A stretch of DNA of 64,000 nucleotides from Dyella silvae (GTDB taxonomy: Bacteria; Pseudomonadota; Gammaproteobacteria; Xanthomonadales; Rhodanobacteraceae): positions 310,001 to 374,000 of the forward strand of contig NZ_JAPJBQ010000002.1 in NCBI RefSeq assembly GCF_026421305.1, given 5' to 3'. The position numbers were made by a program, and so were the translations under genes. Shown piece after piece: positions 1 to 64,000 of the stretch. The notes beneath the pieces were generated by a model. That model was not told the DNA's origin. It saw only the letters and a program-made list of their open reading frames with translations, and did no database searches. Numbering within the stretch: the first letter of the stretch is position 1; each line of letters opens with the position of its first letter.

Positions 1-315
1 ATGCTTGCCGCTGCGGCGCAATACGCGCTGGACCATCACGTTCATCGTCTCGCCGAGGATCACGCGCGTGCGGCGGCGTTGGCCGCGAGTCTGGGTGACA
101 TTTCCGGCGTGAAGTTGCTGGGCCATCACACCAACATGGTATTCATCGATGTGCCCGCTGATCGTCTGCGGGAATTGGACGTCCATTTGCGCAGCGCTGG
201 GATCCGCATCAGCATTGGCTATCTGCCGACGCTGCGGCTGGTGACGCACCTGGACGTGAACGATGAGGGTGTCGCGAGGACGGTGGAAGCGTTCCGCCAG
301 TTCTTTACCCGCTGA
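1..315 (+). CDS. ltaE: Low-specificity L-threonine aldolase, C-terminal part
   Basis: The last 104 residues of a PLP-dependent threonine aldolase, which cleaves L-threonine or L-allo-threonine to glycine and acetaldehyde in the cytoplasm. The visible part is the small C-terminal domain. It matches the LtaE ending in its LAAA..YAL helix near the start, the HTNMVFIDVP strand and the LRLVTHLDV motif close to the end. The gene enters from the left edge and the ATG at position 1 is an internal Met, so the PLP lysine lies outside the window. The stop TGA is at 313-315. The next gene is convergent, so no operon partner is visible on this side. The family call rests on pattern recall and is fairly secure. 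Confidence 0.85.
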   Translation: MLAAAAQYALDHHVHRLAEDHARAAALAASLGDISGVKLLGHHTNMVFIDVPADRLRELDVHLRSAGIRISIGYLPTLRLVTHLDVNDEGVARTVEAFRQFFTR

Positions 316-360
316 CGCGCCGCGTTCGGTTATGGCTCATCAGGCTGGCCTTCGCTGGGA

Positions 361-906
361 TCATGGGTCATCCAGTTCCAGGCTTATGGTGCGAAGCGCG
401 TAGTCGTCCGGGTAAGGGGTGTCCTTGAAGCCGAGTCGTGCGGCCAGCCCGCGCATGCTCGCGTTGGTGGATAGCACGACACCATCCATCCGCCGGATTT
501 GCCGCGCGCGCGCAATGCCGATCAGGGTTTCCATCAGTTGCCGGGCGAGTCCGAGGCCTTGCCAGTCGTCGGCGACGGTTACTGCAAATTCGCAGGTTTC
601 ACCGGCGTCGTCGGTGACGTAGCGGGCGCCACCGGTCATCAGCTGAGTGGAGCCCTTCTCACTGAGCGCCACGAGTGCCACCACATGACCGCGGGAGCCG
701 GGCGCGGCGGGATCCAGAATGTCTTTGGGTACGGCGCGCACGACGGCAAAGAAGCGGGAATAACGGGCTTCCTCGCACAGCCGCTCGAATGCGTCATCCA
801 GCATGTCCTTGTCTTCGGGGCGTATCGATCGCACGGTGACCGCCCGGCCATCGCGCAAGGTCAGGATTCGGGGGCTGATCGAATCTGCGAGATCATTGCT
901 TTCCAT
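361..906 (-). CDS. GNAT family N-acetyltransferase
   Basis: A 181-residue GNAT-fold acetyltransferase, predicted to transfer an acetyl group from acetyl-CoA to an unknown acceptor. The N-terminal RPEDKDML segment and the acetyl-CoA binding strand-loop around DDWQGLGLARQLMETLIGIARARQIRR (the Q/R-x-x-G-x-A/G loop) are visible. I place the start at 906 (MESND...), with GAGGGC a few bases upstream. The longer frame to 1074 would overlap the 3' end of fabI by about 100 bp. The gene is last in the DUF3141-pta-ackA-fabI operon, 70 bp after fabI. That position suggests an acetyl-CoA or acyl-CoA related role, possibly protein acetylation, but the substrate is unknown. Confidence 0.8.
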   Translation of the reverse strand: MESNDLADSISPRILTLRDGRAVTVRSIRPEDKDMLDDAFERLCEEARYSRFFAVVRAVPKDILDPAAPGSRGHVVALVALSEKGSTQLMTGGARYVTDDAGETCEFAVTVADDWQGLGLARQLMETLIGIARARQIRRMDGVVLSTNASMRGLAARLGFKDTPYPDDYALRTISLELDDP

Positions 907-976
907 AGTCGCCCTCAACGGACCGTCGGCAGGCATTCGCTGCGGAGTGTCCCCGGCCTCTGTACCCACCGCATGT

Positions 977-1759
977 TCAGGCCATGATGTTGACGCCGCC
1001 GTCGATATAAAGTGTTTCGCCTGACAGGCGTCGTGCGTAAGGTGTCGCCAGGAAGGCGCAGGTGAAGCCGACATCCATGATGTCCACCAGTTCGCCCAGT
1101 GGGGCGCGCTGCGATGCCTCGGTCAAAAGCAGGTCGAAGTCCTTCAATCCGCTCGCCGCACGGGTCTTGAGCGGACCCGGCGACACGGCATGCACGCGGA
1201 TGCCCTTGGGACCCAATTCGTACGCGAGATAGCGCGCGCAGGATTCGAGCGCCGCCTTTACCGGCCCCATCACGCTGTAATTGGTCACGACTTTGTTGGC
1301 GCCGTAATAACTCATGGTGAGCAGCGTGCCGCCGTCCTTCATCAGCGGTGCCGCCAATCTCGCCATGCGCACAAAGGAGTGGCAGGAAATGTCCATTGCC
1401 GCGCTGAAGCCTTCGCTTGAACTTTGCAGCAGGCCGCCTTCGAGATCACCCTTGGGCGCCCAGGCGATGGAATGCACGACGATGTCGAGCTTCCCCCATT
1501 GCTCTGCGATGCGCTCGAACACGGCTTCGAGTTCGCCGGGGCGTGCCACGTCGAGCGGCAGCAGCAGTGGCGCCTGCAAGGCGGTCGCGATCGGCTCGAC
1601 GTAACGCCGCGCCTTGTCGTTCAAATAGGTGATGGCCAGGTCTGCGCCCAGTTCGTGGAAGGCTTTCGCGCATCCGTAGGCAATCGAGTGCTCATTTGCG
1701 ATACCCGTGACCAGCGCCTTGGCGCCTTTCAGCAAGGGTCGCGATGGTTCGTTGGACAT
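977..1759 (-). CDS. fabI: Enoyl-[acyl-carrier-protein] reductase, FabI type
   Basis: A 260-residue short-chain dehydrogenase fold enzyme that reduces the trans-2 double bond of enoyl-ACP with NAD(P)H, the last step of a type II fatty-acid elongation cycle. FabI-specific marks are the N-terminal ALVTGIANEHSIAYG cofactor loop, the SIAWAP strand and the catalytic Tyr...Tyr-x6-Lys region (SYYGANKVVTNYSVMGPVK). The C-terminal LYIDGGVNIMA tail is typical. It lies 68 bp downstream of ackA in an operon devoted to acetyl-CoA/PHA-type metabolism and away from other fab genes. It may therefore be a second, specialised FabI or an enoyl-CoA-directed relative. Whether the genome has another enoyl reductase cannot be seen here. 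Confidence 0.9.
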   Translation of the reverse strand: MSNEPSRPLLKGAKALVTGIANEHSIAYGCAKAFHELGADLAITYLNDKARRYVEPIATALQAPLLLPLDVARPGELEAVFERIAEQWGKLDIVVHSIAWAPKGDLEGGLLQSSSEGFSAAMDISCHSFVRMARLAAPLMKDGGTLLTMSYYGANKVVTNYSVMGPVKAALESCARYLAYELGPKGIRVHAVSPGPLKTRAASGLKDFDLLLTEASQRAPLGELVDIMDVGFTCAFLATPYARRLSGETLYIDGGVNIMA

Positions 1760-1827
1760 GTCATGGCTCCTTCAGACGTCGGCGGCGGGGCGCGGATCAA
1801 GGGGACACGACGGCGCCATGCGCACGG

Positions 1828-3012
1828 CTATCTCACCAATGCCATCGTGTGGCGCGCGATCATCAGTTCTTCGTCGGTGGGTATGACCCAGACACCTACC
1901 CGGCTTTGCCCGGTGCTGATGCAGGGACCGCCCTTGCTGTTGGCCTCGGCGTCAAGTTCGATGCCGCACCACGCCACCAGGTCTGCGACGCTCTTGCGAA
2001 TGGGCGGCGCGTTTTCGCCGATGCCGGCTGTGAACACCAGCGCATCAAGGCCGCCCATGGCGGCCGCCAGCGAACCGAGTTCCCTGGTGATGCGGTAGAC
2101 GAAAAGGTCGACGGCGGCGCGGGCGCGCGGATCAGCGCTCACCAGCAATTCCCGCATGTCGCTCGACAGGCCGGACACGCCAAGCAGTCCGGATTGCCGA
2201 TAGATCACATCCTCGACAGCGCGCGTGTCCATGCCAAGCTGATCGATGAGATACAGGATGACGCCGGGATCGAGGTTGCCGCAGCGTGTGCCCATCGGCA
2301 GTCCGTCGACGGCAGTGAACCCCATCGTGCTGGCCATGCTCTTGCCGCCCACCATGGCGCACATGCTTGCGCCGTTGCCCAGGTGCGCGACGACCGTTCG
2401 CCCCTTCGAGGCGGCAGGCGCGTAATCAGGCAACACGCTGGCGATGTACTCGTAGGACAGTCCGTGAAATCCGTAACGTCGCACGCCAAGTTCGGTGATT
2501 GATGCGGGCAACGCGTACGCCTGGGCCACGGCCGGCTGGGTACGATGGAAGGCGGTGTCGAAGCACGCCACCTGCGGCAGCTCAGGGCGCCGCTTGTGGA
2601 TGACGCGGATGGTCTTCAGGTTGTGCGGCTGGTGAAGGGGTGCCAGCGGCGACAGCTTGTCCAGTTCATCGACCACCTCGGGCGTGGCCAACACCGCCGT
2701 GGTGAAGCGATCGCCGCCGTGCACCACCCGGTGCCCCACGGCCACCACCTGATAGCCGTCGCGATGGCCGCGCAGGAAGTCGCTGATAAAGGCGATGCCA
2801 CCTTCGTGCCCCAGAGTCTCCCCGGGCGCAGACGGAGTGCCCGGATCCGGCGAAAGGGCCTGGCCGTGCTGGTCGTATACGCGGAAACGTGCCTGCGTGT
2901 ACAAGCCGTCCACTTGTCCACGCAGCACAAGTTGAAGCGCGGTGCCGACCTCGAACACGCGAAACTTGATGCTCGAAGAACCTGCGTTCAATACCAGGAT
3001 GACGTCGGTCAT
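1828..3012 (-). CDS. ackA: Acetate kinase (acetate/propionate family kinase)
   Basis: A 394-residue ASKHA-fold kinase that interconverts acetyl phosphate + ADP with acetate + ATP. The start at 3012 (MTDVILVLNAGSSSIKF) gives the canonical N-terminal NAGSSSIK motif. A longer frame to 3159 would run through the end of the phosphotransacetylase gene and has no family support. Other signatures are RVVHGGDRF, FDTAFH, YGFHGLSYEY, HLGNGAS and FTAGIGEN. The gene begins 4 bp after the phosphotransacetylase stop, so the two are almost certainly co-translated. Together they make the acetyl-CoA to acetate + ATP route, used in overflow or oxygen-limited metabolism and reversible for acetate assimilation. 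Confidence 0.95.
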   Translation of the reverse strand: MTDVILVLNAGSSSIKFRVFEVGTALQLVLRGQVDGLYTQARFRVYDQHGQALSPDPGTPSAPGETLGHEGGIAFISDFLRGHRDGYQVVAVGHRVVHGGDRFTTAVLATPEVVDELDKLSPLAPLHQPHNLKTIRVIHKRRPELPQVACFDTAFHRTQPAVAQAYALPASITELGVRRYGFHGLSYEYIASVLPDYAPAASKGRTVVAHLGNGASMCAMVGGKSMASTMGFTAVDGLPMGTRCGNLDPGVILYLIDQLGMDTRAVEDVIYRQSGLLGVSGLSSDMRELLVSADPRARAAVDLFVYRITRELGSLAAAMGGLDALVFTAGIGENAPPIRKSVADLVAWCGIELDAEANSKGGPCISTGQSRVGVWVIPTDEELMIARHTMALVR

Positions 3013-3016
3013 GCGC

Positions 3017-3955
3017 TCACCCCAGGATCCTGGCGCTTTCGCGCCGGGCCTGCGCCACCATCGACGCCACCGCGCATGAGGCGAGGCGTGTCGCAACCGA
3101 GTCGGCACGGCTGGTGAGGATGATCGGCACGCGCGCACCCAGCACGATGCCCGCCGCATCGGCGCCGGCCAGGAAAGACAAGCTCTTGGCCAGCATGTTG
3201 CCCGCTTCGAGGTCGGGCACCATGAGCACGTTGGCGCGCCCGGCCACGGGGGACTGAATCTGTTTGATGCGCGCTGCTTCGGAATCGATGGCGTTATCCA
3301 ACGCGAGTGGGCCGTCGACCAGTGCGCCCGTCACCTGGTGACGGTCGACCATCTTGCAAAGGGCCGCAGCCTCAATCGTCGAAGGCACCTTCGGATTGAC
3401 GGTCTCCATCGCCGACAGGATCGCCACGCGCACTTCGGGCAGCTTGAGCGCGTGGCCGAGATCGATGGCGTTCTGCAGGATGTCGACTTTTTCCTCCAGC
3501 GTCGGCGCGATGTTGATGGCCGCGTCGGTGATGATCAGCGCGGTCTCGTGGTCGGGCACGTCCATCACGAAGCAATGACTGATGCGGCGCGCGGTGCGCA
3601 GACCGGTGTCGCGTTTGACCACGGCTGACATCAGTTCGTCGGTGTGGAGGCTCCCCTTCATGAGCGCCTCTGCCCGGCCTTCCATCACGCAGGCTACCGC
3701 GGCGGCAGCGGAAGCCTGGCTGTAAGGCGCGTCGACCAGCGGATACGGGGCAATGTCGATACCGTTTTCGGCGGCCACCGCCTTGATGCGTTCGAGCGGA
3801 CCGACGAGCACGGGCGCGATGAGCCCCGCTTTGGCGGCTTCCACGGCCCCTTCGAGCGAACTCCTGTCGCAGGGATGGGCGACGGCCACGGGCAATGGCG
3901 GTAGCGTCTTGCAGTACTCGATCAGGCGCTGGTACTTGGCATGCTTCTCTTCCAT
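3017..3955 (-). CDS. pta: Phosphate acetyltransferase (short PTA/PTB type)
   Basis: A 312-residue phosphate acetyl/butyryltransferase domain protein that converts acyl-CoA + Pi to acyl phosphate + CoA. It lacks the long N-terminal regulatory domains of enterobacterial Pta. It resembles the PTA_PTB domain of proteins often labelled 'bifunctional enoyl-CoA hydratase/phosphate acetyltransferase', but here only the transferase part is present. Visible blocks are the PVAVAHPCD N-terminus, LMKGSLHTDELMSAVV, the ITDAAINIAPTLEEKVDI segment and the C-terminal GIVLGARVPIILTSRADS. It sits 41 bp after the DUF3141 gene and 4 bp before ackA. The acyl chain length (acetyl, propionyl or butyryl) cannot be decided from sequence. 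Confidence 0.9.
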   Translation of the reverse strand: MEEKHAKYQRLIEYCKTLPPLPVAVAHPCDRSSLEGAVEAAKAGLIAPVLVGPLERIKAVAAENGIDIAPYPLVDAPYSQASAAAAVACVMEGRAEALMKGSLHTDELMSAVVKRDTGLRTARRISHCFVMDVPDHETALIITDAAINIAPTLEEKVDILQNAIDLGHALKLPEVRVAILSAMETVNPKVPSTIEAAALCKMVDRHQVTGALVDGPLALDNAIDSEAARIKQIQSPVAGRANVLMVPDLEAGNMLAKSLSFLAGADAAGIVLGARVPIILTSRADSVATRLASCAVASMVAQARRESARILG

Positions 3956-3996
3956 CGACGCCTCCTGGCGGCTGTGGGTAGCGATCGGTGAACGGG

Positions 3997-6348
3997 TCAG
4001 GCCTGGGGCGGCGCTTCCCCTTGGCCATCCCTGGGCAGCAGCGACGGCTCAACGAGCACGCCGCGGATTTGAGTCATCGCCAGGCGCTGCTGTTCCGTAT
4101 GAGGCTCGCTCTTCACACTTTCATCGGCCAGCAATGCATCGATGAGTTTCAGCAGACGCGTGCGATCGGCGGGGGTGGCAAGCAACAACGGCAGCGTCGC
4201 CACGGCTCGCTCCGGTTCATAGCGAACGATGATGTCCTGTTCGCCGCGAATCCGGCGCCACTCCTCGTGCGACAGCGGCGGCAAGTAGTCGGCGTAGTCC
4301 TTGGTCAGTTGCTCGCGCTGTGCCAGCTGGCTCAATAGCAATGGTTCGCCCTTGCGCTCGAGCAGGTAGGCCACACGCGCCACGGCTTCGGCGTATCCGC
4401 CCTGGCTGATGGCGGCCAGCGCCTCCTGCACATAAGGCAGCTCGCGCGGATCGACGGTCTCGTGCGTTGCTTGTTCGCGCGCCTGGTGGCGGTCGGCCAG
4501 ATGCATCGTAAACATGTTCGCGTAGACCCCGAAGAACAACGCCTCGGTGGCTGCGTCGCGCAGCGCCGTGCAGCAATCGAGCGAGGCGCTGAGCATGGAA
4601 GCGCCGGCCTTCTCGAATGCACGCCAGGGGTTGCCATCGCCGGTTGGCCGGCGATCGTCCTTGACCGCTTTCGCCGCCGGAGGCAGCCACGACAACCACG
4701 GATTCATATCGGACCATGCCCATCGCTGCACACGCAGCGGATGAAGCCCGCGCAACACCCGCGCGCCCGCCTCGCTCGACAGGGACTGCACGAATGGCTG
4801 GGCAAACAGTTGATAGGCAAGCTGATTGAACTCGGACATTTCGGCAACGGCCTGGAAGGGCTTTTCATCCACGCGGCCAAACTTGTTCAATCGCGCGGCG
4901 ATGTCCTCCAACCGCAGCTCGGTAAAAGACACGTCATACCCAGGCTCACCTTCTCCGGCAGCCGTTGTTACGATGCGCATGCCGTACAGGCCGGGTGGGA
5001 AGCTTTCGATGGTCTTCAGCACGCTGACGATTTGTGCGTGCTCTCTCTTCGCCACCTTGCCGGACACGAAAATGCCGAGGTGGCCCACGCTTTCATGCAT
5101 CAGGCCGACGATGACCTGTCCGCGTGCCTTGATTTCCTCCGTGCTCTCATAGAGGTCGGCCACCCAGTTGAAGGCCTGTTGAGGCGGCGTGATGTTGTCG
5201 CCCATCGACGCGAACAAGACGATCGGTGAGCGAATGTCACGCAGATCGAACGACTTGCCGTTGCCGTTGGTCACTTCGCCGGACCACAGCTTGTTGCCTA
5301 CGAAGAGATTGCGCGTAATCCATTCGATCTCTTCGCGATTCATCAGGTAATAGCCACCCCACCATTTCTCGAAATCGAGGAAGCGCGCGGGCTCGGTGTC
5401 GATGTTCTCGTAGAGGTGGTAATACTTGTCCCAGAACGTGTTGGCGAGATTGAGGTTCTCGAAGTTCTGCACGAGCCACGCGCCGTCGAACTTGCCGTTG
5501 CCCAGATCGGCGGTATACGACGCCAGCCACGTGCCACCGAGCAAGCCACCGGCGTAGCGCATGGGGTTGTCGCCTTCGCCCTCGCTCCACGCGCCGCTCC
5601 AGTAAGACATCGGGGAGCCGTTGATGACGATCGGCCCGGTCATATCCGGATCCGAGCTCGCCAGCATCATCGCCGCCCAGCCGCCCTGGCAATTGCCGAT
5701 GATCGCGGGCTTGGCGCTGTCCGGGTGCAAGGCGCGCACCTTGGCGACGAAGCGTCGTTCCGCCTCGCAGACATCCAGCATGGTCTGGCCCGGTTCGGGG
5801 TCGCGGTAGAACACCACGAAATACACCGGATGGCCGGCACGCATGGCGACGCCCACCTGGGAATCGTCCTTGAAACCGCCGATGCCTGGCCCGTGGCCGG
5901 CGCGCGGATCGATGATGATGTACGGACGCCTGCGATCGTCGATGACGACGCCGTCCGGCGGCACGATGCGCAGCAGTGCGTAGTTGACCGGGCGTTCGAA
6001 GTCACGCGCATCCAGCACCGTCTCGTAGTCGAAGTGCAGTACGGGCTTGAGTCCTTGCGCGGCGGCTTCGACGAAATTCGTTCCGCGTTCGCGCAAGGTG
6101 TCCCAGTAAAGGACCGACCGTTGCGCGGCATCCACCGCATAGCGCCAGCCTTCCAGTGGATTGGCCAGTGCGGCCCATGACGTGAGCATGCCATCGTCCC
6201 GCCAGTGGGGTGCCAGGGCATCGCCCATCCGATCGCGGTATTGCTCCAGCGCGTGCTGTGTGCGCTTGTGCCAAAGACGCGCGACTTTGGCGCCGATCTC
6301 CTGGCTAGACGCGAGTTGGATTCCTGAATCCATGACGTCGTACCCCAT
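3997..6348 (-). CDS. DUF3141 protein, PHA-synthase-like alpha/beta hydrolase
   Basis: A large (783-residue) cytoplasmic protein of the DUF3141 family, often annotated as '3-hydroxyalkanoate synthetase'. The central part is an alpha/beta-hydrolase core with a Cys nucleophile elbow, GNCQGGW, at about residues 218-224 (Cys220). The lipase-type Ser is thus replaced by Cys, as in PHA synthases. The C-terminal half (about 480-783) is family-specific and rich in helices. Alternative starts are 6348 and 6333 (MDSGI...), and neither has a strong Shine-Dalgarno. It heads the operon with pta, ackA, fabI and the GNAT gene, a grouping seen in other proteobacteria. That supports a role in acyl-CoA or PHA flux under reduced conditions. 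True polymerase activity is not established. Confidence 0.85.
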   Translation of the reverse strand: MGYDVMDSGIQLASSQEIGAKVARLWHKRTQHALEQYRDRMGDALAPHWRDDGMLTSWAALANPLEGWRYAVDAAQRSVLYWDTLRERGTNFVEAAAQGLKPVLHFDYETVLDARDFERPVNYALLRIVPPDGVVIDDRRRPYIIIDPRAGHGPGIGGFKDDSQVGVAMRAGHPVYFVVFYRDPEPGQTMLDVCEAERRFVAKVRALHPDSAKPAIIGNCQGGWAAMMLASSDPDMTGPIVINGSPMSYWSGAWSEGEGDNPMRYAGGLLGGTWLASYTADLGNGKFDGAWLVQNFENLNLANTFWDKYYHLYENIDTEPARFLDFEKWWGGYYLMNREEIEWITRNLFVGNKLWSGEVTNGNGKSFDLRDIRSPIVLFASMGDNITPPQQAFNWVADLYESTEEIKARGQVIVGLMHESVGHLGIFVSGKVAKREHAQIVSVLKTIESFPPGLYGMRIVTTAAGEGEPGYDVSFTELRLEDIAARLNKFGRVDEKPFQAVAEMSEFNQLAYQLFAQPFVQSLSSEAGARVLRGLHPLRVQRWAWSDMNPWLSWLPPAAKAVKDDRRPTGDGNPWRAFEKAGASMLSASLDCCTALRDAATEALFFGVYANMFTMHLADRHQAREQATHETVDPRELPYVQEALAAISQGGYAEAVARVAYLLERKGEPLLLSQLAQREQLTKDYADYLPPLSHEEWRRIRGEQDIIVRYEPERAVATLPLLLATPADRTRLLKLIDALLADESVKSEPHTEQQRLAMTQIRGVLVEPSLLPRDGQGEAPPQA

Positions 6349-6767
6349 GATGCGACTGGAATTGTCCGGAACAGAACGACGGCATCGTCGTGCTCTTCCG
6401 TGGAATGACCGCGAGCCCCTGGGTATCAGTCATGCCGATACCGATCGGGCGCGTCGGGCAATCCAATGTCCAACAAAATGGATGACAGTCGCGTGTGCGT
6501 GGAGTGGGTGCGACCTGAAGACACGGAAAGAGAATTGTCATCTTGCGTGTCATGGAGACGCCGAAACAGCCGGCCGCGGCATGAGGCGAGTGTTTCGCCA
6601 TGGAGGAGCGCCACCTGTGCAAGTGGGCTTACTGCAACTGACGAACGGCCGTCACCGTAGAGATCGGCGGAATGCGGCCTGTCGTGCTTGATCGTCATAC
6701 CGGCCTGCGCCGCCATGACGGTTGTGAGAGCGTGCGGTGACGGCGACGTCACCGCACGCCGAGCCAG
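6349..6767. other. Intergenic region between the DUF3141 operon and phaZ
   Basis: About 420 bp without a convincing gene. Short frames on both strands lack family features. It should hold the promoter of the DUF3141 operon (transcribed leftwards from 6348) and the 3' hairpin of phaZ (6730-6759). I found no clear -35/-10 pair or operator. Confidence 0.5.
6730..6759 (-). terminator. Strong 12-bp hairpin just after phaZ
   Basis: Perfect inverted repeat: GCGTGCGGTGAC at 6730-6741 and its complement at 6748-6759, with a 6-nt loop. It begins 9 bp beyond the phaZ stop codon on the transcribed (minus) strand. There is no T-run after it, so it may be a Rho-assisted terminator or an RNA-stabilising 3' hairpin. 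Confidence 0.6.
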
Positions 6768-8021
6768 TCACTTTGCCGTGGCGTCAAACTTGCGAATGAA
6801 GTCCCGCACCTGCGGATACACCTTCTCGCGCCAGCGGCGGCCGCTGAAGATGCCGTAATGTCCTGCACCCTCGACGACATGATGCGCGCGGCGATTCGCC
6901 GGAATGCTGCTGCACAGGTCGTGTGCTGCTTCGGTCTGGCCGATTCCGGAGATGTCGTCCAGTTCGCCTTCGACGGTAAGCAGGGCGGTGGTGGTGATGG
7001 CGTCGGGTTTGACGCGTTCACCGGCGACATCCCACAGGCCGCGCGGCAGCAAAAACTGCTGGAACACAGTGGCGATGGTGTCGAGGTAGTACTCGGCCGG
7101 CATGTCGAGCACGGCGTTGTACTCATCGTAGAACTTGCGGTGTGCTTCGGCGTCGTCCTGGTCGCCGCGCAGCAGGTTCTCGTAGAAGTCCCAGTGCGAA
7201 TTGAGGTGGCGGCCCGGGTTCATGGCGATGAAGCCGGCGTGCTGGAGAAAGCCCGGATACACCTCGCGGCCGCTTCCTGGATAGCTGGGCGGCACGGTGT
7301 GAATCACGTTGCCCTTGAACCAGCTGATCGGTCGGGTGGTGGCCAGGCTGTTGACGCCGGTGGGGTTGCTGCGCGGCTCGATCGGGCCACCCATCATGGT
7401 CATGCTGCGCGGCGTCTGCTCGCCACGCGAGGCCATCAGCGAGATCGCGGCCAGCACCGGCACGGTCGGCTGGCATACCGAAATCACGTGCAGGTTTTCT
7501 GCGCCGATGAAGCGGATGAATTCCTGGACGTACGCCACGTAGTCATCGAGATGGAACGGGCCTTCGCTGGTCGGCACCATGCGCGCGTCGACCCAGTCGG
7601 TGATGTACACCTTGTGGTCGTGCAGCAGGGTGCGCACGGTATCGCGCAGCAGCGTGGCGTGGTGGCCGGAGAGAGGAGCCACCACCAGCACGACGGGGTC
7701 GTTCTTCAGCTTCTCGATGGTGTCCGGGTCGTCACTGAAGCGCTTGAAGCGCTTGAGCTGGCAGAACGGCTTGTTCAGCACGACGCGCTCGATCACGGCG
7801 ATTTCCTGGCCGTGCGCGGTCACCTGCGGCAGGTTGAACTCGGGCTTCTCGTATTCCTTGCCCAGTCGATGCAGCAACTCGTAGCCGGCCGCCAGCCTTT
7901 GGGCTCCCGGCACATGCGAGAGCGGGCTGGTGGTGTCGCTGAGCATTTTGGCGCTGGCTTCGGCGTAGTGGCTCAGGGGGCCGAGGAAGGCACGCTGCCA
8001 CTCATGAATCTGATAGAGCAT
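6768..8021 (-). CDS. phaZ: Intracellular polyhydroxyalkanoate depolymerase
   Basis: A 417-residue intracellular PHB/PHA depolymerase that mobilises stored polymer granules to 3-hydroxyacid units. I chose the start at 8021 (MLYQIHEWQRAFL), the typical N-terminus of the family. With it the catalytic residues fall at Cys183 (VISVCQPTVPV), Asp355 in VEGELDD and His388 (GAGHYG), the Cys-Asp-His set known for Ralstonia PhaZ1-type enzymes. An upstream ATG at 8054 would add 11 residues (MEATDASGSTP) and cannot be excluded. The gene lies just upstream of, and in the same direction as, the DUF3141-pta-ackA operon, across 420 bp. Polymer breakdown would feed that acetyl-CoA route. No PHA synthase (phaC) lies in the window. 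Confidence 0.92.
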   Translation of the reverse strand: MLYQIHEWQRAFLGPLSHYAEASAKMLSDTTSPLSHVPGAQRLAAGYELLHRLGKEYEKPEFNLPQVTAHGQEIAVIERVVLNKPFCQLKRFKRFSDDPDTIEKLKNDPVVLVVAPLSGHHATLLRDTVRTLLHDHKVYITDWVDARMVPTSEGPFHLDDYVAYVQEFIRFIGAENLHVISVCQPTVPVLAAISLMASRGEQTPRSMTMMGGPIEPRSNPTGVNSLATTRPISWFKGNVIHTVPPSYPGSGREVYPGFLQHAGFIAMNPGRHLNSHWDFYENLLRGDQDDAEAHRKFYDEYNAVLDMPAEYYLDTIATVFQQFLLPRGLWDVAGERVKPDAITTTALLTVEGELDDISGIGQTEAAHDLCSSIPANRRAHHVVEGAGHYGIFSGRRWREKVYPQVRDFIRKFDATAK

Positions 8022-8246
8022 GGGGGTGGAACCGGAAGCGTCTGTGGCCTCCATCTTACCCGTTTTGCAGCTACTGTGTTGCGCTGCCGCATCGTCTCAT
8101 GCGTGATGAATCAGTCGCTTACGGGCGATCGTGGCGCAGCAGCACTTCGCCGGTGCCGTCGATCCGCCAGGGCTGATGGTGGCGGCATGCCATGACACAG
8201 GCCGCTGCCATGGTGCGCCGCGTGCGGATGCCCCTGATGTGGTAGC

Positions 8247-8750
8247 TCAACCTATCTGCCGCACTTCGGTGTGAGCGATCAGGTCGTGCACGGCCCGTCG
8301 CCGGGGATCGAAAGCCGCGACGCCGAACCAGACGGCCCAGCCGATGGCGACGGCCCAGAGCGCGCCGCCTGTTCCCAGCCAGGGCGCCAGTTCCAGCAAA
8401 AGCATGGGTGCCGCAGCGGCCAGCAGGCGCACGATGGCCTGCACCGGTTTGACGGCGCTGCCATCGGCGTCCGTCACGCGAATCCGCCACGGACGCATGC
8501 CGAGGGTCTGACCTCCGCGCAGCCACGACACGATGAAATAGGCCGACACCACCAGCGCCTGCAGCGGCTGGTACCACCAAGCGATGTGAGCGGTGCCGTC
8601 GGTAGTGACCAGCGTGCCGCCGGTGACCCGCTGGCACACGTAGCCCACCACCATCACGATCGCGACCACCGCCAACAGGTCGTAGGCCACGGCGATCAGC
8701 CGGCGCCAGAGCGGGCAGGCGAGGTTGGGAGATTCGGTGAGGGTGGTCAT
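8247..8750 (-). CDS. RDD family integral membrane protein
   Basis: A 167-residue membrane protein of the RDD family. The start is at 8750 (MTTLTESPNLACPLWRRLIAVAYD). The Arg-Asp RDD-type signature begins at RRLIAVAYDLL, followed by about three hydrophobic stretches (residues 25-45, 60-80, 105-150). The RGGQTLGMRPWRIRV loop and C-terminal FDPRRRAVHDLIAHTEV are both characteristic of the family. RDD proteins are proposed transporters or accessory membrane proteins of unclear function. It is transcribed divergently from xerD with 64 bp between starts. Longer frames running into xerD were rejected. The 190 bp between its stop and phaZ hold no gene I can support. Confidence 0.8.
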   Translation of the reverse strand: MTTLTESPNLACPLWRRLIAVAYDLLAVVAIVMVVGYVCQRVTGGTLVTTDGTAHIAWWYQPLQALVVSAYFIVSWLRGGQTLGMRPWRIRVTDADGSAVKPVQAIVRLLAAAAPMLLLELAPWLGTGGALWAVAIGWAVWFGVAAFDPRRRAVHDLIAHTEVRQIG

Positions 8751-8814
8751 CGAAAAGGCAGCCGGTGAAGTAGGGCGCTTGCATGCAACGAAGCCGGCAG
8801 CGAGCATCGCGTCC

Positions 8815-9726
8815 ATGCAGCAAGAAGAACCAAGTATCGCCGAAGCGGACCGCCGCAGCATTGAGGCCTTCATCGAACGCGTGTGGTCGGAGGATGGACT
8901 GGCGGATCGCACCTTGGACGCGTATCGCCGTGACCTGGAAGGGCTGGCTCGCTGGCTGGGCGCGCAGGGGCAAAGCCTGCGCAGTGCGAAGCGGCAGCAT
9001 CTGTCCGCTTATCACGGTCACCAGCCGGTGGCCGTGCGCTCACTGGCGCGGCGGCAATCGGCGTTTCGCCGCTACTACGCGTTCATTGCGCGGACCGAGC
9101 CTGGGTTTGACGACCCTACCTTATTGATCGAACGGCCCAAGACGCCGCGCAGCCTGCCCAAGGCGCTGGCCGAGCGAGAGATCGAGGGCCTGCTGGATGC
9201 ACCGGATGCCGGCACGACACTGGGCCTTCGCGATCGCGCCATGCTGGAGCTGATGTACGCCTCGGGCCTGCGTGTGTCCGAGCTGGTGGAACTACCGTTG
9301 GCATCGCTCAACCTGCGCCAGGGCGTGGTGCGGGTGACCGGTAAGGGCGGTAAGGATCGGCTGGTGCCCATCGGCGAAGTGGCCGCCGAGCGCGTTGAGG
9401 CGTATCTGGCCACCGCCCGGCCGGTGCTGGCGAAGGGGCGGCAGCCTGTGGCCCTGTTCCTGTCCAACCGTGGGCAGGGCATGACCCGGCAGATGTTCTG
9501 GACGCTGGTAAAGCGGCACGCGCTGAGCGTGGGCATCGTGTCCAAGCGCATTTCCCCCCACGTCCTGCGCCATTCCTTTGCCACCCACCTGCTCAACCAC
9601 GGCGCCGATTTGCGTGCCCTGCAGATGTTGCTGGGCCATAGCGCCTTGAGCACGACGCAGATTTATACGCTGGTGGCCAAAGAGGGGCTGAAGCGCCTGC
9701 ATGCCCAGCATCATCCACGTGGATAA
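8815..9726 (+). CDS. xerD: Tyrosine site-specific recombinase XerD
   Basis: A 303-residue tyrosine recombinase, partner of XerC in resolving chromosome dimers at dif during division. Residues about 10-100 form the SAM-like core-binding domain and 115-300 the catalytic domain. All six catalytic positions are present: Arg153 (SGLRVSEL), Lys177 (TGKGGKDR), His249 and Arg252 (HVLRHSFATHLL), His275 (LGHS) and the nucleophile Tyr284 (TQIYT). They sit at a constant +5 offset from E. coli XerD. The start at 8815 (MQQEEPSIAE) fits the family length. The frame could open at 8725, but that would overlap the divergent RDD gene. It is chromosomal and not linked to phage or integron genes here. Confidence 0.95.
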   Translation: MQQEEPSIAEADRRSIEAFIERVWSEDGLADRTLDAYRRDLEGLARWLGAQGQSLRSAKRQHLSAYHGHQPVAVRSLARRQSAFRRYYAFIARTEPGFDDPTLLIERPKTPRSLPKALAEREIEGLLDAPDAGTTLGLRDRAMLELMYASGLRVSELVELPLASLNLRQGVVRVTGKGGKDRLVPIGEVAAERVEAYLATARPVLAKGRQPVALFLSNRGQGMTRQMFWTLVKRHALSVGIVSKRISPHVLRHSFATHLLNHGADLRALQMLLGHSALSTTQIYTLVAKEGLKRLHAQHHPRG

Positions 9727-9731
9727 CTGTA

Positions 9732-9998
9732 AGAGCCTGTTCAATACCTTTGCATAGCGCGCGTTGCTCGCCAGCGCCCGCCAGGAGTGGGGCGTGGCGC
9801 AGCGCCTGACTGGTGGTCAGGTCAAGCCGCGCACCGCTTCTTGGTGGGCGCTGGCGAGCAACCCTTCGGGCCGGGTCTGTTTGCCCACCATCCTGCGTCA
9901 TCACTCGGTTGTGTATCGACATACACGCCCTCGTTCTTCCTTGTCTGGCGGGCAAACAGCTCCCGGCGCGCGCTATGCAAAGGTATTGAACAGGCTCT
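9732..9998. repeat. MITE-like nested palindromic element with 32-bp terminal inverted repeats
   Basis: A 267-bp non-coding element bounded by a perfect 32-bp inverted repeat (9732-9763 and 9967-9998, beginning AGAGCCTGTTCAATACC). Inside lies a second inverted repeat of about 24 bp (9764-9787 and 9838-9861) with two mismatches, and at its centre a small hairpin CCTGAC/GTCAGG. I see no convincing target-site duplication and no transposase. It fills the gap between xerD and dsbC. A short frame across it (9764-10000) is probably a spurious product of the repeat. Confidence 0.75.
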
Positions 9999-10104
9999 AG
10001 GGCCCTGTGACCATTGGCTCGCAGAGCCGTTCATACGGCTGTGCGAGAATGAACGCCCCCGTCAACGTTTCCGCTGGCGGAAACGGTTGTTCAAGAGGTT
10101 TGCG

Positions 10105-10857
10105 ATGTTCAAGAAATGGCTGCTCGCGCTAGGTGTCTGCGGGCTTGCGTTCACTGCCAGTGCCGCTCCTGACACGGCGGCCACTAATCCGGAAGCCGTC
10201 GTTCGCAAGGCGGTGATGTCGGTGGCGCCCGGTATCTCCGTCGATTCGATCCGGCCTGCGCCGATGGCCGGTTTCTATCAAGTGATCGCCTCCGGCCAGC
10301 TGGTGTACGTGACTGCCGACGGCAAATACATGCTCAACGGCGACCTGATCGATCTGGCCAAGAAGAAAAACATCAACGACAACGGTTGGGCGGATTTCCG
10401 CAAGACCGAGCTGGCCAAGGTGCCCGAAAGCGACCGCATCGTGTTCGCGCCGGACAAGCCGCGTTATCGCGTCACCGTGTTTACCGATGTCACTTGCGGC
10501 TACTGCCGCAAGCTGCATGAGCACATTGCCGATTTCAACAAGGCCGGCATTGCGATCGAGTACGTGGCATGGCCGCGCGAGGGCGTGACCAATGAAGCCG
10601 GCCGCACCACCGCGACCTATAACGAGATGGTGTCGGTGTGGTGTGCCAGCGACCGCAAGGCGGCTTTCACCGCCGCCAAGCTGGGCAAGACCCCCAAGAC
10701 GACCAACTGTCCGAATCCGGTGAAAGACGAGTTTGATCTCGGTGTGAAGCTGGGCGTGAACGGTACGCCCACCATCATTGCCGAAGACGGCACCTTGCTC
10801 GGCGGCTATGTCACGCCCGAGCAGATGCTGCGCCTGCTGAACAAGACCGGCGGTTGA
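10105..10857 (+). CDS. dsbC: Periplasmic thiol:disulfide interchange protein DsbC
   Basis: A 250-residue periplasmic disulfide isomerase that corrects wrong disulfides and is kept reduced by DsbD. It has a Sec signal peptide (residues 1-20, MFKKWLLALGVCGLAFTASA, cleaved before Ala-Pro). An N-terminal dimerisation domain (about 25-85) is followed by a thioredoxin fold with active site CGYC at 131-134 and cis-Pro222 (GTPTI). A second Cys pair (180, 202) matches the structural disulfide of DsbC. The start at 10105 follows from the signal peptide, and the longer upstream frame runs through the repeat element. It stands alone between xerD and purL. A xerD-dsbC arrangement is also common in gammaproteobacteria. 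Confidence 0.93.
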   Translation: MFKKWLLALGVCGLAFTASAAPDTAATNPEAVVRKAVMSVAPGISVDSIRPAPMAGFYQVIASGQLVYVTADGKYMLNGDLIDLAKKKNINDNGWADFRKTELAKVPESDRIVFAPDKPRYRVTVFTDVTCGYCRKLHEHIADFNKAGIAIEYVAWPREGVTNEAGRTTATYNEMVSVWCASDRKAAFTAAKLGKTPKTTNCPNPVKDEFDLGVKLGVNGTPTIIAEDGTLLGGYVTPEQMLRLLNKTGG

Positions 10858-11048
10858 TCGTCGGTCGGGGGGGAGTGCCTCCGTTGCGCTCCCTTCGTTG
10901 CCTATAGGTAACGGAAACAAGGGGTTGGGCCCATTGGCGGCTTAAAGCCCCGGCGACCATCGGCGAACATGCAACGTGCTGCGCCGCCGCAGTCTTGATG
11001 CTCCTTGGGGTACAATGCGCGTTTCCCGCATAGCCCCTACGTTCCCCG

Positions 11049-14000
11049 ATGATCGCACTCGACGGGCAGAGCGCCCTCTCGCCTTTTCGTCTCGAACGCC
11101 TGAACGCCCGCCTGGAAGCCATTCACCGTGGCACGCGCGTCCAAGCTTCGTGGTTCGTTTATTTCATTGACGCCGATGCGGTGCCGGAGGGCGAACAGCG
11201 CCGCCGCCTGCTCGAGGTACTGGAGGCGAAGGACGCCAGGCCAGAACAGGCGTCTCTCTGGGTGGTGCCGCGTCTGGGCACGATTTCGCCCTGGTCGAGC
11301 AAAGCCACTGACATCCTTCATGGCGCCGGCTTCGATGTGCGGCGTGTCGAGCGTGCCGTTGCCTGGCAAGTCGCCGGCCTGCCGGCCGCCGGGTCGGAAC
11401 AGTACGACGCCGTAACGGCCGTGCTGCACGACGCCATGACGCAGTCGGTGCTCACCAGCCTGGATCAGGCCCAGCACTTGTTCCTCGCCGGCCAGCCCGG
11501 TCCGCTGGTGCATGTGGCGCTGGGCAGTGACGCCAAGGCGGCGCTGGACAAGGCCAACAAGGAACTCGGCCTGGCGCTGGCTGACGACGAAATCGACTAC
11601 CTCACGGCACGCTATGCCGAGCTGGGCCGCGACCCGTCGGACGCCGAACTCTTCATGTTCGCGCAGGCCAACTCCGAGCATTGCCGCCACAAGGTGTTCA
11701 ACGCCAGTTGGACGCTGGATGGCGAGGCTCAGGAGAAGAGCCTGTTCGCCATGATCAAGAACACCCACCAGCACTCGCCTGCGCATACGTTGTCCGCCTA
11801 CAAGGACAACGCCGCCGTGATCGAGGGCTATGAAGGCAATCGCTTCTTCGCCGACGAAGACGGCGTGTGGCGCGCCCATCCTGAGCGCGTCGAGTACGCG
11901 ATCAAGGTGGAAACGCACAACCATCCCACCGCCATCGCGCCGTGGCCGGGTGCTGCGACCGGCGCTGGCGGCGAGATTCGCGACGAAGGTGCCACCGGCC
12001 GTGGCGCCAAGCCCAAGGCGGGCCTGACCGGTTTCTCGGTGTCCGACTTGCGCATCCCGGGCAAGCCGCGTCCGTGGGAAGTGGATCGTCCGCTGCCGCC
12101 GCACATGGCGACCGCATTTGAAATCATGCGCGACGGCCCGTTGGGTGCCGCCGCGTTCAACAACGAGTTTGGACGCCCGGCGCTGGGCGGCTATTTCCGC
12201 ACCTACGAGCACGAAACCGGTGAAGCCGGCGTGCGCCGTGGTTACGACAAGCCCATCATGATCGCCGGTGGTCTGGCCAACATTCGCGCGCGCGATGTGC
12301 AGAAGCGCGACGTGCAGCCGGGCAACAAGGTCATCGTGCTGGGCGGCCCGGCCATGCTGATCGGCCTGGGTGGTGGCGCGGCATCGTCGGTGTCGTCGGG
12401 TACCTCCAGCAAGGAACTGGATTTCGCCTCCGTGCAGCGCGACAACGCCGAGATGGAGCGCCGCTGCCAGCAGGTCATCGACAGTTGCTGGTCGCGTAAC
12501 GAGAAAAACCCGATCGTCAGCGTCCACGACGTGGGCGCGGGCGGTCTGTCCAACGCGATTCCGGAATTGCTCAATGACGCTGGCGTGGGTGGTCGGATCG
12601 ACCTTTCCCGCGTGCCTTGCGACGACCCCTCGCTGTCGCCCATGCAGATCTGGAGCAACGAATCGCAGGAGCGCTACGTGCTCGCGATCGGCCCGGAAGA
12701 CCTGGCCGAGTTCGAGGCGTACTGCGCACGCGAGCGCTGCCCGTACGCCGTGGTGGGCGACGCGACCGCCGAGCGCCGCCTGGTGGTGCACGATCCGCGC
12801 ACCGACACCAACGTGATCGATCTGCCGATGGATGTGCTGTTCGGCAAGGCGCCGCGCATGCATCGTGACGCCACGCACGTGAAACCGCGCGTCGACCTGA
12901 TCCCCGATCTCGCCGGCATCAGCATGGACGAAGCGCTGATGCGCGTGCTGCGCTTGCCGACCGTGGGCAGCAAGAGCTTCCTCATCACCATCGGCGACCG
13001 CACCGTGGGCGGCCTCAATGCGCGCGACCCGATGGTGGGTCCGTGGCAGGTGCCGGTGGCCGATTGCGCTGTCACCATCACCGACTTCGACGGTTACACC
13101 GGCGAAGCGATGGCGATGGCTGAGCGCGCGCCGGTGGCTTTGCTGAGCAGTGCCGACGCCGCGCGTCTGGCCGTGGGCGAAGCCATTACCAACCTGGCGG
13201 CTGCACCGATTGCCTCGCTGAGCGAAGTGCGCATGTCGGCCAACTGGATGGCCGCGGTGAACTTCCCCGGCGAAGACGCTGCGTTGTTCGACGCGGTGAA
13301 GGCCGTGGGCATGGAGCTGTGCCCGGAACTGGATATCTCCATCCCCGTCGGCAAGGACTCGCTGTCCATGCAGACCGTGTGGAAGGACGGCGATACCGTG
13401 CAGCGCACAGTGTCCCCGGTGTCGCTGGTGATCACCGGCTTCGCGCGCGTCACGGACGTGCGCCGCACGCTCACGCCGCAGCTGCGCCTGGATCGCGGCG
13501 ATTCCGAACTGTGGTTGCTCGACCTCGGCGCCTGCCGCGATCGCCTCGGCGGTTCCGCGCTGACCCAGGTGTTCAACCGTGGTGGTGGCGTGCCGCCGGA
13601 TCTGGACGACGCCAAGCGCCTGAAGTCGCTGTTCAACCTGGTGCAGGAAGCCAATGCCAGCGGCTTGCTGTTGGCTTATCACGACCGCTCCGACGGCGGC
13701 GTGATCATCACGTTGCTGGAAATGGCTTTTGCCGGCCATTGCGGCCTGGAAATTCAGCTCGACGGTTGGGCCGAGGCGGCGCTGCGCGCGCTGTTCAACG
13801 AAGAGCTCGGTGCCGTGCTGCAGGTGGCGTCGGCCAATCGCGAAGCGTTCGAAGCGCTGCTGGTCAAGCATGAGCTGACCGGCATGGCGTATCGCATCGG
13901 CCGTCCCAAGGAAAAGCTGGGTATCAAGCTGTTCCACAACGGCGAAGCGCTGTTCAAGTGGAACTGGCGCACGCTGTTCGAAGCGTGGAATGAAACCAGC

Positions 14001-14909
14001 TACGCCATGCAGCGCCTGCGCGACAACCCGGTGACTGCTGACGCCGAAAATGAGTGGCGCCTCGACGATGCCGATCCGGGCATCAGTCCCAAGCTCACTT
14101 TTGAGCCGTCCGACGATATCGCCGCACCGTATATCGCCAAGGGCGCCAAGCCGCGCGTGGCGGTGGTGCGCGAGCAGGGCGTCAATGGCCAGGTGGAAAT
14201 GGCCGCGGCGTTTACCCGCGCAGGCTTCGAGGCGGTGGACGTCCATATGACCGACCTCGCCAGCGGCCGCATCAAGCTGGCCGATTTCCGCGGCCTTGCT
14301 GCGTGTGGCGGCTTCTCGTACGGCGACGTGCTGGGAGCTGGTCGTGGCTGGGCGACGTCGATTCTCTACAACGATTATCTGCGTGCCGAGTTCAGCACGT
14401 TCTTTGCCGACGACACGCGTTTCGCGCTGGGCGTCTGCAACGGCTGCCAGATGATCAGCCAGCTGAAGGACATCATCCCTGGCGCGCAGCATTGGCCGAA
14501 GTTCCTGCGTAACGCCTCCGAGCAGTACGAAGCGCGCGTGGCCACGTTGGAAGTGCTCGATTCGCCGAGCATCTTCTTCAAGGGCATGACCGGCTCGCGT
14601 ATTCCGGTGGCGGTGGCGCACGGCGAAGGCCGCGTGAGCTTCCCTTACAGCTGCAGCCCGTCCAAGGCGAACGGGGCGCTGCGTTACGTGGACAACCGCG
14701 GCAAGCCCACCGAAGACTTCCCGTTGAACCCGAACGGCTCGCCGGGCGGCCTCACCGGCTTCACTGCCGCTGATGGTCGCGTGACGATCATGATGCCGCA
14801 CCCTGAGCGTGTGTTCCGCAGCGTGCAGATGAGCTGGCATCCGGAGAAGTGGGGCGAGGATTCGCCGTGGATGCGCATGTTCCGCAACGCTCGCGTGTGG
14901 TGTGGCTGA
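11049..14909 (+). CDS. purL: Phosphoribosylformylglycinamidine synthase
   Basis: A 1286-residue single-chain FGAM synthase, fourth step of de novo purine synthesis: FGAR + glutamine + ATP to FGAM. Domain order is the N-terminal PurS-like domain (1-150), a linker, two AIRS-like halves (about 220-1000, with [12 protein letters not shown] and [12 protein letters not shown]) and a C-terminal class I glutamine amidotransferase domain (about 1030-1286). The latter has nucleophile Cys1130 in ALGVCNGCQ and the HPER histidine/glutamate near the end. Length matches the long gram-negative form, which needs no separate PurQ or PurS. It is monocistronic as far as I can see. A 1267-aa open frame on the opposite strand is an antisense shadow. 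Confidence 0.97.
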
Positions 14910-14942
14910 TGAGGTGCGGCCGCGCTGGGTTTAACCCGTAGC

Positions 14943-15707
14943 GTGGCCACTCCCGTCGCCCGCTGGTTTGCGCGGGTGCTGCCAGCGGCAGCGTGGACCG
15001 GTCTGGTCGCGCTGCTGCCCTGGTGGGTGGGTTTGTCGGTATTACTGTTGTTCGTAGCGGGAGCGATTGCGTTTGACCGGCGCATCGTGCACTACGCCGA
15101 ACTTTGCCGGCGCGGCCTGCGGTGGGGTTTGCCCGGTCTGCTGTTTGCCGTGCAGCGCGCGCTGGGCGGTGATTTGCTGGCATGGGGAGCGGCGTTGCTG
15201 GGTGCCCTGGTGGGTTTCTCGCTGGTGGCGTTGATGGAGTCGTTGCTGGACCACCGGGTACGTCTGTCCACTGCGGCGGCCGTATCGCCGGAATGGAGCG
15301 AGCTGGCATTGGCGCCCGTGGGGCCTGCGGCACACATCATCGAGTTGTCGCGGGTGAACTGGTGCGAGGTGGCCGGCGAATTCGCGGATCCAGCGGGTGA
15401 TCCGGTGCGCTTCGAGAGCAATGGCAACGGCCATGGCAACGGCCGTGGTCGTTATGTGTTTGCGGAAGGGCGGGTGATCGATAAGGCCAGTCCGCGTTGC
15501 TGTTTCGGTCCGGGCGGACGATGGTTTGCCGCGAGTCTGCCGGGCGGTCGCGGCGAAGTGTTATGGGACAGGCGGAGCGATCATCTCCATCGCCTGATGG
15601 GTTGGCAGCTCAGCGGTTGGGAAGGTGAGCAGCCGTGGTTGGCGCGAGGCAGTGATGGCGTGCCGGCGCCTTTGCACGAGGTGCTGGGTCAGGGGCGGCG
15701 ACGCTAG
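14943..15707 (+). CDS. Hypothetical membrane protein
   Basis: A 254-residue protein I do not recognise, with a GTG start at 14943, 33 bp after purL and in the same direction. The first 100 residues hold three or four hydrophobic segments (about 12-28, 30-45, 60-75, 80-98), so it is probably an inner-membrane protein. The C-terminal 150 residues are soluble, with a Gly/Asn-rich tract (SNGNGHGNGRGRY, around residue 160) coded by short direct repeats, and a WQLSGWEGEQPWLARG segment. No enzymatic motif is evident. It could be cotranscribed with purL or with the glycosyltransferase 31 bp downstream. Codon use looks native. Confidence 0.6.
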   Translation: MATPVARWFARVLPAAAWTGLVALLPWWVGLSVLLLFVAGAIAFDRRIVHYAELCRRGLRWGLPGLLFAVQRALGGDLLAWGAALLGALVGFSLVALMESLLDHRVRLSTAAAVSPEWSELALAPVGPAAHIIELSRVNWCEVAGEFADPAGDPVRFESNGNGHGNGRGRYVFAEGRVIDKASPRCCFGPGGRWFAASLPGGRGEVLWDRRSDHLHRLMGWQLSGWEGEQPWLARGSDGVPAPLHEVLGQGRRR

Positions 15708-15738
15708 TCGACTCCAGCGTCACATGCCTTGGCCTTGA

Positions 15739-16689
15739 ATGTTTGAGACAACGGATGCCTTGCGCATACTTGATGCTGTGACTACCGACGCTTCCCCTTC
15801 TTTGTCCGCCGTGCTCCCGGTCAGCGTGATCGTGGTGGCTGCCGATAGCGGCCCGACGCTGCGCGATTGCGTGCGCCGCGTGCTCGCCTGCGATGTGCCG
15901 CTGGAAATGATCCTGGTCGACAACGCTTCGGCCGACGGCATACCGCAGGCGATTGCGCGTGGGCACGAGAGCGATCAACGCCTCCGTGTCGTCTACAACC
16001 ACGCCAACCTGGGTTTCGGCCCGGCGGTGAACCGGGGTGCTGCGCAAGCGCATGGTCAGTCGGTGCTGGTGCTCAATCCGGACTGCCTGATCGACACAGC
16101 CGAGTTGCGCCGCCTGCTGGAGATTCTGGCTACGCATCCGCGCGCAGGTGTGATCGGCGCGGTGGTGTGCGACGAAAGCGGCGTGCCTGATCCAGCCTCG
16201 TACCGTCGCGATCCTTTGCTCAGGCGGTCGCTGAATACCATGTTCGGGCGCGCAGGCGAGGGCGTGAATATCGAGGGCCCGATACCGCATGAACTAGTGG
16301 AGGCGGAAGCCGTATCCGGCGCGCTGATGCTGTTGCCGCGCCGCGTCTTCAACTACCTCGCCGGTTTCGACGAAGACTACTTCCTGCATTGCGAAGATCT
16401 GGACCTGTGTCGCCGCGTGCGCGATGCCGGTTACAAGGTCATGCTCGCAGGCGACGTGCGCGTGCTGCATGGCAAGGGCAGCTCGAGCCGTCATCGCCCG
16501 GTGTTCGTGAGCCGCCACAAGCATCGCGGCATGTGGCGCTGGTTCCGCAAGTTCGATCCGGATGCGCGCAAACCCGTGGTGGCAGCGCTGGTGTGGCTGG
16601 GTATCTGGACGCATTTTCTGTTGCAGATTCCCGGCCAGTTGTCGCGACTTGCCCGACGCAAGCTCGCAAGCAAAAAGAGCTCGGCATGA
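15739..16689 (+). CDS. Family 2 glycosyltransferase, rhamnosyltransferase-like
   Basis: A 316-residue GT-A fold inverting glycosyltransferase resembling WbbL-type rhamnosyltransferases. It would move an activated sugar onto a polysaccharide or lipid acceptor at the inner face of the cytoplasmic membrane. The VSVIVVAADSG N-terminal strand, EMILVDNASADG, NLGFGPAVNRG, the metal-binding region VLNPDCLI (in place of a classical DxD) and FDEDYFLHCEDLDLCRRVRDAGY are seen. A C-terminal hydrophobic stretch (about 280-300) may anchor it in the membrane. Its stop overlaps the start of the EamA transporter gene (ATGA), so the two are translationally coupled. The sugar and acceptor are unknown. Confidence 0.85.
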   Translation: MFETTDALRILDAVTTDASPSLSAVLPVSVIVVAADSGPTLRDCVRRVLACDVPLEMILVDNASADGIPQAIARGHESDQRLRVVYNHANLGFGPAVNRGAAQAHGQSVLVLNPDCLIDTAELRRLLEILATHPRAGVIGAVVCDESGVPDPASYRRDPLLRRSLNTMFGRAGEGVNIEGPIPHELVEAEAVSGALMLLPRRVFNYLAGFDEDYFLHCEDLDLCRRVRDAGYKVMLAGDVRVLHGKGSSSRHRPVFVSRHKHRGMWRWFRKFDPDARKPVVAALVWLGIWTHFLLQIPGQLSRLARRKLASKKSSA

Positions 16690-17585
16690 GTGCGTCGGCC
16701 AGGCGCGCCGCCACCTTCGCCACCTTGGGTTTAATTGCCGTCACGGCCGTCTGGGGCTCCACCTTCTTCCTGATCAAGGATCTGGTGGCGCGGATGCCGG
16801 TGGCCGATTTTCTGGCGGTGCGCTTTCTCATCGCTGCGCTGGTGATGGTGGTGTTGTTCCATCGTCCGCTGTTTCGCCTGAGCCGCCGCGAGTGGGTACA
16901 AGGCCTCGGGCTGGGCGCCATTTTCGGTATTGCCCAACTGCTGCAAACCACCGGCCTCGAACACACGTCAGCGAGCATCAGCGGTTTTGTCACTGGCATG
17001 TACGTGGTGTTCACGCCACTGCTTGGGACCGTGCTTTTGCGGCAGCGGCTGCCTTCCGTGACCTGGATTGCGGTTCTTCTTTCGGTGGGCGGCCTTGGTC
17101 TGCTCGCCTTGCATGGGCTCAGCATCGGATATGGCGTGTGGCTGACGCTCGCTTCGGCGGCGCTCTACGGCCTGCATATCGTGGGTCTCGGGACGTGGTC
17201 GCGGCCAGGCAGTGCCTTTGCGCTTTCCACCGTGCAGGTGCTCGTGATCGCCGTCGTGTGCACGTTGGCGACATTACCCGCCGGTCCCACGCTGCCGCCC
17301 GACGCGGGCGCATGGGCCGCGGTGCTCTACATGGCGCTGTTCGCCGGCGCGGGCGCCATGCTGGTGCAGACCTGGGCACAGGCGCATCTGTCGCCCACGC
17401 GTGCCGCCATCGTGATGACGCTGGAGCCCGTATTTGCTGCGGGCTTTGCGGTGACGTTCGGCCATGATGCGCTGACCTGGCGCATGCTGGCCGGTGGCGC
17501 GCTCGTGCTGGCTGCGATGTATCTGGTGGAACTGGCGCCGCGCAGCGCGGCGGTGAAGGCAGAAGGGTTACACCACGAAGTCTGA
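16686..17585 (+). CDS. EamA/DMT-superfamily transporter
   Basis: A 299-residue drug/metabolite transporter with ten predicted transmembrane helices made of two EamA repeats (about 10-140 and 150-285). Typical family features are the VTAVWGSTFFLIK first helix, VRFLIAALVMV, and in the second repeat a MTLEPVFAAGFAVTFGHD block. The ATG at 16686 overlaps the glycosyltransferase stop in an ATGA arrangement, which fixes the start. Such permeases export amino acids, metabolites or lipid-linked intermediates, and the substrate cannot be read from sequence. Coupling to a glycosyltransferase could mean an envelope substrate, but this is inference. Confidence 0.87.
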   Translation: MSASARRAATFATLGLIAVTAVWGSTFFLIKDLVARMPVADFLAVRFLIAALVMVVLFHRPLFRLSRREWVQGLGLGAIFGIAQLLQTTGLEHTSASISGFVTGMYVVFTPLLGTVLLRQRLPSVTWIAVLLSVGGLGLLALHGLSIGYGVWLTLASAALYGLHIVGLGTWSRPGSAFALSTVQVLVIAVVCTLATLPAGPTLPPDAGAWAAVLYMALFAGAGAMLVQTWAQAHLSPTRAAIVMTLEPVFAAGFAVTFGHDALTWRMLAGGALVLAAMYLVELAPRSAAVKAEGLHHEV

Positions 17586-17612
17586 GCGTGCGCTCCCACA
17601 ACAGGCGTCAAC

Positions 17613-18125
17613 TCAGTCCTTTTGCCTGGGTGGCCGCGGTTGCAACGCAATGCGCACCAGGTAGATCACGATGGCGATGTTGGCAATCAGCGCGCCCAGT
17701 TTCAGCCAGGTGAAGTGAAACAGCGTCTCGTACGCCTCCAGCGGAATCAGCGAGCTGGTGGCAATCACCGTGAACCACTCCGCCCAGTGTTTGCGTAGCC
17801 ACAGCCCGGTGCCTTCCGTCGCGAAGATCGCCGCATAAGCGAGCGCGACCAGTCCGATTGCCACGAACTTGCTCGGACCGAGTTCCTCCAGCAGACCGAC
17901 CAGCCTCCAGCGCAGCCCGTTGCTATCGGTGAGCGACAAGTGCTCCAGCCAGTGCACCAGCTTCTCGAAGTTCTGCTCGCGATCCAGGTGAAACGCAAAG
18001 GCCGCTACCAGCACGAGGCATACCGTCTTCACCGCCTTGTAGATGGCGATGATGCGAAGGCCCAGGCTGTGTTGCGCCTCGATCTCAGAGGTGGGCTCGG
18101 TGATGTGATGGTGGTGTTCGGTCAT
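17613..18125 (-). CDS. DUF2127 family membrane protein
   Basis: A 170-residue protein of the DUF2127 family. After a His-rich N-terminus (MTEHHHHITEP) come four hydrophobic helices at about residues 25-45, 88-108, 115-135 and 140-160, with HSLGLRIIAIYKAVKTV and EGTGLWLRKHWAEWFT as family-like blocks. The function of the family is unknown. The start at 18125 is preferred. The frame extends to 18203, but that extension shows no family-like sequence. It is convergent with the EamA gene and faces away from the ybdD-cstA pair. The His run could bind metal, but this is speculation. Confidence 0.75.
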   Translation of the reverse strand: MTEHHHHITEPTSEIEAQHSLGLRIIAIYKAVKTVCLVLVAAFAFHLDREQNFEKLVHWLEHLSLTDSNGLRWRLVGLLEELGPSKFVAIGLVALAYAAIFATEGTGLWLRKHWAEWFTVIATSSLIPLEAYETLFHFTWLKLGALIANIAIVIYLVRIALQPRPPRQKD

Positions 18126-18261
18126 GGGGAGGCGAGCAGCGGGACCTGCGGGGGCACTGCGAGATGATGGGGGTAACCGTACCGAAAGCCCAGCCCTGGC
18201 CACCTATGAAAAAGGCCACACCCCGGCAGCGGTGTGGCCTTGCATGAACCCTGCGGCGCAT

Positions 18262-18456
18262 TCAGCAGCAGCGTCCGCCCGTACCTTTATAGCGGGCGAT
18301 CTGCCGTTCGCGGAAGAACTCCTTATAGCTCGGCACCGGCCGGTCCGGGTGGTGCTCGCGCAGATGTTTCACGTAGACGTCGTAGTCGGGAATGCCGCAG
18401 CAGAGGCGGGCGGTTTGCACCGCCCACTTCCGTATGGCCTGCAGGTTCGCTTTCAT
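18262..18456 (-). CDS. ybdD: YbdD/YjiX family small protein (DUF466)
   Basis: A 64-residue protein of the YbdD/YjiX family, found next to CstA-type peptide/pyruvate carriers in many bacteria and needed for their transport activity in enterobacteria. The core PDYDVYVKHLREHHPDRPVPSYKEFFRERQIARYKG is diagnostic, and the protein ends in CC. The start at 18456 (MKANLQAIRKW) has its Shine-Dalgarno GAGGG formed from the stop codon of cstA (TGAGGG). Translation is therefore likely coupled to that of cstA. An ATG at 18471 in the same frame would overlap the cstA stop and is less likely. Confidence 0.88.
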   Translation of the reverse strand: MKANLQAIRKWAVQTARLCCGIPDYDVYVKHLREHHPDRPVPSYKEFFRERQIARYKGTGGRCC

Positions 18457-18467
18457 GATCACAACCC

Positions 18468-20543
18468 TCAATGGGTGCTCACATTGGCCAGTGCCACGTA
18501 TGGCTCCTCGTGCGCGGTCGGATGGTTAATACCCCATGCCCTCACGATCGCCCGGATGGCGAAGCCCAGCATGGTCAGAATCAACACGATGAAGATGCCG
18601 GTAAGTGCGGCATCCACATAGTTGTTGGTGATGATGCGCTGCATTTCCTCAGCGGTCTTGGCAGGCGCCAGCAACTTGCCATCGGCGGCGGCCTGCGCGT
18701 ACTTCTGCGCAGCGGCGGAGAAGCTGATCGGGCCGGTGAGCTTTTCAAAGCCGGCGGTCAGCGTACACACCACCAGCCAGCACGCCGGGATACCCGGCAC
18801 CCACACGTAGCGCTCGCGCTTGAGCTTCACCGTCACCACGGTGGCCAGCATCAGCGCCACGGCTGCCAGCATTTGGTTGGCGATACCGAATAGTGGCCAT
18901 AGCGTATTGATGCCACCCAGCGGATCGACGGCGCCCTGATACAAGAAGTAACCCCACAGGCCGACGCAGATCGCGGTGGCAAGCAGGTTGCCAGTCCACG
19001 ACTCGGTGTGTTGCAGCGGTTTGGATACCAGGCCAGCGATCTCCTGGATCATGAAGCGGCCCACGCGTGTGCCAGCGTCGACCGTCGTGAGGATGAACAG
19101 CGCTTCGAACAAGATCGCGTAGTGGTACCAGAACGCCATCATGCCTTCGCCCGGAATGATGCCGTGCAGCAGCTGCGCCATGCCCACTGCCAGGGTCGGC
19201 GCGCCACCTGCGCGACTGAGAATGCTCGATTCACCGATGTTCTTGGCGGTGTTGAGCAGCTCATCGGGCGTCACCACAAAACCCCACTGGCTGATGGCGG
19301 TGGCAGCGTCCTGCGCCGTCGTGCCGATCAGTGCGGAAGGCGAGTTCATGGCGAAGTACACGCCCGGGTGCAGCGAGGATGCAGCGACCAGCGCCATGAT
19401 GGCGACGAAGGCCTCCATCAACATGCCGCCGTAACCCACCATGCGTGCTTCGCCTTCGCTGGCCAGCAGTTTCGGTGTGGTGCCCGACGCAATAATCGAG
19501 TGCCAGCCCGATACCGCGCCGCAGGCGATGGTGATGAACAGGAAGGGGAACAGGTTGCCCTGGAAGACCGGACCCGTGCCATCGATGAACTTGGTGACGG
19601 CAGGCATCTGCAGCGTCGGCGCGGCCAGGAAGATGGCCAGCGCCAGCAACATGATGGTGCCGATCTTGAGGAAGGTGGACAGGTAGTCGCGCGGCGCCAG
19701 CAGCAGCCACACCGGCAGCACTGACGCGCAGAAACCGTAGGCAATCAGCAACCAGGCCAGCGCCTTGGCGTCGAAGTTGAATGCGGCAGACCACACGGCC
19801 GAGTCGGCGACGTACTTGCCGGCCCAGATCGACAGCAGCAGCAGGGCCAGACCGATGATCGACACTTCGAGAATCTTGCCCGGGCGCAGCCAGCGCAGAT
19901 AAATGCCCATCAGCAGCGCAATCGGAATCGTGGCGGCCACCGTAAACGTACCCCACGGGCTATGCGTCAGCGCCTTGACTACCACCAGCGCCAGCACGGC
20001 CAGCACGATCATCATCAGCACCAACACGCCAAACATGGCGACCACGCCAGCCACCGGCCCCAGCTCGTCGCGCAGCATGTTGCCCAGCGAACGGCCGTCG
20101 CGGCGCACCGAAAGCCCGAGAATCATGAAGTCCTGGACGGCGCCAGCAAACACCACGCCGAACAGGATCCACAACGTACCCGGCAGATAACCCATCTGCG
20201 CCGCCAGCACGGGGCCCACCAGCGGGCCGGCGCCGGCGATAGCCGCAAAGTGGTGGCCGAACACCACCCATTTGTCAGTCGGTACGTAGTCCAGGCCGTC
20301 GTTGCGCAACACGGCCGGCGTCGCCCGGCTCGGGTCCATGCGCAGCACGCTTTCGTTGATGAACTTGCCGTAGAAGCGGTAGCCGATCACAAACACCGCA
20401 ATCGCGGCGGCGACCAACCAGATGGCATTGATGGGCTCGCCGCGGCGCAGGGCAACGACGCCCAGGCACCACGCACCCACAATGGCGATGGCAGCCCACA
20501 GCAACTTGCCTGCGGGACTTGGTTTGACGACGGCGGTATGCAT
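18468..20543 (-). CDS. cstA: Carbon starvation protein A, peptide/pyruvate transporter
   Basis: A 691-residue polytopic membrane protein of the CstA family, with roughly 16-18 transmembrane helices. It imports peptides and/or pyruvate when carbon is scarce. Family blocks seen are [63 protein letters not shown], the AGAVQDFM loop and [15 protein letters not shown] set the start at 20543 (MHTAVVK). The AGGAG motif is 8 nt away from that ATG but only 2 nt from the ATG at 20549. It is transcribed divergently from def with about 200 bp between. In E. coli the homologue is CRP-dependent; no clear CRP site was identified here. Confidence 0.93.
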
Positions 20544-20747
20544 ACGCATGGCTCCTGGACAGTCCCGGTCAAGGGTCGTCCCGGATCGTCCCGGGGGTCA
20601 ATGCCATTATGCGCCGGGCAACATTATCCATTGGTCGAATACCTGCCCGGCCGAGGCACACGCACCCGACATGCGGCCGCGCGTACACTTGCTGGCGTGG
20701 CGACGCCCTCATACGTGCGCCAAGTGGATGAACAGGCGAGGTTTTTC

Positions 20748-21287
20748 ATGATTCGCGAAATTCTGAAGATGGGTGATCCGCGGCTGCTGCGGGTGGCGCC
20801 CCCGGTACCCGATGCGATGTTCGGCACGGCCGAGCTCGACGCGCTGATCGCTGACATGTTCGACACCATGCACGATGCCGGCGGCGTCGGTCTGGCTGCT
20901 CCGCAGATCGGCGTGGACCTGCAGCTGGTGATCTTTGGCTTCGACTCCTCGGAACGCTATCCCGACGCGCCCGCCGTGCCGCGCACCATCCTGCTCAATC
21001 CGGCGATTACCCCGTTGTCACAGGACATGGACGAGGGCTGGGAAGGGTGCCTGTCCGTGCCCGGCCTGCGTGGCGCGGTGAACCGCTACACCTTGATTCG
21101 CTATCAGGGGCTGGATCCGAAAGGGGCGCACATTGACCGCACCGCAGAGGGGTTTCATGCGCGAGTGGTGCAGCATGAGTGTGATCACCTGATCGGGCGT
21201 TTGTATCCTTCGCGAATTACGGATTTCAGCAAGTTCGGGTTTACCGAGGTGCTGTTCCCGGGGATGGATGCAGGGGCGGATGAATAG
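20748..21287 (+). CDS. def: Peptide deformylase
   Basis: A 179-residue metalloenzyme that removes the formyl group from the N-terminal Met of nascent proteins. The three motifs are complete: [11 protein letters not shown] (45-55), EGCLSVPG with metal ligand Cys101, and QHECDHLIG with ligands His143 and His147 and catalytic Glu144. The start at 20748 ([14 protein letters not shown]) has GAGG 6-7 nt upstream. The long upstream extension of the frame has no family support. It is not next to fmt, unlike the common def-fmt pair, and carries a C-terminal extension after residue 155, so it may be a second deformylase. Confidence 0.93.
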
Positions 21288-21294
21288 CCTTTTG

Positions 21295-21453
21295 CTCCCT
21301 CTCCCCTGCGGGGAGAGGGTTGGGGTGAGGGGACAATCTAGCCTCACCGCTCCATAGGAGCCGTCACCTCGGCTTGCTCTGTGGTGAAGAGCAGAAGCGT
21401 TACCGCGAGCACCCGCCCCTCACCCCGGCCCTCTCCCCAGAGGGGAGAGGGAG
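21295..21453. repeat. Inverted pair of CTCTCCCC-type palindromic repeats (family A)
   Basis: Two copies of a 40-45 bp repeat in opposite orientation (21295-21339 and 21416-21453), each a hairpin of the type CTCTCCCC...GGGGAGAG followed by GGGGTGAGGGG. They lie in the 324-bp gap between def and the OPT transporter gene. Four more copies occur in the window: 33092-33137, 33191-33228 (also an inverted pair), 38588-38633 and 50634-50679. They probably form REP/REPIN-like structures. Confidence 0.8.
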
Positions 21454-21611
21454 AAGTGGGGCACTGCGGAAAGCGCCCCCGAACCATTGCGTATCCCCGC
21501 ATTTCCAGCAACCCTACGCGCTGGCCTGCCGCACCTGGCACCGGCCGCTGTATCCACGTCGCCCACGGGGCGGCCATTCTGGGGAATCATCACTATGACG
21601 GGCATGAACTC

Positions 21612-23627
21612 GTGAGCGGCAACCATCCCGGCACGGAGTCGCGCAAAGAGTTGACCGTACGCGGTCTCATCCTGGGCGTCATCATCACGGTGGTGTTCAC
21701 CGCGGCCAACGTCTTCTTCGGCCTCAAAGCCGGCCTCACTTTCGCCACGTCGATTCCGGCGGCGGTGATTTCGATGGCATTGCTGCGCGGGTTCAAGGAC
21801 TCGACCATCCAGGAAAACAACGTCGTGCAGACGATCGCGTCGGCGGCGGGCACGCTGTCCTCGATCATCTTTGTGCTGCCCGGCATGATCATGATTGGCT
21901 GGTGGGCCGATTTCCCGTTCTGGACCTCGTTCGCGGTGTGCGCGCTGGGCGGCATCCTGGGCGTGATGTATTCCATCCCGCTGCGCCGCGCTCTGGTGAC
22001 CGATACCGACCTGCCGTATCCGGAAGGTCTGGCCTGCGCCGAAGTGCTGAAGGTCGGCAGTGGCGACGAGGCGGATGCCAATAGCGTGGAAGAGGGTCGT
22101 GCCGGCCTGCTCGCTGTGTTGTGGGGTTCCATCGTCTCGGCAGTATTCGCCGTGGTGGTCGCCACGCAGGTGTTCGCGTCGGATTTCGTGCGCAACTTCA
22201 AGGTCAACGACAAGGGCGGGGTCAGCGGTTTCGATTTCGGCCTCTCGTTCGCGCTGTTTGCGATCGGCCACCTCGTGGGTATCTCGGTGGGTATCGCGAT
22301 GCTTATTGGCGCGCTCATCGGCTGGGGCTGGGGCGTGCCGCATTACTCGGTGCTGGGCGATATGTCGGCCTCGGTGGCGGATCTGGCCAACGCCACGTGG
22401 AGCCATAAGGTGCGCTTCGTCGGCGCGGGTGCCATTGGTGTTTCCGCCATCTGGACGCTGGCCAAACTGGTGAAGCCGGTCATCAGCGGACTCACGTCCG
22501 CGATGGCCGCCTCCCGCGTGCGCAAGGCCGGCAAGGCAGACACATTGCCGCGCACCGAGCGCGATATTCCCATCGGCATCGTTGGCCTGATCACGCTGGC
22601 CTGCTTTATTCCGATTGGCTGGCTGCTTGGCTATTTCGGCACCACCGCCGGTCTTGGCGACCACGTGGCGGTGCTGGCCATTGGTGGTGTGGCCTTTGTG
22701 GTGCTGATGGGCTTCTTCGTGTCCACCGTGTGCGGCTACATGGCGGGCCTGATCGGTTCATCTAACAGCCCGCTGTCGGGCGTGGGCATCCTGGTTGTCA
22801 TTGCCGCCGCGCTACTGCTGGTGGCTTTCGTGAAGCCGCACGTGGGGCCGGAAGAGGGCAAAGCGCTGGTGGCGTTTGCGCTGTTCATCACCTCGGTGGT
22901 GTTTACCGTGGCGGCCATCGCCAATAACAACCTCCAGGATCTGAAGACCGGCCAGCTGGTCGACGCTACGCCGTGGCGTCAGCAGGTGGCGCTGGTGATC
23001 GGCGTGGTGGCCGGTGCCGCCGTGATTCCGCCGGTGCTGGACCTGCTCAACAAGGCCTACGGTTTCGTCGGCGTGGCAGGCGCCGGTGCGCATGCACTGC
23101 CGGCGCCACAGGCCGGCCTGATCTCCGCGCTGGCTCAAGGCGTGATCACCAACAACATCGACTGGAACCTGATCATCACGGGTATCTGGATCGGTGTGGC
23201 GATCATCGTGATCGACGAAGTCCTGCGACGTACCACCAAGCGCCTGAGCATGCCGCCGCTCGCCGTCGGCCTGGGCATCTATTTGCCGACCGTGAGCACC
23301 TTGATGGTGGTGGTGGGTTCCATCGTCGGCTGGTATTTCGACCGTCGCGCCGATCGCTCGGCCCGGCCCGAAACGACCAAACAGCTCGGTGTGCTGCTCG
23401 CTTCGGGTCTGATCGTGGGCGAGAGCATCATCGGCGTGCTGATTGCCGCCCTTGTCGCCTTTGCCGACAAGCTGGGCTTCAGCAATCAGCAGTATCCGTT
23501 GTCGCTGGTCGGTCCGGGCTTCGCGGATGCCGCCGAGTGGATCGGCGGCATCGCCTTCGCGGCCATCGTGTTCGTGATGTACCGCTGGGTGGCTCGCATG
23601 GCCAACGGGTTGAACAACAAGCACTAA
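21612..23627 (+). CDS. OPT family oligopeptide transporter
   Basis: A 671-residue transporter of the oligopeptide transporter (OPT) superfamily with about 14-16 transmembrane helices. It probably imports peptides or metal-peptide complexes. Typical segments are SRKELTVRGLILGVIITVVFTAANVFFGLKAGLTFATSIPAAVISMALLR at the start, NNVVQTIASAAGTL, LPYPEGLACAEVLKVG and YLPTVSTLMVVVGSIVGW. I propose a GTG start at 21612 (MSGNHPGTES), because the frame upstream runs through a repeat. A 6-codon frame, ATG at 21595 to TGA at 21613-21615, overlaps the GTG and has a better ribosome-binding site (GGGGAA). This suggests either translational coupling or a short N-terminal frameshift. Confidence 0.87.
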   Translation: MSGNHPGTESRKELTVRGLILGVIITVVFTAANVFFGLKAGLTFATSIPAAVISMALLRGFKDSTIQENNVVQTIASAAGTLSSIIFVLPGMIMIGWWADFPFWTSFAVCALGGILGVMYSIPLRRALVTDTDLPYPEGLACAEVLKVGSGDEADANSVEEGRAGLLAVLWGSIVSAVFAVVVATQVFASDFVRNFKVNDKGGVSGFDFGLSFALFAIGHLVGISVGIAMLIGALIGWGWGVPHYSVLGDMSASVADLANATWSHKVRFVGAGAIGVSAIWTLAKLVKPVISGLTSAMAASRVRKAGKADTLPRTERDIPIGIVGLITLACFIPIGWLLGYFGTTAGLGDHVAVLAIGGVAFVVLMGFFVSTVCGYMAGLIGSSNSPLSGVGILVVIAAALLLVAFVKPHVGPEEGKALVAFALFITSVVFTVAAIANNNLQDLKTGQLVDATPWRQQVALVIGVVAGAAVIPPVLDLLNKAYGFVGVAGAGAHALPAPQAGLISALAQGVITNNIDWNLIITGIWIGVAIIVIDEVLRRTTKRLSMPPLAVGLGIYLPTVSTLMVVVGSIVGWYFDRRADRSARPETTKQLGVLLASGLIVGESIIGVLIAALVAFADKLGFSNQQYPLSLVGPGFADAAEWIGGIAFAAIVFVMYRWVARMANGLNNKH

Positions 23628-23773
23628 GGCAGAGGGTCGCGGCCTACCTGAAGCGGCCGCGACCAAATGTCATGCCCACGTGCCACGATCGAACAGGAAT
23701 GCGCCTTGACCGGCTATCCTAGGCGGTCGCAGCGAAAGTCCTGCGCGCTGGTCGATGTGGAGGCGGTAACCGC

Positions 23774-26380
23774 GTGGTAGAGCAGACAGGGGCGGAGGCC
23801 CCGATTTCCGGTGACATGCTGGCTCGTCCTGGCCTGATGGTCAGGTTGCGTCGGCTCGCCGGTCCGCTGCTTTCGGTGGCCATGCTGTGCCTGGCGCTGT
23901 GGGCGCTGCACCGCCTTGCCAGCGAGGTGAGCTACCGCGAGGTCGCGCGCTACGTTCATGGCCTGGAGAATTACCGCGTTGCGCTGGCCGTGCTGCTCAC
24001 GGCCGGCAGTTATGGGGTGATGATCCTGTACGACTGGTTCGGGCTGGCCTACATAGGCAAGCGCCTGCCGGGTCCCCAGGTCAGCCTTATCTCGTTTATC
24101 AGCTACGCCTTCAGCAATGCGCTGGGCATGGCGCTGCTGATTTCCGGCTCGATTCGCTACCGCTTCTACATCCAGGCCGGGCTCTCCACGGCTGAAGTGG
24201 CGAAGGTGGTGGTGTATTGCACGCTCAGCTTCTGGTTGGGCTTGTCTGCACTCACCGGCGTGACACTGCTGCTGGTACCCGTGCCCGGCTATCTGCCGCT
24301 GGCGAGCTGGCGTATTCCGGTAGCCAGCGTGTTCACCCTGATTCCTCTGTTGTGGCTGGTCGGCAACCGGTTGCTGCGCCGGCCGCTGCGCGTCTGGCGC
24401 TGGCGTTTGAGCCTGCCGTCCACGCTGGTCGCTGCGCGCCAGATTCTGGTGGGGGCGGTGGACTGGGGGCTGGCTGCGTACGTGTTGTACCTGCTGATGC
24501 CCAACCAGGTGGATACCGGTTTCGGGCATTTCCTGGCGATCTTTGTGCTCGCGCAGATTGCCGGTCTGGTAAGCCATGTGCCCGGTGGGCTGGGTGTGTT
24601 CGAGGCGGTGATGTTGGCCGGCTTCGGCGCCGAGGGAAACCAGGGCCTGGAAGCGCCCATTCTTGGCGCGTTGGCGGCCTATCGCCTGATCTACTACTTC
24701 CTGCCGCTGTGCGCCGCCACCATCGTGGTACTGGTACGCGAAGCGCGCGGACTGCGCAGCAAGGCGTTGCTGGCACCGTGGTTCACGGGTCTGCTGCCGC
24801 CTTTCTTTGCTGGCCTGACGTTGGTGTCGGGCGCGGTGCTGTTGTTCTCCGGCGCGACTTCGGCGCTGCCAGCGCGCATGGCGATCCTGCGCGACGTGCT
24901 GCCCCTCGCGGTGCTGGAAGTGTCCCACTTCCTCTCCAGCGTGGTCGGCATGATGCTGCTGATTCTCGCGCGTGGTCTGCAGCGCCGTCTGGATGCGGCC
25001 TATGTGCTGACCCTGGTGTTGCTGGTGTTGGGCGCGGTGCTGTCGCTGCTCAAAGGCATCGACTACGAAGAAGCCATTCTGTTGTCTTTGCTCGCGCTCG
25101 CGCTGGCGCCGGCACATCAGCTGTTCTACCGCCGCGCCTCACTGTTCAGCGCGAGCTTCTCCTGGGGCTGGATCATCGCCATCGTGGCGGTGCTGGTCTG
25201 CGCCGGCTGGCTGGTGGGCTTCAGCTACAAGCACGTGGAATACAGCAACAACCTGTGGTGGGAATTCAGCTTCTACCACGGTGGTGCGCCGCGCGCGTTG
25301 CGAGCGCTGGTAGGCGCGTCAGCGGTGGGGTTGCTGTTTGCGCTGGCCAATCTGATCCGTCCGGCGCGGCCGCATCTGCAGTTGCCGGGCGAGACGGAGT
25401 TGCAGAAGGCGTTGCCGCTGATCAAGCAGTACACCTCGGCACAGGCGCATCTCGCGCTGATGGGTGACAAGACGTTGTTGTTCGACACCGAAGGCAAGGC
25501 CTTCATCATGTACGACGTCGAAGGGCGCAGCTGGGTGGCGATGGGCGATCCCGTGGGCGACGACGAAACCGCGCGCCGCGAACTGGTGTGGACCTTCCGC
25601 GACCAGTGCGAACGCGCGGGTGGCTGGCCGCTGTTCTACCAGGTGCGTCCGGAGGATCTGGACCTCTATCTCGAAGCGGGTATGAACCTGCTCAAGATCG
25701 GTGAAGAAGCGCGCGTGGAACTGGCCACCTTCAATCTCGACGGCAAGTCCAAGAAGGTGTTGCGCAACACCATCAACAAGCTCACCCGCGACGGCATGCG
25801 CCTGGAGATTGTGTCGGCCGAATCGGTAACGGCATTGATGCCCCGGCTCAAGAAAATCTCCGACGCGTGGATGCGCGACAAGGGTGTGCGCGAGAAGGGC
25901 TTCTCGCTGGGCACTTTCGATCCGCGCTATCTCGAGCGCACGCCGATGGCGCTGGTGTGGCAGGGCGAGGAGCTGGTGGCATTCGCCAACCTGTTCCTCA
26001 CCGACAACATGGAAGAAGCCTCGCTGGACCTGATGCGTCACGTGCCTGACGGCACGGCCGGCGTCATGGACTTCATGTTCATTGAGCTGATGCAGTGGTC
26101 CAGGCAGCAAGGCTACCGCTGGTTCAATCTCGGCATGGCGCCGTTCTCGGGCCTGCAGAATCGTCGTAGTGCGCCGTTGTGGAGCCGCCTGGGTGCGATG
26201 CTGTTTGGTCGTGGCGAGCGGTTCTACAACTTCCGGGGGCTGCACAAATACAAGGATAAATTCGATCCCGTGTGGGAGCCGCGCTATCTCGCGGTACCTA
26301 ATGGCATCGCGTTGCCGCTGGTGTTCGCCAATGTGGCGAGCCTCATTTCGGGTGGACTTTCGGGCATGGTGCGCCGTTGA
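23774..26380 (+). CDS. mprF: MprF-like bifunctional aminoacyl-phosphatidylglycerol synthase/flippase
   Basis: An 868-residue inner-membrane protein. Residues about 20-530 are a polytopic flippase domain (some 13-14 helices, including HVPGGLGVFEAVML). Residues about 540-868 are the cytosolic DUF2156 GNAT-fold transferase, with DPVGDDETARRELVW, KSKKVLRNTINKL and NLGMAPFSGLQNR. The family moves Lys or Ala from aminoacyl-tRNA to phosphatidylglycerol and flips the product, lowering surface charge and giving resistance to cationic peptides. The amino acid used cannot be told from sequence. The start is GTG at 23774, with ATG at 23816 an alternative. The stop overlaps the TTG start of the downstream acvB-like gene. 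Confidence 0.9.
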   Translation: MVEQTGAEAPISGDMLARPGLMVRLRRLAGPLLSVAMLCLALWALHRLASEVSYREVARYVHGLENYRVALAVLLTAGSYGVMILYDWFGLAYIGKRLPGPQVSLISFISYAFSNALGMALLISGSIRYRFYIQAGLSTAEVAKVVVYCTLSFWLGLSALTGVTLLLVPVPGYLPLASWRIPVASVFTLIPLLWLVGNRLLRRPLRVWRWRLSLPSTLVAARQILVGAVDWGLAAYVLYLLMPNQVDTGFGHFLAIFVLAQIAGLVSHVPGGLGVFEAVMLAGFGAEGNQGLEAPILGALAAYRLIYYFLPLCAATIVVLVREARGLRSKALLAPWFTGLLPPFFAGLTLVSGAVLLFSGATSALPARMAILRDVLPLAVLEVSHFLSSVVGMMLLILARGLQRRLDAAYVLTLVLLVLGAVLSLLKGIDYEEAILLSLLALALAPAHQLFYRRASLFSASFSWGWIIAIVAVLVCAGWLVGFSYKHVEYSNNLWWEFSFYHGGAPRALRALVGASAVGLLFALANLIRPARPHLQLPGETELQKALPLIKQYTSAQAHLALMGDKTLLFDTEGKAFIMYDVEGRSWVAMGDPVGDDETARRELVWTFRDQCERAGGWPLFYQVRPEDLDLYLEAGMNLLKIGEEARVELATFNLDGKSKKVLRNTINKLTRDGMRLEIVSAESVTALMPRLKKISDAWMRDKGVREKGFSLGTFDPRYLERTPMALVWQGEELVAFANLFLTDNMEEASLDLMRHVPDGTAGVMDFMFIELMQWSRQQGYRWFNLGMAPFSGLQNRRSAPLWSRLGAMLFGRGERFYNFRGLHKYKDKFDPVWEPRYLAVPNGIALPLVFANVASLISGGLSGMVRR

Positions 26381-27162
26381 AACGATTCTTCAAGTGGTTT
26401 GCTGTCGTACTTTTGATCGCCGCTGCCGTGGGTCTGTGGGCCTGGCAGCCGTGGCACCACGCCTCGCTGGATGAGTCGAGCATCCTCGTCGCGGTGAAAC
26501 CAGGCGTCACCCCGCTGCAGGGGCGCGACGATGTAGTCGCCGTGTTCTATTCCGGTGATGGCGGCTGGCGCGACCTGGACAAGTCGCTGGGCAAGATCAT
26601 TGCCGACCATGGCATTCCGGTCGTGGGCGTCAGCTTGCTGCAGTACTACTGGCGCGAGCGTTCCGCTGAAGATTCGGCCGCCGATCTCGATGCGCTGATA
26701 GCGCGCACGGTGGCCAACGGCGACAAGAAGCGCATCTGGCTTATCGGTTTCTCGTTCGGCGCGGATGTGCTGCCTTCCATCGTTGATAAGCTCAGTCCCG
26801 AGGGGCGTGCGCGCATCGCCCAGATCGTGATGCTCTCGCCGAGCAAGGACGTGAATTTCGAAATTGAAATGGAAGGCTATATGCGTGAGGGTTGGTGGAA
26901 GACCCACACGCAGGATTTCTTCCAGTGGCTTAACCCGGTGCACCACTTCGACGCCATGCCCCCGCTACTGGCGCTGGGTGGCCATCCGCCGGTGGCGTGT
27001 TACTACGGCATCAAAGACAAGGACGACACCATCTGTGCCGACCCCGGCCTGCCATCGTGGGTCAAGGTCATTGAGAAGACCGGCGACCATCACTTCGACT
27101 ACAACTACGAAGGGCTGGCGCAGCAGATGATTCGCGACCTGCCTGCCGCACCAGCGCATTGA
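26377..27162 (+). CDS. AcvB/VirJ-family serine hydrolase, likely aminoacyl-phosphatidylglycerol hydrolase
   Basis: A 261-residue alpha/beta hydrolase of the AcvB/VirJ family with an N-terminal signal or anchor segment (residues 5-25). It should act in the periplasm. The nucleophile elbow is GFSFG with Ser126, the likely catalytic His is His238 or His239 in TGDHHFDYNY, and DKDD near 214-217 may supply the acid. The TTG start at 26377 overlaps the mprF stop by 4 nt (TTGA). Characterised relatives (Agrobacterium AcvB, Pseudomonas PA0919) hydrolyse lysyl- or alanyl-phosphatidylglycerol made by the neighbouring synthase. The pair here would therefore make and remove the modification. A near-identical copy of the 3' end occurs at 28910-28945. 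Confidence 0.85.
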   Translation: MKRFFKWFAVVLLIAAAVGLWAWQPWHHASLDESSILVAVKPGVTPLQGRDDVVAVFYSGDGGWRDLDKSLGKIIADHGIPVVGVSLLQYYWRERSAEDSAADLDALIARTVANGDKKRIWLIGFSFGADVLPSIVDKLSPEGRARIAQIVMLSPSKDVNFEIEMEGYMREGWWKTHTQDFFQWLNPVHHFDAMPPLLALGGHPPVACYYGIKDKDDTICADPGLPSWVKVIEKTGDHHFDYNYEGLAQQMIRDLPAAPAH

Positions 27163-27172
27163 CGCCCGTTGT

Positions 27173-28381
27173 TCAGAGCTTGACTGTCATCTGCTTGCCC
27201 TGACGCTCGACCTGCAGCGTCAGTTCGCCGGCCGGAGCGTGGGCGAGCTGATGACGGATAGCTTCGATATCGACAGGTTCGACCGGCTTGCCGTTGACGG
27301 ACAGCAGAATGTCGTCAGATACGAGGCCTTGAGGAAGACCGTCGCGCGAAAGATGGGTTGAGCCAATCAGAAGGTGGCCATTTTCATAGCTCAGCTCTAC
27401 CAGTCGCACGGGCTTGGGATCATCGCGCGTAAAGTGCTTCGCGCTGAAACAGAACAGCATCTCGCTCGGTATGAAGGCGTAGCTGTCGAAGCGGGAAAGG
27501 AAGTTCATGCCGAGGGTGCTGCTTGCACCTTCTTTGCCGCCAAAGACTTGCAAACGGCCCAATGGCATGTTGCCCAGGTGCAGTCCATCGACGAGGTACG
27601 CGGCAGCTTCGTAGACACCGTTTCCGGAAAGCCGGGCGTACTTTCCGATCTCCTGCACGTTGCCGCCTTGCTCCTTGAATGTCTGGATGTGTTCCGGTGG
27701 GCTGGCGCTGAAGGAGCTGCCGGTGTCGATCGTCATCGGGCCGCCGTTGCCGTTCGCAAACAGGATATTGAGGAAGGGGCTGCTGCCGAATGCGTCACCG
27801 TAGGGAGCGCATTGCTCATATCCCGCCGTGGATGGCGGTTGGCTCCACACGGTCAGCGTGTGGCGGATATTGTCGAAGCCCCAGTTGAGTTGGCGAAAGG
27901 CGTTTGCACCCAGCAGGCCATCCACATGTGCGCCGTAGGCCATGTCAACGGTCGAAAGGTCCAGGCCGATCCACGGTACGCTGCCCGAAATGGGGTGTGA
28001 GCCGACCAGGATGGGCTTGGATTGCCAGAACAGGACTTGCTCCTGATTCAGCGCCGAGCCGTCAATGACGTTAAGTCCACCCACATAGTCGCGAAAATAT
28101 TCTGGAACCTCTTTATTGGGTACGCGCTGGGTTATCGCAGCAGCGCTGTGGTTGTCGATGAACGTGTATGGCGCTCCTGTGTCGAGGATGAAATGGTACG
28201 GCCTGCCATCAATGGTGACGGGTACCAAGGGCTGCGCATAGGAGCGCAGGGTGGTTGTCAGAATGGGATCACTCGCAGCGGTGGATGCCGTGGATGGTTG
28301 GTCCCCTGGCGATGACGTGCATGCCGTTACCATCCATGCGAAGGCAAGCGGTAGCGCCACAAGAGGCGTTTTCCTTGACAT
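27173..28381 (-). CDS. Lipoprotein with two retropepsin-like domains and a PDZ-like tail
   Basis: A 402-residue exported protein. The start at 28381 gives a lipoprotein signal peptide with a lipobox ending at Cys21 (WMVTAC). Two aspartyl-protease half-sites are visible, LDTGAPYT (Asp67) and IDTGSSFS (Asp219), each in a retropepsin-like domain. Residues about 320-402 resemble a PDZ domain (GLVSDDILLSVNGKPVEPVDIEAI). Such two-domain aspartyl protease/PDZ proteins are known in proteobacteria, but their substrates are generally unknown. It is convergent with acvB, 10 bp away. The frame runs to 28483, but the signal peptide decides the start. Confidence 0.8.
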   Translation of the reverse strand: MSRKTPLVALPLAFAWMVTACTSSPGDQPSTASTAASDPILTTTLRSYAQPLVPVTIDGRPYHFILDTGAPYTFIDNHSAAAITQRVPNKEVPEYFRDYVGGLNVIDGSALNQEQVLFWQSKPILVGSHPISGSVPWIGLDLSTVDMAYGAHVDGLLGANAFRQLNWGFDNIRHTLTVWSQPPSTAGYEQCAPYGDAFGSSPFLNILFANGNGGPMTIDTGSSFSASPPEHIQTFKEQGGNVQEIGKYARLSGNGVYEAAAYLVDGLHLGNMPLGRLQVFGGKEGASSTLGMNFLSRFDSYAFIPSEMLFCFSAKHFTRDDPKPVRLVELSYENGHLLIGSTHLSRDGLPQGLVSDDILLSVNGKPVEPVDIEAIRHQLAHAPAGELTLQVERQGKQMTVKL

Positions 28382-28757
28382 GTGATTGCGTCCTTTCGTT
28401 GTCAAAAGTGGTTGCAGGGCTCCATGTGCGGATTGAGATGCGAGCCCGGATGGAAGTAACAGCAAGTACCTATGTCTCGACAAAACGGCGGAAGGTGTAA
28501 GCGCGTATTCATCACCAGGCGTGTCCGGGCGGAGCTGCCATTTGATGGGAGCCCAGCACGACCCTTCGAGGTGTTGCAGGTTGTCTTGTCATCCGTGAGT
28601 GCCGCATTGCCAGTAGATCTTCAGCGGCATGCGTGGCTCGTTACCGATCGTGTTCTGTAGCGCAGGGTTGGCGGGGTGTCGTTGCCCTGTGTTTCCTATC
28701 GGGCGCACCCTCAAGTGAGACAAGCTCCCTATTAATTGGAGATGCCCGATACGTGGC

Positions 28758-28778
28758 AATCAGATTCTTCTGATTTTT
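28758..28778 (+). terminator. Rho-independent terminator without an obvious upstream gene
   Basis: AATCAG (28758-28763) pairs with CTGATT (28770-28775) around a 6-nt loop, followed by a run of T to 28778. No plus-strand gene ends nearby. It could end a decayed gene or a small RNA. Confidence 0.4.
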
Positions 28779-28909
28779 CAGGACGCTCGTTGCGGTGGCG
28801 GTTGCGACGGATGCAACGGGCCACGGGGCAGGGAAGGCTGTCGATGGATGCATGGAAAAGCACTGGCAGCCAGCGCAGCGTTGGCGAACGGCGTGGTGGC
28901 GCACGGCAT

Positions 28910-28958
28910 CGAAGGGTTGGCGCAGCAGATGATTCGCGACCTGCCGGCGGCGCAGTAG
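28910..28958 (+). pseudogene. Remnant of the 3' end of an acvB/VirJ-type gene
   Basis: The segment translates as EGLAQQMIRDLPAAQ followed by TAG. It matches the end of the acvB-like gene at 27108-27143 (35 of 36 bases identical over the core by eye, EGLAQQMIRDLPAA). Upstream of it the reading frame has no resemblance to AcvB, so only the tail remains. It lies 1.75 kb from the intact gene, with the aspartyl-protease gene in between. Confidence 0.6.
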
Positions 28959-29067
28959 ATCTATTCTCATTCCGTTGGGCGCACCCTGTGAGCGAATGGC
29001 AACGCCTTTGACCATCGGTGTGGCCGAGTCGCGCGCAGGGCGCGCTCCCACCATGTCGGCGCATGCT

Positions 29068-30063
29068 TTAACGCGGCAGCGGCACCGACTGCACATCGAA
29101 CGGCACGTGCCGCGGAATGCCCGCGTCGTCGCCCTTGTGCGCAAACAGCAGGTTGTATTTCGACTCTATGAAGTACACGCGGCCGTTGGCGATCAGGCCT
29201 GATGATGGGTCGTTGAGCCCGGCCACGAGCGTCACGAGTTCGCTGGACTTGTCGCCCGTGATGGTTGCCATCGAGATCTGCCCGCCGTAAGGACCGTCGT
29301 GGCCGAAGGCGTTGCTCTCGAAGATCACCAGCCGGTTGTGGCCGGCCGAACGGATGGCATCGGCGTTCTTCAGTGTGCGGGGCATGTCGATGCGGGTGAC
29401 CTTGCCCGCGCTATCGTCCTGCTGAACGTTGACGCGTAGCAGGTAGGGCTCGGCAGCCACCGTGCTGACGTAGACGTGGTTGCCATCGATGGCGATGCCA
29501 TTGAGCTTGTATCCGTCGCTGCCGGCGATGAACGCTGCATCTTCCTTCCACACTTCGAGCTGCGCATCGCCGTCACGCCAGCGGAAGATGCGTGGCTGGA
29601 ACGAATCGGTGATGTAGAGGTTGCCGCGCTCGTCTTCCGCCAGGTCGTTGCAATAGCCCTTGTCGGGCAGCTCGTAGCTGCCGCGCGGGGTGCCGGTGGC
29701 GAGGTCGTAGCTTTTGAGCGCGCTCGGATTCGTGGGAACCGTGGTGTAGCCCAGTGTGCCCGAGCAGATCCAAAGCAGGCCGCGGCGCGCGTCGACCAGC
29801 ACGCCCTGACCGTTCGATAGCCCGTTGGCACCCGGCGTCACCAGCACCTGCGGCACGTCATCGCCGGGCTGGAGGCGAGCCACGGCGCCTTGCCGCCAGC
29901 TGCCGACGTAGAACGTGCCGTCCGGTCCGACGGCGATGCTTTCCGGATACCAGTCGGCTGGCAGTGCGCGCGTGGTGGGAATCGCCTGCCCGGCATGGCC
30001 TGCGGCAGCGAAGGTGAGTGCGAAGGCCAGGGCAAGGTGGCGGAGGCGCGGCAGGGCTTTCAT
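29068..30063 (-). CDS. Secreted SMP-30/gluconolactonase-like beta-propeller protein
   Basis: A 331-residue protein with a Sec signal peptide (MKALPRLRHLALAFALTFAAAGHA, cleaved near residue 24) and an SGL-type six-bladed beta-propeller. Repeating blades such as ESIAVGPDGTFYVGSWRQGAV, DLAEDERGNLYITDSFQPRIFRW and NGIAIDGNHVYVSTV are visible. Relatives include sugar lactonases, but many secreted members have unknown substrates. The start at 30063 is supported by AAGGAGA 7 nt upstream. It is divergent from the LysR gene at 30160 (96 bp between starts), which may regulate it. Confidence 0.78.
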   Translation of the reverse strand: MKALPRLRHLALAFALTFAAAGHAGQAIPTTRALPADWYPESIAVGPDGTFYVGSWRQGAVARLQPGDDVPQVLVTPGANGLSNGQGVLVDARRGLLWICSGTLGYTTVPTNPSALKSYDLATGTPRGSYELPDKGYCNDLAEDERGNLYITDSFQPRIFRWRDGDAQLEVWKEDAAFIAGSDGYKLNGIAIDGNHVYVSTVAAEPYLLRVNVQQDDSAGKVTRIDMPRTLKNADAIRSAGHNRLVIFESNAFGHDGPYGGQISMATITGDKSSELVTLVAGLNDPSSGLIANGRVYFIESKYNLLFAHKGDDAGIPRHVPFDVQSVPLPR

Positions 30064-30159
30064 CTTTGTCTCTCCTTGGGTGGTGCCGCGGATGTTCGTT
30101 GACCGCTCCTGATTGATAAATGTGGCTATGCTTGCCTCACTCCAAAGCAAGGATTTGGA

Positions 30160-31041
30160 ATGGATCGACTGACCAGCATGGCGGTATTCGTCCGCGTGGT
30201 GGAGAAGGGCAGTTTTGCCGCCGTCGCGGATGAGTTCGAGCTGTCCACAACCATGGTGGCCAACCACGTGCGTTCGTTGGAGCAGCAACTCGGCGCGCAA
30301 CTGCTCGAGCGCACCACGCGGCGCCACCATCTGACGGAAATTGGCGCGGCCTATCTGGAGCGCTGCCGCGACGTGCTCAGCAGCGTGAAGGCGGCAGACG
30401 AGGTGGCCGAGGCGATGCGTGCGGAACCGCAGGGCACCTTGCGCGTCACCGCGCCGGTGACGTGGGGCGCGCATCGGTTGATGCCGGTCATCGGCGCCTA
30501 CATGGCGGCGTATCCCACGGTGCAGGTGGAGCTGAGCCTCAACGACCGCGTGGTCGACCTGCACGAGGAGGGTTTCGACGCGGCGATCCGTTCCGGGCCC
30601 GTCCATGACGAAGCGCTGGTGGCGCGTTCGTTGTCGCCGTCGGAAATGTTCGCCGTAGCGAGTCCTGCGTATCTGCAATCACATGGCACGCCGAACCAAC
30701 CCGAGGACCTGGCCGGGCACGCCTGTCTCGGTTTCATGGCGTGGGGCGCTCGCCACCATTGGCGTTTCAGAAAGGAAGGTCGGCAGGTGGAAGTGCCGGT
30801 GCAAGGGCCTTTGATGTGCAACAACGGGCAAGCGCTGCTTACGGCGGCGTTGCACGGCGTCGGCGTGGTGGTGCAGGCCGACGTGTTGCTGGCGCCGTCC
30901 ATCGCGTCAGGGCAACTCGTCCGGCTGCTGCCCGACTGGAGCCTGCCTACGCGACACATTCAGATCGTCCGCCGGCGCGAGGTGCGGCCCACAGCCAAAC
31001 TTCGAACGTTTGTCGATTTCGTACTGGAGCGATTGGGGTGA
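30160..31041 (+). CDS. LysR-family transcriptional regulator
   Basis: A 293-residue LysR-type regulator. The N-terminal winged helix-turn-helix (residues 1-60, MDRLTSMAVFVRVVEKGSFAAVADEFELSTTMVANHVRSLEQQLG) is followed by a linker helix and a periplasmic-binding-protein-like effector domain (about 90-290). It belongs to the large subgroup starting MDRLTSMAVFVRVVE. The divergent SMP-30-like gene is the most likely target, as LysR proteins often control their divergent neighbour. The last base of its stop codon (TGA, 31039-31041) is the first base of the acyltransferase ATG (TGATG), so the two are translationally coupled. The effector is unknown. Confidence 0.9.
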   Translation: MDRLTSMAVFVRVVEKGSFAAVADEFELSTTMVANHVRSLEQQLGAQLLERTTRRHHLTEIGAAYLERCRDVLSSVKAADEVAEAMRAEPQGTLRVTAPVTWGAHRLMPVIGAYMAAYPTVQVELSLNDRVVDLHEEGFDAAIRSGPVHDEALVARSLSPSEMFAVASPAYLQSHGTPNQPEDLAGHACLGFMAWGARHHWRFRKEGRQVEVPVQGPLMCNNGQALLTAALHGVGVVVQADVLLAPSIASGQLVRLLPDWSLPTRHIQIVRRREVRPTAKLRTFVDFVLERLG

Positions 31042-32213
31042 TGGAACGGACGCCGGTGCATCAACACGCCTACGCGCGCAACGCAGGCATCGACCTGTTG
31101 CGCGGATTGTCGATACTGCTGGTGGTGCTGCATCACCTTGGCTTGCGAATTCCGCTGAAGAAGACGTCGCTTGCTGCGATCTTGCCGAAGAACCTGATGA
31201 GCGCCATCAATTTCAACGGCTATGAAGCGGTATTCATCTTCTTTGTCATCTCCGGATTCCTCATCACCAGCAACACGCTGCGACGTGACGGTGCGCTGGT
31301 CAGCATCGACCTGCGCGCTTTCTTCGCGCGCCGCTTCTCGCGCATCGCGCCGTGTCTGTTGTTGCTGGTGTCCGTGCTCAGTCTGTTGCACCTGCTGGGT
31401 GTTCCTGACTATGTCATCAGCCGGGAAGGGCAGTCGCTGCCGCGTGCCATCGTCGCCGCGCTGGGTGTCCATCTGAACTGGTACGAAGGCATGACGGGCT
31501 ACCTGCCGGGTGGCTGGGACGTGCTGTGGTCGCTGTCGATCGAAGAGGTGTTCTACCTCGGCTTCCCCATCGTCTGCCTGCTTGCGCGGCGCACGTGGGT
31601 ACTGGTGCCGATGCTGGTTGTACTCGCGGTGTCGCTGCCATGGTCGCGCGCGGCGCTGGCGGACAACGAGATCTGGCAGGAAAAAGCTTACTTGCCCGGC
31701 ATGGCAGCTATTGCGACGGGCGTGCTCGGTGCCTTGCTGGTGCAGCGTTGGCGAACGGTGCGACGAGGCACGGCATCAGCGCTTGGTATCGCAGGAGGCG
31801 TCGGGCTTTACCTGGTGATGTTCGAAGGCAGGTTGTTGTGGCCGCTGATGCACAACGGCTACATGCTGCTGCTTACGGGTTCCGCGCTATGCCTCGTGCT
31901 GGCGAGTGCCTGGGCGCCCGCCGGCCGCGCGACATGGCGCGGGCTGGACTGGCTGCGCTCATGGGGGCGCCTGAGCTACGAGATCTACCTCACCCACATG
32001 TTTGTCGTGTTCGGGGTGGTGCGTATGTACAAGGCGATGGGAAGCGACATTGCGCACGGCTACCTGTGGTATCTGCCGGCGTTGCTGTTGTGCTGGGTGC
32101 TGGGTAAGGCGGTGGAGCGGTATGTCTCGACGCCTTCGGAGCGCTGGCTGCGATCGCGCATGTTGCCGACGACCGTGTCGGCTCCGGTCATGGCCGAGGC
32201 TGCGACACCGTAG
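31041..32213 (+). CDS. Acyltransferase family 3 membrane protein (OafA/YrhL-like)
   Basis: A 390-residue integral membrane acyltransferase with about ten transmembrane helices. The N-terminal family signature RNAGIDLLRGLSILLVVLHHLG contains the conserved R and H, and IFFVISGFLITSNTLRR and SLSIEEVFYLGFP are also diagnostic. Such enzymes O-acetylate or O-acylate surface polysaccharides, lipids or antibiotics on the periplasmic side. The ATG at 31041 overlaps the LysR stop. The pairing with a LysR gene does not reveal the substrate. A second member of this superfamily lies at 50839-52014. Confidence 0.88.
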   Translation: MERTPVHQHAYARNAGIDLLRGLSILLVVLHHLGLRIPLKKTSLAAILPKNLMSAINFNGYEAVFIFFVISGFLITSNTLRRDGALVSIDLRAFFARRFSRIAPCLLLLVSVLSLLHLLGVPDYVISREGQSLPRAIVAALGVHLNWYEGMTGYLPGGWDVLWSLSIEEVFYLGFPIVCLLARRTWVLVPMLVVLAVSLPWSRAALADNEIWQEKAYLPGMAAIATGVLGALLVQRWRTVRRGTASALGIAGGVGLYLVMFEGRLLWPLMHNGYMLLLTGSALCLVLASAWAPAGRATWRGLDWLRSWGRLSYEIYLTHMFVVFGVVRMYKAMGSDIAHGYLWYLPALLLCWVLGKAVERYVSTPSERWLRSRMLPTTVSAPVMAEAATP

Positions 32214-32235
32214 TAGCGCACTTGTGCGCTCCTAC
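32213..32235. repeat. Family E palindrome (AGCGCACTTGTGCGCT)
   Basis: A short palindromic repeat, AGCGCA-CTTG-TGCGCT flanked by TAG/CTA, starting at the stop codon of the acyltransferase gene. Two further copies form an inverted pair at 46154-46234. It may act as a transcript 3' hairpin. Confidence 0.6.
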
Positions 32236-32250
32236 AGAAGACGTGATGGC

Positions 32251-33063
32251 TTAGCGGAAGCGGTTGATGGTGTCGCGCAGCTCGATGGCTGCCGCTCGCG
32301 CCGCGTTGGCAAAATCTTCGCCGTTGCCAGCGTAGAGAATGGCGCGCGACGAACTGATCATCAGGCCTGTGCCGTTGGCGCTGCGGCCATGCTTGAGCAC
32401 GGCTTCCACATCGCCGCCCTGGGCGCCAATGCCGGGAACCAGCAGCGGCATCTCGCCCACGATGGCGCGCACTTTACCCAGCTCTTCCGGCCAGGTGGCG
32501 CCGGTGACCAGGGCGCAGTTGCCGTTGCTGTTCCAGTCACGCGCGATGGTTTCGGCCACGCGCAGGTACAGCGGCAGGCCGCCGCAATCGAGCGCCTGGA
32601 AATCCGCGCCGCCCGGGTTGGAGGTGCGGCACAGCAGGATCACGCCCTTGTCGGCGCGATCGAGGAACGGCTGGATGGAATCGCGGCCGAGATACGGATT
32701 CAGCGTGACGGCATCGGCCTTGAAGCGGTCAAACGCTTCGGTGACGTAATGCTGCGCCGTGCTGCCGATATCGCCGCGCTTGGCGTCGAGAATGACTGGC
32801 ACGCCCGGATGCTTGTCGTGGATATGCGCGATCAGCCGTTCGAGCGCATCTTCTGCACGCAACGCGGCGAAGTGGGCGATCTGCGGCTTGAACGTGCACA
32901 CCACATCAGCGGTGGCATCGACGATGTCACGACAGAATTCGAATACGGCATCCGCGCGGCCTTTGAGGTGCGCGGGGAATTTTGCCGGTTCCGGATCGAG
33001 GCCGACGCAGACGAGGGAGTTGTTGCGGGTCCATGCGTTTTGCAGGGATGGCATGAAGTGCAT
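32251..33063 (-). CDS. pyrF: Orotidine 5'-phosphate decarboxylase
   Basis: A 270-residue TIM-barrel enzyme that decarboxylates OMP to UMP, the last step of de novo pyrimidine synthesis. The length and motifs ([15 protein letters not shown] near the N-terminus, [22 protein letters not shown] with the catalytic Lys-Asp pair, [11 protein letters not shown]) place it in the long type 2 subfamily. The start at 33063 has GAGGAG 7 nt upstream. It is flanked by a family E repeat downstream and a family A inverted repeat pair upstream, and appears monocistronic. Confidence 0.95.
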
Positions 33064-33091
33064 CGGAATCTCCTCGTCGCTGCCTATCTCA

Positions 33092-33228
33092 CTCCCTCGC
33101 CCCTCCGGGGAGAGGGTTGGGGTGAGGGGTCAATCTTGCGGTGTCGCTTGATGGTGGTGCTGTTCTTTTGAGGATTGGGGCCAGACGTGACCCCTCACCC
33201 CAGCCCTCTCCCCTGAGGGGAGAGGGAG
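33092..33228. repeat. Inverted pair of family A palindromic repeats
   Basis: Copies at 33092-33137 and, inverted, 33191-33228, in the gap between pyrF and ettA. It is the same arrangement as at 21295-21453: two hairpins facing each other across a spacer of about 55-75 bp. It may also act as a transcript boundary after ettA. Confidence 0.8.
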
Positions 33229-33239
33229 TAAAGGCGGCC

Positions 33240-34907
33240 TTAGGCCAGCTTCTTGTACTTCACGCGATGCGGCTTGGCGGCCTCATCGCCGAGACGGCGC
33301 TTCTTGTCCGCCTCGTACTCGTTGTAGTTGCCCGGGAAGAACTCCACGTGCGAATCGCCTTCGAACGCGATGATGTGCGTGGCGATGCGGTCGAGGAACC
33401 AGCGGTCATGCGAGATGACGACCGCGCAGCCCGGGAACTCAAGCAGTGCGTCTTCCAGTGCGCGCAGGGTTTCCACGTCCAGATCGTTCGACGGTTCGTC
33501 GAGCAGCAGCACGTTGCCGCCCTGCAGCAGGGTCTTGGCCATGTGCAGACGGCCGCGCTCACCGCCGGACAGCTGACCGACGATCTTCTGCTGGTCGGTG
33601 CCCTTGAAGTTGAAGCGGCCGATGTAGGCGCGCGACTGAATCTCGAAGTTGCCGATGGTGAGGATGTCCGAACCGCCGGACACTTCCTGCCACACGTTGT
33701 TCTTCGGATCGAGCGCGTCGCGGGACTGGTCGACGTAGGCGAGCTTGACCGTGTGGCCCAGCTTCACCGTGCCCGAATCCGCCTGCTCCTTGCCCATGAT
33801 CATCTTCATGAACGTGGACTTGCCGGCGCCGTTCGGGCCGATCACGCCAACGATGGCGCCCGGCGGAATCTTGAACGACAGGTCGTCGATCAGCAGGCGA
33901 TCGCCAAACGACTTGGAGACGTTCTTGAATTCGATCACTTCCTGGCCCAGGCGCTCGCCGGGCGGAATGAAGATTTCATTGGTTTCGTTGCGGCGCTGGT
34001 ACTCGACCGAGTTCAGCTCCTCGAAGCGGTTGAGACGCGCCTTGCCCTTGGACTGACGACCCTTGGCAGCCGAACGCACCCACTCCAGTTCCTTCTCGAT
34101 CGCCTTTTGACGGGACTTCTCCTGCGAGGCTTCCTGCTTGAGGCGGGCGTCCTTCTGCTCCAGCCACTCGGTGTAGTTGCCCTTCCACGGAATGCCGCGG
34201 CCGCGGTCGAGTTCGAGGATCCACTCGGCAGCGTTGTCGAGGAAGTAGCGGTCATGGGTGACCGCCACCACGGTGCCCGGATAGCTCTGCAGGAACTGCT
34301 CCAGCCAGTCCACCGACTCGGCGTCCAGATGGTTGGTGGGCTCGTCCAGCAGCAGCATGTCCGGCTTGGACAGCAGCAGGCGGCACAGCGCCACGCGGCG
34401 CTTCTCACCACCAGACAGCGGGCCGATCTTGGCGTCCCACGCCGGCAGGCGCAGCGCGTCGGCGGCCACTTCCAGCTGGCGCTCCAGCGCGTGGGCGTCG
34501 TTCACCGCGAGGATGTTTTCCAGCTGCTCCTGTTCCTTGGCCAGCTTGTCGAAGTCGGCGCCATCCTCGGCGTAGGCGGCGTAGACCTCTTCCAGACGCT
34601 TTTGCGCGTCCAGGATGACGGAGACGCCTTCTTCCACCGATTCACGCACGGTCTTCTCGGGATTCAGCTCCGGCTCCTGCGCCAGGTAGCCGATCTTGAT
34701 GCCCGGCTGCGGGCGGGCTTCACCCTGAAAGTCCTTATCGACGCCGGCCATGATGCGCAGCACCGTGGACTTGCCCGCGCCGTTCACGCCCAGCAGGCCG
34801 ATCTTGGCGCCGGGGAAGAAGCTGAGCGAGATGTCCTTGATGATGTGGCGCTTCGGGGGAACGATCTTGCTGACCCCGTTCATGGTGTAAATGAATTGCG
34901 AACTCAT
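33240..34907 (-). CDS. ettA: Energy-dependent translational throttle protein EttA (ABC-F)
   Basis: A 555-residue soluble ABC-F ATPase that binds the ribosomal E site and gates the first elongation steps according to ATP/ADP level. There are two ABC domains. The first has Walker A GVNGAGKST (40-48), signature LSGGEKRRVALCRLL and Walker B LLLDEPTNHLD. The second has GPNGAGKST, LSGGERGRLHMAKTL and LLLDEPSNDLD. They are joined by the P-site tRNA-interaction motif linker rich in Lys/Arg/Glu (WLEQKDARLKQEASQEKSR). The start at 34907 (MSSQFIYTMNGV) follows GGAGG by 5 nt. The longer frame to 35057 lacks support. No transmembrane domains, so it is not a transporter. Confidence 0.95.
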   Translation of the reverse strand: MSSQFIYTMNGVSKIVPPKRHIIKDISLSFFPGAKIGLLGVNGAGKSTVLRIMAGVDKDFQGEARPQPGIKIGYLAQEPELNPEKTVRESVEEGVSVILDAQKRLEEVYAAYAEDGADFDKLAKEQEQLENILAVNDAHALERQLEVAADALRLPAWDAKIGPLSGGEKRRVALCRLLLSKPDMLLLDEPTNHLDAESVDWLEQFLQSYPGTVVAVTHDRYFLDNAAEWILELDRGRGIPWKGNYTEWLEQKDARLKQEASQEKSRQKAIEKELEWVRSAAKGRQSKGKARLNRFEELNSVEYQRRNETNEIFIPPGERLGQEVIEFKNVSKSFGDRLLIDDLSFKIPPGAIVGVIGPNGAGKSTFMKMIMGKEQADSGTVKLGHTVKLAYVDQSRDALDPKNNVWQEVSGGSDILTIGNFEIQSRAYIGRFNFKGTDQQKIVGQLSGGERGRLHMAKTLLQGGNVLLLDEPSNDLDVETLRALEDALLEFPGCAVVISHDRWFLDRIATHIIAFEGDSHVEFFPGNYNEYEADKKRRLGDEAAKPHRVKYKKLA

Positions 34908-35051
34908 GGAGCCTCCGGCGGCGTGCACGACACCGGCCGGCAAAGCTGGCAGGTGCGTCAGAGTGGGTAACAAACCGCGCATTATAGCGGGTTGTAGGGG
35001 CGGGCCGGTGACGGTGGGACAACTTCCGTTGGCCTCGGGTGCCCATTGATT

Positions 35052-35079
35052 CGTCATCCCAGCGAAAGCTGGGATGACG
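35052..35079 (-). terminator. Perfect 12-bp hairpin with GAAA loop (family B repeat)
   Basis: CGTCATCCCAGC-GAAA-GCTGGGATGACG is a perfect stem with a stable GNRA loop, 14 bp beyond the stop of the aldo/keto reductase gene. It belongs to the family B repeats also seen at 38192, 44876-44905, 44983-45012 and 50316-50344. It is likely a transcript end or stabilising hairpin. Confidence 0.6.
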
Positions 35080-35092
35080 GTGAGGGAGGGGT

Positions 35093-36088
35093 TTACCTCT
35101 CGCTGTCTAGCGAGGCCATCCCCTGGGTGTTGTACCGATCGCCCGCCGCCGCCCCGGGTGGGAAGGCGCGTTCCAGGGTGGCCAGGTCATCGGCGGACAG
35201 CGTCACATCGAGCGCGCCCAGCGCCTCCTTCAGCCGGTCTCGCGTACGGGCTCCGACCAAGGGCACGATGTCCTCACCGCGCGCCAGCACCCACGCAATC
35301 GCTACCTGGGCCACGCTGACGCCATGCGCCTCGGCCAGCTGTCGCAGGCTGTCGACCAGCGCCAGGTTGTGCGCGAGGTTGTCGCCCTGGAAACGGGGGC
35401 TGTGCGCCCGGAAATCGCGGGCGTCGGTGGCGCGATCCGTGGACCAGTGGCCGCTGATCAGCCCGCGCGACAGCACGCCATAGGCTGTGATGCCGATGCC
35501 CAGCTCCCGGCAGGCGGGCAGGATGCGTTCTTCAATGCCCCGCGAGATCAGCGAGTACTCGATCTGCAGATCCACCACGGGCAGCACGCTGTTGGCCCGT
35601 CGAATGGCGTCGGCGCCCACTTCCGACAGGCCCAGGTAACGCACATAGCCAGCCTTCACCAGATCGGCGATGGCGCCCACGGTCTCCTCGATCGGCACGT
35701 TCGGGTCGAGCCGGGCGGGGCGGTAAATGTCGATGTAATCCACGCGCAGGCGCTGCAGCGTGTAGGCCAGGGCCGTCTTTACGGCGGCCGGCCGGGCGTC
35801 GTAACCCAGCCAGTCCCCGCCGGGCCCGCGCTGGGCGCCAAACTTCACGCTGAGCTGGTAGCTGTCGCGGGAACGGCCCACCAGGGCGTCGCCGATCAGC
35901 ATTTCGTTGTGGCCCATGCCATAGAAGTCGCCGGTATCCAGCAGGGTGACGCCTGCGTCGAGCGCGGCATGGATGGTGGCGATGCTTTCGCTGCGGTCGG
36001 AGGCCCCGTACATGCCGGACATGCCCATGCAACCGAGGCCGAGGGCGGAAACCTTGGGGCCATGCTGGCCGAGCGTGCGGTGCTTCAT
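35093..36088 (-). CDS. Aldo/keto reductase (AKR13-like)
   Basis: A 331-residue NADPH-dependent aldo/keto reductase with a TIM-barrel. The start at 36088 ([28 protein letters not shown]) is the usual N-terminus of the YakC/AKR13 type. Catalytic residues appear as Asp (LLDTGDFYG), Tyr (same loop), Lys (LSVKFGAQ) and a position normally occupied by His where [11 protein letters not shown] is seen. The reading there is Arg-Pro-Ala-Arg, as in AKR13 enzymes. The substrate is unknown, likely small aldehydes. It is divergent from glyA, with 185 bp between starts, and followed by a family B hairpin. Confidence 0.87.
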
Positions 36089-36273
36089 GGGGCGCTCCGT
36101 CGTGGGGTATCCCCGTATGGTGCTCCGGGGCCGGGCGGCCGGCATGTGCCTCCAACCCCGGCGGAACCGGGTTCCGGGCACAAGATCTACGGGGAGCAAG
36201 CGGATGTGGCCCCAAGGGGCTGGGGGCGCTACACTTTCTCGTTCAAACCCGCAAGCCACCCTACGAGGTCAGG

Positions 36274-37527
36274 ATGTTTCCGAAGCACGAGACGATCGCC
36301 GGTTATGACAATGAACTGGCCCAGGCCATGGCCGACGAAGCCCGTCGCCAGGAAGATCACGTCGAACTGATCGCTTCGGAAAACTACGCCAGCCCGCGCG
36401 TGATGGAAGCGCAGGGCAGCGTGCTGACCAACAAGTACGCCGAAGGCTACCCGGGCAAGCGCTACTACGGTGGCTGCGAATTCGTGGACGTGGCCGAGAC
36501 GCTGGCCATCGACCGCCTCAAGAAGCTGTTTGGCGCCACCTACGCCAATGTGCAGCCGCACTCCGGCTCGCAGGCCAACCAGGCGGTGTACCTCGCCCTG
36601 CTCAACCCGGGCGACACCATTCTGGGGATGAGCCTGGCCCATGGCGGCCATCTCACCCACGGTGCCAAGGTCAACGTGTCGGGCAAGCTGTTCCACGCCG
36701 TGCAGTACGGCGTTAACGAGAACGGTCTGGTCGACTATGACGAAGTCGAGCGTCTGGCCGTCGAACACAAGCCGAAGATGATCGTGGCCGGCTTCAGCGC
36801 CTACTCGCAGGTGATGGACTGGGCGCGCTTCCGCGCCATCGCCGATAAGGTCGGTGCCTACCTGTTCGTGGACATGGCGCACGTTGCCGGTCTGGTGGCC
36901 GCAGGCGTCTACCCGAACCCGCTGCCGCACGCGCACGTGGTCACTTCCACCACGCACAAGACCCTGCGTGGTCCGCGTGGCGGCATCATCGTGGCCAAGG
37001 ACGCCGGCGAAGAGATCGAGAAGAAGCTGCAGTCGATCGTGTTCCCGGGCATTCAGGGTGGTCCGCTGATGCACGTGATCGCCGCCAAGGCGGTCGCGTT
37101 CAAGGAAGCGCTGGAGCCGGAATTCAAGACCTACCAGGAACAGGTGGTCAGGAACGCCAAGGCGATGGCCAAGACCTTTATCGAGCGCGGCTACAAGATC
37201 GTTTCCGGCGGCACCGAAAACCACCTGATGCTGGTGGACATGATCGGCCGCGACGTCACCGGCAAAGACGCGGAAGAAGCGCTGGGCAAGGCACACATCA
37301 CGGTCAACAAGAATGCCGTGCCGAACGACCCCCGCAAGCCCTTCGTCACCTCGGGCCTGCGCGTGGGCACCCCGGCCGTCACCACCCGCGGCTACAAGGA
37401 AGCAGACGTGGTCGAGCTGACCCATTGGATCTGCGACGTGCTGGACGCGCCGAACGATGACGCCCTCATCGCCAAGGTGCGCGAGAAGGTCACGGCGCAG
37501 TGCCACAAGTTCCCGGTTTACGCCTGA
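36274..37527 (+). CDS. glyA: Serine hydroxymethyltransferase
   Basis: A 417-residue PLP enzyme converting serine + THF to glycine + 5,10-methylene-THF, the main source of one-carbon units for purine and thymidylate synthesis. The PLP lysine is Lys229 in [14 protein letters not shown], the same position as in E. coli GlyA. Other blocks are [15 protein letters not shown] and the C-terminal [15 protein letters not shown]. The start at 36274 has GAGG about 6 nt upstream. It heads the conserved glyA-nrdR-rib cluster. A strong hairpin lies between it and nrdR. Confidence 0.97.
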
Positions 37528-37551
37528 GAGCGAGAAACGAGTGAAGAGGAG

Positions 37552-37594
37552 CGAGAAGTGAGAGAAAGCGTTTCCTCGATGTTCTCACTTCTCG
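37552..37594 (+). terminator. Hairpin between glyA and nrdR
   Basis: A perfect 12-bp inverted repeat (37552-37563 and 37583-37594, CGAGAAGTGAGA) with a 19-nt loop. It is surrounded by further GAGCGAGAAACGAG-like partial repeats that could give alternative pairings. There is no T-run. It may end or attenuate glyA transcription before nrdR. Confidence 0.5.
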
Positions 37595-37612
37595 TTTCCG
37601 ACTCCTGAAACC

Positions 37613-38131
37613 ATGCATTGCCCTTTCTGCCAGCACGAAGACACCCGCGTGATCGACTCGCGCCTCGCGGAAGACGGCGCCACCGTGCGCCGTCGTCGCG
37701 AGTGTCCGAAATGCGGTGAGCGCTTCAATACGTTCGAGACGGCGGAGCTCAAGCTGCCGACCATCGTGAAGAGCGGCGAGCGCCGCGAATCGTTCGATGA
37801 GCGCAAGTTGCGTGTGAGCTTTGAGCGCGCGCTGCAGAAGCGTCCGGTGTCGACTGATTCGGTCGATAGCGCCGTGCGCGAAATCATCAACGACCTGCGC
37901 CGCTGCGGCGAACGCGAAGTGCCATCTCGCCAGCTCGGCGAGCTGGTGATGCGTGAGCTGAAGAAGTTGGATCAGGTTGCCTACGTGCGTTTTGCTTCGG
38001 TCTATCGCAAGTTTGAGGACGTGCAGGCGTTCCGTGAAGAGATCGAGAAGCTCGAGCGTGATCTGCCGGAGCTGGAAGCTCTGCAGTTGTCGTTGCTCGG
38101 CGAGACGGTGGCGCGGCGTAAGAAGTCCTGA
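37613..38131 (+). CDS. nrdR: Transcriptional repressor NrdR
   Basis: A 172-residue regulator of ribonucleotide reductase genes. The N-terminal zinc ribbon is intact with Cys3, Cys6, Cys31 and Cys34 ([13 protein letters not shown]...[11 protein letters not shown]). It is followed by an ATP-cone domain (about 49-139) that senses ATP/dATP. It binds NrdR boxes upstream of nrd operons, none of which lie in this window. Position between glyA and ribD is conserved in gammaproteobacteria. Downstream 610 bp are filled by repeats, so cotranscription with ribD is doubtful. Confidence 0.96.
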
Positions 38132-38187
38132 CGCCTCTGGGCTCTGCTTCCTGTTGAGGGAAAGTGCTCGCGACTACGTAGGTTCCC

Positions 38188-38633
38188 CCTCACCGTCATC
38201 CCAGCGAAGGCTGGACAAGCGCGAAGCGCGCAGAACGCCCGCAGGGCGGCCCCGAAGGGGCGAGCGCAGCGAGTCATCCAGTGCCTTTGCTCTTGGACCT
38301 GATCTGGCGATCCCGCCAGCGTGCCGCCTACGCGGCGGGCGTTTCGACCTCCTGCCGGAGGCCGAGTCACTTTTCTTTTGTTGGCCCAAAAGAAAAGTAA
38401 CCCAAAGAAAATGGCCTGAAAGGCTCGTAGCGTCGTGTTTAATACAAGCCTTGGCGGCCTCGGCAATCGGCACCTATCGATCCATCCGACATGCGGTACG
38501 GCTACACCGCAACGCGCCATAGCGGAGAGGACTTAAAGCGGAACATCACTTCGTTTCCTCTCGTGATTTTCGCGAGGCACCCCACTTCTCCCTCTCCCCT
38601 CCGGGGAGAGGGCCGGGGTGAGGGGCCAATCTT
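38188..38633. repeat. Composite intergenic repeat, modules B-C-D-A (copy 1)
   Basis: Non-coding 610-bp gap between nrdR and ribD. It holds in order a degenerate family B copy (from 38192), module C (38364-38416, GAGTCACTTTTC...), module D (38509-38542, GCAACGCGCCAT...) and family A (38588-38633). Module C contains an 11-bp perfect hairpin, CTTTTCTTTTG/CAAAAGAAAAG (38370-38380 and 38387-38397). The same four modules in the same order and orientation occur at 50316-50679. Sequences between C and D differ. Open frames through C (SLFFCWPKRKVTQRK-like peptides) are spurious. Confidence 0.8.
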
Positions 38634-38741
38634 GGCCCGGTGGTGATTCATGCCAGTGCTTTTCCTCTTTGGAAAAGAAGCGCTGTGAGCCCCTCGGCCA
38701 CTTCACCTAAACTGGCGCCTCCGCATTCCGAAGCGACCCGC

Positions 38742-39842
38742 ATGGCTCCTTCCTTCACCGCCATCGATCACGCCCACATGGCGCACGCGCTGCGCCTCGC
38801 CGAACGCGGGCTCTACACCACGCAACCCAATCCGCGCGTCGGCTGCGTTATTGCGCATGGCGAACAGGTGGTCGGCACGGGTTATCACCAGCGCGCGGGT
38901 GAGCCGCATGCCGAGGTTTATGCCCTGCGCGAAGCGGGCGACAAGGCGCGGGGCGCCACGGCCTACGTCACCCTGGAACCGTGTGCGCATCACGGCCGCA
39001 CGCCGCCGTGTGCCGATGCACTGATTGCCGCCGGCGTATCGCGCGTGGTGATCGCAGCGGAGGATCCGTTCCCGCAGGTGGCAGGGCGTGGCATCGGCAA
39101 ACTTCGCGACGCGGGCATCGTGGTCGAAACCGGCCTCATGCGCGAGCAGGCGCGAGAACTCAACATCGGCTTCTTCAGCCGCATCGAGCGTGGCCGGCCG
39201 TGGGTGCGCGTGAAGCTCGCCATGAGTCTGGACGGGCGTACCGCGCTGAGCAACGGCGATTCGAAATGGATTACCGGCGAAGCCGCCAGGGCAGATGTGC
39301 AGCGCTGGCGGGCGCGTAGCTCGGCCATTCTGAGTGGCTCAGGCACGGTGCTGGCGGACAATCCACGGTTGACCGTGCGCCTGCCCGCGAACGAGGCATT
39401 CACGCCGACGTGGCGTGTGTTGCTGGATAGCCAGTTGCGCACCCCGTCAGATAGCCATGTGCTGGATGGCACCGCGCCGACTCTCGTGCTACACGAAGCG
39501 CATGCGAAGCCAGCCGATGCGCGCTTTCACGCGGTGGAGTTGGCGGCCATAGAAGCGCAGGGCAGCGCACTGGATCTGCATGCGGTGATGGCCGAGCTGG
39601 CGCGGCGCCACGTGAGCGAAGTGCATGTGGAAGCTGGCCCGCGTTTGTGTGGCGCGCTGTTCGCCGCGGGTCTCGCCGATGAGCTATTGCTCTACGTCGC
39701 GCCCGTGCTGCTGGGCGACACGGCGCGGCCGTTATTGGGCTTGCCATCACTGACGGATATGGCCGCGCGATGGAAACTGCGCACGGTGGACCGGCGTGTG
39801 TTGGGTGACGATCTGCGCCTTCAGCTGCGGCCCGTTGCCTGA
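38742..39842 (+). CDS. ribD: Bifunctional diaminohydroxyphosphoribosylaminopyrimidine deaminase / reductase
   Basis: A 366-residue two-domain enzyme for the second and third steps of riboflavin synthesis. The N-terminal deaminase (1-145) has zinc ligands His56, Cys81 and Cys90 and catalytic Glu58 (HAEVYAL, EPCAHHGRTPPC). The C-terminal reductase (about 150-366) uses NADPH, with RPWVRVKLAMSLDGRTA. The start at 38742 (MAPSFTAIDHAHM) fits the family. The frame reaches 38640 but crosses into repeat DNA. It lies upstream of the FMN riboswitch, separated from ribE by four unrelated genes, so it appears not to share that control. Confidence 0.95.
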   Translation: MAPSFTAIDHAHMAHALRLAERGLYTTQPNPRVGCVIAHGEQVVGTGYHQRAGEPHAEVYALREAGDKARGATAYVTLEPCAHHGRTPPCADALIAAGVSRVVIAAEDPFPQVAGRGIGKLRDAGIVVETGLMREQARELNIGFFSRIERGRPWVRVKLAMSLDGRTALSNGDSKWITGEAARADVQRWRARSSAILSGSGTVLADNPRLTVRLPANEAFTPTWRVLLDSQLRTPSDSHVLDGTAPTLVLHEAHAKPADARFHAVELAAIEAQGSALDLHAVMAELARRHVSEVHVEAGPRLCGALFAAGLADELLLYVAPVLLGDTARPLLGLPSLTDMAARWKLRTVDRRVLGDDLRLQLRPVA

Positions 39843-39890
39843 GTCCGGCCCCGTTCCTTTGACTTGTCTTTGATCACCAGGATGCCACCG

Positions 39891-40748
39891 ATGACGATGC
39901 CGGCCACCGTACTCAGCGACGCAGAACGCGCGCTCTTTCGCGAACAGGGTTATCTCGTTCGCAAGATTCTCGACGATGCCAGCGTCGCGCGCTATGTGGC
40001 GGCCATCGAGGCTTCGCGCCGTGAGCGTGGGGACGCGCAGCGCATGAGCGCCTTGCAGTTTCTGCAGCCGGGCAAAGCGATTCGCGATATCCAGGACATC
40101 GTCTGCAACGACGATATTCTGGCCGTGTGCCGTGGCCTGTTGGGTCATGGCATCGTGGTGGATGGCGCTTCGCTGTTCTACGGTGAGGCGGGCGTGGATT
40201 ACCGCCAGGGTTGGCATCGTGACGTGCTGCAGGTGCCGGACGATCAGGTGGATCTGAGCTGGTTCAGCGATAGCTACCACTACAACTACGTGCAAATGAA
40301 CATGCCGCTGACGGTAGACGGTTGCCTGTGGATCGTGCCGGGCAGCCATCGCCGTCAGCTCAATGCGGAGGAGCGCGCAATCTTCGGAAACACCGAAAAG
40401 ATGGCGCCAGTGGATGCGCCGGAGCTCAGCGGCGGCAAGCAGCTGGTGCTGCAGCCGGGCGAGGCCGTGTTCTACAACAACTACGCCGTGCATCGCGGTT
40501 ACGGTGGCGTGCTGAAAGACAAGCGCATCACCATTCATCTGGGCTTTCACTCCACCGACCATGCGCCGACGCTTCATTTCGGTGTGCTCGACCACACCGA
40601 GTACACCGTGGAGTACCTGTCATCGCTGGCGCCATGCGTGCGCGAAGCGTTGCGTGCGCATCTGGTCGAACGCGCTCGGCATCCGGAAGTGAACGTGTTT
40701 CACGCCTACCACCAGCAGTTCCTGACCAAGGAGTTCAAGACCACATGA
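39891..40748 (+). CDS. Phytanoyl-CoA dioxygenase family protein (PhyH)
   Basis: A 285-residue Fe(II)/2-oxoglutarate dioxygenase. The facial triad is probably His109 and Asp111 (GWHRDVLQ) with His201 (AVHRGYGG), and Arg212 may bind 2-oxoglutarate. The start at 39891 (MTMPATVLSD) has AGG 9 nt upstream; TTG and ATG codons slightly upstream are possible. Bacterial members hydroxylate many small molecules, and the substrate is not predictable. Its stop overlaps the ATG of the Gfo/Idh gene (ATGA), so the two probably act together in one pathway, such as modifying a sugar- or polyol-type compound. It sits inside the riboflavin gene order, which it interrupts. Confidence 0.85.
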   Translation: MTMPATVLSDAERALFREQGYLVRKILDDASVARYVAAIEASRRERGDAQRMSALQFLQPGKAIRDIQDIVCNDDILAVCRGLLGHGIVVDGASLFYGEAGVDYRQGWHRDVLQVPDDQVDLSWFSDSYHYNYVQMNMPLTVDGCLWIVPGSHRRQLNAEERAIFGNTEKMAPVDAPELSGGKQLVLQPGEAVFYNNYAVHRGYGGVLKDKRITIHLGFHSTDHAPTLHFGVLDHTEYTVEYLSSLAPCVREALRAHLVERARHPEVNVFHAYHQQFLTKEFKTT

Positions 40749-41761
40749 CGACGGCAGCGATACGCTGGGGCATCATCGGTTGCGGCAACGTCACCGAGGT
40801 GAAGAGCGGGCCGGGTTTCAGCAAGACGCCCAACTCCGCCCTGGTGGCAGTGATGCGCCGCGACGGCGACAAGGCGCGCGATTATGCGCAGCGCCACGGT
40901 GTGCCGCGCTGGTATGACGATGCCGCCAGGTTGATCGCCGATCCCGAAGTCAACGCGGTTTATGTGGCCACGCCGCCCTCGACGCACAAGCAGTACGCGT
41001 TGATGAGCATTGCGGCCGGCAAGCCGGTGTATGTGGAAAAGCCGATGGCACTCGATGCCGCCGAGTGCGAAGTCATCATTCGGGCGGGACGCGAGGCCAA
41101 CGTGCCGGTCTTTGTAGCGTATTACCGCCGCAGCCTTCCGCGCTTCTCCGCGGTGCGCGGTCTGATATTCGATCAGCGCGTGATCGGTACGCCACGCATC
41201 GTCAATACGGTGTTGTACGAGCCGCACCATCCGCGCTATCACGACGCCAAGAACCTGCCCTGGCATGTGCAGGCGGATGTCTCCGGCGGTGGCGTCTTCA
41301 TGGATATCGGTTGCCACACGCTCGATATCCTCGACTGGCTGTTCGGCCCCATCGTGTCGGTGAGTGGGCAGGCCAGCAATCAGCTGAAGGCTTATTCCGT
41401 GGAAGATGGCGTTGCCATGTCGTTCGCCTTTGGCAACGGCATGCTTGGCACCGGTCTGTGGAATTTCGACAGCTACAAGCATCACGACCAGATCGAAGTG
41501 ATCGGCGACCAAGGCCGCATCACCTTCGCCACCTTTGGCGATGGCCCCATTCGCGTGGAAAACGCCGATGGGGTGCGTGAACACCACGTGGCGAACCCGG
41601 CGCATATCCAGCAGCCGTTGATCGAAACCATCGTGGCCGAGCTGACCGGGCAGAAGGGTGCATGCCCGTCGACGGCGGAGAGTGGCGCACGTACGAACTG
41701 GGTCATGGATCAGGTGCTGCGCCAGTATCGCCGGGATACCGGGCAGACCATCGGCGCGTAA
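40745..41761 (+). CDS. Gfo/Idh/MocA family oxidoreductase
   Basis: A 338-residue NAD(P)-dependent oxidoreductase with an N-terminal Rossmann domain (1-125; RWGIIGCGNVTEVKSGPGF), the VYVEKPMALD motif bearing the catalytic-type Lys, and a C-terminal alpha/beta substrate domain (DVSGGGVFMDIGCHTLDILDWLFG). Members oxidise or reduce sugars, inositols and related compounds. The start overlaps the PhyH stop by 4 nt, giving a two-gene operon. The VMDQVL...RRD tail is ordinary. The substrate is unknown. Confidence 0.88.
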   Translation: MTTAAIRWGIIGCGNVTEVKSGPGFSKTPNSALVAVMRRDGDKARDYAQRHGVPRWYDDAARLIADPEVNAVYVATPPSTHKQYALMSIAAGKPVYVEKPMALDAAECEVIIRAGREANVPVFVAYYRRSLPRFSAVRGLIFDQRVIGTPRIVNTVLYEPHHPRYHDAKNLPWHVQADVSGGGVFMDIGCHTLDILDWLFGPIVSVSGQASNQLKAYSVEDGVAMSFAFGNGMLGTGLWNFDSYKHHDQIEVIGDQGRITFATFGDGPIRVENADGVREHHVANPAHIQQPLIETIVAELTGQKGACPSTAESGARTNWVMDQVLRQYRRDTGQTIGA

Positions 41762-41809
41762 TACGTGCCCGCGCTTCCCGGCGAGGAAGCGCGGGCATGG
41801 CTGGCGGCA

Positions 41810-42820
41810 TTACTTCGAGAAATCGATGGCGATCTTGCCGAAATGCTTGCCGGTGGCCATCAGGTCGAAGCCTTCGCGCAACTGCTCAAATCCGTAAACG
41901 TGGTCGATGACCGGCTCGAGCCTCGCCTGCTCGATGGCAGCATTCATCCGCTCGTGCTGTTCCAGCGGCGCGACCGAAATGCCCTGCAGGTGCACACGCT
42001 TGAGCAGGGCCTGGGTGAGGGTGATGGAGGCCTCGTTGCCACCCATAAAGCCCACCATACCTATGAAGCCATGGATGGCCACGGCATCCATGGACTGCGG
42101 CAATGTGGAGGCGCCCACCGTTTCGATCACCGCATCGACGCCACGCCCGCCGGTAGCCTCGCGTACCAGAGGACTCCATTGCGGATGGGTCACGTAGTTG
42201 ATGCCCACATCGGCGCCGAGGGTCTTGGCGCGTTTCAGTTTTTCGTCGCTGGAAGAAAGCACGATGGCGCGGGCGCCCCGCAGTTTCGCGAACTGCAGCG
42301 CGAACAATGAAACACCGCCGGTACCGAGAATCAGCACGGACTGTCCGCTGGTGACATGAGCCATCTCCAGCGCTTGCCATGCGGTCAGTGCGGCGATGGG
42401 CAACGTGGCCGCCTGCAGGTGACTCAGGTGCGATGGTGCGTGGACGAGCGCATAAGCATCGAAGCAGGCGAATTCGCGCATCACGCCGTCGTCGGGGCCG
42501 CCGGGTTCGATGCCTGCCCACTCCGGCCGGATGGCACCGGCGAGCCAGCGCGATTTATAGAGCGTGGTCACTTTATCCCCGGGCTTGAAGCGGGTGACGC
42601 CTTCTCCGATGGCGCACACCGTGCCCGCGCCATCCGACACCGGGACGATCGGAAGCTCCACGGCGCGATAGAGCTGCCCTTTGGCCATCAGCAGGTCACG
42701 ATAGTTGAGGGAGGCTGCTTCCAGCTTCACCAGAACCTGGCCCGGACCGGGCTGCGGTTCCGGCAGTTCGATGCGGCGCAGGTGTTCAAGGCCAAAAGCA
42801 GGTAGCTGATAAGCACGCAT
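41810..42820 (-). CDS. Zinc-independent medium-chain dehydrogenase / quinone oxidoreductase-like
   Basis: A 336-residue MDR-superfamily oxidoreductase. GroES-like N-terminal domain (1-125), then a Rossmann domain with LILGTGGVSLFALQFAKLRGARAI. The catalytic zinc Cys and the structural-zinc Cys cluster of classical alcohol dehydrogenases are absent. It is therefore more like NADPH:quinone reductases or related zinc-free reductases. The start at 42820 (MRAYQLPAFGLEHLRRIELPEP) is the family N-terminus. It is divergent from the LysR gene at 42910 and is that regulator's likely target. Its 3' end faces the Gfo/Idh gene. Confidence 0.87.
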   Translation of the reverse strand: MRAYQLPAFGLEHLRRIELPEPQPGPGQVLVKLEAASLNYRDLLMAKGQLYRAVELPIVPVSDGAGTVCAIGEGVTRFKPGDKVTTLYKSRWLAGAIRPEWAGIEPGGPDDGVMREFACFDAYALVHAPSHLSHLQAATLPIAALTAWQALEMAHVTSGQSVLILGTGGVSLFALQFAKLRGARAIVLSSSDEKLKRAKTLGADVGINYVTHPQWSPLVREATGGRGVDAVIETVGASTLPQSMDAVAIHGFIGMVGFMGGNEASITLTQALLKRVHLQGISVAPLEQHERMNAAIEQARLEPVIDHVYGFEQLREGFDLMATGKHFGKIAIDFSK

Positions 42821-42909
42821 GACGACACTCCGTGGTTGGAATGCCGCCATGGTCAGTCTATGTGGTGGTGATGATAATCTACGGAAAAGGCACTTTATTT
42901 GTTCAGGAT

Positions 42910-43821
42910 ATGAATAAATCATTCGAGCTGACGCCAACACGGGTGCGTGAACTTCGGGCCTTCGCCATCGCGGCCCGACAGCTGAATTTCTCGCAGGCCG
43001 CGCGCGAGGCCGGGTGCACGCCGTCCGTGCTGAGCCGGCGCATTGCGTCACTGGAAGATGCCGTCGGTACCAAACTATTTATGCGCACTACGCGCAGGGT
43101 CATGTTGAGCGCACGCGGCGAGCAACTGCTGGAACATTGCGAGCGGCTGGAACAGGTGATGACGGATCTGGCGGTGGATTTGCGCCCGCAAGATGGCGAG
43201 CCGCAAGGACGCCTGTGCCTGCATATGCCGCGCACCTATGGGCGCGAGCGTATGGCACCTTTGGTGGCACGTTTTATGGCACTGCATCCGCAGATTCGCC
43301 TCGACGTTACCTATGACGACACCTACGTCGATCTCGTCGCCGGAAAGGTCGATCTGGCCGTACGTGTGGGCCGGCTGGCAGATGCGCAGGTGGTAGCCCG
43401 GCAAGTGGGCACGATGCGGCGTTATCTCTGCGCCTCGCCCCAGTACCTGAAGACGGCACCGCCGCTGGCGGACCCCGCGGACCTCAAGCTCCATCGCTGC
43501 ATTGCCTTCAGCGGACTGCGTACCGGCACACTCTGGCAGCTCCATCAGCAACGCCGGCGCCGGTCCGTGCGCATCGAACCGGTCATGTGGAGCAACGATG
43601 TGCAGGCCGTGCGCGATGCGCTGCTCGCGGGTGTCGGTATCGGCATCATGGGCGACTACATGGGCGATGCGCTGGTGGCGAAAAAACAGCTGGTTGAAGT
43701 GCTGCCGCCATGGCAACTGAGCGAATCGCCGATCCACCTCATCTGGTTGCCGGGGGCGGATCGTGTGCCGGCGGTGCGCCTGCTGATCGACTTCCTGGTC
43801 CAGGCCATGGCACGGCCGTAG
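42910..43821 (+). CDS. LysR-family transcriptional regulator
   Basis: A 303-residue LysR-type regulator. The winged helix-turn-helix is at residues about 8-66 (RVRELRAFAIAARQLNFSQAAREAGCTPSVLSRRIASLEDAVG) and the effector domain at about 95-300. The start at 42910 (MNKSFELTPTRV) has AGGA close upstream. The frame opens at 42832, but the extra 26 residues are not family-like. The 89-bp AT-richer gap to the divergent MDR gene (42821-42909) probably holds the shared promoters and operator. It is the last gene before the FMN riboswitch. Confidence 0.9.
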   Translation: MNKSFELTPTRVRELRAFAIAARQLNFSQAAREAGCTPSVLSRRIASLEDAVGTKLFMRTTRRVMLSARGEQLLEHCERLEQVMTDLAVDLRPQDGEPQGRLCLHMPRTYGRERMAPLVARFMALHPQIRLDVTYDDTYVDLVAGKVDLAVRVGRLADAQVVARQVGTMRRYLCASPQYLKTAPPLADPADLKLHRCIAFSGLRTGTLWQLHQQRRRRSVRIEPVMWSNDVQAVRDALLAGVGIGIMGDYMGDALVAKKQLVEVLPPWQLSESPIHLIWLPGADRVPAVRLLIDFLVQAMARP

Positions 43822-43877
43822 GGACGCGGTGTTCACCACGGTGGACAAAAGGAGCGGGCGGGGCGGCCAGCGGTTGA

Positions 43878-43886
43878 TGATAGAAT
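43878..43886 (+). promoter_or_regulatory. Extended -10 promoter element ahead of the FMN riboswitch
   Basis: TGATAGAAT fits an extended -10 (TGn-TAGAAT), about 35 nt upstream of the riboswitch P1 stem. No good -35 is visible at the right spacing. Its location makes it the best candidate for the ribE operon promoter. Confidence 0.45.
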
Positions 43887-43920
43887 CCCCGGGCCGGTCC
43901 GCCGGCAAAACCACCAACGA

Positions 43921-44083
43921 CGTCTTCAGGGCGGGGTGCGATTCCCCACCGGCGGTAGGTGCCGTAAGGCACGAGCCCGCGAGCGCTTCCAGGTCATCGG
44001 AAGGTCAGCAGATCCGGTCCAATGCCGGAGCCGACGGTTGGAAGCCAGCGATGGCTTCCAGAAAGTCCGGATGAGAGAAGACG
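43921..44083 (+). promoter_or_regulatory. FMN riboswitch (RFN element)
   Basis: The conserved RFN core is readable: GGGCGGGGTG and CCCCACCGGCGGTA at 43929-43957, later GAGCCCGCGAGCG, then GATCCGGT and GCCGGAGCCGACGG, and near the end GTCCGGATGAGAGAAGACGG. The P1 stem pairs CGTCTTC (43921-43927) with GAAGACG (44077-44083). It senses FMN and should shut down ribE and downstream genes when flavin is plentiful. It is followed by a terminator hairpin (44118-44136). Confidence 0.93.
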
Positions 44084-44117
44084 GTACGGCGCATGTCTCG
44101 CTGGCGCGCGCCTGCCT

Positions 44118-44136
44118 GACGCCTTGAGGCGTTTTT
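44118..44136 (+). terminator. Riboswitch terminator hairpin
   Basis: ACGCC-TTGA-GGCGT (44119-44132) followed by a run of T to 44136, and a second T-run at 44142-44146. It sits 35 nt after the FMN aptamer and before ribE, where the expression platform is expected. This indicates control by transcription termination. Confidence 0.8.
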
Positions 44137-44164
44137 CGCATGTTTTTGACGCGGGAAACGTTTC

Positions 44165-44218
44165 ATGTCCAAGCATCGTTCCAACTATGTCGCGGCCTCT
44201 CTCCGGGAGGTGCGCTGA
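44165..44218 (+). CDS. Possible 17-codon leader ORF upstream of ribE
   Basis: ATG at 44165 opens a frame encoding MSKHRSNYVAASLREVR. Its TGA (44216-44218) overlaps the ribE start codon (TGATG). A GGGAAA purine stretch lies 7-10 nt upstream. The overlap would couple ribE translation to the leader. The Shine-Dalgarno of ribE (GGGAGG) also lies within the leader. It is not a recognised peptide and may be fortuitous. Confidence 0.35.
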   Translation: MSKHRSNYVAASLREVR

Positions 44219-44859
44219 TGTTTACCGGCATCATCCAGAGCGTGGGCCGCATTGCGCGGCTTGAACCACGTGGCGGCGACGTGCGCCTGCACGTGGACAC
44301 GGCCGGCCTCGATCTCACCGACGTGCAGCTGGGTGACAGCATTGCTGTCTCCGGTGTGTGCCTGACCGCCGTGACGCTGGAGTCGCGTGGTTTCAGCGCG
44401 GACGTCTCCAACGAAACGCTGTCGCTCACCACGCTGGGCAAGCTGAAAGCCGGCGACCCGGTGAATCTCGAGAAGGCACTGCGCCTTGCCGATCGTCTGG
44501 GTGGCCACCTCGTGTCCGGTCACGTTGATGGCCTGGGCAAGGTGGTGTCGATCACGCCGGACGGCCGTTCGTTGCGCTGGGTGTTCGAAGTGCCGGCCAC
44601 GCTGTCGCGCTATATCGCGGCCAAGGGCTCCATCTGTATCGATGGCACCAGCCTCACTGTCAATGAAGTGAACGGTCATCGCTTCGGCGTCAACCTGATT
44701 CCGCACACCGTGGAACACACGGCATTCCATGCGCGCCGCGCCGGGGATGCGGTGAACATCGAGGTAGACGTGGTGGCGCGGTACATCGAGCGGCTGATTG
44801 CCAGTGGCGACGCGCCGAAGCTCGATGAAGGGTTTCTCAAGCAGCACGGTTTTGCCTGA
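44218..44859 (+). CDS. ribE: Riboflavin synthase, alpha subunit
   Basis: A 213-residue enzyme that dismutates two 6,7-dimethyl-8-ribityllumazine molecules into riboflavin. Two lumazine-binding repeats are visible: residues 1-97 (MFTGIIQSVGRI, GDSIAVSGVCLTAV) and 98-197 (GGHLVSGHVDGLG, GSICIDGTSLTVNEV). The start at 44218 has GGGAGG 7-8 nt upstream. It is the first gene after the FMN riboswitch. Called ribC in some genera. Substrate comes from RibH, encoded 2.5 kb downstream. Confidence 0.96.
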   Translation: MFTGIIQSVGRIARLEPRGGDVRLHVDTAGLDLTDVQLGDSIAVSGVCLTAVTLESRGFSADVSNETLSLTTLGKLKAGDPVNLEKALRLADRLGGHLVSGHVDGLGKVVSITPDGRSLRWVFEVPATLSRYIAAKGSICIDGTSLTVNEVNGHRFGVNLIPHTVEHTAFHARRAGDAVNIEVDVVARYIERLIASGDAPKLDEGFLKQHGFA

Positions 44860-44875
44860 TCACATCAAATGAGCC

Positions 44876-45012
44876 GTCATTCCGGCGAAGGCCGGAATCC
44901 AGTGGCGCCTTGGTGCGGTTGTCGCCAAGCGTATACCGGGGTTTTTAAGGCTGATGGCCCGCTGAGTCCTCGAACTCATCGCTACTGGATCCCGGCCTTC
45001 GCCGGGATGACG
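44876..45012. repeat. Inverted pair of family B repeats between ribE and ribBA
   Basis: Copy 44876-44905 (GTCATTCCGGCGAAGGCCGG...) and inverted copy 44983-45012 (ACTGGATCCCGGCCTTCGCC...). Each can form its own hairpin, and the pair can fold into one long stem across a spacer of about 77 nt. It lies inside the rib operon, so it would be transcribed. Confidence 0.75.
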
Positions 45013-45050
45013 GCAGCGATGCAATGCAACGCAATTGGATTTGAAACGCC

Positions 45051-46142
45051 ATGAGCTTCAACACCATCCCCGAAATCCTCGAAGACATCCGCGCCGGCCG
45101 CATGGTCGTGATTCTCGACGACGAAGACCGCGAGAACGAAGGCGACCTCATCATGGCGGCACAGATGGTGCGGCCCGAGGACATCAACTTCATGGTGCGC
45201 GAGGCACGCGGCCTCGTCTGCCTTACCTTGACCGAACAGCGCACGCGGCAGCTGGGCCTCAAGCCCATGGTGGTCGACAACACCTCGCCGTATCAGACCA
45301 ACTTCACCGTCTCCATTGAGGCGGCAGAAGGCGTGACTACTGGCATCTCGGCGCACGACCGCGCACGCACCATCCAGGTGGCGGTGAAGTCGGATGCGAA
45401 GCCGCAGGACCTCTCGCAGCCGGGCCACATCTTCCCGCTCACCGCGCAGCCGGGTGGCGTGCTCACGCGTGCCGGTCACACCGAAGCCGGTTGCGACCTG
45501 GCGGCGCTGGCAGGCCTTGAGCCGTCGGCGGTGCTGATCGAAATCCTGCATGAAGATGGCTCGATGGCACGTCGCCCCGAGCTGGAAGTGTTCGCGAAAA
45601 AGCACGGCCTGAAGATCGGCACCATCGCCGACCTGATCCGCTACCGCCTGGAAACCGAGAAGACGGTGCAGCGCGTGTACGAGGAAGACGTGCAGACCGA
45701 ATTCGGCCCGTTCCGCCTCGTGGCCTATCGCGATGCGATCCGTCACGGTCTTCACTTCGCGCTGGTGCGTGGCGAGGTAGGCGACGGCAAGCCGGTGCTG
45801 ACGCGCGTGCATGTGCGCAACACGCTGTCGGATGTGCTGCATCTGCAGCGCGATGATCTTGGCCTCACCGTGACGTCCGCATTGCGCCGCATCGCCGACG
45901 AAGGCCGTGGCGCATTGCTGGTGCTTTCTGGCGAAGACACGGCCGACGCTTTGCTGCGCCGGCTTAATCGCCAGCCGGCAATTCAGGCACCGGAGGAAGC
46001 GCAGCAGCAGGAATGGCGTCAGCTCGGGCTGGGCGCGCAGATGCTGGCTGATCTGGGCATCCATCAGCTGCGCGTGCTCGGCACGCCGCGCAAGATGGTG
46101 GGCCTTGGCGGCTTCGGGCTTGAAGTAACCGAGTACGTGTAA
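45051..46142 (+). CDS. ribBA: 3,4-dihydroxy-2-butanone-4-phosphate synthase with degenerate GTP cyclohydrolase II domain (RibBX type)
   Basis: A 363-residue fusion. The N-terminal DHBP synthase domain (1-205) is intact, with [15 protein letters not shown] and [13 protein letters not shown]. It makes the four-carbon precursor of riboflavin from ribulose 5-phosphate. The C-terminal half aligns with GTP cyclohydrolase II, but the zinc-binding cysteines (normally in a VHSEC...CDCG segment) are gone. The equivalent reads [17 protein letters not shown], and no Cys occurs after the RibB domain. GTP cyclohydrolase activity should be absent, as in RibBX variants described in proteobacteria. A separate ribA must then exist elsewhere. 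Confidence 0.93.
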
Positions 46143-46153
46143 CGATTCCCTCC

Positions 46154-46234
46154 TGTAGGAGCGCACTTGTGCGCGACCGCGGCGCCACGTCGTCATCGTG
46201 TCGTGAGTTTGTCGCGCACAAGTGCGCTCCTGCA
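46154..46234. repeat. Inverted pair of family E repeats between ribBA and ldcA
   Basis: TGTAGGAGCGCACTTGTGCG at 46154-46173 and its inverted counterpart ending at 46234, spacer about 35 nt. Same family as 32213-32235. It resembles REP sequences of Pseudomonas and Xanthomonadales. Confidence 0.7.
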
Positions 46235-46311
46235 GAAGGCGGGCTCAGTCTTGCCACTTCCACGCCACCCCATCGCCGGCATACTCAGGCTTTCACCACA
46301 TAACGAACGCC

Positions 46312-47277
46312 ATGACCTCTCCGACCGTCCGTCTCATTGCTCCCTCGGGTTACCCGCACGATCCTGATGCGATGACCCGCGGCGTGGCGCGTCTGCGTGC
46401 TGCCGGTTGCGTGGTGGAGGGCACCGAAGTGCTCGATCGCGTCGAGCAGCGCTATGCGGGCAGCGATGCCGACCGCGTTGCCGATCTCAATCGTCTGGCC
46501 ATCCAACCGTCCCTGCCGGATATCGCGCTGGCAGTGCGCGGCGGTTATGGCGCAACACGCCTGCTGGAACACCTTCACTACGGCGCGCTGCGCGAGCGGT
46601 TGAGCGATGCGTCGACCTTGCTGGTCGGTCATAGTGATTTCACCGCCATCCAGATGGCGCTGTACACCAAGAGCGGGCTGACCACCTTCGGTGGCCCCAT
46701 GCTGGGCCCCGACTTTGGTGCGCCGGAGCTCAATGGACTGATGTGGGAGCACTTCTGGTGCGCCGTCAGCCAGGCCGAAGCCACGGCGAGCTGGGCGACG
46801 CCCACCACTGCCGAACTGGAGGTCGAAGGTCCTCTGTGGGGTGGCAATCTTGCCGTGCTGTGCAGCCTGATCGGCACGCCGTACTTCCCCGCCATCGAGG
46901 GCGGCATCCTGTTCGTGGAAGATGTCGGCGAGCCACCGTTCCGCATCGAGCGGCTGCTGTATCAGCTGCATCTGTCAGGTGTGCTGGATCGCCAGCGGGC
47001 TTTGGTGCTCGGGCACTTCACCCATTGCCGCCCGCACAGCTACGACAACGGTTACGACACCGATGCCGCCTTTGATCAGATCAGCCGCGTTGCCCGCGTG
47101 CCGGTGATCCGCGGCCTGCCGTTCGGTCATGAGCCGGACAAGTTCACCTTGCCGTTTGGCGTGCCGGCCCGCCTGCGCGTGGCGGCAGGGCAGGCCAGCC
47201 TGCACTTTGGCGGCCATCCCCACCTCGCCGGGACGGTTTCCCGGCCTGATCCGGGCACGCTGCCCCAAATCCCGTAA
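46312..47277 (+). CDS. ldcA: LD-carboxypeptidase (muramoyltetrapeptide carboxypeptidase, S66)
   Basis: A 321-residue cytoplasmic serine peptidase that trims the terminal D-Ala from the tetrapeptide of recycled murein. The S66 triad is visible: Ser108 (VGHSDFTAI), Glu203 ([16 protein letters not shown]) and His273 ([10 protein letters not shown]). The start at 46312 ([15 protein letters not shown]) is typical. It is inserted between ribBA and ribH, which are usually adjacent. It shares their direction, so it may be transcribed from the riboswitch promoter or have its own. Confidence 0.92.
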
Positions 47278-47320
47278 AATAGTCGGCCCCGTAGGGCCAG
47301 AGCCCAGGAAACCCTTATCC

Positions 47321-47782
47321 ATGAAGATCATCGAAGGCGATTTCGCCACGCCCAAAGGCCGTTTTGCCATCGTCGCCGGCCGTTTCAACGGTTTCGTCGT
47401 CGAGCCTCTGGTGGCCGGCGCGCGTGACGTGCTGGTGCGCCATGGCGTGAAGGACGACGAGATCGAGCTGATCCGCGTGCCGGGCGCCTGGGAAATTGCG
47501 CTGGCCGCCCACAAGGTCGCCAACTCCGGCAAGTACGCCGCCGTGATCGCACTGGGCGCGGTGATCCGTGGTTCCACGCCGCACTTCGACTATGTGGCCG
47601 GTGAATGCGCCAAGGGCCTGGCCCAGGCGGCTTATGCTTCTGGCGTGCCGGTGTCCTTCGGCGTGCTGACCACCGACAACATCGAACAGGCCATCGAGCG
47701 TTCGGGCACCAAGGCGGGCAACAAGGGCGCCGATGCCGCGCTGGCCGCGCTCGAGATGGTCAACCTGTACGGAAAGCTGTGA
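47321..47782 (+). CDS. ribH: 6,7-dimethyl-8-ribityllumazine synthase
   Basis: A 153-residue lumazine synthase, the penultimate riboflavin step, joining the RibD-pathway pyrimidine with the RibB product. Motifs [49 protein letters not shown] (catalytic His) and [24 protein letters not shown] are complete. AGGAA lies 11 nt upstream of the ATG. Its stop overlaps the nusB start (TGATG), the conserved ribH-nusB coupling. It probably forms pentamers or icosahedral shells. Confidence 0.97.
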
Positions 47783-48228
47783 TGAACCAGCGTCCCGAAG
47801 GCATCGATCTGGCCGCACGCTCGCGTGCCCGCCGCCGTGCGCTGCAGGCGCTGTATGCGTGGCAGATCAGCGGCAGCCACATGAATGCAGTGATCGAGCA
47901 GTTCCGCCACGAGCAGGACATGGAAGTGGCCGACCTCGAATACTTTGAGGATCTGCTGCACGGTGTGGAGCGCCATGTCGAGGTCATCGACGACGCCCTC
48001 AAGCCTTATGTGGACCGTGAAGTGGGGCAGATCGATCCGATCGAGCGCGCGGCGCTGCGTCTGGCGACGTACGAACTGAAGTACCGCCCGGACGTGCCGT
48101 ACCGCGTGATCATCAACGAGGCCATCGAAGTTACGAAGCGCTTCGGTGCCGACCATGGTCACAGCTACGTCAATGGCGTGCTGGACAAGCTGGCCGCCGT
48201 GCTGCGTTCCACTGAGAAGCGCGGCTGA
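47782..48228 (+). CDS. nusB: Transcription antitermination factor NusB
   Basis: A 148-residue all-helical protein that with NusE (S10) binds boxA RNA and supports rRNA antitermination. Blocks are ARRRALQALYAWQISG at the N-terminus, IDPIERAALRLATYEL and RVIINEAIEVTKRFGADHGHSYVNGVLDKLA. The ATG at 47782 overlaps the ribH TGA. Its own stop (TGA) overlaps the next ATG at 48228, continuing the coupled run. Confidence 0.96.
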   Translation: MNQRPEGIDLAARSRARRRALQALYAWQISGSHMNAVIEQFRHEQDMEVADLEYFEDLLHGVERHVEVIDDALKPYVDREVGQIDPIERAALRLATYELKYRPDVPYRVIINEAIEVTKRFGADHGHSYVNGVLDKLAAVLRSTEKRG

Positions 48229-48767
48229 TGGACGGGGCCATGGAGCGGCTGACTCTGGTCCCTGTGCTCGAAACCGAACGTTTGCGCCTGCGCGAGCATC
48301 GCGTTGAAGATCACGCCGAGCGCACCGCGATCTGGTCCGACCCGGAAGTAACCCGTTACATCGGTGGCCGCCCCCAGACCGCGGAAGAGGTGTGGCGCCG
48401 CTTTCTGCAGTACATGGGGCTGTGGACCGTACTCGGCTTCGGCTATTGGGCCGTGGAAGAAAAGGCCACCGGCCGCTACATCGGCGACATCGGTTTCGCC
48501 GACTTCAAGCGAGAGATCGAGCCCTCGCTGATGGGCATGCTGGAGTTCGGCTGGGTGCTGGCGCCGCATGCGCACGGCAAGGGTTATGCGAGCGAAGCCG
48601 TCGCGGCCGCCACGGCCTGGGCGGACAAGCACCTGAGCGCGTTGACGGCGGTGTGCATCATCGACCCGCAGAACCTGCCGTCGATCCGCGTCGCCGAGAA
48701 AGCCGGCTTCAAGCGGTGGCAGGAAACCACCTACCACGGCGGTCCGACGGTCGTATTCCGCCGATAA
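48228..48767 (+). CDS. GNAT acetyltransferase, RimJ/RimL type
   Basis: A 179-residue acetyltransferase of the RimJ/RimL/ribosomal-protein-type GNAT subgroup (Acetyltransf_3). LETERLRLREHRVEDH near the N-terminus, WVLAPHAHGKGYASEAVAAATAWAD as the acetyl-CoA loop, and NLPSIRVAEKAGF are diagnostic. The start at 48228 overlaps the nusB stop, with an in-frame ATG at 48240 as alternative. It is inserted between nusB and thiL, which are normally neighbours. The substrate (protein N-terminus or small amine) is unknown. Confidence 0.87.
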   Translation: MDGAMERLTLVPVLETERLRLREHRVEDHAERTAIWSDPEVTRYIGGRPQTAEEVWRRFLQYMGLWTVLGFGYWAVEEKATGRYIGDIGFADFKREIEPSLMGMLEFGWVLAPHAHGKGYASEAVAAATAWADKHLSALTAVCIIDPQNLPSIRVAEKAGFKRWQETTYHGGPTVVFRR

Positions 48768-48804
48768 TGGCTTTATTGCCTTTCCCGCGTACGAGTCGTT
48801 AGCC

Positions 48805-49782
48805 ATGGAATTCCGACTGATCGACCGCATTCGCGAACGCACCGCGCAGGGCCGCGAGGATGTGAAGCTGGGTATTGGCGATGACGCCGCCCTGGTGGCG
48901 CCGCCGGCGGGGCAGGAGCTCGCCATTGCCATCGACACCATGGTCGAAGGCGTCCACTTTCCGCACGGCACCGCACCCGCCGATATCGGCTGGAAGTCGC
49001 TGGCAGTCAATCTCTCCGACCTCGCCGCCATGGGCGCGAGCCCCGCATGGGCCTTGCTGGCGCTCACGCTGCCTTCACAACCGGCGGAACAAATCCAACA
49101 GTTCATCGATGGCTTTGCCGAAGGCTTCGCGCAGTTGGCGCAGCCGCACCGGCTGGCTTTGATCGGCGGCGACACCACACGCGGTGCGCTGTCGGTCAGT
49201 GTGGCGGTGCACGGTTTTGTGCCGCCGGGCAAGGCGCTCACGCGGGCCGGCGCACGCGCAGGCGACGTGGTGCTGGTCACCGGCACGCTGGGCGACGCCG
49301 CTGGCGGCCTGCAACTGCTGCAGCGTAGCGCGCGCGTGGATGAAGGTGATGGCCGCGCCGCGTACCTGATCGAAAGGCTTCATCGCCCCACACCGCGGCT
49401 GTCCGTTGGACTCGCATTACGTGACCGCGCCACCGCTTGCATCGACGTATCGGATGGTCTGCTCGCCGATCTTGGCCATATCTGCGAGGAAAGCGGGCTG
49501 GGTGCGGAGATCGAAGCGGCTCTGCTACCCTGCTCCTCGATGCTGATGGCCACGTTCGACGATCTGACCGTGCGCGACTTTGCATTGGCGGGTGGCGATG
49601 ACTACGAACTTTGCTTCACCGTGCCCGCCTCGCTGGTAGCTGACGTGCAGACGGATCTCGCGCGCCTGGGCTGCGGCGCCACGCGCATCGGGCGCATGGT
49701 CGATGGCTCTGGCGTACGTGTGCGGGATGAACACGGGCATTGGTTGGAATCCACCCATCGCGGCTGGGATCACTTCGCATGA
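48805..49782 (+). CDS. thiL: Thiamine-monophosphate kinase
   Basis: A 325-residue ATP-dependent kinase making thiamine diphosphate from thiamine monophosphate. The PurM-like fold is seen in EFRLIDRIRE, LGIGDDAALV (metal site), DTMVEGVHF, KSLAVNLSDLAAMGA and the GGDTTRGAL segment. The C-terminal DVSDGLLADLGHI and LAGGDDYELCFTV loops are complete. Its stop overlaps the pgpA start (ATGA). The nusB-thiL-pgpA order is conserved in proteobacteria apart from the inserted GNAT gene. Confidence 0.95.
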   Translation: MEFRLIDRIRERTAQGREDVKLGIGDDAALVAPPAGQELAIAIDTMVEGVHFPHGTAPADIGWKSLAVNLSDLAAMGASPAWALLALTLPSQPAEQIQQFIDGFAEGFAQLAQPHRLALIGGDTTRGALSVSVAVHGFVPPGKALTRAGARAGDVVLVTGTLGDAAGGLQLLQRSARVDEGDGRAAYLIERLHRPTPRLSVGLALRDRATACIDVSDGLLADLGHICEESGLGAEIEAALLPCSSMLMATFDDLTVRDFALAGGDDYELCFTVPASLVADVQTDLARLGCGATRIGRMVDGSGVRVRDEHGHWLESTHRGWDHFA

Positions 49783-50279
49783 GCGACAAGACAACCCTCA
49801 CCCCCGAGCAGCGCAAACAGTTGCTCGCTACGCCGGCGGGATGGCTGGCCTGCGGTTTCGGCTCCGGTCTTGCGCCAGTGGCGCAGGGCACCTTCGGTTC
49901 ACTTGCCGCCATCTTGCCGTGGCTGCTGCTGCGCACGTTGCCGATGCAGCTTTACATGTTCGCCGTGGTGGTGGCGTTCGGTATCGGCGTGTTGGCCTGT
50001 GGTATCGCGGGCCGTGCGGTAGGTGTGGATGATCACCGCAGCATTGTGTGGGATGAGTTTGTTGGCTTGTGGATTGCGCTGATACCGGTCCTGATGGGGC
50101 CTTGGTGGATGGTGGTGCTGGGTTTTGCGTTGTTTCGCCTGTTTGATGTGTGGAAGCCCTGGCCGATCCGCTTGCTGGATCGTCGGTTGAAAGGGGGGAT
50201 GGGCGTGATGGTGGATGATGTGGTGGCGGGGGTGTTTGCTGCCGTTGTGCTTGCGCTGGTGTCGGCGCTATTGCGCTGA
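49779..50279 (+). CDS. pgpA: Phosphatidylglycerophosphatase A
   Basis: A 166-residue inner-membrane phosphatase that converts phosphatidylglycerol phosphate to phosphatidylglycerol. Residues from PAGWLACGFGSGLAPVAQGTFGSLAAI, through HRSIVWDEFVGLWIALIPV (metal-binding Asp/Glu) and LFRLFDVWKPWPIRLLDRR, to MVDDVVAGVFAA are the family signature, with four membrane segments. It overlaps thiL by 4 nt. It supplies the lipid that the MprF-type enzyme encoded at 23.8 kb modifies, though the genes are not linked. Confidence 0.94.
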   Translation: MSDKTTLTPEQRKQLLATPAGWLACGFGSGLAPVAQGTFGSLAAILPWLLLRTLPMQLYMFAVVVAFGIGVLACGIAGRAVGVDDHRSIVWDEFVGLWIALIPVLMGPWWMVVLGFALFRLFDVWKPWPIRLLDRRLKGGMGVMVDDVVAGVFAAVVLALVSALLR

Positions 50280-50315
50280 GCGTTTGCCGATATTGGCCTC
50301 GACGTTTCATCCGCG

Positions 50316-50679
50316 CCGTCATCCCGGCGCAGGCCGGGATCCAGTTTCCGTAGTGGTCGGCTGTCGCCTCGCGCGATCCCGCGATCTGGCCGCCTACGCG
50401 CCGGGCGTTTCGATCGTCTGCCGACGCTCGAGTCACTTTTCTTTTGCTGGCCCAAAAGAAAAGTAACCCAAAGAAAATGGCCTTAAGTGCTGGCAGCATT
50501 GCGCAGGGATAAGCCCGAACGCTCGAGGCGCGTTGTTGCTTGGCAACCTCCGCCGCCACACAGCGGGTACTTCCAAGCGCTTCGCAACGCGCCATCGCGG
50601 AGAGGACTTAAAGCGGAGCGCTGCGCGCTTTTGCTCCCTCTCCCCTCCGGGGAGAGGGCTGGGGTGAGGGGCCAATCTT
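50316..50679. repeat. Composite intergenic repeat, modules B-C-D-A (copy 2)
   Basis: Fills most of the 560-bp gap after pgpA. Family B (50316-50344), module C (50430-50482, one base different from the copy at 38364-38416), module D (50584-50617) and family A (50634-50679), all in the same order and orientation as at 38188-38633. The sequence between C and D is unrelated to that of copy 1. The remaining 160 bp up to 50838 hold nothing I can identify. Confidence 0.82.
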
Positions 50680-50838
50680 GCCGGGTGGCGTCATAAGAGC
50701 CATCGTCAGGCCAGCACAGCATCGCGTCGTAACAACAGCCCTGTTCTAGCCATAAATCCGGCATGGCCAAGCCCATGCCCTGCGATATATTGCCCGGTCA
50801 AGATTTCGTCCGATGCCATCGCATCGGATGCCGCATGG

Positions 50839-52014
50839 ATGCCATTGGGGGCTTGCGTGAACCGATTGCCAGGGTTGGACCTGTTGCGTGCCATCGCCAT
50901 CGTCTGGGTGATGATCTTCCACTCCTTCCTGATCGATGGATGGGGCCATTTCGGGGGTATCGAAAAGCACGGCTGGATGGGTGTGGATCTGTTTTTCGTG
51001 CTCAGCGGGTTCCTGATCGGCTCCCAGGTGCTAAAGCCGTTGGCGGAAGGGAAGGGGCTGTCATTCGCGGATTTCTACCTGCGGCGCGCCTTCCGCATTC
51101 TGCCGGTGTACCTGCTGGTCGTGGCCTCGTACTTCATTTGGCCATCCATCCGCGAAGCGTCGGGCATTCAGCCTTTGTGGCAGTTCCTTACCTTCACCGT
51201 GAATCTGTTTATCGATGTGCAGCACAACCTGGCGTTCTCGCACGTCTGGTCGCTCTGCGTGGAGGAGCACTTCTACCTGCTGTTTCCGCTGATGGCGTGG
51301 TGGCTGGCGCGGCGTCCCTCGTTCGTGAAATTCATGGCGGTGTGCGTGGCCGTGGTGGCATTCGGCATGCTGGTGCGAGGGTTTGTGTGGCTGCATTTCA
51401 TGGCGCCGGCCAAGGGTGTTGACCAAAATTCCTATGGAAAATATTTCCTTGAGGACATTTACTACCCCACATGGTCACGCTTGGATGGCCTGCTGGCAGG
51501 CGTCGTACTGGCGGTGGTTAAAACTTACCGGCCGGTACTGTGGGGGCGCTGGGGGCAGTACGCCAACGTGGTCATGCTGACCGGGTTGGTCGTGGTCGGC
51601 CTGGCGATCCTGGTGTTTCTGGATCGCACGGGTTTCCTGGCCACCCTGTTGGGGTATCCGCTGCTTTCGTTGGGCATGGGGTTGTTGGTGTTTTCCGGCG
51701 CGCAGGCGACGAGTGTGTTGTCGCGAATCAAGGTGCCGGGTGCGGCCTGGCTGGCTGCCGCCTCCTACAGCCTCTATCTGTCACACAAAGCAGTGTTTCA
51801 TCTGGTTGAATCCAGCCAGGGGGCGCGTTTGGATGGCCATGGTGTGCTGACATTCGCGGGATATGCGCTAGCCGTATTGCTGGTGGGCGCGTTGTTGCAT
51901 TACGGCGTGGAGCGCCCGTTTCTGCAGCTGCGCCAGCGTTTTCTGAAACCGGCACGGGTAGCGGCACCCGCCATCGGCGGCATCGCGAGTGACGCCAGCA
52001 CCGAACCCGCCTGA
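50839..52014 (+). CDS. Acyltransferase family 3 membrane protein
   Basis: A 391-residue membrane acyltransferase of the OafA/YrhL type with about ten transmembrane helices. LPGLDLLRAIAIVWVMIFHSFL (conserved R and H), DLFFVLSGFLIGSQVLKPL, YLRRAFRILPVYLL and SHVWSLCVEEHFYLLFPL are diagnostic. The start at 50839 (MPLGACVNRLPG) is plausible, with a GTG at 50857 as alternative. It likely modifies a surface glycan or lipid. It is followed 52 bp later by the gene for a secreted Cys-containing protein. It is related to but not a close copy of the protein encoded at 31041. Confidence 0.87.
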   Translation: MPLGACVNRLPGLDLLRAIAIVWVMIFHSFLIDGWGHFGGIEKHGWMGVDLFFVLSGFLIGSQVLKPLAEGKGLSFADFYLRRAFRILPVYLLVVASYFIWPSIREASGIQPLWQFLTFTVNLFIDVQHNLAFSHVWSLCVEEHFYLLFPLMAWWLARRPSFVKFMAVCVAVVAFGMLVRGFVWLHFMAPAKGVDQNSYGKYFLEDIYYPTWSRLDGLLAGVVLAVVKTYRPVLWGRWGQYANVVMLTGLVVVGLAILVFLDRTGFLATLLGYPLLSLGMGLLVFSGAQATSVLSRIKVPGAAWLAAASYSLYLSHKAVFHLVESSQGARLDGHGVLTFAGYALAVLLVGALLHYGVERPFLQLRQRFLKPARVAAPAIGGIASDASTEPA

Positions 52015-52066
52015 CGCGGATTCAGAAGGGGCGTTTCAAGGGGACAGTACATTCAAGGGGGATGTC

Positions 52067-52642
52067 ATGTGCAAGCTACTGCAGGCGGTATGCCTGATCG
52101 CATTGCTGTTGATCATGCCTTGGTCCGCGTCGTCGGCAGAGGGGGTGCCAGCGGGACCGTGCCGAATGATCGATCCGTCCACGTGCGTCAATGCCAAAGA
52201 CTTCTCGCACGCCTCGGGTTTTTCGGAGGCGCTGGGTCATTTCATCGGCAGCAGCAAGGTGAGCTATTTCCAGTCCGATCGCTCGCTGAGCGGGCAGGCC
52301 ATGTCAGGCCTCGGCGGGGCTGGGGCGGGTGTGGTGACGTTGGCGGACAAGCGGTATCTGTTTTCCGCTTGCCCTTCCCGCGATTGCCGGGGTAGTGCGG
52401 CGGCCATCATCGTCAACGAATACGGGCAGATCGAGGCGCTGGGTTTCTCCAGCTTCCATTGCGATGCCGCGTGCGACGACTATCGGCACCTGGACTTCTA
52501 CGTGCGCAAGAATGGCGACAACGATCCGCTGATCGCTGCGCTGAAGAATTGGGCGACCAGCGATTCGTTACGCAAGACCTTGCCGAGCACCGACGCCGAT
52601 AACGGCATCGATGGGCGCACAAGCATCCACGTATTGCCTTGA
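52067..52642 (+). CDS. Secreted protein with an Ivy-like SACxxxDC motif
   Basis: A 191-residue protein with a signal peptide (MCKLLQAVCLIALLLIMPWSASS, cleaved near 24). The start at 52067 has AAGGGGG upstream. The mature protein carries RYLFSACPSRDCRGSAAAIIV, which resembles the MSACKPHDC loop of Ivy-type lysozyme inhibitors: same S-A-C-x3-D-C spacing, preceded by a Tyr strand. It is followed by a strand and an ALGFSS segment, then HCDAAC adding a second Cys pair. Overall length is somewhat greater than Ivy. I would call it Ivy-like with caution; otherwise it is an unknown periplasmic protein. No operon partner apart from the acyltransferase gene upstream. Confidence 0.55.
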   Translation: MCKLLQAVCLIALLLIMPWSASSAEGVPAGPCRMIDPSTCVNAKDFSHASGFSEALGHFIGSSKVSYFQSDRSLSGQAMSGLGGAGAGVVTLADKRYLFSACPSRDCRGSAAAIIVNEYGQIEALGFSSFHCDAACDDYRHLDFYVRKNGDNDPLIAALKNWATSDSLRKTLPSTDADNGIDGRTSIHVLP

Positions 52643-52711
52643 GCACCACGTGCGTTCTTGACTGAATAGCGCGCCGGATGGCCGGCGCGCGGGCGTTAGC
52701 ACGCAACGATC

Positions 52712-53389
52712 ATGAAAACACTTGGTGCCCGCGCGTGGACATCGATGCTCGTACTCGCTGTGATTACGAGCGCGTTGTTGTTCGTGCCGGCTGGCACGCT
52801 GCGTTACTGGCAAGCGTGGGTGTATCTCGCCGTGTTCGTCGGTTGCTCGGCGCTCACTACCGTGGACCTCATCCGGCGCGATCCGGCCTTGCTCGAGCGG
52901 CGCCTGCGCGGCGGGCCTGCGGCCGAGAAGCGGCCCGCGCAGCGCGTGATCATGGCGTTCATGTCCGTTGGCTTTGCGCTATTGATGCTGGTGCCGGCAC
53001 TGGACCGGCGGTTTGGGTGGTCGGCGGTACCGCCCGTCGCGTCGCTCTTCGGCGATGCGCTAATGGTCCTCGGCTTCGCCGGCATTGCCCGGGTTTACCG
53101 GGAAAATCCTTTCAGTGCGGCCACGGTGGAGCTGGCCCCGGATCAACGGGTGATTTCGACCGGGCCTTATGCCGTGGTCCGTCATCCCATGTATGCCTTC
53201 GCGTTGTTGTACCTGGTGGGCACGCCGCTGGCGCTGGCGTCCTGGTGGGCCTTTATCCCGCTCGCCGCCATGCTGCCGTTTCTGTGGTGGCGTCTGCTGG
53301 ATGAAGAGCGCCTGCTGGAACGCGAGTTGCCCGGTTACCGCGAGTACCGGCAACGGGTTCGTTATCGCCTGTTGCCGTTCGTCTGGTGA
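52712..53389 (+). CDS. Isoprenylcysteine carboxyl methyltransferase-like membrane protein
   Basis: A 225-residue protein with five or six membrane helices and the C-terminal PEMT/ICMT-type signature GPYAVVRHPMYAFALLYLVGTPLAL and DEERLLERELPGYREYRQRVRYRLLPFVW. This signature binds S-adenosylmethionine in methyltransferases of phospholipids and isoprenylcysteine. Bacterial members have mostly unknown acceptors. The start at 52712 (MKTLGARAWTSMLVL) is 69 bp after the secreted protein gene. It is convergent with the small membrane protein gene 6 bp beyond its end. Confidence 0.8.
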   Translation: MKTLGARAWTSMLVLAVITSALLFVPAGTLRYWQAWVYLAVFVGCSALTTVDLIRRDPALLERRLRGGPAAEKRPAQRVIMAFMSVGFALLMLVPALDRRFGWSAVPPVASLFGDALMVLGFAGIARVYRENPFSAATVELAPDQRVISTGPYAVVRHPMYAFALLYLVGTPLALASWWAFIPLAAMLPFLWWRLLDEERLLERELPGYREYRQRVRYRLLPFVW

Positions 53390-53395
53390 AGGGGC

Positions 53396-53641
53396 TCACG
53401 CTGCCAGGCGCAATGCCACGTACGGCATGATGAAGAGCCGCCAGGTCGATATCTTGTACCAGGCCATGCCGGCGTAATGGATGGCGTCGAAGGTTTCCAC
53501 CTTCAGCCCTGGGAACCAGCGATGGTGGATGGCGTACATGCGTTCATGCATGCCCAGAAACAGGAAGAACCACACCGAGACCAGTGCCAGATTGAGGATG
53601 GCACCCCAGCCCAATACCGCGCGCAGCAAGTCAACTGTCAT
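53396..53641 (-). CDS. Small two-helix membrane protein (DUF6868-like)
   Basis: An 81-residue protein, start 53641 (MTVDLLRAVLGWGAILNLALVSVWFFLFL). It has two hydrophobic segments (about 6-30 and 52-78) around a HERMYAIHHRWFPGLKVETFDAIHYAGMAWYKI loop. This pattern matches small proteobacterial membrane proteins of the DUF6868 type; the family name is given from memory and is tentative. Function is unknown. The frame could extend to 53761, but the added part is not hydrophobic or conserved-looking. Confidence 0.65.
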   Translation of the reverse strand: MTVDLLRAVLGWGAILNLALVSVWFFLFLGMHERMYAIHHRWFPGLKVETFDAIHYAGMAWYKISTWRLFIMPYVALRLAA

Positions 53642-53782
53642 GGCTTCGTACTCCCGGTGTGACTTCTGTGTGAGGGCATAACGGAAAGCTACCACTCCAG
53701 AGCCTGATGCGCAGGCGATAGCGATGGACGCGAGCGGCCTGCTCTTGGCATGCTGATCCATCCCCTTATGGAGTGCCCTCCC

Positions 53783-54751
53783 ATGTTGTATCGACGTCTA
53801 GGCAAATCCGGCTTGCAACTGTCGGCACTCTCGTTTGGTGCCTGGGTAACGTTTGGCACGCAGGTGGGGCGGTCGCTGGCGCGCGATCTGCTGGCGATGG
53901 CTCATGACCACGGCATCAATTTCTTCGACAACGCCGAGACCTACAACAACGGCGTTGCCGAAACCCTTATGGGCGATGTGCTTGCCGATCTGCGCTTTCC
54001 GCGCGACAGCTATTGCGTATCGAGCAAGGTGTACTTCGGCGCGGTGAACAATCCGCTGCCGACCCAGCGCGGCCTTTCGCGCAAACACGTGATCGAGGCC
54101 TGCCATCAGGCACTGCAACGCCTGCGGGTGGAGCATCTGGACCTGTACTTCTGCCATCGCCCCGACCCGGACACGCCGATTGCCGAAACCGTGGCGGCGA
54201 TGGATATGTTGGTGCGGCAGGGCAAGGTGCTCTACTGGGGTACCAGCGAGTGGCCGGCCGAGGCGATTATCGAAGCGCATCAGGTGGCGCGCGAGAACCA
54301 TATGACGGCGCCAGTCATGGAGCAGCCGCAGTACAACCTGCTGCATCGCGAGCGCGTAGAACGCGAGTACGCGCCGTTGTACGACAGCTACGGCATGGGC
54401 ACCACCATCTGGTCGCCGCTTGCGTCGGGGTTGCTGAGCGGCAAGTACAACGAGGGCCTGCCTGCCGACGCGCGCCTGAGCCAGCCGGGTTATGAGTGGC
54501 TGCGCGAGGCGATTCTGGAAAACGACCCGGCCCGGCTCGACAAGGTGCGTCGCCTGGTGCCGGTCGCGCAGGAGCTGGGTGTGTCGATGGCGCAGCTGGC
54601 CGTTGCGTGGTGTCTGGTCAATCCGCACGTGTCGACGGTGATGCTGGGCGCGAGCAAGCTGGAGCAGTTGCAGCAGAACCTCGGCGCGCTGGACGTGTTG
54701 CCGCGCCTGACGGGCGATGTGCTGCGGCAGATCGAGCAAGCGGTGGCGTAA
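53783..54751 (+). CDS. Aldo/keto reductase, voltage-gated K+ channel beta-like
   Basis: A 322-residue aldo/keto reductase of the AKR6/YghZ-Kv-beta type. Start 53783 (MLYRRLGKSGLQLSALSFGAWVTFG) with GGAG upstream. Catalytic Asp and Tyr are in FFDNAETYNNGVAE, Lys in VSSKVYFGA and His in YFCHRPDPDTPI. The NADPH-binding C-terminal LGASKLEQLQQN is complete. It reduces aldehydes or ketones with NADPH, and the natural substrate is unknown. It differs in subclass from the aldo/keto reductase at 35093. Confidence 0.9.
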   Translation: MLYRRLGKSGLQLSALSFGAWVTFGTQVGRSLARDLLAMAHDHGINFFDNAETYNNGVAETLMGDVLADLRFPRDSYCVSSKVYFGAVNNPLPTQRGLSRKHVIEACHQALQRLRVEHLDLYFCHRPDPDTPIAETVAAMDMLVRQGKVLYWGTSEWPAEAIIEAHQVARENHMTAPVMEQPQYNLLHRERVEREYAPLYDSYGMGTTIWSPLASGLLSGKYNEGLPADARLSQPGYEWLREAILENDPARLDKVRRLVPVAQELGVSMAQLAVAWCLVNPHVSTVMLGASKLEQLQQNLGALDVLPRLTGDVLRQIEQAVA

Positions 54752-54894
54752 CAACAGCGATGTGATGTGGGATCCGGTGCCAACGAGTCATTGCCCGGGT
54801 CCTGCCAGACTTTGCCCGCGGCATGCCTCGTTACCGTCCCATCCGTTCGCGCGTCGCGGGCATGCTGCGCAGACTCTTCAGGGAAGGTCATCGC

Positions 54895-55779
54895 ATGAAA
54901 CCCATTCGTAACGCACTGTTTGGTTGTCTCGCCCTCTTCGCCGTCACATCGGCCCATGCCGACGATCATCCAGACTGGAAGCAGCCGCAGAAACCTTTTC
55001 GTGTCTACGGCGATACGTACTATGTCGGTACGCGCGGACTCAGCGCGTTTCTTATCGGTTCGCCGAAAGGCCTGGTGCTCATCGACGGCACGCTGCCGCA
55101 GAACGCGGCGCAGGTAGAGGCCAACATCAAGGCGCTTGGATTTCAGCTGCACGACGTGAAGCTGATCCTCAACACGCATGCGCATTTCGATCACGCCGGG
55201 GCCATCGCAGCCATTGCGCACGATAGCGGGGCACGCGTGGCGGCTAGCGATGCGGGTGCGAAAGAGCTGATGGCGGGCGGCAAGTATCCGGACGACCCGC
55301 AGTTTGGCGAGGCGCCGTTGTTTCCGCCTGTCGCAAACGTCGAGGTGGTAGCTGATGGCGGTGTCGTGCGTGTGGGTGACGTGGCGGTGACCGCGCACTA
55401 CACGCCCGGGCATACGCCGGGCAGCACGACATGGACGTGGCAGTCGTGCGAAGGCGATCGCTGCCTCCACATGGTTTACGCCGACAGCTTCGGTGCGTAC
55501 GCGGCGGACGGCTATCGATTCAGCGACCCCGCCCATCCAGAACGGGTGACGAACTATCGGCATGGCATTGCCGTGGTGGCGGCGCTGCCTTGCGACATCC
55601 TGATGTCGCCACACCCCGACCAGAGCGATTTCCTGGAGCGCGTCGCGCGTCGCGACGCCGCGGCCAAGCCGGATCCGTTGATCGATACCGGTGCGTGCCG
55701 CGCCTATGCCGAAGACGGCACCCGTCGGCTCGACGCCCGGCTGGCCAAGGAGCGGGCGGGGCAGAACGCCACACTGTAA
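54895..55779 (+). CDS. Subclass B3 metallo-beta-lactamase
   Basis: A 294-residue periplasmic zinc hydrolase. The signal peptide is residues 1-21 (MKPIRNALFGCLALFAVTSAHA), which sets the start at 54895. The di-zinc ligands are complete: His95, His97, Asp99 and His100 (NTHAHFDHAG), His173 (TPGHTPGSTTW) and His240 (LMSPHPDQSDF). Ser198 (YADSFGAY) stands where B1/B2 enzymes have Cys, as in subclass B3. Such enzymes hydrolyse penicillins, cephalosporins and often carbapenems. Chromosomal, species-intrinsic B3 enzymes are common in Xanthomonadales. No mobile-element or ampR-like regulator is adjacent. Activity spectrum cannot be read from sequence. Confidence 0.88.
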   Translation: MKPIRNALFGCLALFAVTSAHADDHPDWKQPQKPFRVYGDTYYVGTRGLSAFLIGSPKGLVLIDGTLPQNAAQVEANIKALGFQLHDVKLILNTHAHFDHAGAIAAIAHDSGARVAASDAGAKELMAGGKYPDDPQFGEAPLFPPVANVEVVADGGVVRVGDVAVTAHYTPGHTPGSTTWTWQSCEGDRCLHMVYADSFGAYAADGYRFSDPAHPERVTNYRHGIAVVAALPCDILMSPHPDQSDFLERVARRDAAAKPDPLIDTGACRAYAEDGTRRLDARLAKERAGQNATL

Positions 55780-55788
55780 ATCAGAGGG

Positions 55789-55816
55789 TTGACACTCAAA
55801 TGAGAATGATTATTAT
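55789..55816 (+). promoter_or_regulatory. Sigma-70 promoter overlapped by a Fur box, upstream of hemP
   Basis: -35 TTGACA (55789-55794) and -10 TATTAT (55811-55816) with 16-bp spacing. Between and over the -10 lies TGAGAATGATTATTA (55801-55815), close to the 7-1-7 Fur consensus TGATAATnATTATCA. Binding of Fe-Fur would block the promoter. The stretch is strikingly AT-rich for the region. Confidence 0.85.
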
Positions 55817-55849
55817 TTAGGTGTCACCACTTTCCCGCCGGGCACTCCC

Positions 55850-56074
55850 ATGACTACGACGGTTCTGCCTCTCCCCCAGACCACCGACGGGCTGGTTCGT
55901 CCGTTCCGCCTGCTCAGCCTCAAGCCCAGGGCGTCCACCGTGCCGGACGCCTTGGTGCGCCGGGTTTCCAGCCAGTCGCTGCTCAACGGCGAGCGCGAGC
56001 TGGTGATCCAGCACCAGGGTAACGAATACCACCTGCGGCTCACGCGCAACGACAAGTTGATCCTGACCAAGTAA
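55850..56074 (+). CDS. hemP: Hemin uptake protein HemP
   Basis: A 74-residue protein of the HemP/HmuP family, about 35 nt downstream of the Fur-controlled promoter. The C-terminal core RRVSSQSLLNGERELVIQHQGNEYHLRLTRNDKLILTK is diagnostic, ending in Lys. In Burkholderia and Bradyrhizobium the homologue activates the heme receptor gene in response to heme and low iron. No TonB-dependent receptor or heme ABC genes follow, so it is an orphan here. It may act in trans on a receptor gene elsewhere. Confidence 0.9.
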   Translation: MTTTVLPLPQTTDGLVRPFRLLSLKPRASTVPDALVRRVSSQSLLNGERELVIQHQGNEYHLRLTRNDKLILTK

Positions 56075-56218
56075 CCACCGCCCCCCCGAGGAATGCTTCG
56101 CGGGCATGGATGCCCTTTCCCCGGCTTCCGGTCATAGGCCGGAGCCGACCACCAGGCCTATCGCCACGCGGTTCCCACGAAACGGCAGCCGGGTCTCCTC
56201 TCATCAAGGAGCTTGATG

Positions 56219-56797
56219 ATGTTTGGCTGGCTCACCCACGCGTTCGCCACGGTTCGCGCTTCCACTAACAGCACGGCGTGGACCATCAGCCGATGTGCGG
56301 TGCCGATGTCTGGCGCCAGGTTGGCCGCGCAGCTGCCGTTGCTCGGATGCGTGTTGTATCTCCCGGCGCGAGTGAGTGCTCCTAATCACGCATGCGTCTC
56401 GCCTGGCTGGCTGGTAGCCCGCCGCGAGCTGGCGCCCCTGTTGCACGTGGCAGAACTGCGTGTGTCGAGCATGATCGGCGCCAGCGGTCCGCGGGAATGG
56501 ATCGACGGCATCGATGCTAGCGGCCATTTCTGTGTGCGGCTGCACTTGTTGCCGGACACCGACTACCTCGCCTGGGATGCGTTGCTGGAGCACGCAAGGC
56601 CGTTGCCTGCCGCGCCCCTTTGCCCCGGCGCACTGAGTTGCTCGGCAGGCAGTGCCAACATGGTTTGCTTCAGTACGCGCCGGTTCGCGGGGTTCGATGT
56701 GCTGGACGCCGCGCCGTTGAGGCAGGTTTCCATGCTGGGCCACGACATTGCCCGCGAGGCAGCCCGCAGCGCTTCGCTGGTGTCCGCGCTCGACTAA
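56219..56797 (+). CDS. Hypothetical protein
   Basis: A 192-residue frame that I do not recognise. ATG at 56219 follows AAGGAG (56206-56211) with 7-nt spacing; ATG at 56216 is the alternative. There is no signal peptide or membrane helix. It contains eight Cys and blocks such as GPREWIDGIDASGHFCVRLHLLPDTDYLAWDALLEHARPLP and a C-terminal LRQVSMLGHDIAREAARSASLV helix. The first 60 residues look less protein-like than the rest. It is 144 bp after hemP in the same direction and could be part of an iron-regulated unit. A Gly/Pro-rich hairpin (GGCTTCCGG/CCGGAGCC, 56131-56155) lies between them. Its 3' end abuts the sigma-54 regulatory region. Confidence 0.5.
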   Translation: MFGWLTHAFATVRASTNSTAWTISRCAVPMSGARLAAQLPLLGCVLYLPARVSAPNHACVSPGWLVARRELAPLLHVAELRVSSMIGASGPREWIDGIDASGHFCVRLHLLPDTDYLAWDALLEHARPLPAAPLCPGALSCSAGSANMVCFSTRRFAGFDVLDAAPLRQVSMLGHDIAREAARSASLVSALD

Positions 56798-56804
56798 GCG
56801 GCTC

Positions 56805-56853
56805 GCGGACGCTTGTCCGCTTGTCCGTGCCGGTGTCCGCGGACAGCTGTCCG
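56805..56853 (+). promoter_or_regulatory. Clustered TGTCC/GGACA palindromes, probable enhancer-binding protein sites
   Basis: Inverted repeat GCGGAC-GCTT-GTCCGC (56805-56820), a TGTCCG half-site (56822-56827), palindrome TGTCCGCGGACA (56834-56845) and overlapping palindrome CGGACAGCTGTCCG (56840-56853). They lie about 60-105 bp upstream of the sigma-54 element. That is the usual place for activator sites. Further half-sites occur at about 56781 and 56950. Confidence 0.65.
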
Positions 56854-56910
56854 TCGCCGAGCGCCTGTTCCAACTCATTGAAAACAAGCCCTTAATTGGC
56901 GTGTTTTGGC

Positions 56911-56926
56911 TTGGCACGCAGATTGC
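56911..56926 (+). promoter_or_regulatory. Sigma-54 (RpoN) -24/-12 promoter
   Basis: TTGGCACG-CAGA-TTGC matches the sigma-54 consensus TGGCACG-N4-TTGC exactly. The GG (56913-56914) and GC (56925-56926) pairs are separated by 10 nt as required. Transcription would begin near 56937, about 36 nt before the membrane fusion protein start. Confidence 0.85.
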
Positions 56927-56972
56927 TCATATGGGTTCAGGGGCCGCATTGTCCGCGGCCAGGGACCCCACA

Positions 56973-58244
56973 ATGATTCGTGACACTTCCGCTCAAGACC
57001 GGCTGGTTGAGGTCAAAGCCAACCCTAAACGCCGGCTGGTATGGATTGGCTGCGGCGTAGCCGCGCTGGCGCTGCTCGCGCTGTTTGGTCCGCGCATTGG
57101 CCGGCTGTTTTCGGCGGACGCGTCGGTCAGCAGTTCGCGCCTGGCGTTTGCGACCGTGCAGCGCGGTCCGTTCGTGCGCGATATCTCCGCCGAGGGCAAG
57201 GTCGTGGCGGCAGTCAGCCCCACGCTCTACGCCACTTATGGCGGCGCGGTAACGCTCAAGGTGCACGCGGGCGACGCGGTGAAGAAGGGCCAGGTGCTTG
57301 CTGTCGTCGACAGCCCTGAACTCACCAACAAGCTGGCGCAGGAACAAAGCGCTGCCGATGCCATGCAGGTCGATTACCTGCGTGCTCAGATCGACGCGCG
57401 AAAGACCCGCGGCGAGCTGCAGAAGGCTTACGACAACGCGCAGATCGACGAGCAGGGCGCGCAGCGCGACCTCGCGCGTTACCAGAAGGCCTTTGCCCAG
57501 GGCGCTGTGCCGAGCATGAATGTCGATCGCTCCAAGGACGAGCTGGAGAAAGCTCGCATCACCATGGAGCACGCCAAGGCAGACCTCTCCACCAATACCG
57601 ACAGCCTCAACTTCGACATCCAGTCCAAGAAGCTTGCGCATGATCGCCAGCTGTTGTTGGTGAAGGATTTGCAGCGCCAGGTGGACGACCTCAACGTGAA
57701 GTCGCCGGTAGACGGCCAGGTGGGTCAGCTGTTTATCGCCGAACGCGCCACCGTCGCCAAGGATGCCCAGCTGCTGAGCGTCATCGACCTCAGTGCGCTG
57801 GAAGTGGAAATGAAGGTGCCGGAAAGCTTCGCGCGTGATCTCGGCATCGGCATGACCGGCGAGATCAGCGGCAACGGCAGCACCTGGAAGGGCCTGGTCA
57901 GCGCCATCTCGCCTGAAGTGGTCAATGGTGAAGTGGCTGCCCGCCTGCGCTTCGACGGCCAGACGCCCAAGCAGTTGCGCCAGAACCAGCGCCTGTCCGT
58001 GCGCATCCTGCTCGACAAGCGCGACAACGTGTTGACCGTGCAGCGCGGCTCCTTTGTGGACGAATCCGGCGGCAGCTACGCCTACATCGTGCACGACGGC
58101 GTGGCGGAGAAACATCCGATCCGCGTCGGCGCCAGCAGCATCGACAAAGTGGAGATTCTCGAGGGCCTGAATGAAGGCGACAACATCGTGATCTCCGGTA
58201 CCGACAGCTTCAAGGGCGCCCAGCGCGTCGCCATCAGCAACTAA
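56973..58244 (+). CDS. Efflux membrane fusion protein (HlyD/MacA-type periplasmic adaptor)
   Basis: A 423-residue adaptor with an N-terminal membrane anchor (about 24-44, WIGCGVAALALLALFGPRI). A lipoyl/barrel-sandwich domain (VSPTLYATYGGAVTLKVHAGDAVKKGQVLAVVDSPE) is followed by a long coiled-coil hairpin (about 115-225, rich in Ala/Gln/Lys/Glu), the second lipoyl half (LNVKSPVDGQVGQLFI), and beta-barrel and membrane-proximal domains. It would bridge the inner-membrane ABC permease to an outer-membrane channel, or capture substrate. The start is at 56973 (MIRDTSAQDRLVEV). It heads the sigma-54 operon, and the ATPase follows 21 bp later. Confidence 0.9.
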   Translation: MIRDTSAQDRLVEVKANPKRRLVWIGCGVAALALLALFGPRIGRLFSADASVSSSRLAFATVQRGPFVRDISAEGKVVAAVSPTLYATYGGAVTLKVHAGDAVKKGQVLAVVDSPELTNKLAQEQSAADAMQVDYLRAQIDARKTRGELQKAYDNAQIDEQGAQRDLARYQKAFAQGAVPSMNVDRSKDELEKARITMEHAKADLSTNTDSLNFDIQSKKLAHDRQLLLVKDLQRQVDDLNVKSPVDGQVGQLFIAERATVAKDAQLLSVIDLSALEVEMKVPESFARDLGIGMTGEISGNGSTWKGLVSAISPEVVNGEVAARLRFDGQTPKQLRQNQRLSVRILLDKRDNVLTVQRGSFVDESGGSYAYIVHDGVAEKHPIRVGASSIDKVEILEGLNEGDNIVISGTDSFKGAQRVAISN

Positions 58245-58265
58245 CCACCACCAAGGGACAACACC

Positions 58266-58988
58266 ATGCTCAAGATGACTCATCTGTCCAAGGTCTACCG
58301 CACCGAAGTGGTGGAGACCTATGCGCTGCGCGACTTCAACATCAACGTGAACGAAGGCGAGTTCGTGGCCGTGACCGGTCCGTCCGGTTCGGGCAAGACC
58401 ACCTTCCTCACCATCGCCGGTCTGCTGGAAACCTTCACCGGCGGCCAGTACCACCTCGATGGCGTGGAGGTGAGCAACCTCAATGACAACGAGCGCTCGC
58501 GCATCCGCAACGAGAAGATCGGCTTCATCTTCCAGGCGTTCAACCTCATTCCCGACCTCAACGTGTTCGACAACGTTGAAGTGCCGCTGCGCTATCGCGG
58601 CATGAAGGCGCCGGAACGCAAGCAGCGCATCATGGACGCCCTGGAGCGCGTCGGTCTCGCCTCGCGCGCCAAGCACTATCCGGCGGAACTCTCGGGCGGT
58701 CAGCAGCAGCGCGTTGCCATTGCGCGTGCGCTGGCAGGCTCGCCGCGTCTGCTGCTGGCGGACGAACCGACCGGCAACCTGGATACGCAGATGGCCCGCG
58801 GCGTGATGGAGTTGCTGGAAGAAATCCATCGCGAAGGCGCCACCATCGTCATGGTCACGCACGATCCGGAACTTGCGGCCCGCGCACAGCGCAACGTGCA
58901 CATTATCGACGGCCAGGTGGTCGATCTCGCCGAGGATCCGCGCTTCCACCATGCCGTGCACGCGGCGCGCGCCAACTCGCCAGCCTGA
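58266..58988 (+). CDS. ABC transporter ATP-binding protein, LolD/MacB type
   Basis: A 240-residue ATPase. Walker A GPSGSGKTT (38-46), Q-loop FIFQAFNLIPDLNVFDNVEVPL, signature LSGGQQQRVAIARAL (142-156), Walker B LLLADEPTGNLD (162-173) and H-loop VTHDPELA. The sequence type is that of LolD/MacB/FtsE-like exporters that work by mechanotransmission instead of transmembrane substrate passage. It presumably powers the permeases encoded directly downstream. One ATPase gene serves four permease genes, so alternative permease pairs may share it. Confidence 0.94.
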   Translation: MLKMTHLSKVYRTEVVETYALRDFNINVNEGEFVAVTGPSGSGKTTFLTIAGLLETFTGGQYHLDGVEVSNLNDNERSRIRNEKIGFIFQAFNLIPDLNVFDNVEVPLRYRGMKAPERKQRIMDALERVGLASRAKHYPAELSGGQQQRVAIARALAGSPRLLLADEPTGNLDTQMARGVMELLEEIHREGATIVMVTHDPELAARAQRNVHIIDGQVVDLAEDPRFHHAVHAARANSPA

Positions 58989-59051
58989 ACCTTTTGCATC
59001 GGGAGCCTCCCGGGAACGGGAGGCCGCTATCGCCCTTGAGCGGACGACCAC

Positions 59052-60365
59052 ATGTTTGCCTACTACCTCCAGCTTGGATTGCGCAGTCTGCGAAAGAACC
59101 CGTTGCTGACGGTGTTGATGGTGATGGCGATCGGGTGCGGCGTGGCGGCATCGATGACCACGTACTCGGTGTTTCGCGCCACCTCCAATAACCCGATTCC
59201 GAACAAGTCATCGCAGCTCTACGTGCCTCAGATCGATAACTGGGGCCCGGAGGAGGCTGCCGAAAACAAGGGTGAGCCGCCGAGCTCATTGAGCTATACC
59301 GACGCTATCAACCTGATGCGGGACAAGCGCGCCAAGCGGCAAACCGCGCTGTACCCGGTCGCGCTATCGATCGTTCCCGACGACATGAATATGCTGCCGT
59401 TCCGCGAGAACAGCTACGCCGTCTACGCGGATGCGTTCCCGATGTTCGATGTGCCGTTTCTGTTCGGTGGCGGCTGGACAGCCAGCGAAGACAACGCGCA
59501 TGCCGCCGTGGCGGTGATCGGCCGCGAGCTCAATGACAAGCTGTTCCATGGCGCCAACAGCGTGGGCCGTGAGATCAACCTCAATGGGCGCACTTACCGC
59601 ATCACGGGTGTGATGGATACCTGGAATCCGGAGCCGATGTTCTACGACCCGGTGAACACCAACGCTTTTGCCGACCCCACCGAGGTGTTCATTCCGTACA
59701 CCCGTGCGATCGAGCTGGAAATGCCCACGTTCGGCAATAACAACTGCAACAAGGACCCGGGCAATGGCTGGGATTCCTGGGTGCATTCGGAGTGTGTGTG
59801 GACGGGGTTCTGGGTCGAGCTGCCTACCAAGGCCGATGCCGATGCCTATCGCCGGTACCTCGACGGGTATGTGGCCGAGCAGCAACGTAGCGGCCGCTTC
59901 AAATGGCCGAAGAACAATCGTCTCCGCAATGTGACCGAGTGGCTGGACTTCCAGAAGGTCGTGCCACAGGAAGCCAAAGTGTCGCTGCTGGTTTCCATGG
60001 GCTTTCTGCTGATCTGCCTGGTTAACACGGTGGGCCTGCTGCTTGCCAAGTTCATGCGCCGCGCACCGGAAATCGGCGTGCGCCGCGCACTCGGTGCGTC
60101 GCGCAAAGAGATCTACACGCAGTTCCTGATCGAGGCAGGTGCGGTGGGCCTGGCCGGTGGCGTGGTTGGCTTGCTGTTGACCGGGGTCGGGGTGATCGGT
60201 GTGTCGCTGGTATTCGACCCGCAGATCGCGCGCCTTGCCGAACTGGACACCTCGCTGGTGGCCCTGACCCTGCTAGTGGCCGTGCTCGCCACCGTGCTGG
60301 CGGCTTTCTATCCGACCTGGCGTGCGGCGCAAGTACAGCCGGCCTGGCAGCTGAAATCCAACTGA
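59052..60365 (+). CDS. ABC permease of the MacB/FtsX type, A1
   Basis: A 437-residue permease with one N-terminal transmembrane helix (about 20-42, LLTVLMVMAIGCGVAASMTTYSVF). A large periplasmic MacB-PCD-like domain (45-305) and three C-terminal helices in the FtsX domain (about 310-430, PEIGVRRALGASRKEIYTQFL) follow. The periplasmic part carries a conserved pair of Cys in NNCNKDPGNGWDSWVHSECVW. It ends AAQVQPAWQLKSN. It is a paralogue of A2 (61684-63006), which has the same ending and the same Cys pair. It is probably one half of a heterodimer with the B1 product. Confidence 0.9.
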   Translation: MFAYYLQLGLRSLRKNPLLTVLMVMAIGCGVAASMTTYSVFRATSNNPIPNKSSQLYVPQIDNWGPEEAAENKGEPPSSLSYTDAINLMRDKRAKRQTALYPVALSIVPDDMNMLPFRENSYAVYADAFPMFDVPFLFGGGWTASEDNAHAAVAVIGRELNDKLFHGANSVGREINLNGRTYRITGVMDTWNPEPMFYDPVNTNAFADPTEVFIPYTRAIELEMPTFGNNNCNKDPGNGWDSWVHSECVWTGFWVELPTKADADAYRRYLDGYVAEQQRSGRFKWPKNNRLRNVTEWLDFQKVVPQEAKVSLLVSMGFLLICLVNTVGLLLAKFMRRAPEIGVRRALGASRKEIYTQFLIEAGAVGLAGGVVGLLLTGVGVIGVSLVFDPQIARLAELDTSLVALTLLVAVLATVLAAFYPTWRAAQVQPAWQLKSN

Positions 60366-60376
60366 GGCTTTCGACC

Positions 60377-61609
60377 ATGCTGCATATCAAACCTATTCTC
60401 GTTGCCCTCAAGCGCCACAAGGCGGGCACGATTCTCATCGCCATGCAGATCGCGCTGACCCTGGCCATCGTCTGCAATGCGCTGTTCATCATCGATCAGC
60501 GCCTCGATCGCATTGCGCGGCCGACTGGCCTGGACGAATCGAATCTGGTGATCATCCGCAACCGCTGGGTGGGCGTGACGGACGAAGCGACCGGCCCACT
60601 GATTCATGGCGACGTGCAGGCGTTGCGCCAGTTGCCGGGCGTGCAGGACGCGATCTCGATCAACTCCTATCCGCTGGCCGGTGGTGGCTGGTCTACCGGT
60701 GTCCGCGTCAATGTGGATGACAAGAAATCCAAGGCGCACACCACGCTGTACTTCTCCGACGAACACATGTTGCCCACGATGGGCGCCCGGTTGATTGCAG
60801 GCCGCAACTTCACGCCGGATGAGGTCACGGACGCCAAGGCCAATGCGGTGGATACGCCCGCGGTGATCATCATCACCAAGGCGTTGGCCCACGACCTGTT
60901 TCCGGACGGTTCCGCACTGGGCAAGTCGGTCTATGTCAGCGACACCAAGAAGCCGAGCACCATCGTCGGCATCGTCGAGCGCATGCAGGTCCCCTGGAAC
61001 TCCAGTTGGGCCGATGCATGGGCCGAGAATGCTGTGTTCCAGCCATACGTGCTCATGTATTCGGGCAACGTGCTACTGATCCGCACCAAGCCCGGTCAGC
61101 AGGATGCCGTAATGAAGTCGGCGCCGGAGATGCTGTTCAAACTTAACCGCATGCGCGTGTTTCCGAAGGAAAACGGCGTGCGCACCTTTGCCAATCAGCG
61201 CGAGAGCATCTACAAGCGCGATCGCGGCATGGCCATCCTGATGGGTGTGGTGTGCCTGGTGTTGTTGGGTATTACCGCGGCAGGCATCGTGGGCCTGACC
61301 AGCTTCTGGGTGGGTCAGCGCCGCAAGCAGATCGGCGTGCGCCGCGCGCTGGGTGCGACCAAGCGCGACATCCTGAGTTACTTCCTCACGGAGAACCTGC
61401 TGATCGGCACCGTAGGTGTGCTGATCGGTGCGCTGATGGCCATTGGCATGAATCTGTGGCTGGTGACGCAGTTCGAAATGGCGCGGTTGTCGCTGGCTTA
61501 TGTGGCGATTGGCGTGGTGGCCTTGCTGCTGCTGGGGCAGGGCGCGGTACTCGCGCCGGCGATGCGCGCCTCGCGCGTGCAGCCGGTGGAAGCGACGCGG
61601 TCGGTGTAA
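60377..61609 (+). CDS. ABC permease of the MacB/FtsX type, B1
   Basis: A 410-residue permease starting 11 bp after A1. Helix 1 is at about 17-37 (GTILIAMQIALTLAIVCNALFII), followed by a periplasmic MacB-PCD-like domain and three C-terminal helices with FWVGQRRKQIGVRRALGATKRDILSYFL. It is distinct in sequence from the A type and lacks the A-type Cys pair. It ends RASRVQPVEATRSV. It is paralogous to the truncated B2 gene at 63022, so the A-B pair has been duplicated as a unit. Confidence 0.9.
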   Translation: MLHIKPILVALKRHKAGTILIAMQIALTLAIVCNALFIIDQRLDRIARPTGLDESNLVIIRNRWVGVTDEATGPLIHGDVQALRQLPGVQDAISINSYPLAGGGWSTGVRVNVDDKKSKAHTTLYFSDEHMLPTMGARLIAGRNFTPDEVTDAKANAVDTPAVIIITKALAHDLFPDGSALGKSVYVSDTKKPSTIVGIVERMQVPWNSSWADAWAENAVFQPYVLMYSGNVLLIRTKPGQQDAVMKSAPEMLFKLNRMRVFPKENGVRTFANQRESIYKRDRGMAILMGVVCLVLLGITAAGIVGLTSFWVGQRRKQIGVRRALGATKRDILSYFLTENLLIGTVGVLIGALMAIGMNLWLVTQFEMARLSLAYVAIGVVALLLLGQGAVLAPAMRASRVQPVEATRSV

Positions 61610-61683
61610 GGCATGACGATGATGCGCAGGTACGGCATGGCTGGTTTGGCACGGGCACGGGCCCTGAATGTGGCGAGGGATCA

Positions 61684-63006
61684 ATGAGCGGCATGTTTGT
61701 CCATAACTTGCGACTGGGCGCGGCCAGCCTTCGGCGCAACGTCCTGCTGACGGCATTGATGATCATGTCGATCGGCTTCGGCGTTGCGGCGTCGATGGTG
61801 ACGTTCGCCGTGTTCCGGGCGGTGTCGGGCGATCCGATTCCGCAGAAGTCGTCCAGGTTGTTCGTGCCGCTGATCGATAACCGGGGTCCGCAGTACAACC
61901 GTCATGGCGAGCCGCCGTCGGCGCTCAACTACGTCGATGCGATGGCGCTGATGCGCGCGCACAAGGCAGCGCGGCAGACCATGCTGTTCCCGGTGGGCCT
62001 TTCGGTGATGCCTGACGACCCGCACCGTATGCCCTTCAAGGCGGTCGGCTACGCCACCTATAGCGACTTCTTCGCGATGTTCGACGTGCCGTTTCTGTAC
62101 GGGAATGGTTGGGGTGGCGAACAGGACGATGCGCGCGCACCGGTGATCGTGATCAGCCGCGCGCTCAACCAGAAGTTGTTTGGCGGCAGCAACAGCGTGG
62201 GGCGCCAGATTACGCTGGACGATCGCCAGTACCGCATCGTCGGCGTGACTGACACCTGGGATCCCAAGCCGCGTTTCTTCGACATTTTCAACGGCAACCT
62301 CTATGCCGATCCGTCGCAGATCTATATCCCCTTTACCTATGCCATGACACAGCACATCGACACTTACGGCAGCAACAATTGTGGCAGCGACGGCAAGCGC
62401 GGCGACAGCTGGGATAGCTGGCTGCAGGGCGAGTGTGTGTGGATCAGCCCGTGGGTAGAGCTGGACGATGCCGCGCAGGTGCAGGCTTACCGGCAGTTCC
62501 TCGATGGCTATGCGCGCGAGCAGCGTGATGCCGGCCGCTTCAACTGGGCGCCCAACAACCGCCTTCGCGACGTGCGTGAGTGGCTCGACTTTCAGCATGC
62601 CGTGCCGCCGGAGAGCCGCATCTCGCTCTCGCTTGCGCTGGGTTTCCTGGTGATCTGCCTTGTCAATACCATCGGTCTGCTGTTGGCGAAATTCATGCGT
62701 CGTGCGCCCGAAATCGGTGTGCGCCGTGCGCTGGGCGCGTCGCGTGCGGACATCTATCGCCAGTTTCTGGCGGAAGCGGCCATGGTCGGTCTGGCCGGCG
62801 GCGCTCTGGGTCTGGTGCTCACGGCGATGGGCATGTTGGGGCTTGGGCTGGTGTTTGAGCCGCAGATCGCGCGTCTGGCTCAGCTGGATGCATCGCTGGT
62901 ACTGCTGACTCTGCTGGTGGCAATCGTGGCCACGGTGCTGGCAGCGTTCTATCCCACCTGGCGGGCGGCGCAAGTGCAGCCGGCCTGGCAGTTGAAGTCG
63001 AACTGA
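61684..63006 (+). CDS. ABC permease of the MacB/FtsX type, A2
   Basis: A 440-residue permease paralogous to A1: SLRRNVLLTALMIMSIGFGVAASMVTFAVFR, a periplasmic domain with NNCGSDGKRGDSWDSWLQGECVW, and a nearly identical C-terminal FtsX domain ending AAQVQPAWQLKSN. Start 61684 (MSGMFVHNLRLGAASL), with an in-frame ATG at 61693. The 75-bp gap after B1 has no terminator. The periplasmic domains of A1 and A2 have diverged much more than the membrane parts, which suggests different substrates or partners on the same engine. Confidence 0.9.
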   Translation: MSGMFVHNLRLGAASLRRNVLLTALMIMSIGFGVAASMVTFAVFRAVSGDPIPQKSSRLFVPLIDNRGPQYNRHGEPPSALNYVDAMALMRAHKAARQTMLFPVGLSVMPDDPHRMPFKAVGYATYSDFFAMFDVPFLYGNGWGGEQDDARAPVIVISRALNQKLFGGSNSVGRQITLDDRQYRIVGVTDTWDPKPRFFDIFNGNLYADPSQIYIPFTYAMTQHIDTYGSNNCGSDGKRGDSWDSWLQGECVWISPWVELDDAAQVQAYRQFLDGYAREQRDAGRFNWAPNNRLRDVREWLDFQHAVPPESRISLSLALGFLVICLVNTIGLLLAKFMRRAPEIGVRRALGASRADIYRQFLAEAAMVGLAGGALGLVLTAMGMLGLGLVFEPQIARLAQLDASLVLLTLLVAIVATVLAAFYPTWRAAQVQPAWQLKSN

Positions 63007-63021
63007 GGGGAGGAACGAACT

Positions 63022-64000
63022 ATGCAGATCAAACCAATCCTCGCCGCACTTCGCCGTCACAAGGCAGGCACGCTACTGATTGCGATGCAGATCGCACTCA
63101 CGCTGGCCATCGTCTGCAACGCGCTGTTCATCATCCAGGAGCGCCTTGCCCACTTGTCCGAGCCCACGGGCATCGACGAGGCCAACATCTTCGTCGTCAA
63201 AAACGAATGGGTGGGGGCGCCGGATACCATCAAGGTCGATGCCATGATGCGCGAGGACTTGCAGGTGCTGCGGCAAGTACCTGGCGTGCAGGACGTGACG
63301 CCGAGCAATTCGTACCCCTTGCGCGGCAACGGCTGGGACGACGCCGTCAAGCTTAATCCGGAGCAGCTGCAGGACACCTCCGGGGCGACCATCTACTTCG
63401 CCGACGAACACTTCATCGACACGCTGGGCCTGAAACTCACCGCGGGGCGCAACTTCCGTGCGGAAGAAATTGGCCGTATGGATATGCGCTACAAGCTCGC
63501 GCCGCCGGTCGTCATCATCACCAAGGCGCTGGCGGACAAGTTGTTCCCGGATGGGAATGCGGTGGGCAAGACCATTTATCTGATTGGCGGCCCTGGCACC
63601 GTCGTGGGTGTGGTGGATCTGCTGCAGGCCCAGAGCGTCGACCGCTGGGCCTCGGGCTTTGCCTATCGATCGGTGATCATCCCCGAGCGGCTGGCCATGT
63701 CGCTGGGTTCGTTCTACATCGTGCGCACCAAGCCGGGGCAGCGGGATGCGGCCATGCGTGCGGCCTACACGGCGCTGTTTGCGCACAACCCGCGGCGCGT
63801 GATCAATGACGATGACGGCATGCTGAGCTTCACCGAGGTGCGATCGCGTGCTTACGAGCGCGACCGCGGCATGGCCATCCTGATGGGCGTGATCAGCGTC
63901 GTGCTGCTGGCGATTACGGCGGCGGGCATCGTGGGCCTGACCAGCTTCTGGGTGGGTCAGCGGCGCAAGCAGATTGGCGTGCGCCGTGCGTTGGGCGCCA
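63022..64000 (+). CDS. ABC permease of the MacB/FtsX type, B2 (truncated by window edge)
   Basis: ATG at 63022, 15 bp after A2 and with GAGGGGAGGAA upstream, opens a frame that continues to the right edge (326 codons seen). It begins MQIKPILAALRRHKAGTLLI and runs through AMQIALTLAIVCNALFII, closely matching B1. It reaches FWVGQRRKQIGVRRALGA at the edge, so the last two helices are missing. Paralogue of B1. The operon may continue beyond the window, possibly to a sensor kinase and sigma-54 response regulator. Confidence 0.9.
   Translation, partial: MQIKPILAALRRHKAGTLLIAMQIALTLAIVCNALFIIQERLAHLSEPTGIDEANIFVVKNEWVGAPDTIKVDAMMREDLQVLRQVPGVQDVTPSNSYPLRGNGWDDAVKLNPEQLQDTSGATIYFADEHFIDTLGLKLTAGRNFRAEEIGRMDMRYKLAPPVVIITKALADKLFPDGNAVGKTIYLIGGPGTVVGVVDLLQAQSVDRWASGFAYRSVIIPERLAMSLGSFYIVRTKPGQRDAAMRAAYTALFAHNPRRVINDDDGMLSFTEVRSRAYERDRGMAILMGVISVVLLAITAAGIVGLTSFWVGQRRKQIGVRRALGA

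Follow-up and report, generated by a model that had tools for sequence, protein, structure and literature searches.

ABC exporters usually combine one ATPase with one permease set. The last genes in a 64-kb stretch of Dyella silvae DNA (64,000 nucleotides, hereafter the window) raise the question of how a single ATPase gene comes to be followed by several permease pairs, and what such a transporter might handle. A preliminary description of the window had listed a membrane fusion protein gene, one ATPase gene and permeases in the order A1-B1-A2-B2, and all of these are present in that order on the plus strand: the periplasmic adaptor (P0001, 56973..58244), the ABC ATPase (P0002, 58266..58988; the sole ATPase found in the operon), and permeases A1 (59052..60365), B1 (60377..61609), A2 (61684..63006; 63% identity to A1) and B2, which starts at 63022 and extends beyond the window end at 64000 (C15:373022-374251). 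The permease pair had also been taken as duplicated. However, the operon continues past the window, and the rest, read from contig C15, holds a third pair, A3 (374287-375591) and B3 (375602-376825), followed by a DUF885 protein (376919-378724), a sigma-54 response regulator (378878-380230) and a histidine kinase (380640-382022). Two A-B pairs as a complete unit are thus ruled out, and "triplicated" is the appropriate term here. The rightward extension, proposed beforehand as a check, did reveal a sigma-54 regulator and kinase at the operon end, and no outer-membrane TolC-type gene was seen in the Dyella silvae operon.

Pair number was then followed through one draw of 97 genomes from the host family, 95 of which contained the adaptor. 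Left out of the counts were a paralogue (G014_L127), G043, whose adaptor is split over two contigs, and G023 and G056, which gave no adaptor match. Array counts refer to the 83 loci with a visible regulator; another 11 were dropped, of which three (G008, G025, G032) have no regulator in the sequence covered, one (G061) has none before the contig ends 5 kb further on, and the remaining seven break off earlier. Adaptor and ATPase are followed by 1 to 12 A-B pairs in strict (AB)n alternation (80/83 loci), with equal numbers of A and B in 81/83 and exactly one ATPase match, likewise in 81/83, while regulator and kinase usually sit at the 3' end of the array. The arrangement had been regarded as unusual, but within the family it is the rule; the accompanying idea of one motor gene set for several pairs is borne out by the single ATPase matches. 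Judged from sequence, relatives of Dyella and Rhodanobacter from soil and plants carry one motor gene set with 1 to 12 different membrane "heads".

The permeases differ where an exchangeable module had been suspected. Paralogues within a genome share 55-63% (A) and 52-61% (B) identity in their membrane parts and on average 40% (A) and 32% (B) in the periplasmic part, as the preliminary description had proposed for the window. The domain-wise comparison also showed that, with membrane identity held equal, paralogues fall below orthologues in periplasmic identity, by some 4-14 points for A and 7-21 points for B. A and B co-evolve, their best matches agreeing in 15,209 of 18,166 cases (84%) vs 20% by chance. 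No purely same-genome sister leaf occurred among 360 A or 360 B sequences in the trees, so that recent tandem amplification of pairs finds no tree support. The variation from 1 to 12 copies between relatives could be read as neutral, the pairs being remnants of tandem duplication that are mostly idle, expressed but unneeded. We consider this very improbable, since A and B are matched both in number and in phylogeny, 727 of the 730 profile matches to A and B span the full length, and recent same-genome duplicates are absent from the trees. In the proposed reading, the pairs would exchange physically on one ATPase.

The array also appears to be controlled as one unit. A perfect sigma-54 -24/-12 promoter, TGGCACGCAGATTGCT (TGGCACG-N4-TTGCT), precedes the adaptor gene on the plus strand at 56912..56927; its presence had been recognized correctly, its position (56911-56926) was off by one. 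The cluster of TGTCC/GGACA palindromes described upstream was recovered as three palindromes between 56805 and 56852: GCGGAC-GCTT-GTCCGC (56805..56820), with additional putative enhancer half-sites, the main putative enhancer (UAS) TGTCCGCGGACA (56834..56845), 78 bp before the -24 box, and GGACAGCTGTCC (56841..56852), which overlaps TGTCCGCGGACA. The Dyella silvae genome contains 10 perfect -24/-12 sites vs 1 for the reversed pattern. Among 94 orthologous loci, a promoter matching at least 10 of 12 positions lies at the same place in all 94 (perfect in 63), with a chance expectation of about 0.04 per upstream window, and the 220 bp preceding this promoter include TGTCCG in 94/94 loci vs 8.8 expected. 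The TGTCCGCGGACA palindrome, with at most one mismatch, was found in 78/94 loci at two phased distances, 75-81 or 66-69 bp upstream, and is presumably bound by the linked response regulator. The sequence hallmarks of a sigma-54 regulon that has a dedicated enhancer-binding protein are present, namely rpoN, the -24/-12 element, the enhancer and an AAA+ activator with a GAFTGA-type loop and a Fis-type HTH. Of the 83 regulators, 72 have QDMNF and 10 IADMNF as receiver motif; the activator loop reads GAYTGA in 73, GAFTGA in 7 and neither in 3. The RpoN control suggested earlier is therefore supported by the conservation of promoter and enhancer, by the rpoN gene of this genome and by the linked regulator and kinase. 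A scan of the arrays in the orthologous loci found no second perfect -24/-12 element inside any of them; one other perfect match lies behind the kinase in G082, and the weaker background matches, some of which may lie within arrays, number 31 at 11/12 and 476 at 10/12. Intergenic gaps are short (median 11 bp for A-B, 58 bp for B-A), and together with the lack of internal perfect promoters and the single ATPase match this speaks against separate transcripts or an own ATPase for each pair, the arrangement named at the outset as contradicting a single operon.

Which known transporter does the array resemble? A1, B1, A3 and B3, the permeases covered by our Pfam scan, all exceed the cut-offs for both MacB_PCD and FtsX, as expected for type VII ABC transporters, and the adaptor scores above cut-off for HlyD_D23 (3.3e-12 in P0001) and RND_mfp, as expected in tripartite efflux. 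AlphaFold models of A1 (pLDDT 83.6) and B1 (pLDDT 90.4) have MacB 5gko as nearest solved fold (TMq 0.67 and 0.68). MacB is the best solved relative by both sequence and fold, and the HlyD-type adaptor adds to the likeness with MacAB-TolC, which expels peptides from the periplasm, STII being one example (PMC5985334). In contrast to MacAB-TolC, the array has a separate ATPase protein, heterologous A/B permeases with 1-12 pairs per ATPase, sigma-54 control and no outer-membrane gene seen in its own operon. MacB proper was rejected because the ATPase gene is separate and the permeases reach 44-53 bits vs a cut-off of 966 (NF007826 equivalog). The darobactin exporter DarBCD provides the closest curated equivalog of the ATPase (DarD, 259 bits; LolD 220, FtsE 217, all under equivalog cut-offs) and the best-scoring one of the adaptor (DarC). 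The DarB model, however, is of double length, B3 matching its second half, the permeases here are split and multiplied, and no genes for darobactin itself were noticed; membership was dismissed on scores of 86 of 450 (DarC), 259 of 375 (DarD) and at most 36 of 700 bits (DarB). Similarly, A matches the N-terminal half (as in A1) and B the C-terminal half (as in B1) of ADOP (TIGR03434), but the array has two separate permease genes plus a cognate ATPase, and the half-length matches (157-193 bits vs cut-off 622) exclude it from that family. By these profile comparisons, the array is a MacB-like (type VII) exporter with a separate ATPase, and not MacB proper, DarBCD or ADOP. A further parallel is the Aat system (AatPABCD), which secretes small Sec-exported proteins (dispersin/CexE) by an ABC system with a LolC/E-like AatP, a MacA-like adaptor and an outer-membrane protein, and whose cargo genes mostly lie >1 kb away from the Aat genes (PMC7943197). 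Unlike the array, Aat has one permease gene, aatP, and a dedicated acyltransferase, AatD, and it is located on pathogenicity islands or virulence plasmids; the consulted part of that account does not mention a sigma-54 regulon (PMC7943197).

What the exporter handles may be hinted at by the genes sharing its control. The combination of enhancer and promoter occurs in 81/97 family genomes vs 0/273 others of the class, and the reversed control gave 0. Among the 150 sites listed, 41 are upstream of the exporter and 79 upstream of tiny proteins of 27-73 residues that start 40-74 bp after the site. G023, in which the adaptor went undetected, has two sites and a tiny protein. These proteins form a multi-copy family with a conserved hydrophobic N-terminus and a tail that is variable or absent. 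In the 42 fully listed genomes, 77 of 98 tiny-protein matches immediately follow an exact site and another 12 come second in a tandem, whereas 9 are without an exact site. The same switch appears to turn on both the exporter and the tiny-protein family. Two of the tiny proteins, compared with Pfam, matched none of its families even at E values as high as 1. Apart from PMC11928319, none of the titles and abstract openings returned by our searches of an open-access collection describes such arrays or such proteins.

The linkage of kinase and regulator to the operon end, with presumed regulator sites before both exporter and tiny-protein genes, would also suit a peptide-signalling loop, in which exported pheromones are sensed by the co-encoded kinase and the regulator, with its conserved receiver and activator motifs, amplifies exporter and pheromone genes. 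We regard this as quite improbable, given that genomes often have several different tiny proteins vs one linked kinase, and that the periplasmic loop of this kinase (judged by eye from the Dyella silvae sequence) looks short.

A possible, though somewhat doubtful, alternative is envelope protection. The exporter with its many pairs would then clear the envelope of hydrophobic compounds or of antimicrobial peptides of foreign origin, which the hydrolases would break down, and the tiny proteins would act on the transporter or kinase as small membrane modulators instead of being cargo. BceAB and MacAB act in drug resistance and serve as its model; the type VII family includes BceAB, YtrEF, HrtBA and YbbAP, all of which were among the fold matches, and the short kinase loop fits as well. 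So do the tiny proteins with hardly any tail: 10 of the 34 retrieved have just 27-28 residues and little beyond the hydrophobic stretch, the match spans at most 33 residues in 26 of the 150 tiny-protein matches listed, and an unfiltered rereading of nine of 20 sequence stretches gave a 28-residue member in seven, a 27-residue one in another and none in L270. In such members the hydrophobic stretch is retained in its own right and is therefore more than a signal peptide, which weakens the signal-peptide reading; tailless proteins may stay in the membrane. Furthermore, no tiny protein was detected in 19/22 single-pair loci and 7/61 multi-pair loci, which indicates that the exporter exists without them. 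On the other hand, the variable tails and a C-x8-9-C loop in 11 of the 34 are hard to reconcile with a plain membrane modulator, and the permeases, made up of two chains whose domains are MacB-like, do not resemble BceB. A one-to-one relation between pairs and tiny proteins can be discarded, as pair number and copy number are uncorrelated among genomes with both (rho -0.11, n=57).

Hydrolases add to the picture. The exporter operon often contains a DUF885 gene (between last pair and regulator in 28 loci) or an S33 hydrolase gene (9 loci), and S33 genes also follow 10 of the 20 testable sites that precede neither exporter nor tiny protein. The co-regulation of tiny proteins and hydrolases points towards a system that handles small peptides, and cargo is the role we would assign to the tiny proteins. 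Our tentative best explanation is an exporter of the MacB-like (type VII) kind that is reserved for the tiny proteins, has permease heads that can be interchanged and is under its own two-component sigma-54 module. This module would drive the exporter through the conserved enhancer and -24/-12 promoter. The A-B pairs would form heterodimers, each sharing ATPase and adaptor with the other pairs and using a TolC-type duct encoded elsewhere, and would differ in the periplasmic domains that contact the cargo. Tiny proteins would reach the inner membrane or periplasm via their hydrophobic N-terminus, and might be trimmed by the co-regulated hydrolases; the peptide could then be collected in either compartment and pushed out of the cell, in the manner of STII through MacAB or of dispersin/CexE through Aat. 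Against this reading stand the nearly tailless members, the loci lacking a tiny protein, the missing correlation of copy numbers, the 9 matches that have no exact site, G023 with its sites but no detected adaptor, and the arrays of G008, G025 and G032, behind which the covered sequence shows no regulator.

A possible link to plant immunity comes from dssA, part of a 17-gene operon of Rhodanobacter R179 that is needed for suppression of root immunity, includes an ABC permease and is conserved in Xanthomonadales, according to the consulted part of the report (PMC11928319), which mentions neither sigma-54 control nor permease pairs or tiny proteins. Six-pair arrays with DUF885, regulator and kinase (G003, G020, G093) likewise have 17 genes, counting profile-matched genes alone, a number that further small genes would raise. 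Going by gene count, annotation and conservation, the dssA operon is probably this exporter array. If this identity holds, the output might include molecules that dampen plant immunity. A bolder version seems unlikely to us. It posits a new class of secretion system in which up to twelve heterodimers would share an ATPase and an adaptor, each being specific for another member of the co-regulated, diversifying tiny-protein family, with the hydrolases serving in maturation; in plant-associated members these peptides would be the immune-dampening agents behind dssA.

The array makes the question of permease and cargo directly testable pair by pair, and yields a defined set of possible cargo molecules or partners for a transporter that may be behind the immune suppression exerted by widespread root bacteria. 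If the array is indeed tied to the tiny proteins, these bacteria would have multiplied transport specificity without multiplying engines.

The operon that the preliminary description had claimed from the window, C15:310001-374000, is present in the 4.45 Mb genome of Dyella silvae, as seen once the contig was extended. Its account of the permease genes needed amendment, for the order A1-B1-A2-B2 (A and B being two MacB/FtsX-type permease kinds) is correct, but a third pair follows on the extended contig, and after it a DUF885 gene. The rightward extension, proposed there as a check, revealed both a sigma-54 response regulator with receiver, sigma-54 activator and Fis-type HTH domains and a histidine kinase of HAMP-PAS type (Pfam scans). 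Permease genes are spaced by 10-74 bp, taking the A2 start as position 7684 of the extended locus L001, and the adaptor shares 96% identity with its Dyella solisilvae counterpart, with the best eleven named matches all from Dyella. The product of the DUF885 gene (PF05960, E 1.5e-177) might be a peptidase, judging from an HExxxxH-like stretch; its relatives with solved structures are lipoproteins and one uncharacterised protein. Between this gene and the regulator lies a 13-base perfect inverted repeat, AGCCCTCCCCTGT, with a loop of 4 (L001 14735-14764); regulator and kinase might be transcribed separately. A protein of 103 residues whose start is signal-like is encoded between these two genes (L001 16300-16611). 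Found in seven loci, with identities of 57-100% in six and a weak 32% in the seventh, it is possibly an accessory sensor. This genome codes for further FtsX-type permeases at C15:580941-582677, C15:455654-457339 and C17:183806-185477: a separate pair, and two open frames (842 and 860 aa) that each match FtsX twice.

The adaptor was detected in 95 of the 97 sampled family genomes, and we fetched 94 orthologous loci (that of D. silvae included) plus one paralogue, leaving out G043 with its split adaptor. All 94 carry a -24/-12 site scoring at least 10 of 12 upstream of the adaptor (63 perfect, 23 with 11, and 8 with 10), where the remainder of the same loci predicts 0.04 such sites per upstream region by chance and 0.00008 perfect ones. 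The 5.0 million positions scanned contain a single other perfect site, which lies beyond the kinase in one locus. With up to one mismatch allowed, the palindrome TGTCCGCGGACA precedes the promoter in 78 of the 94 loci, either 75-81 bp (63 loci) or 66-69 bp (15 loci) from the -24 box, two classes differing by about one helical turn, while the other 16 have TGTCC/GGACA half-sites at other spacings. The combined enhancer-promoter pattern was found in 81/97 family genomes and in 0/273 others of the class, and its reversed form, used as control, never in the same genome searches. Linkage and co-conservation suggest that the linked regulator binds TGTCCGCGGACA; G008, G025 and G032 have no linked regulator within the fetched sequence, yet retain the promoter. 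An RpoN gene is present in D. silvae, and we hold the operon anatomy and its sigma-54 control with high confidence. Sigma-54 control of envelope functions is described as a general theme (PMC3162934), in a text that does not contain the terms 'permease', 'ABC' or 'FtsX'.

The number of A genes, and hence pairs, varies widely across the 83 loci with a visible regulator: one (22 loci), two (7), three (5), four (16), five (9), six (9), seven (7), eight (1), nine (4), eleven (2) and, in G022, twelve. Strict (AB)n order holds in 80 of these; it is irregular in G028 and G040 and is broken by an extra B in G059. Of the matches, 727 of the 730 to A and B are full-length. More than one ATPase match occurs in two loci: part-matches lying side by side in G069, two in number, point to a split frame, and in G040 the second belongs to a divergent adaptor-ATPase-B-A set downstream of the five-pair array (L044). 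A second adaptor-ATPase-A-B set in G014 (L127), 37% identical, has no sigma-54 promoter (best site 8/12) and no regulator match in the fetched stretch. Beyond the family, adaptor matches (1e-50) were limited to 6 of 273 genomes of the class at 37-51% identity, two of them with the same gene order.

MacB_PCD and FtsX domains were found in A1, B1, A3 and B3, the four permeases covered by the Pfam scan. MacB (5gko) is the nearest fold to the AlphaFold models of A1 (pLDDT 83.6, TMq 0.67) and B1 (pLDDT 90.4, TMq 0.68), in agreement with PDB sequence searches. Since all three A match the N-terminal half of the ADOP double permease and all three B its C-terminal half, an A-B pair corresponds to the fused protein divided in two, presumably a heterodimer by analogy with LolCE. 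The best matches of an A and its partner B fell in the same pair elsewhere in 15,209 of 18,166 comparisons (84%; chance 20%), which makes the pair the unit. Within each of the 34 genomes that have five or more pairs, A and B correlate positively in periplasmic identity, and for 21 of these genomes shuffling showed the correlation to be significant. Every bin of equal membrane-part identity that contains both kinds shows lower periplasmic values for paralogues than for reciprocal-best orthologues, by about 4-14 points (A) and 7-21 points (B), the extremes stemming from bins with few pairs; this fits periplasmic diversification as well as shared constraint and conversion of the membrane parts. 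No leaf in trees of 360 A and 360 B has a purely same-genome sister, and thus duplications predate the splits of the nearest sampled genomes.

The same enhancer and promoter also precede other genes. D. silvae has four sites, namely those of the exporter, two genes for tiny proteins (C3:17512 and C19:136439) and one S33 hydrolase with a signal-like start. At least 150 sites exist in the family; the 150 listed, which cover 42 genomes completely, comprise 41 before the exporter, 79 located 40-74 bp upstream of a tiny-protein start and 30 before something else (two being overlapping matches of one promoter). Among 98 tiny-protein matches in those 42 genomes, 77 immediately follow an exact site, 12 take the second place in a tandem and 9 do neither. 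An S33 gene follows 10 of 20 other sites among those listed (59 genomes searched for the protein), and nine loci have one within the exporter operon (six between last pair and regulator, three inside the array). DUF885 lies between last pair and regulator in 28 loci. The link between hydrolases and exporter is thus twofold. A possible fifth target in D. silvae is an S33 paralogue (C16:354228-355322, minus strand), 150 bp upstream of which lies a one-mismatch palindrome (C16:355472-355483). In G023, where no exporter adaptor was detected, one tiny-protein gene and two sites of the enhancer-promoter pattern are still present. By eye, many tiny-protein promoters among the sites listed share AAATGGCTTAG...GCGGTTTT between enhancer and -24 box (e.g. 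L165 7370-7470), an element not seen in the exporter promoters listed.

The tiny-protein profile matched 62/97 genomes at E 0.01 (weakly in G001, G032 and G083) with up to seven copies, and a Pfam search with two of the proteins gave no family. A conserved N-terminus (MKFE...LF.ACLLVC...GAM) is followed by a variable tail: of 34 proteins retrieved, 11 (64-73 aa) have two cysteines near the C-terminus with 8-9 residues between, 13 (48-58 aa) a tail without cysteines, and 10 (27-28 aa) are barely longer than the hydrophobic stretch, which suggests that this stretch is important in its own right. Matches spanning at most 33 residues make up 26 of the 150 listed, and 20 of the first 26 proteins retrieved end in glycine. 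A nearly uniform 28-residue subclass, MKFETLML.S.F...C...C...AAML-, occurs in several copies in one genome (L271, L273, L274, L276-L279, L281, L282), and tandem genes, one with a cysteine tail and one without, were seen in L275, L280, L283 and L287.

These observations suggest a scheme in which the exporter, tiny-protein and hydrolase genes would all be transcribed with sigma-54 upon activation by the kinase-regulator pair. The tiny proteins would pass into the inner membrane or periplasm and, perhaps after trimming and disulfide bonding of their tails, be captured there by the MacB-like exporter, with interchangeable A-B heads choosing the cargo. Reported precedents are MacAB-TolC with STII (PMC5985334), the Aat system with CexE/dispersin (PMC7943197) and YbbAP-TesA, which extracts hydrophobic compounds from the inner membrane (PMC12646458). 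Of the 61 multi-pair loci 54 have tiny proteins, against 3 of the 22 with a single pair (weak G001 and G083 counted as present). Pair number and tiny-protein copies correlate at rho 0.55 over all 83, a value driven by presence/absence and uncorrected for relatedness, but show no such relation in the 57 genomes with both (rho -0.11). Given these copy-number and presence data, the exporter may originally have had a different cargo and the tiny proteins may remain in the membrane. That they are exporter cargo is a tentative reading, with chances slightly below even, and a matching of heads to cargo seems unlikely.

The array might also bear on plant immunity. In Rhodanobacter R179, dssA is reported as an ABC permease gene in a 17-gene operon, conserved across Xanthomonadales and missing from the representative Xylella genome (PMC11928319). 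An array of six pairs plus DUF885, regulator and kinase likewise comes to 17 profile-matched genes (G003, G020, G093). According to the same source, inhibition of root growth by flg22 is less well suppressed when dssA is lost, and dssA probably belongs to the exporter array described here.
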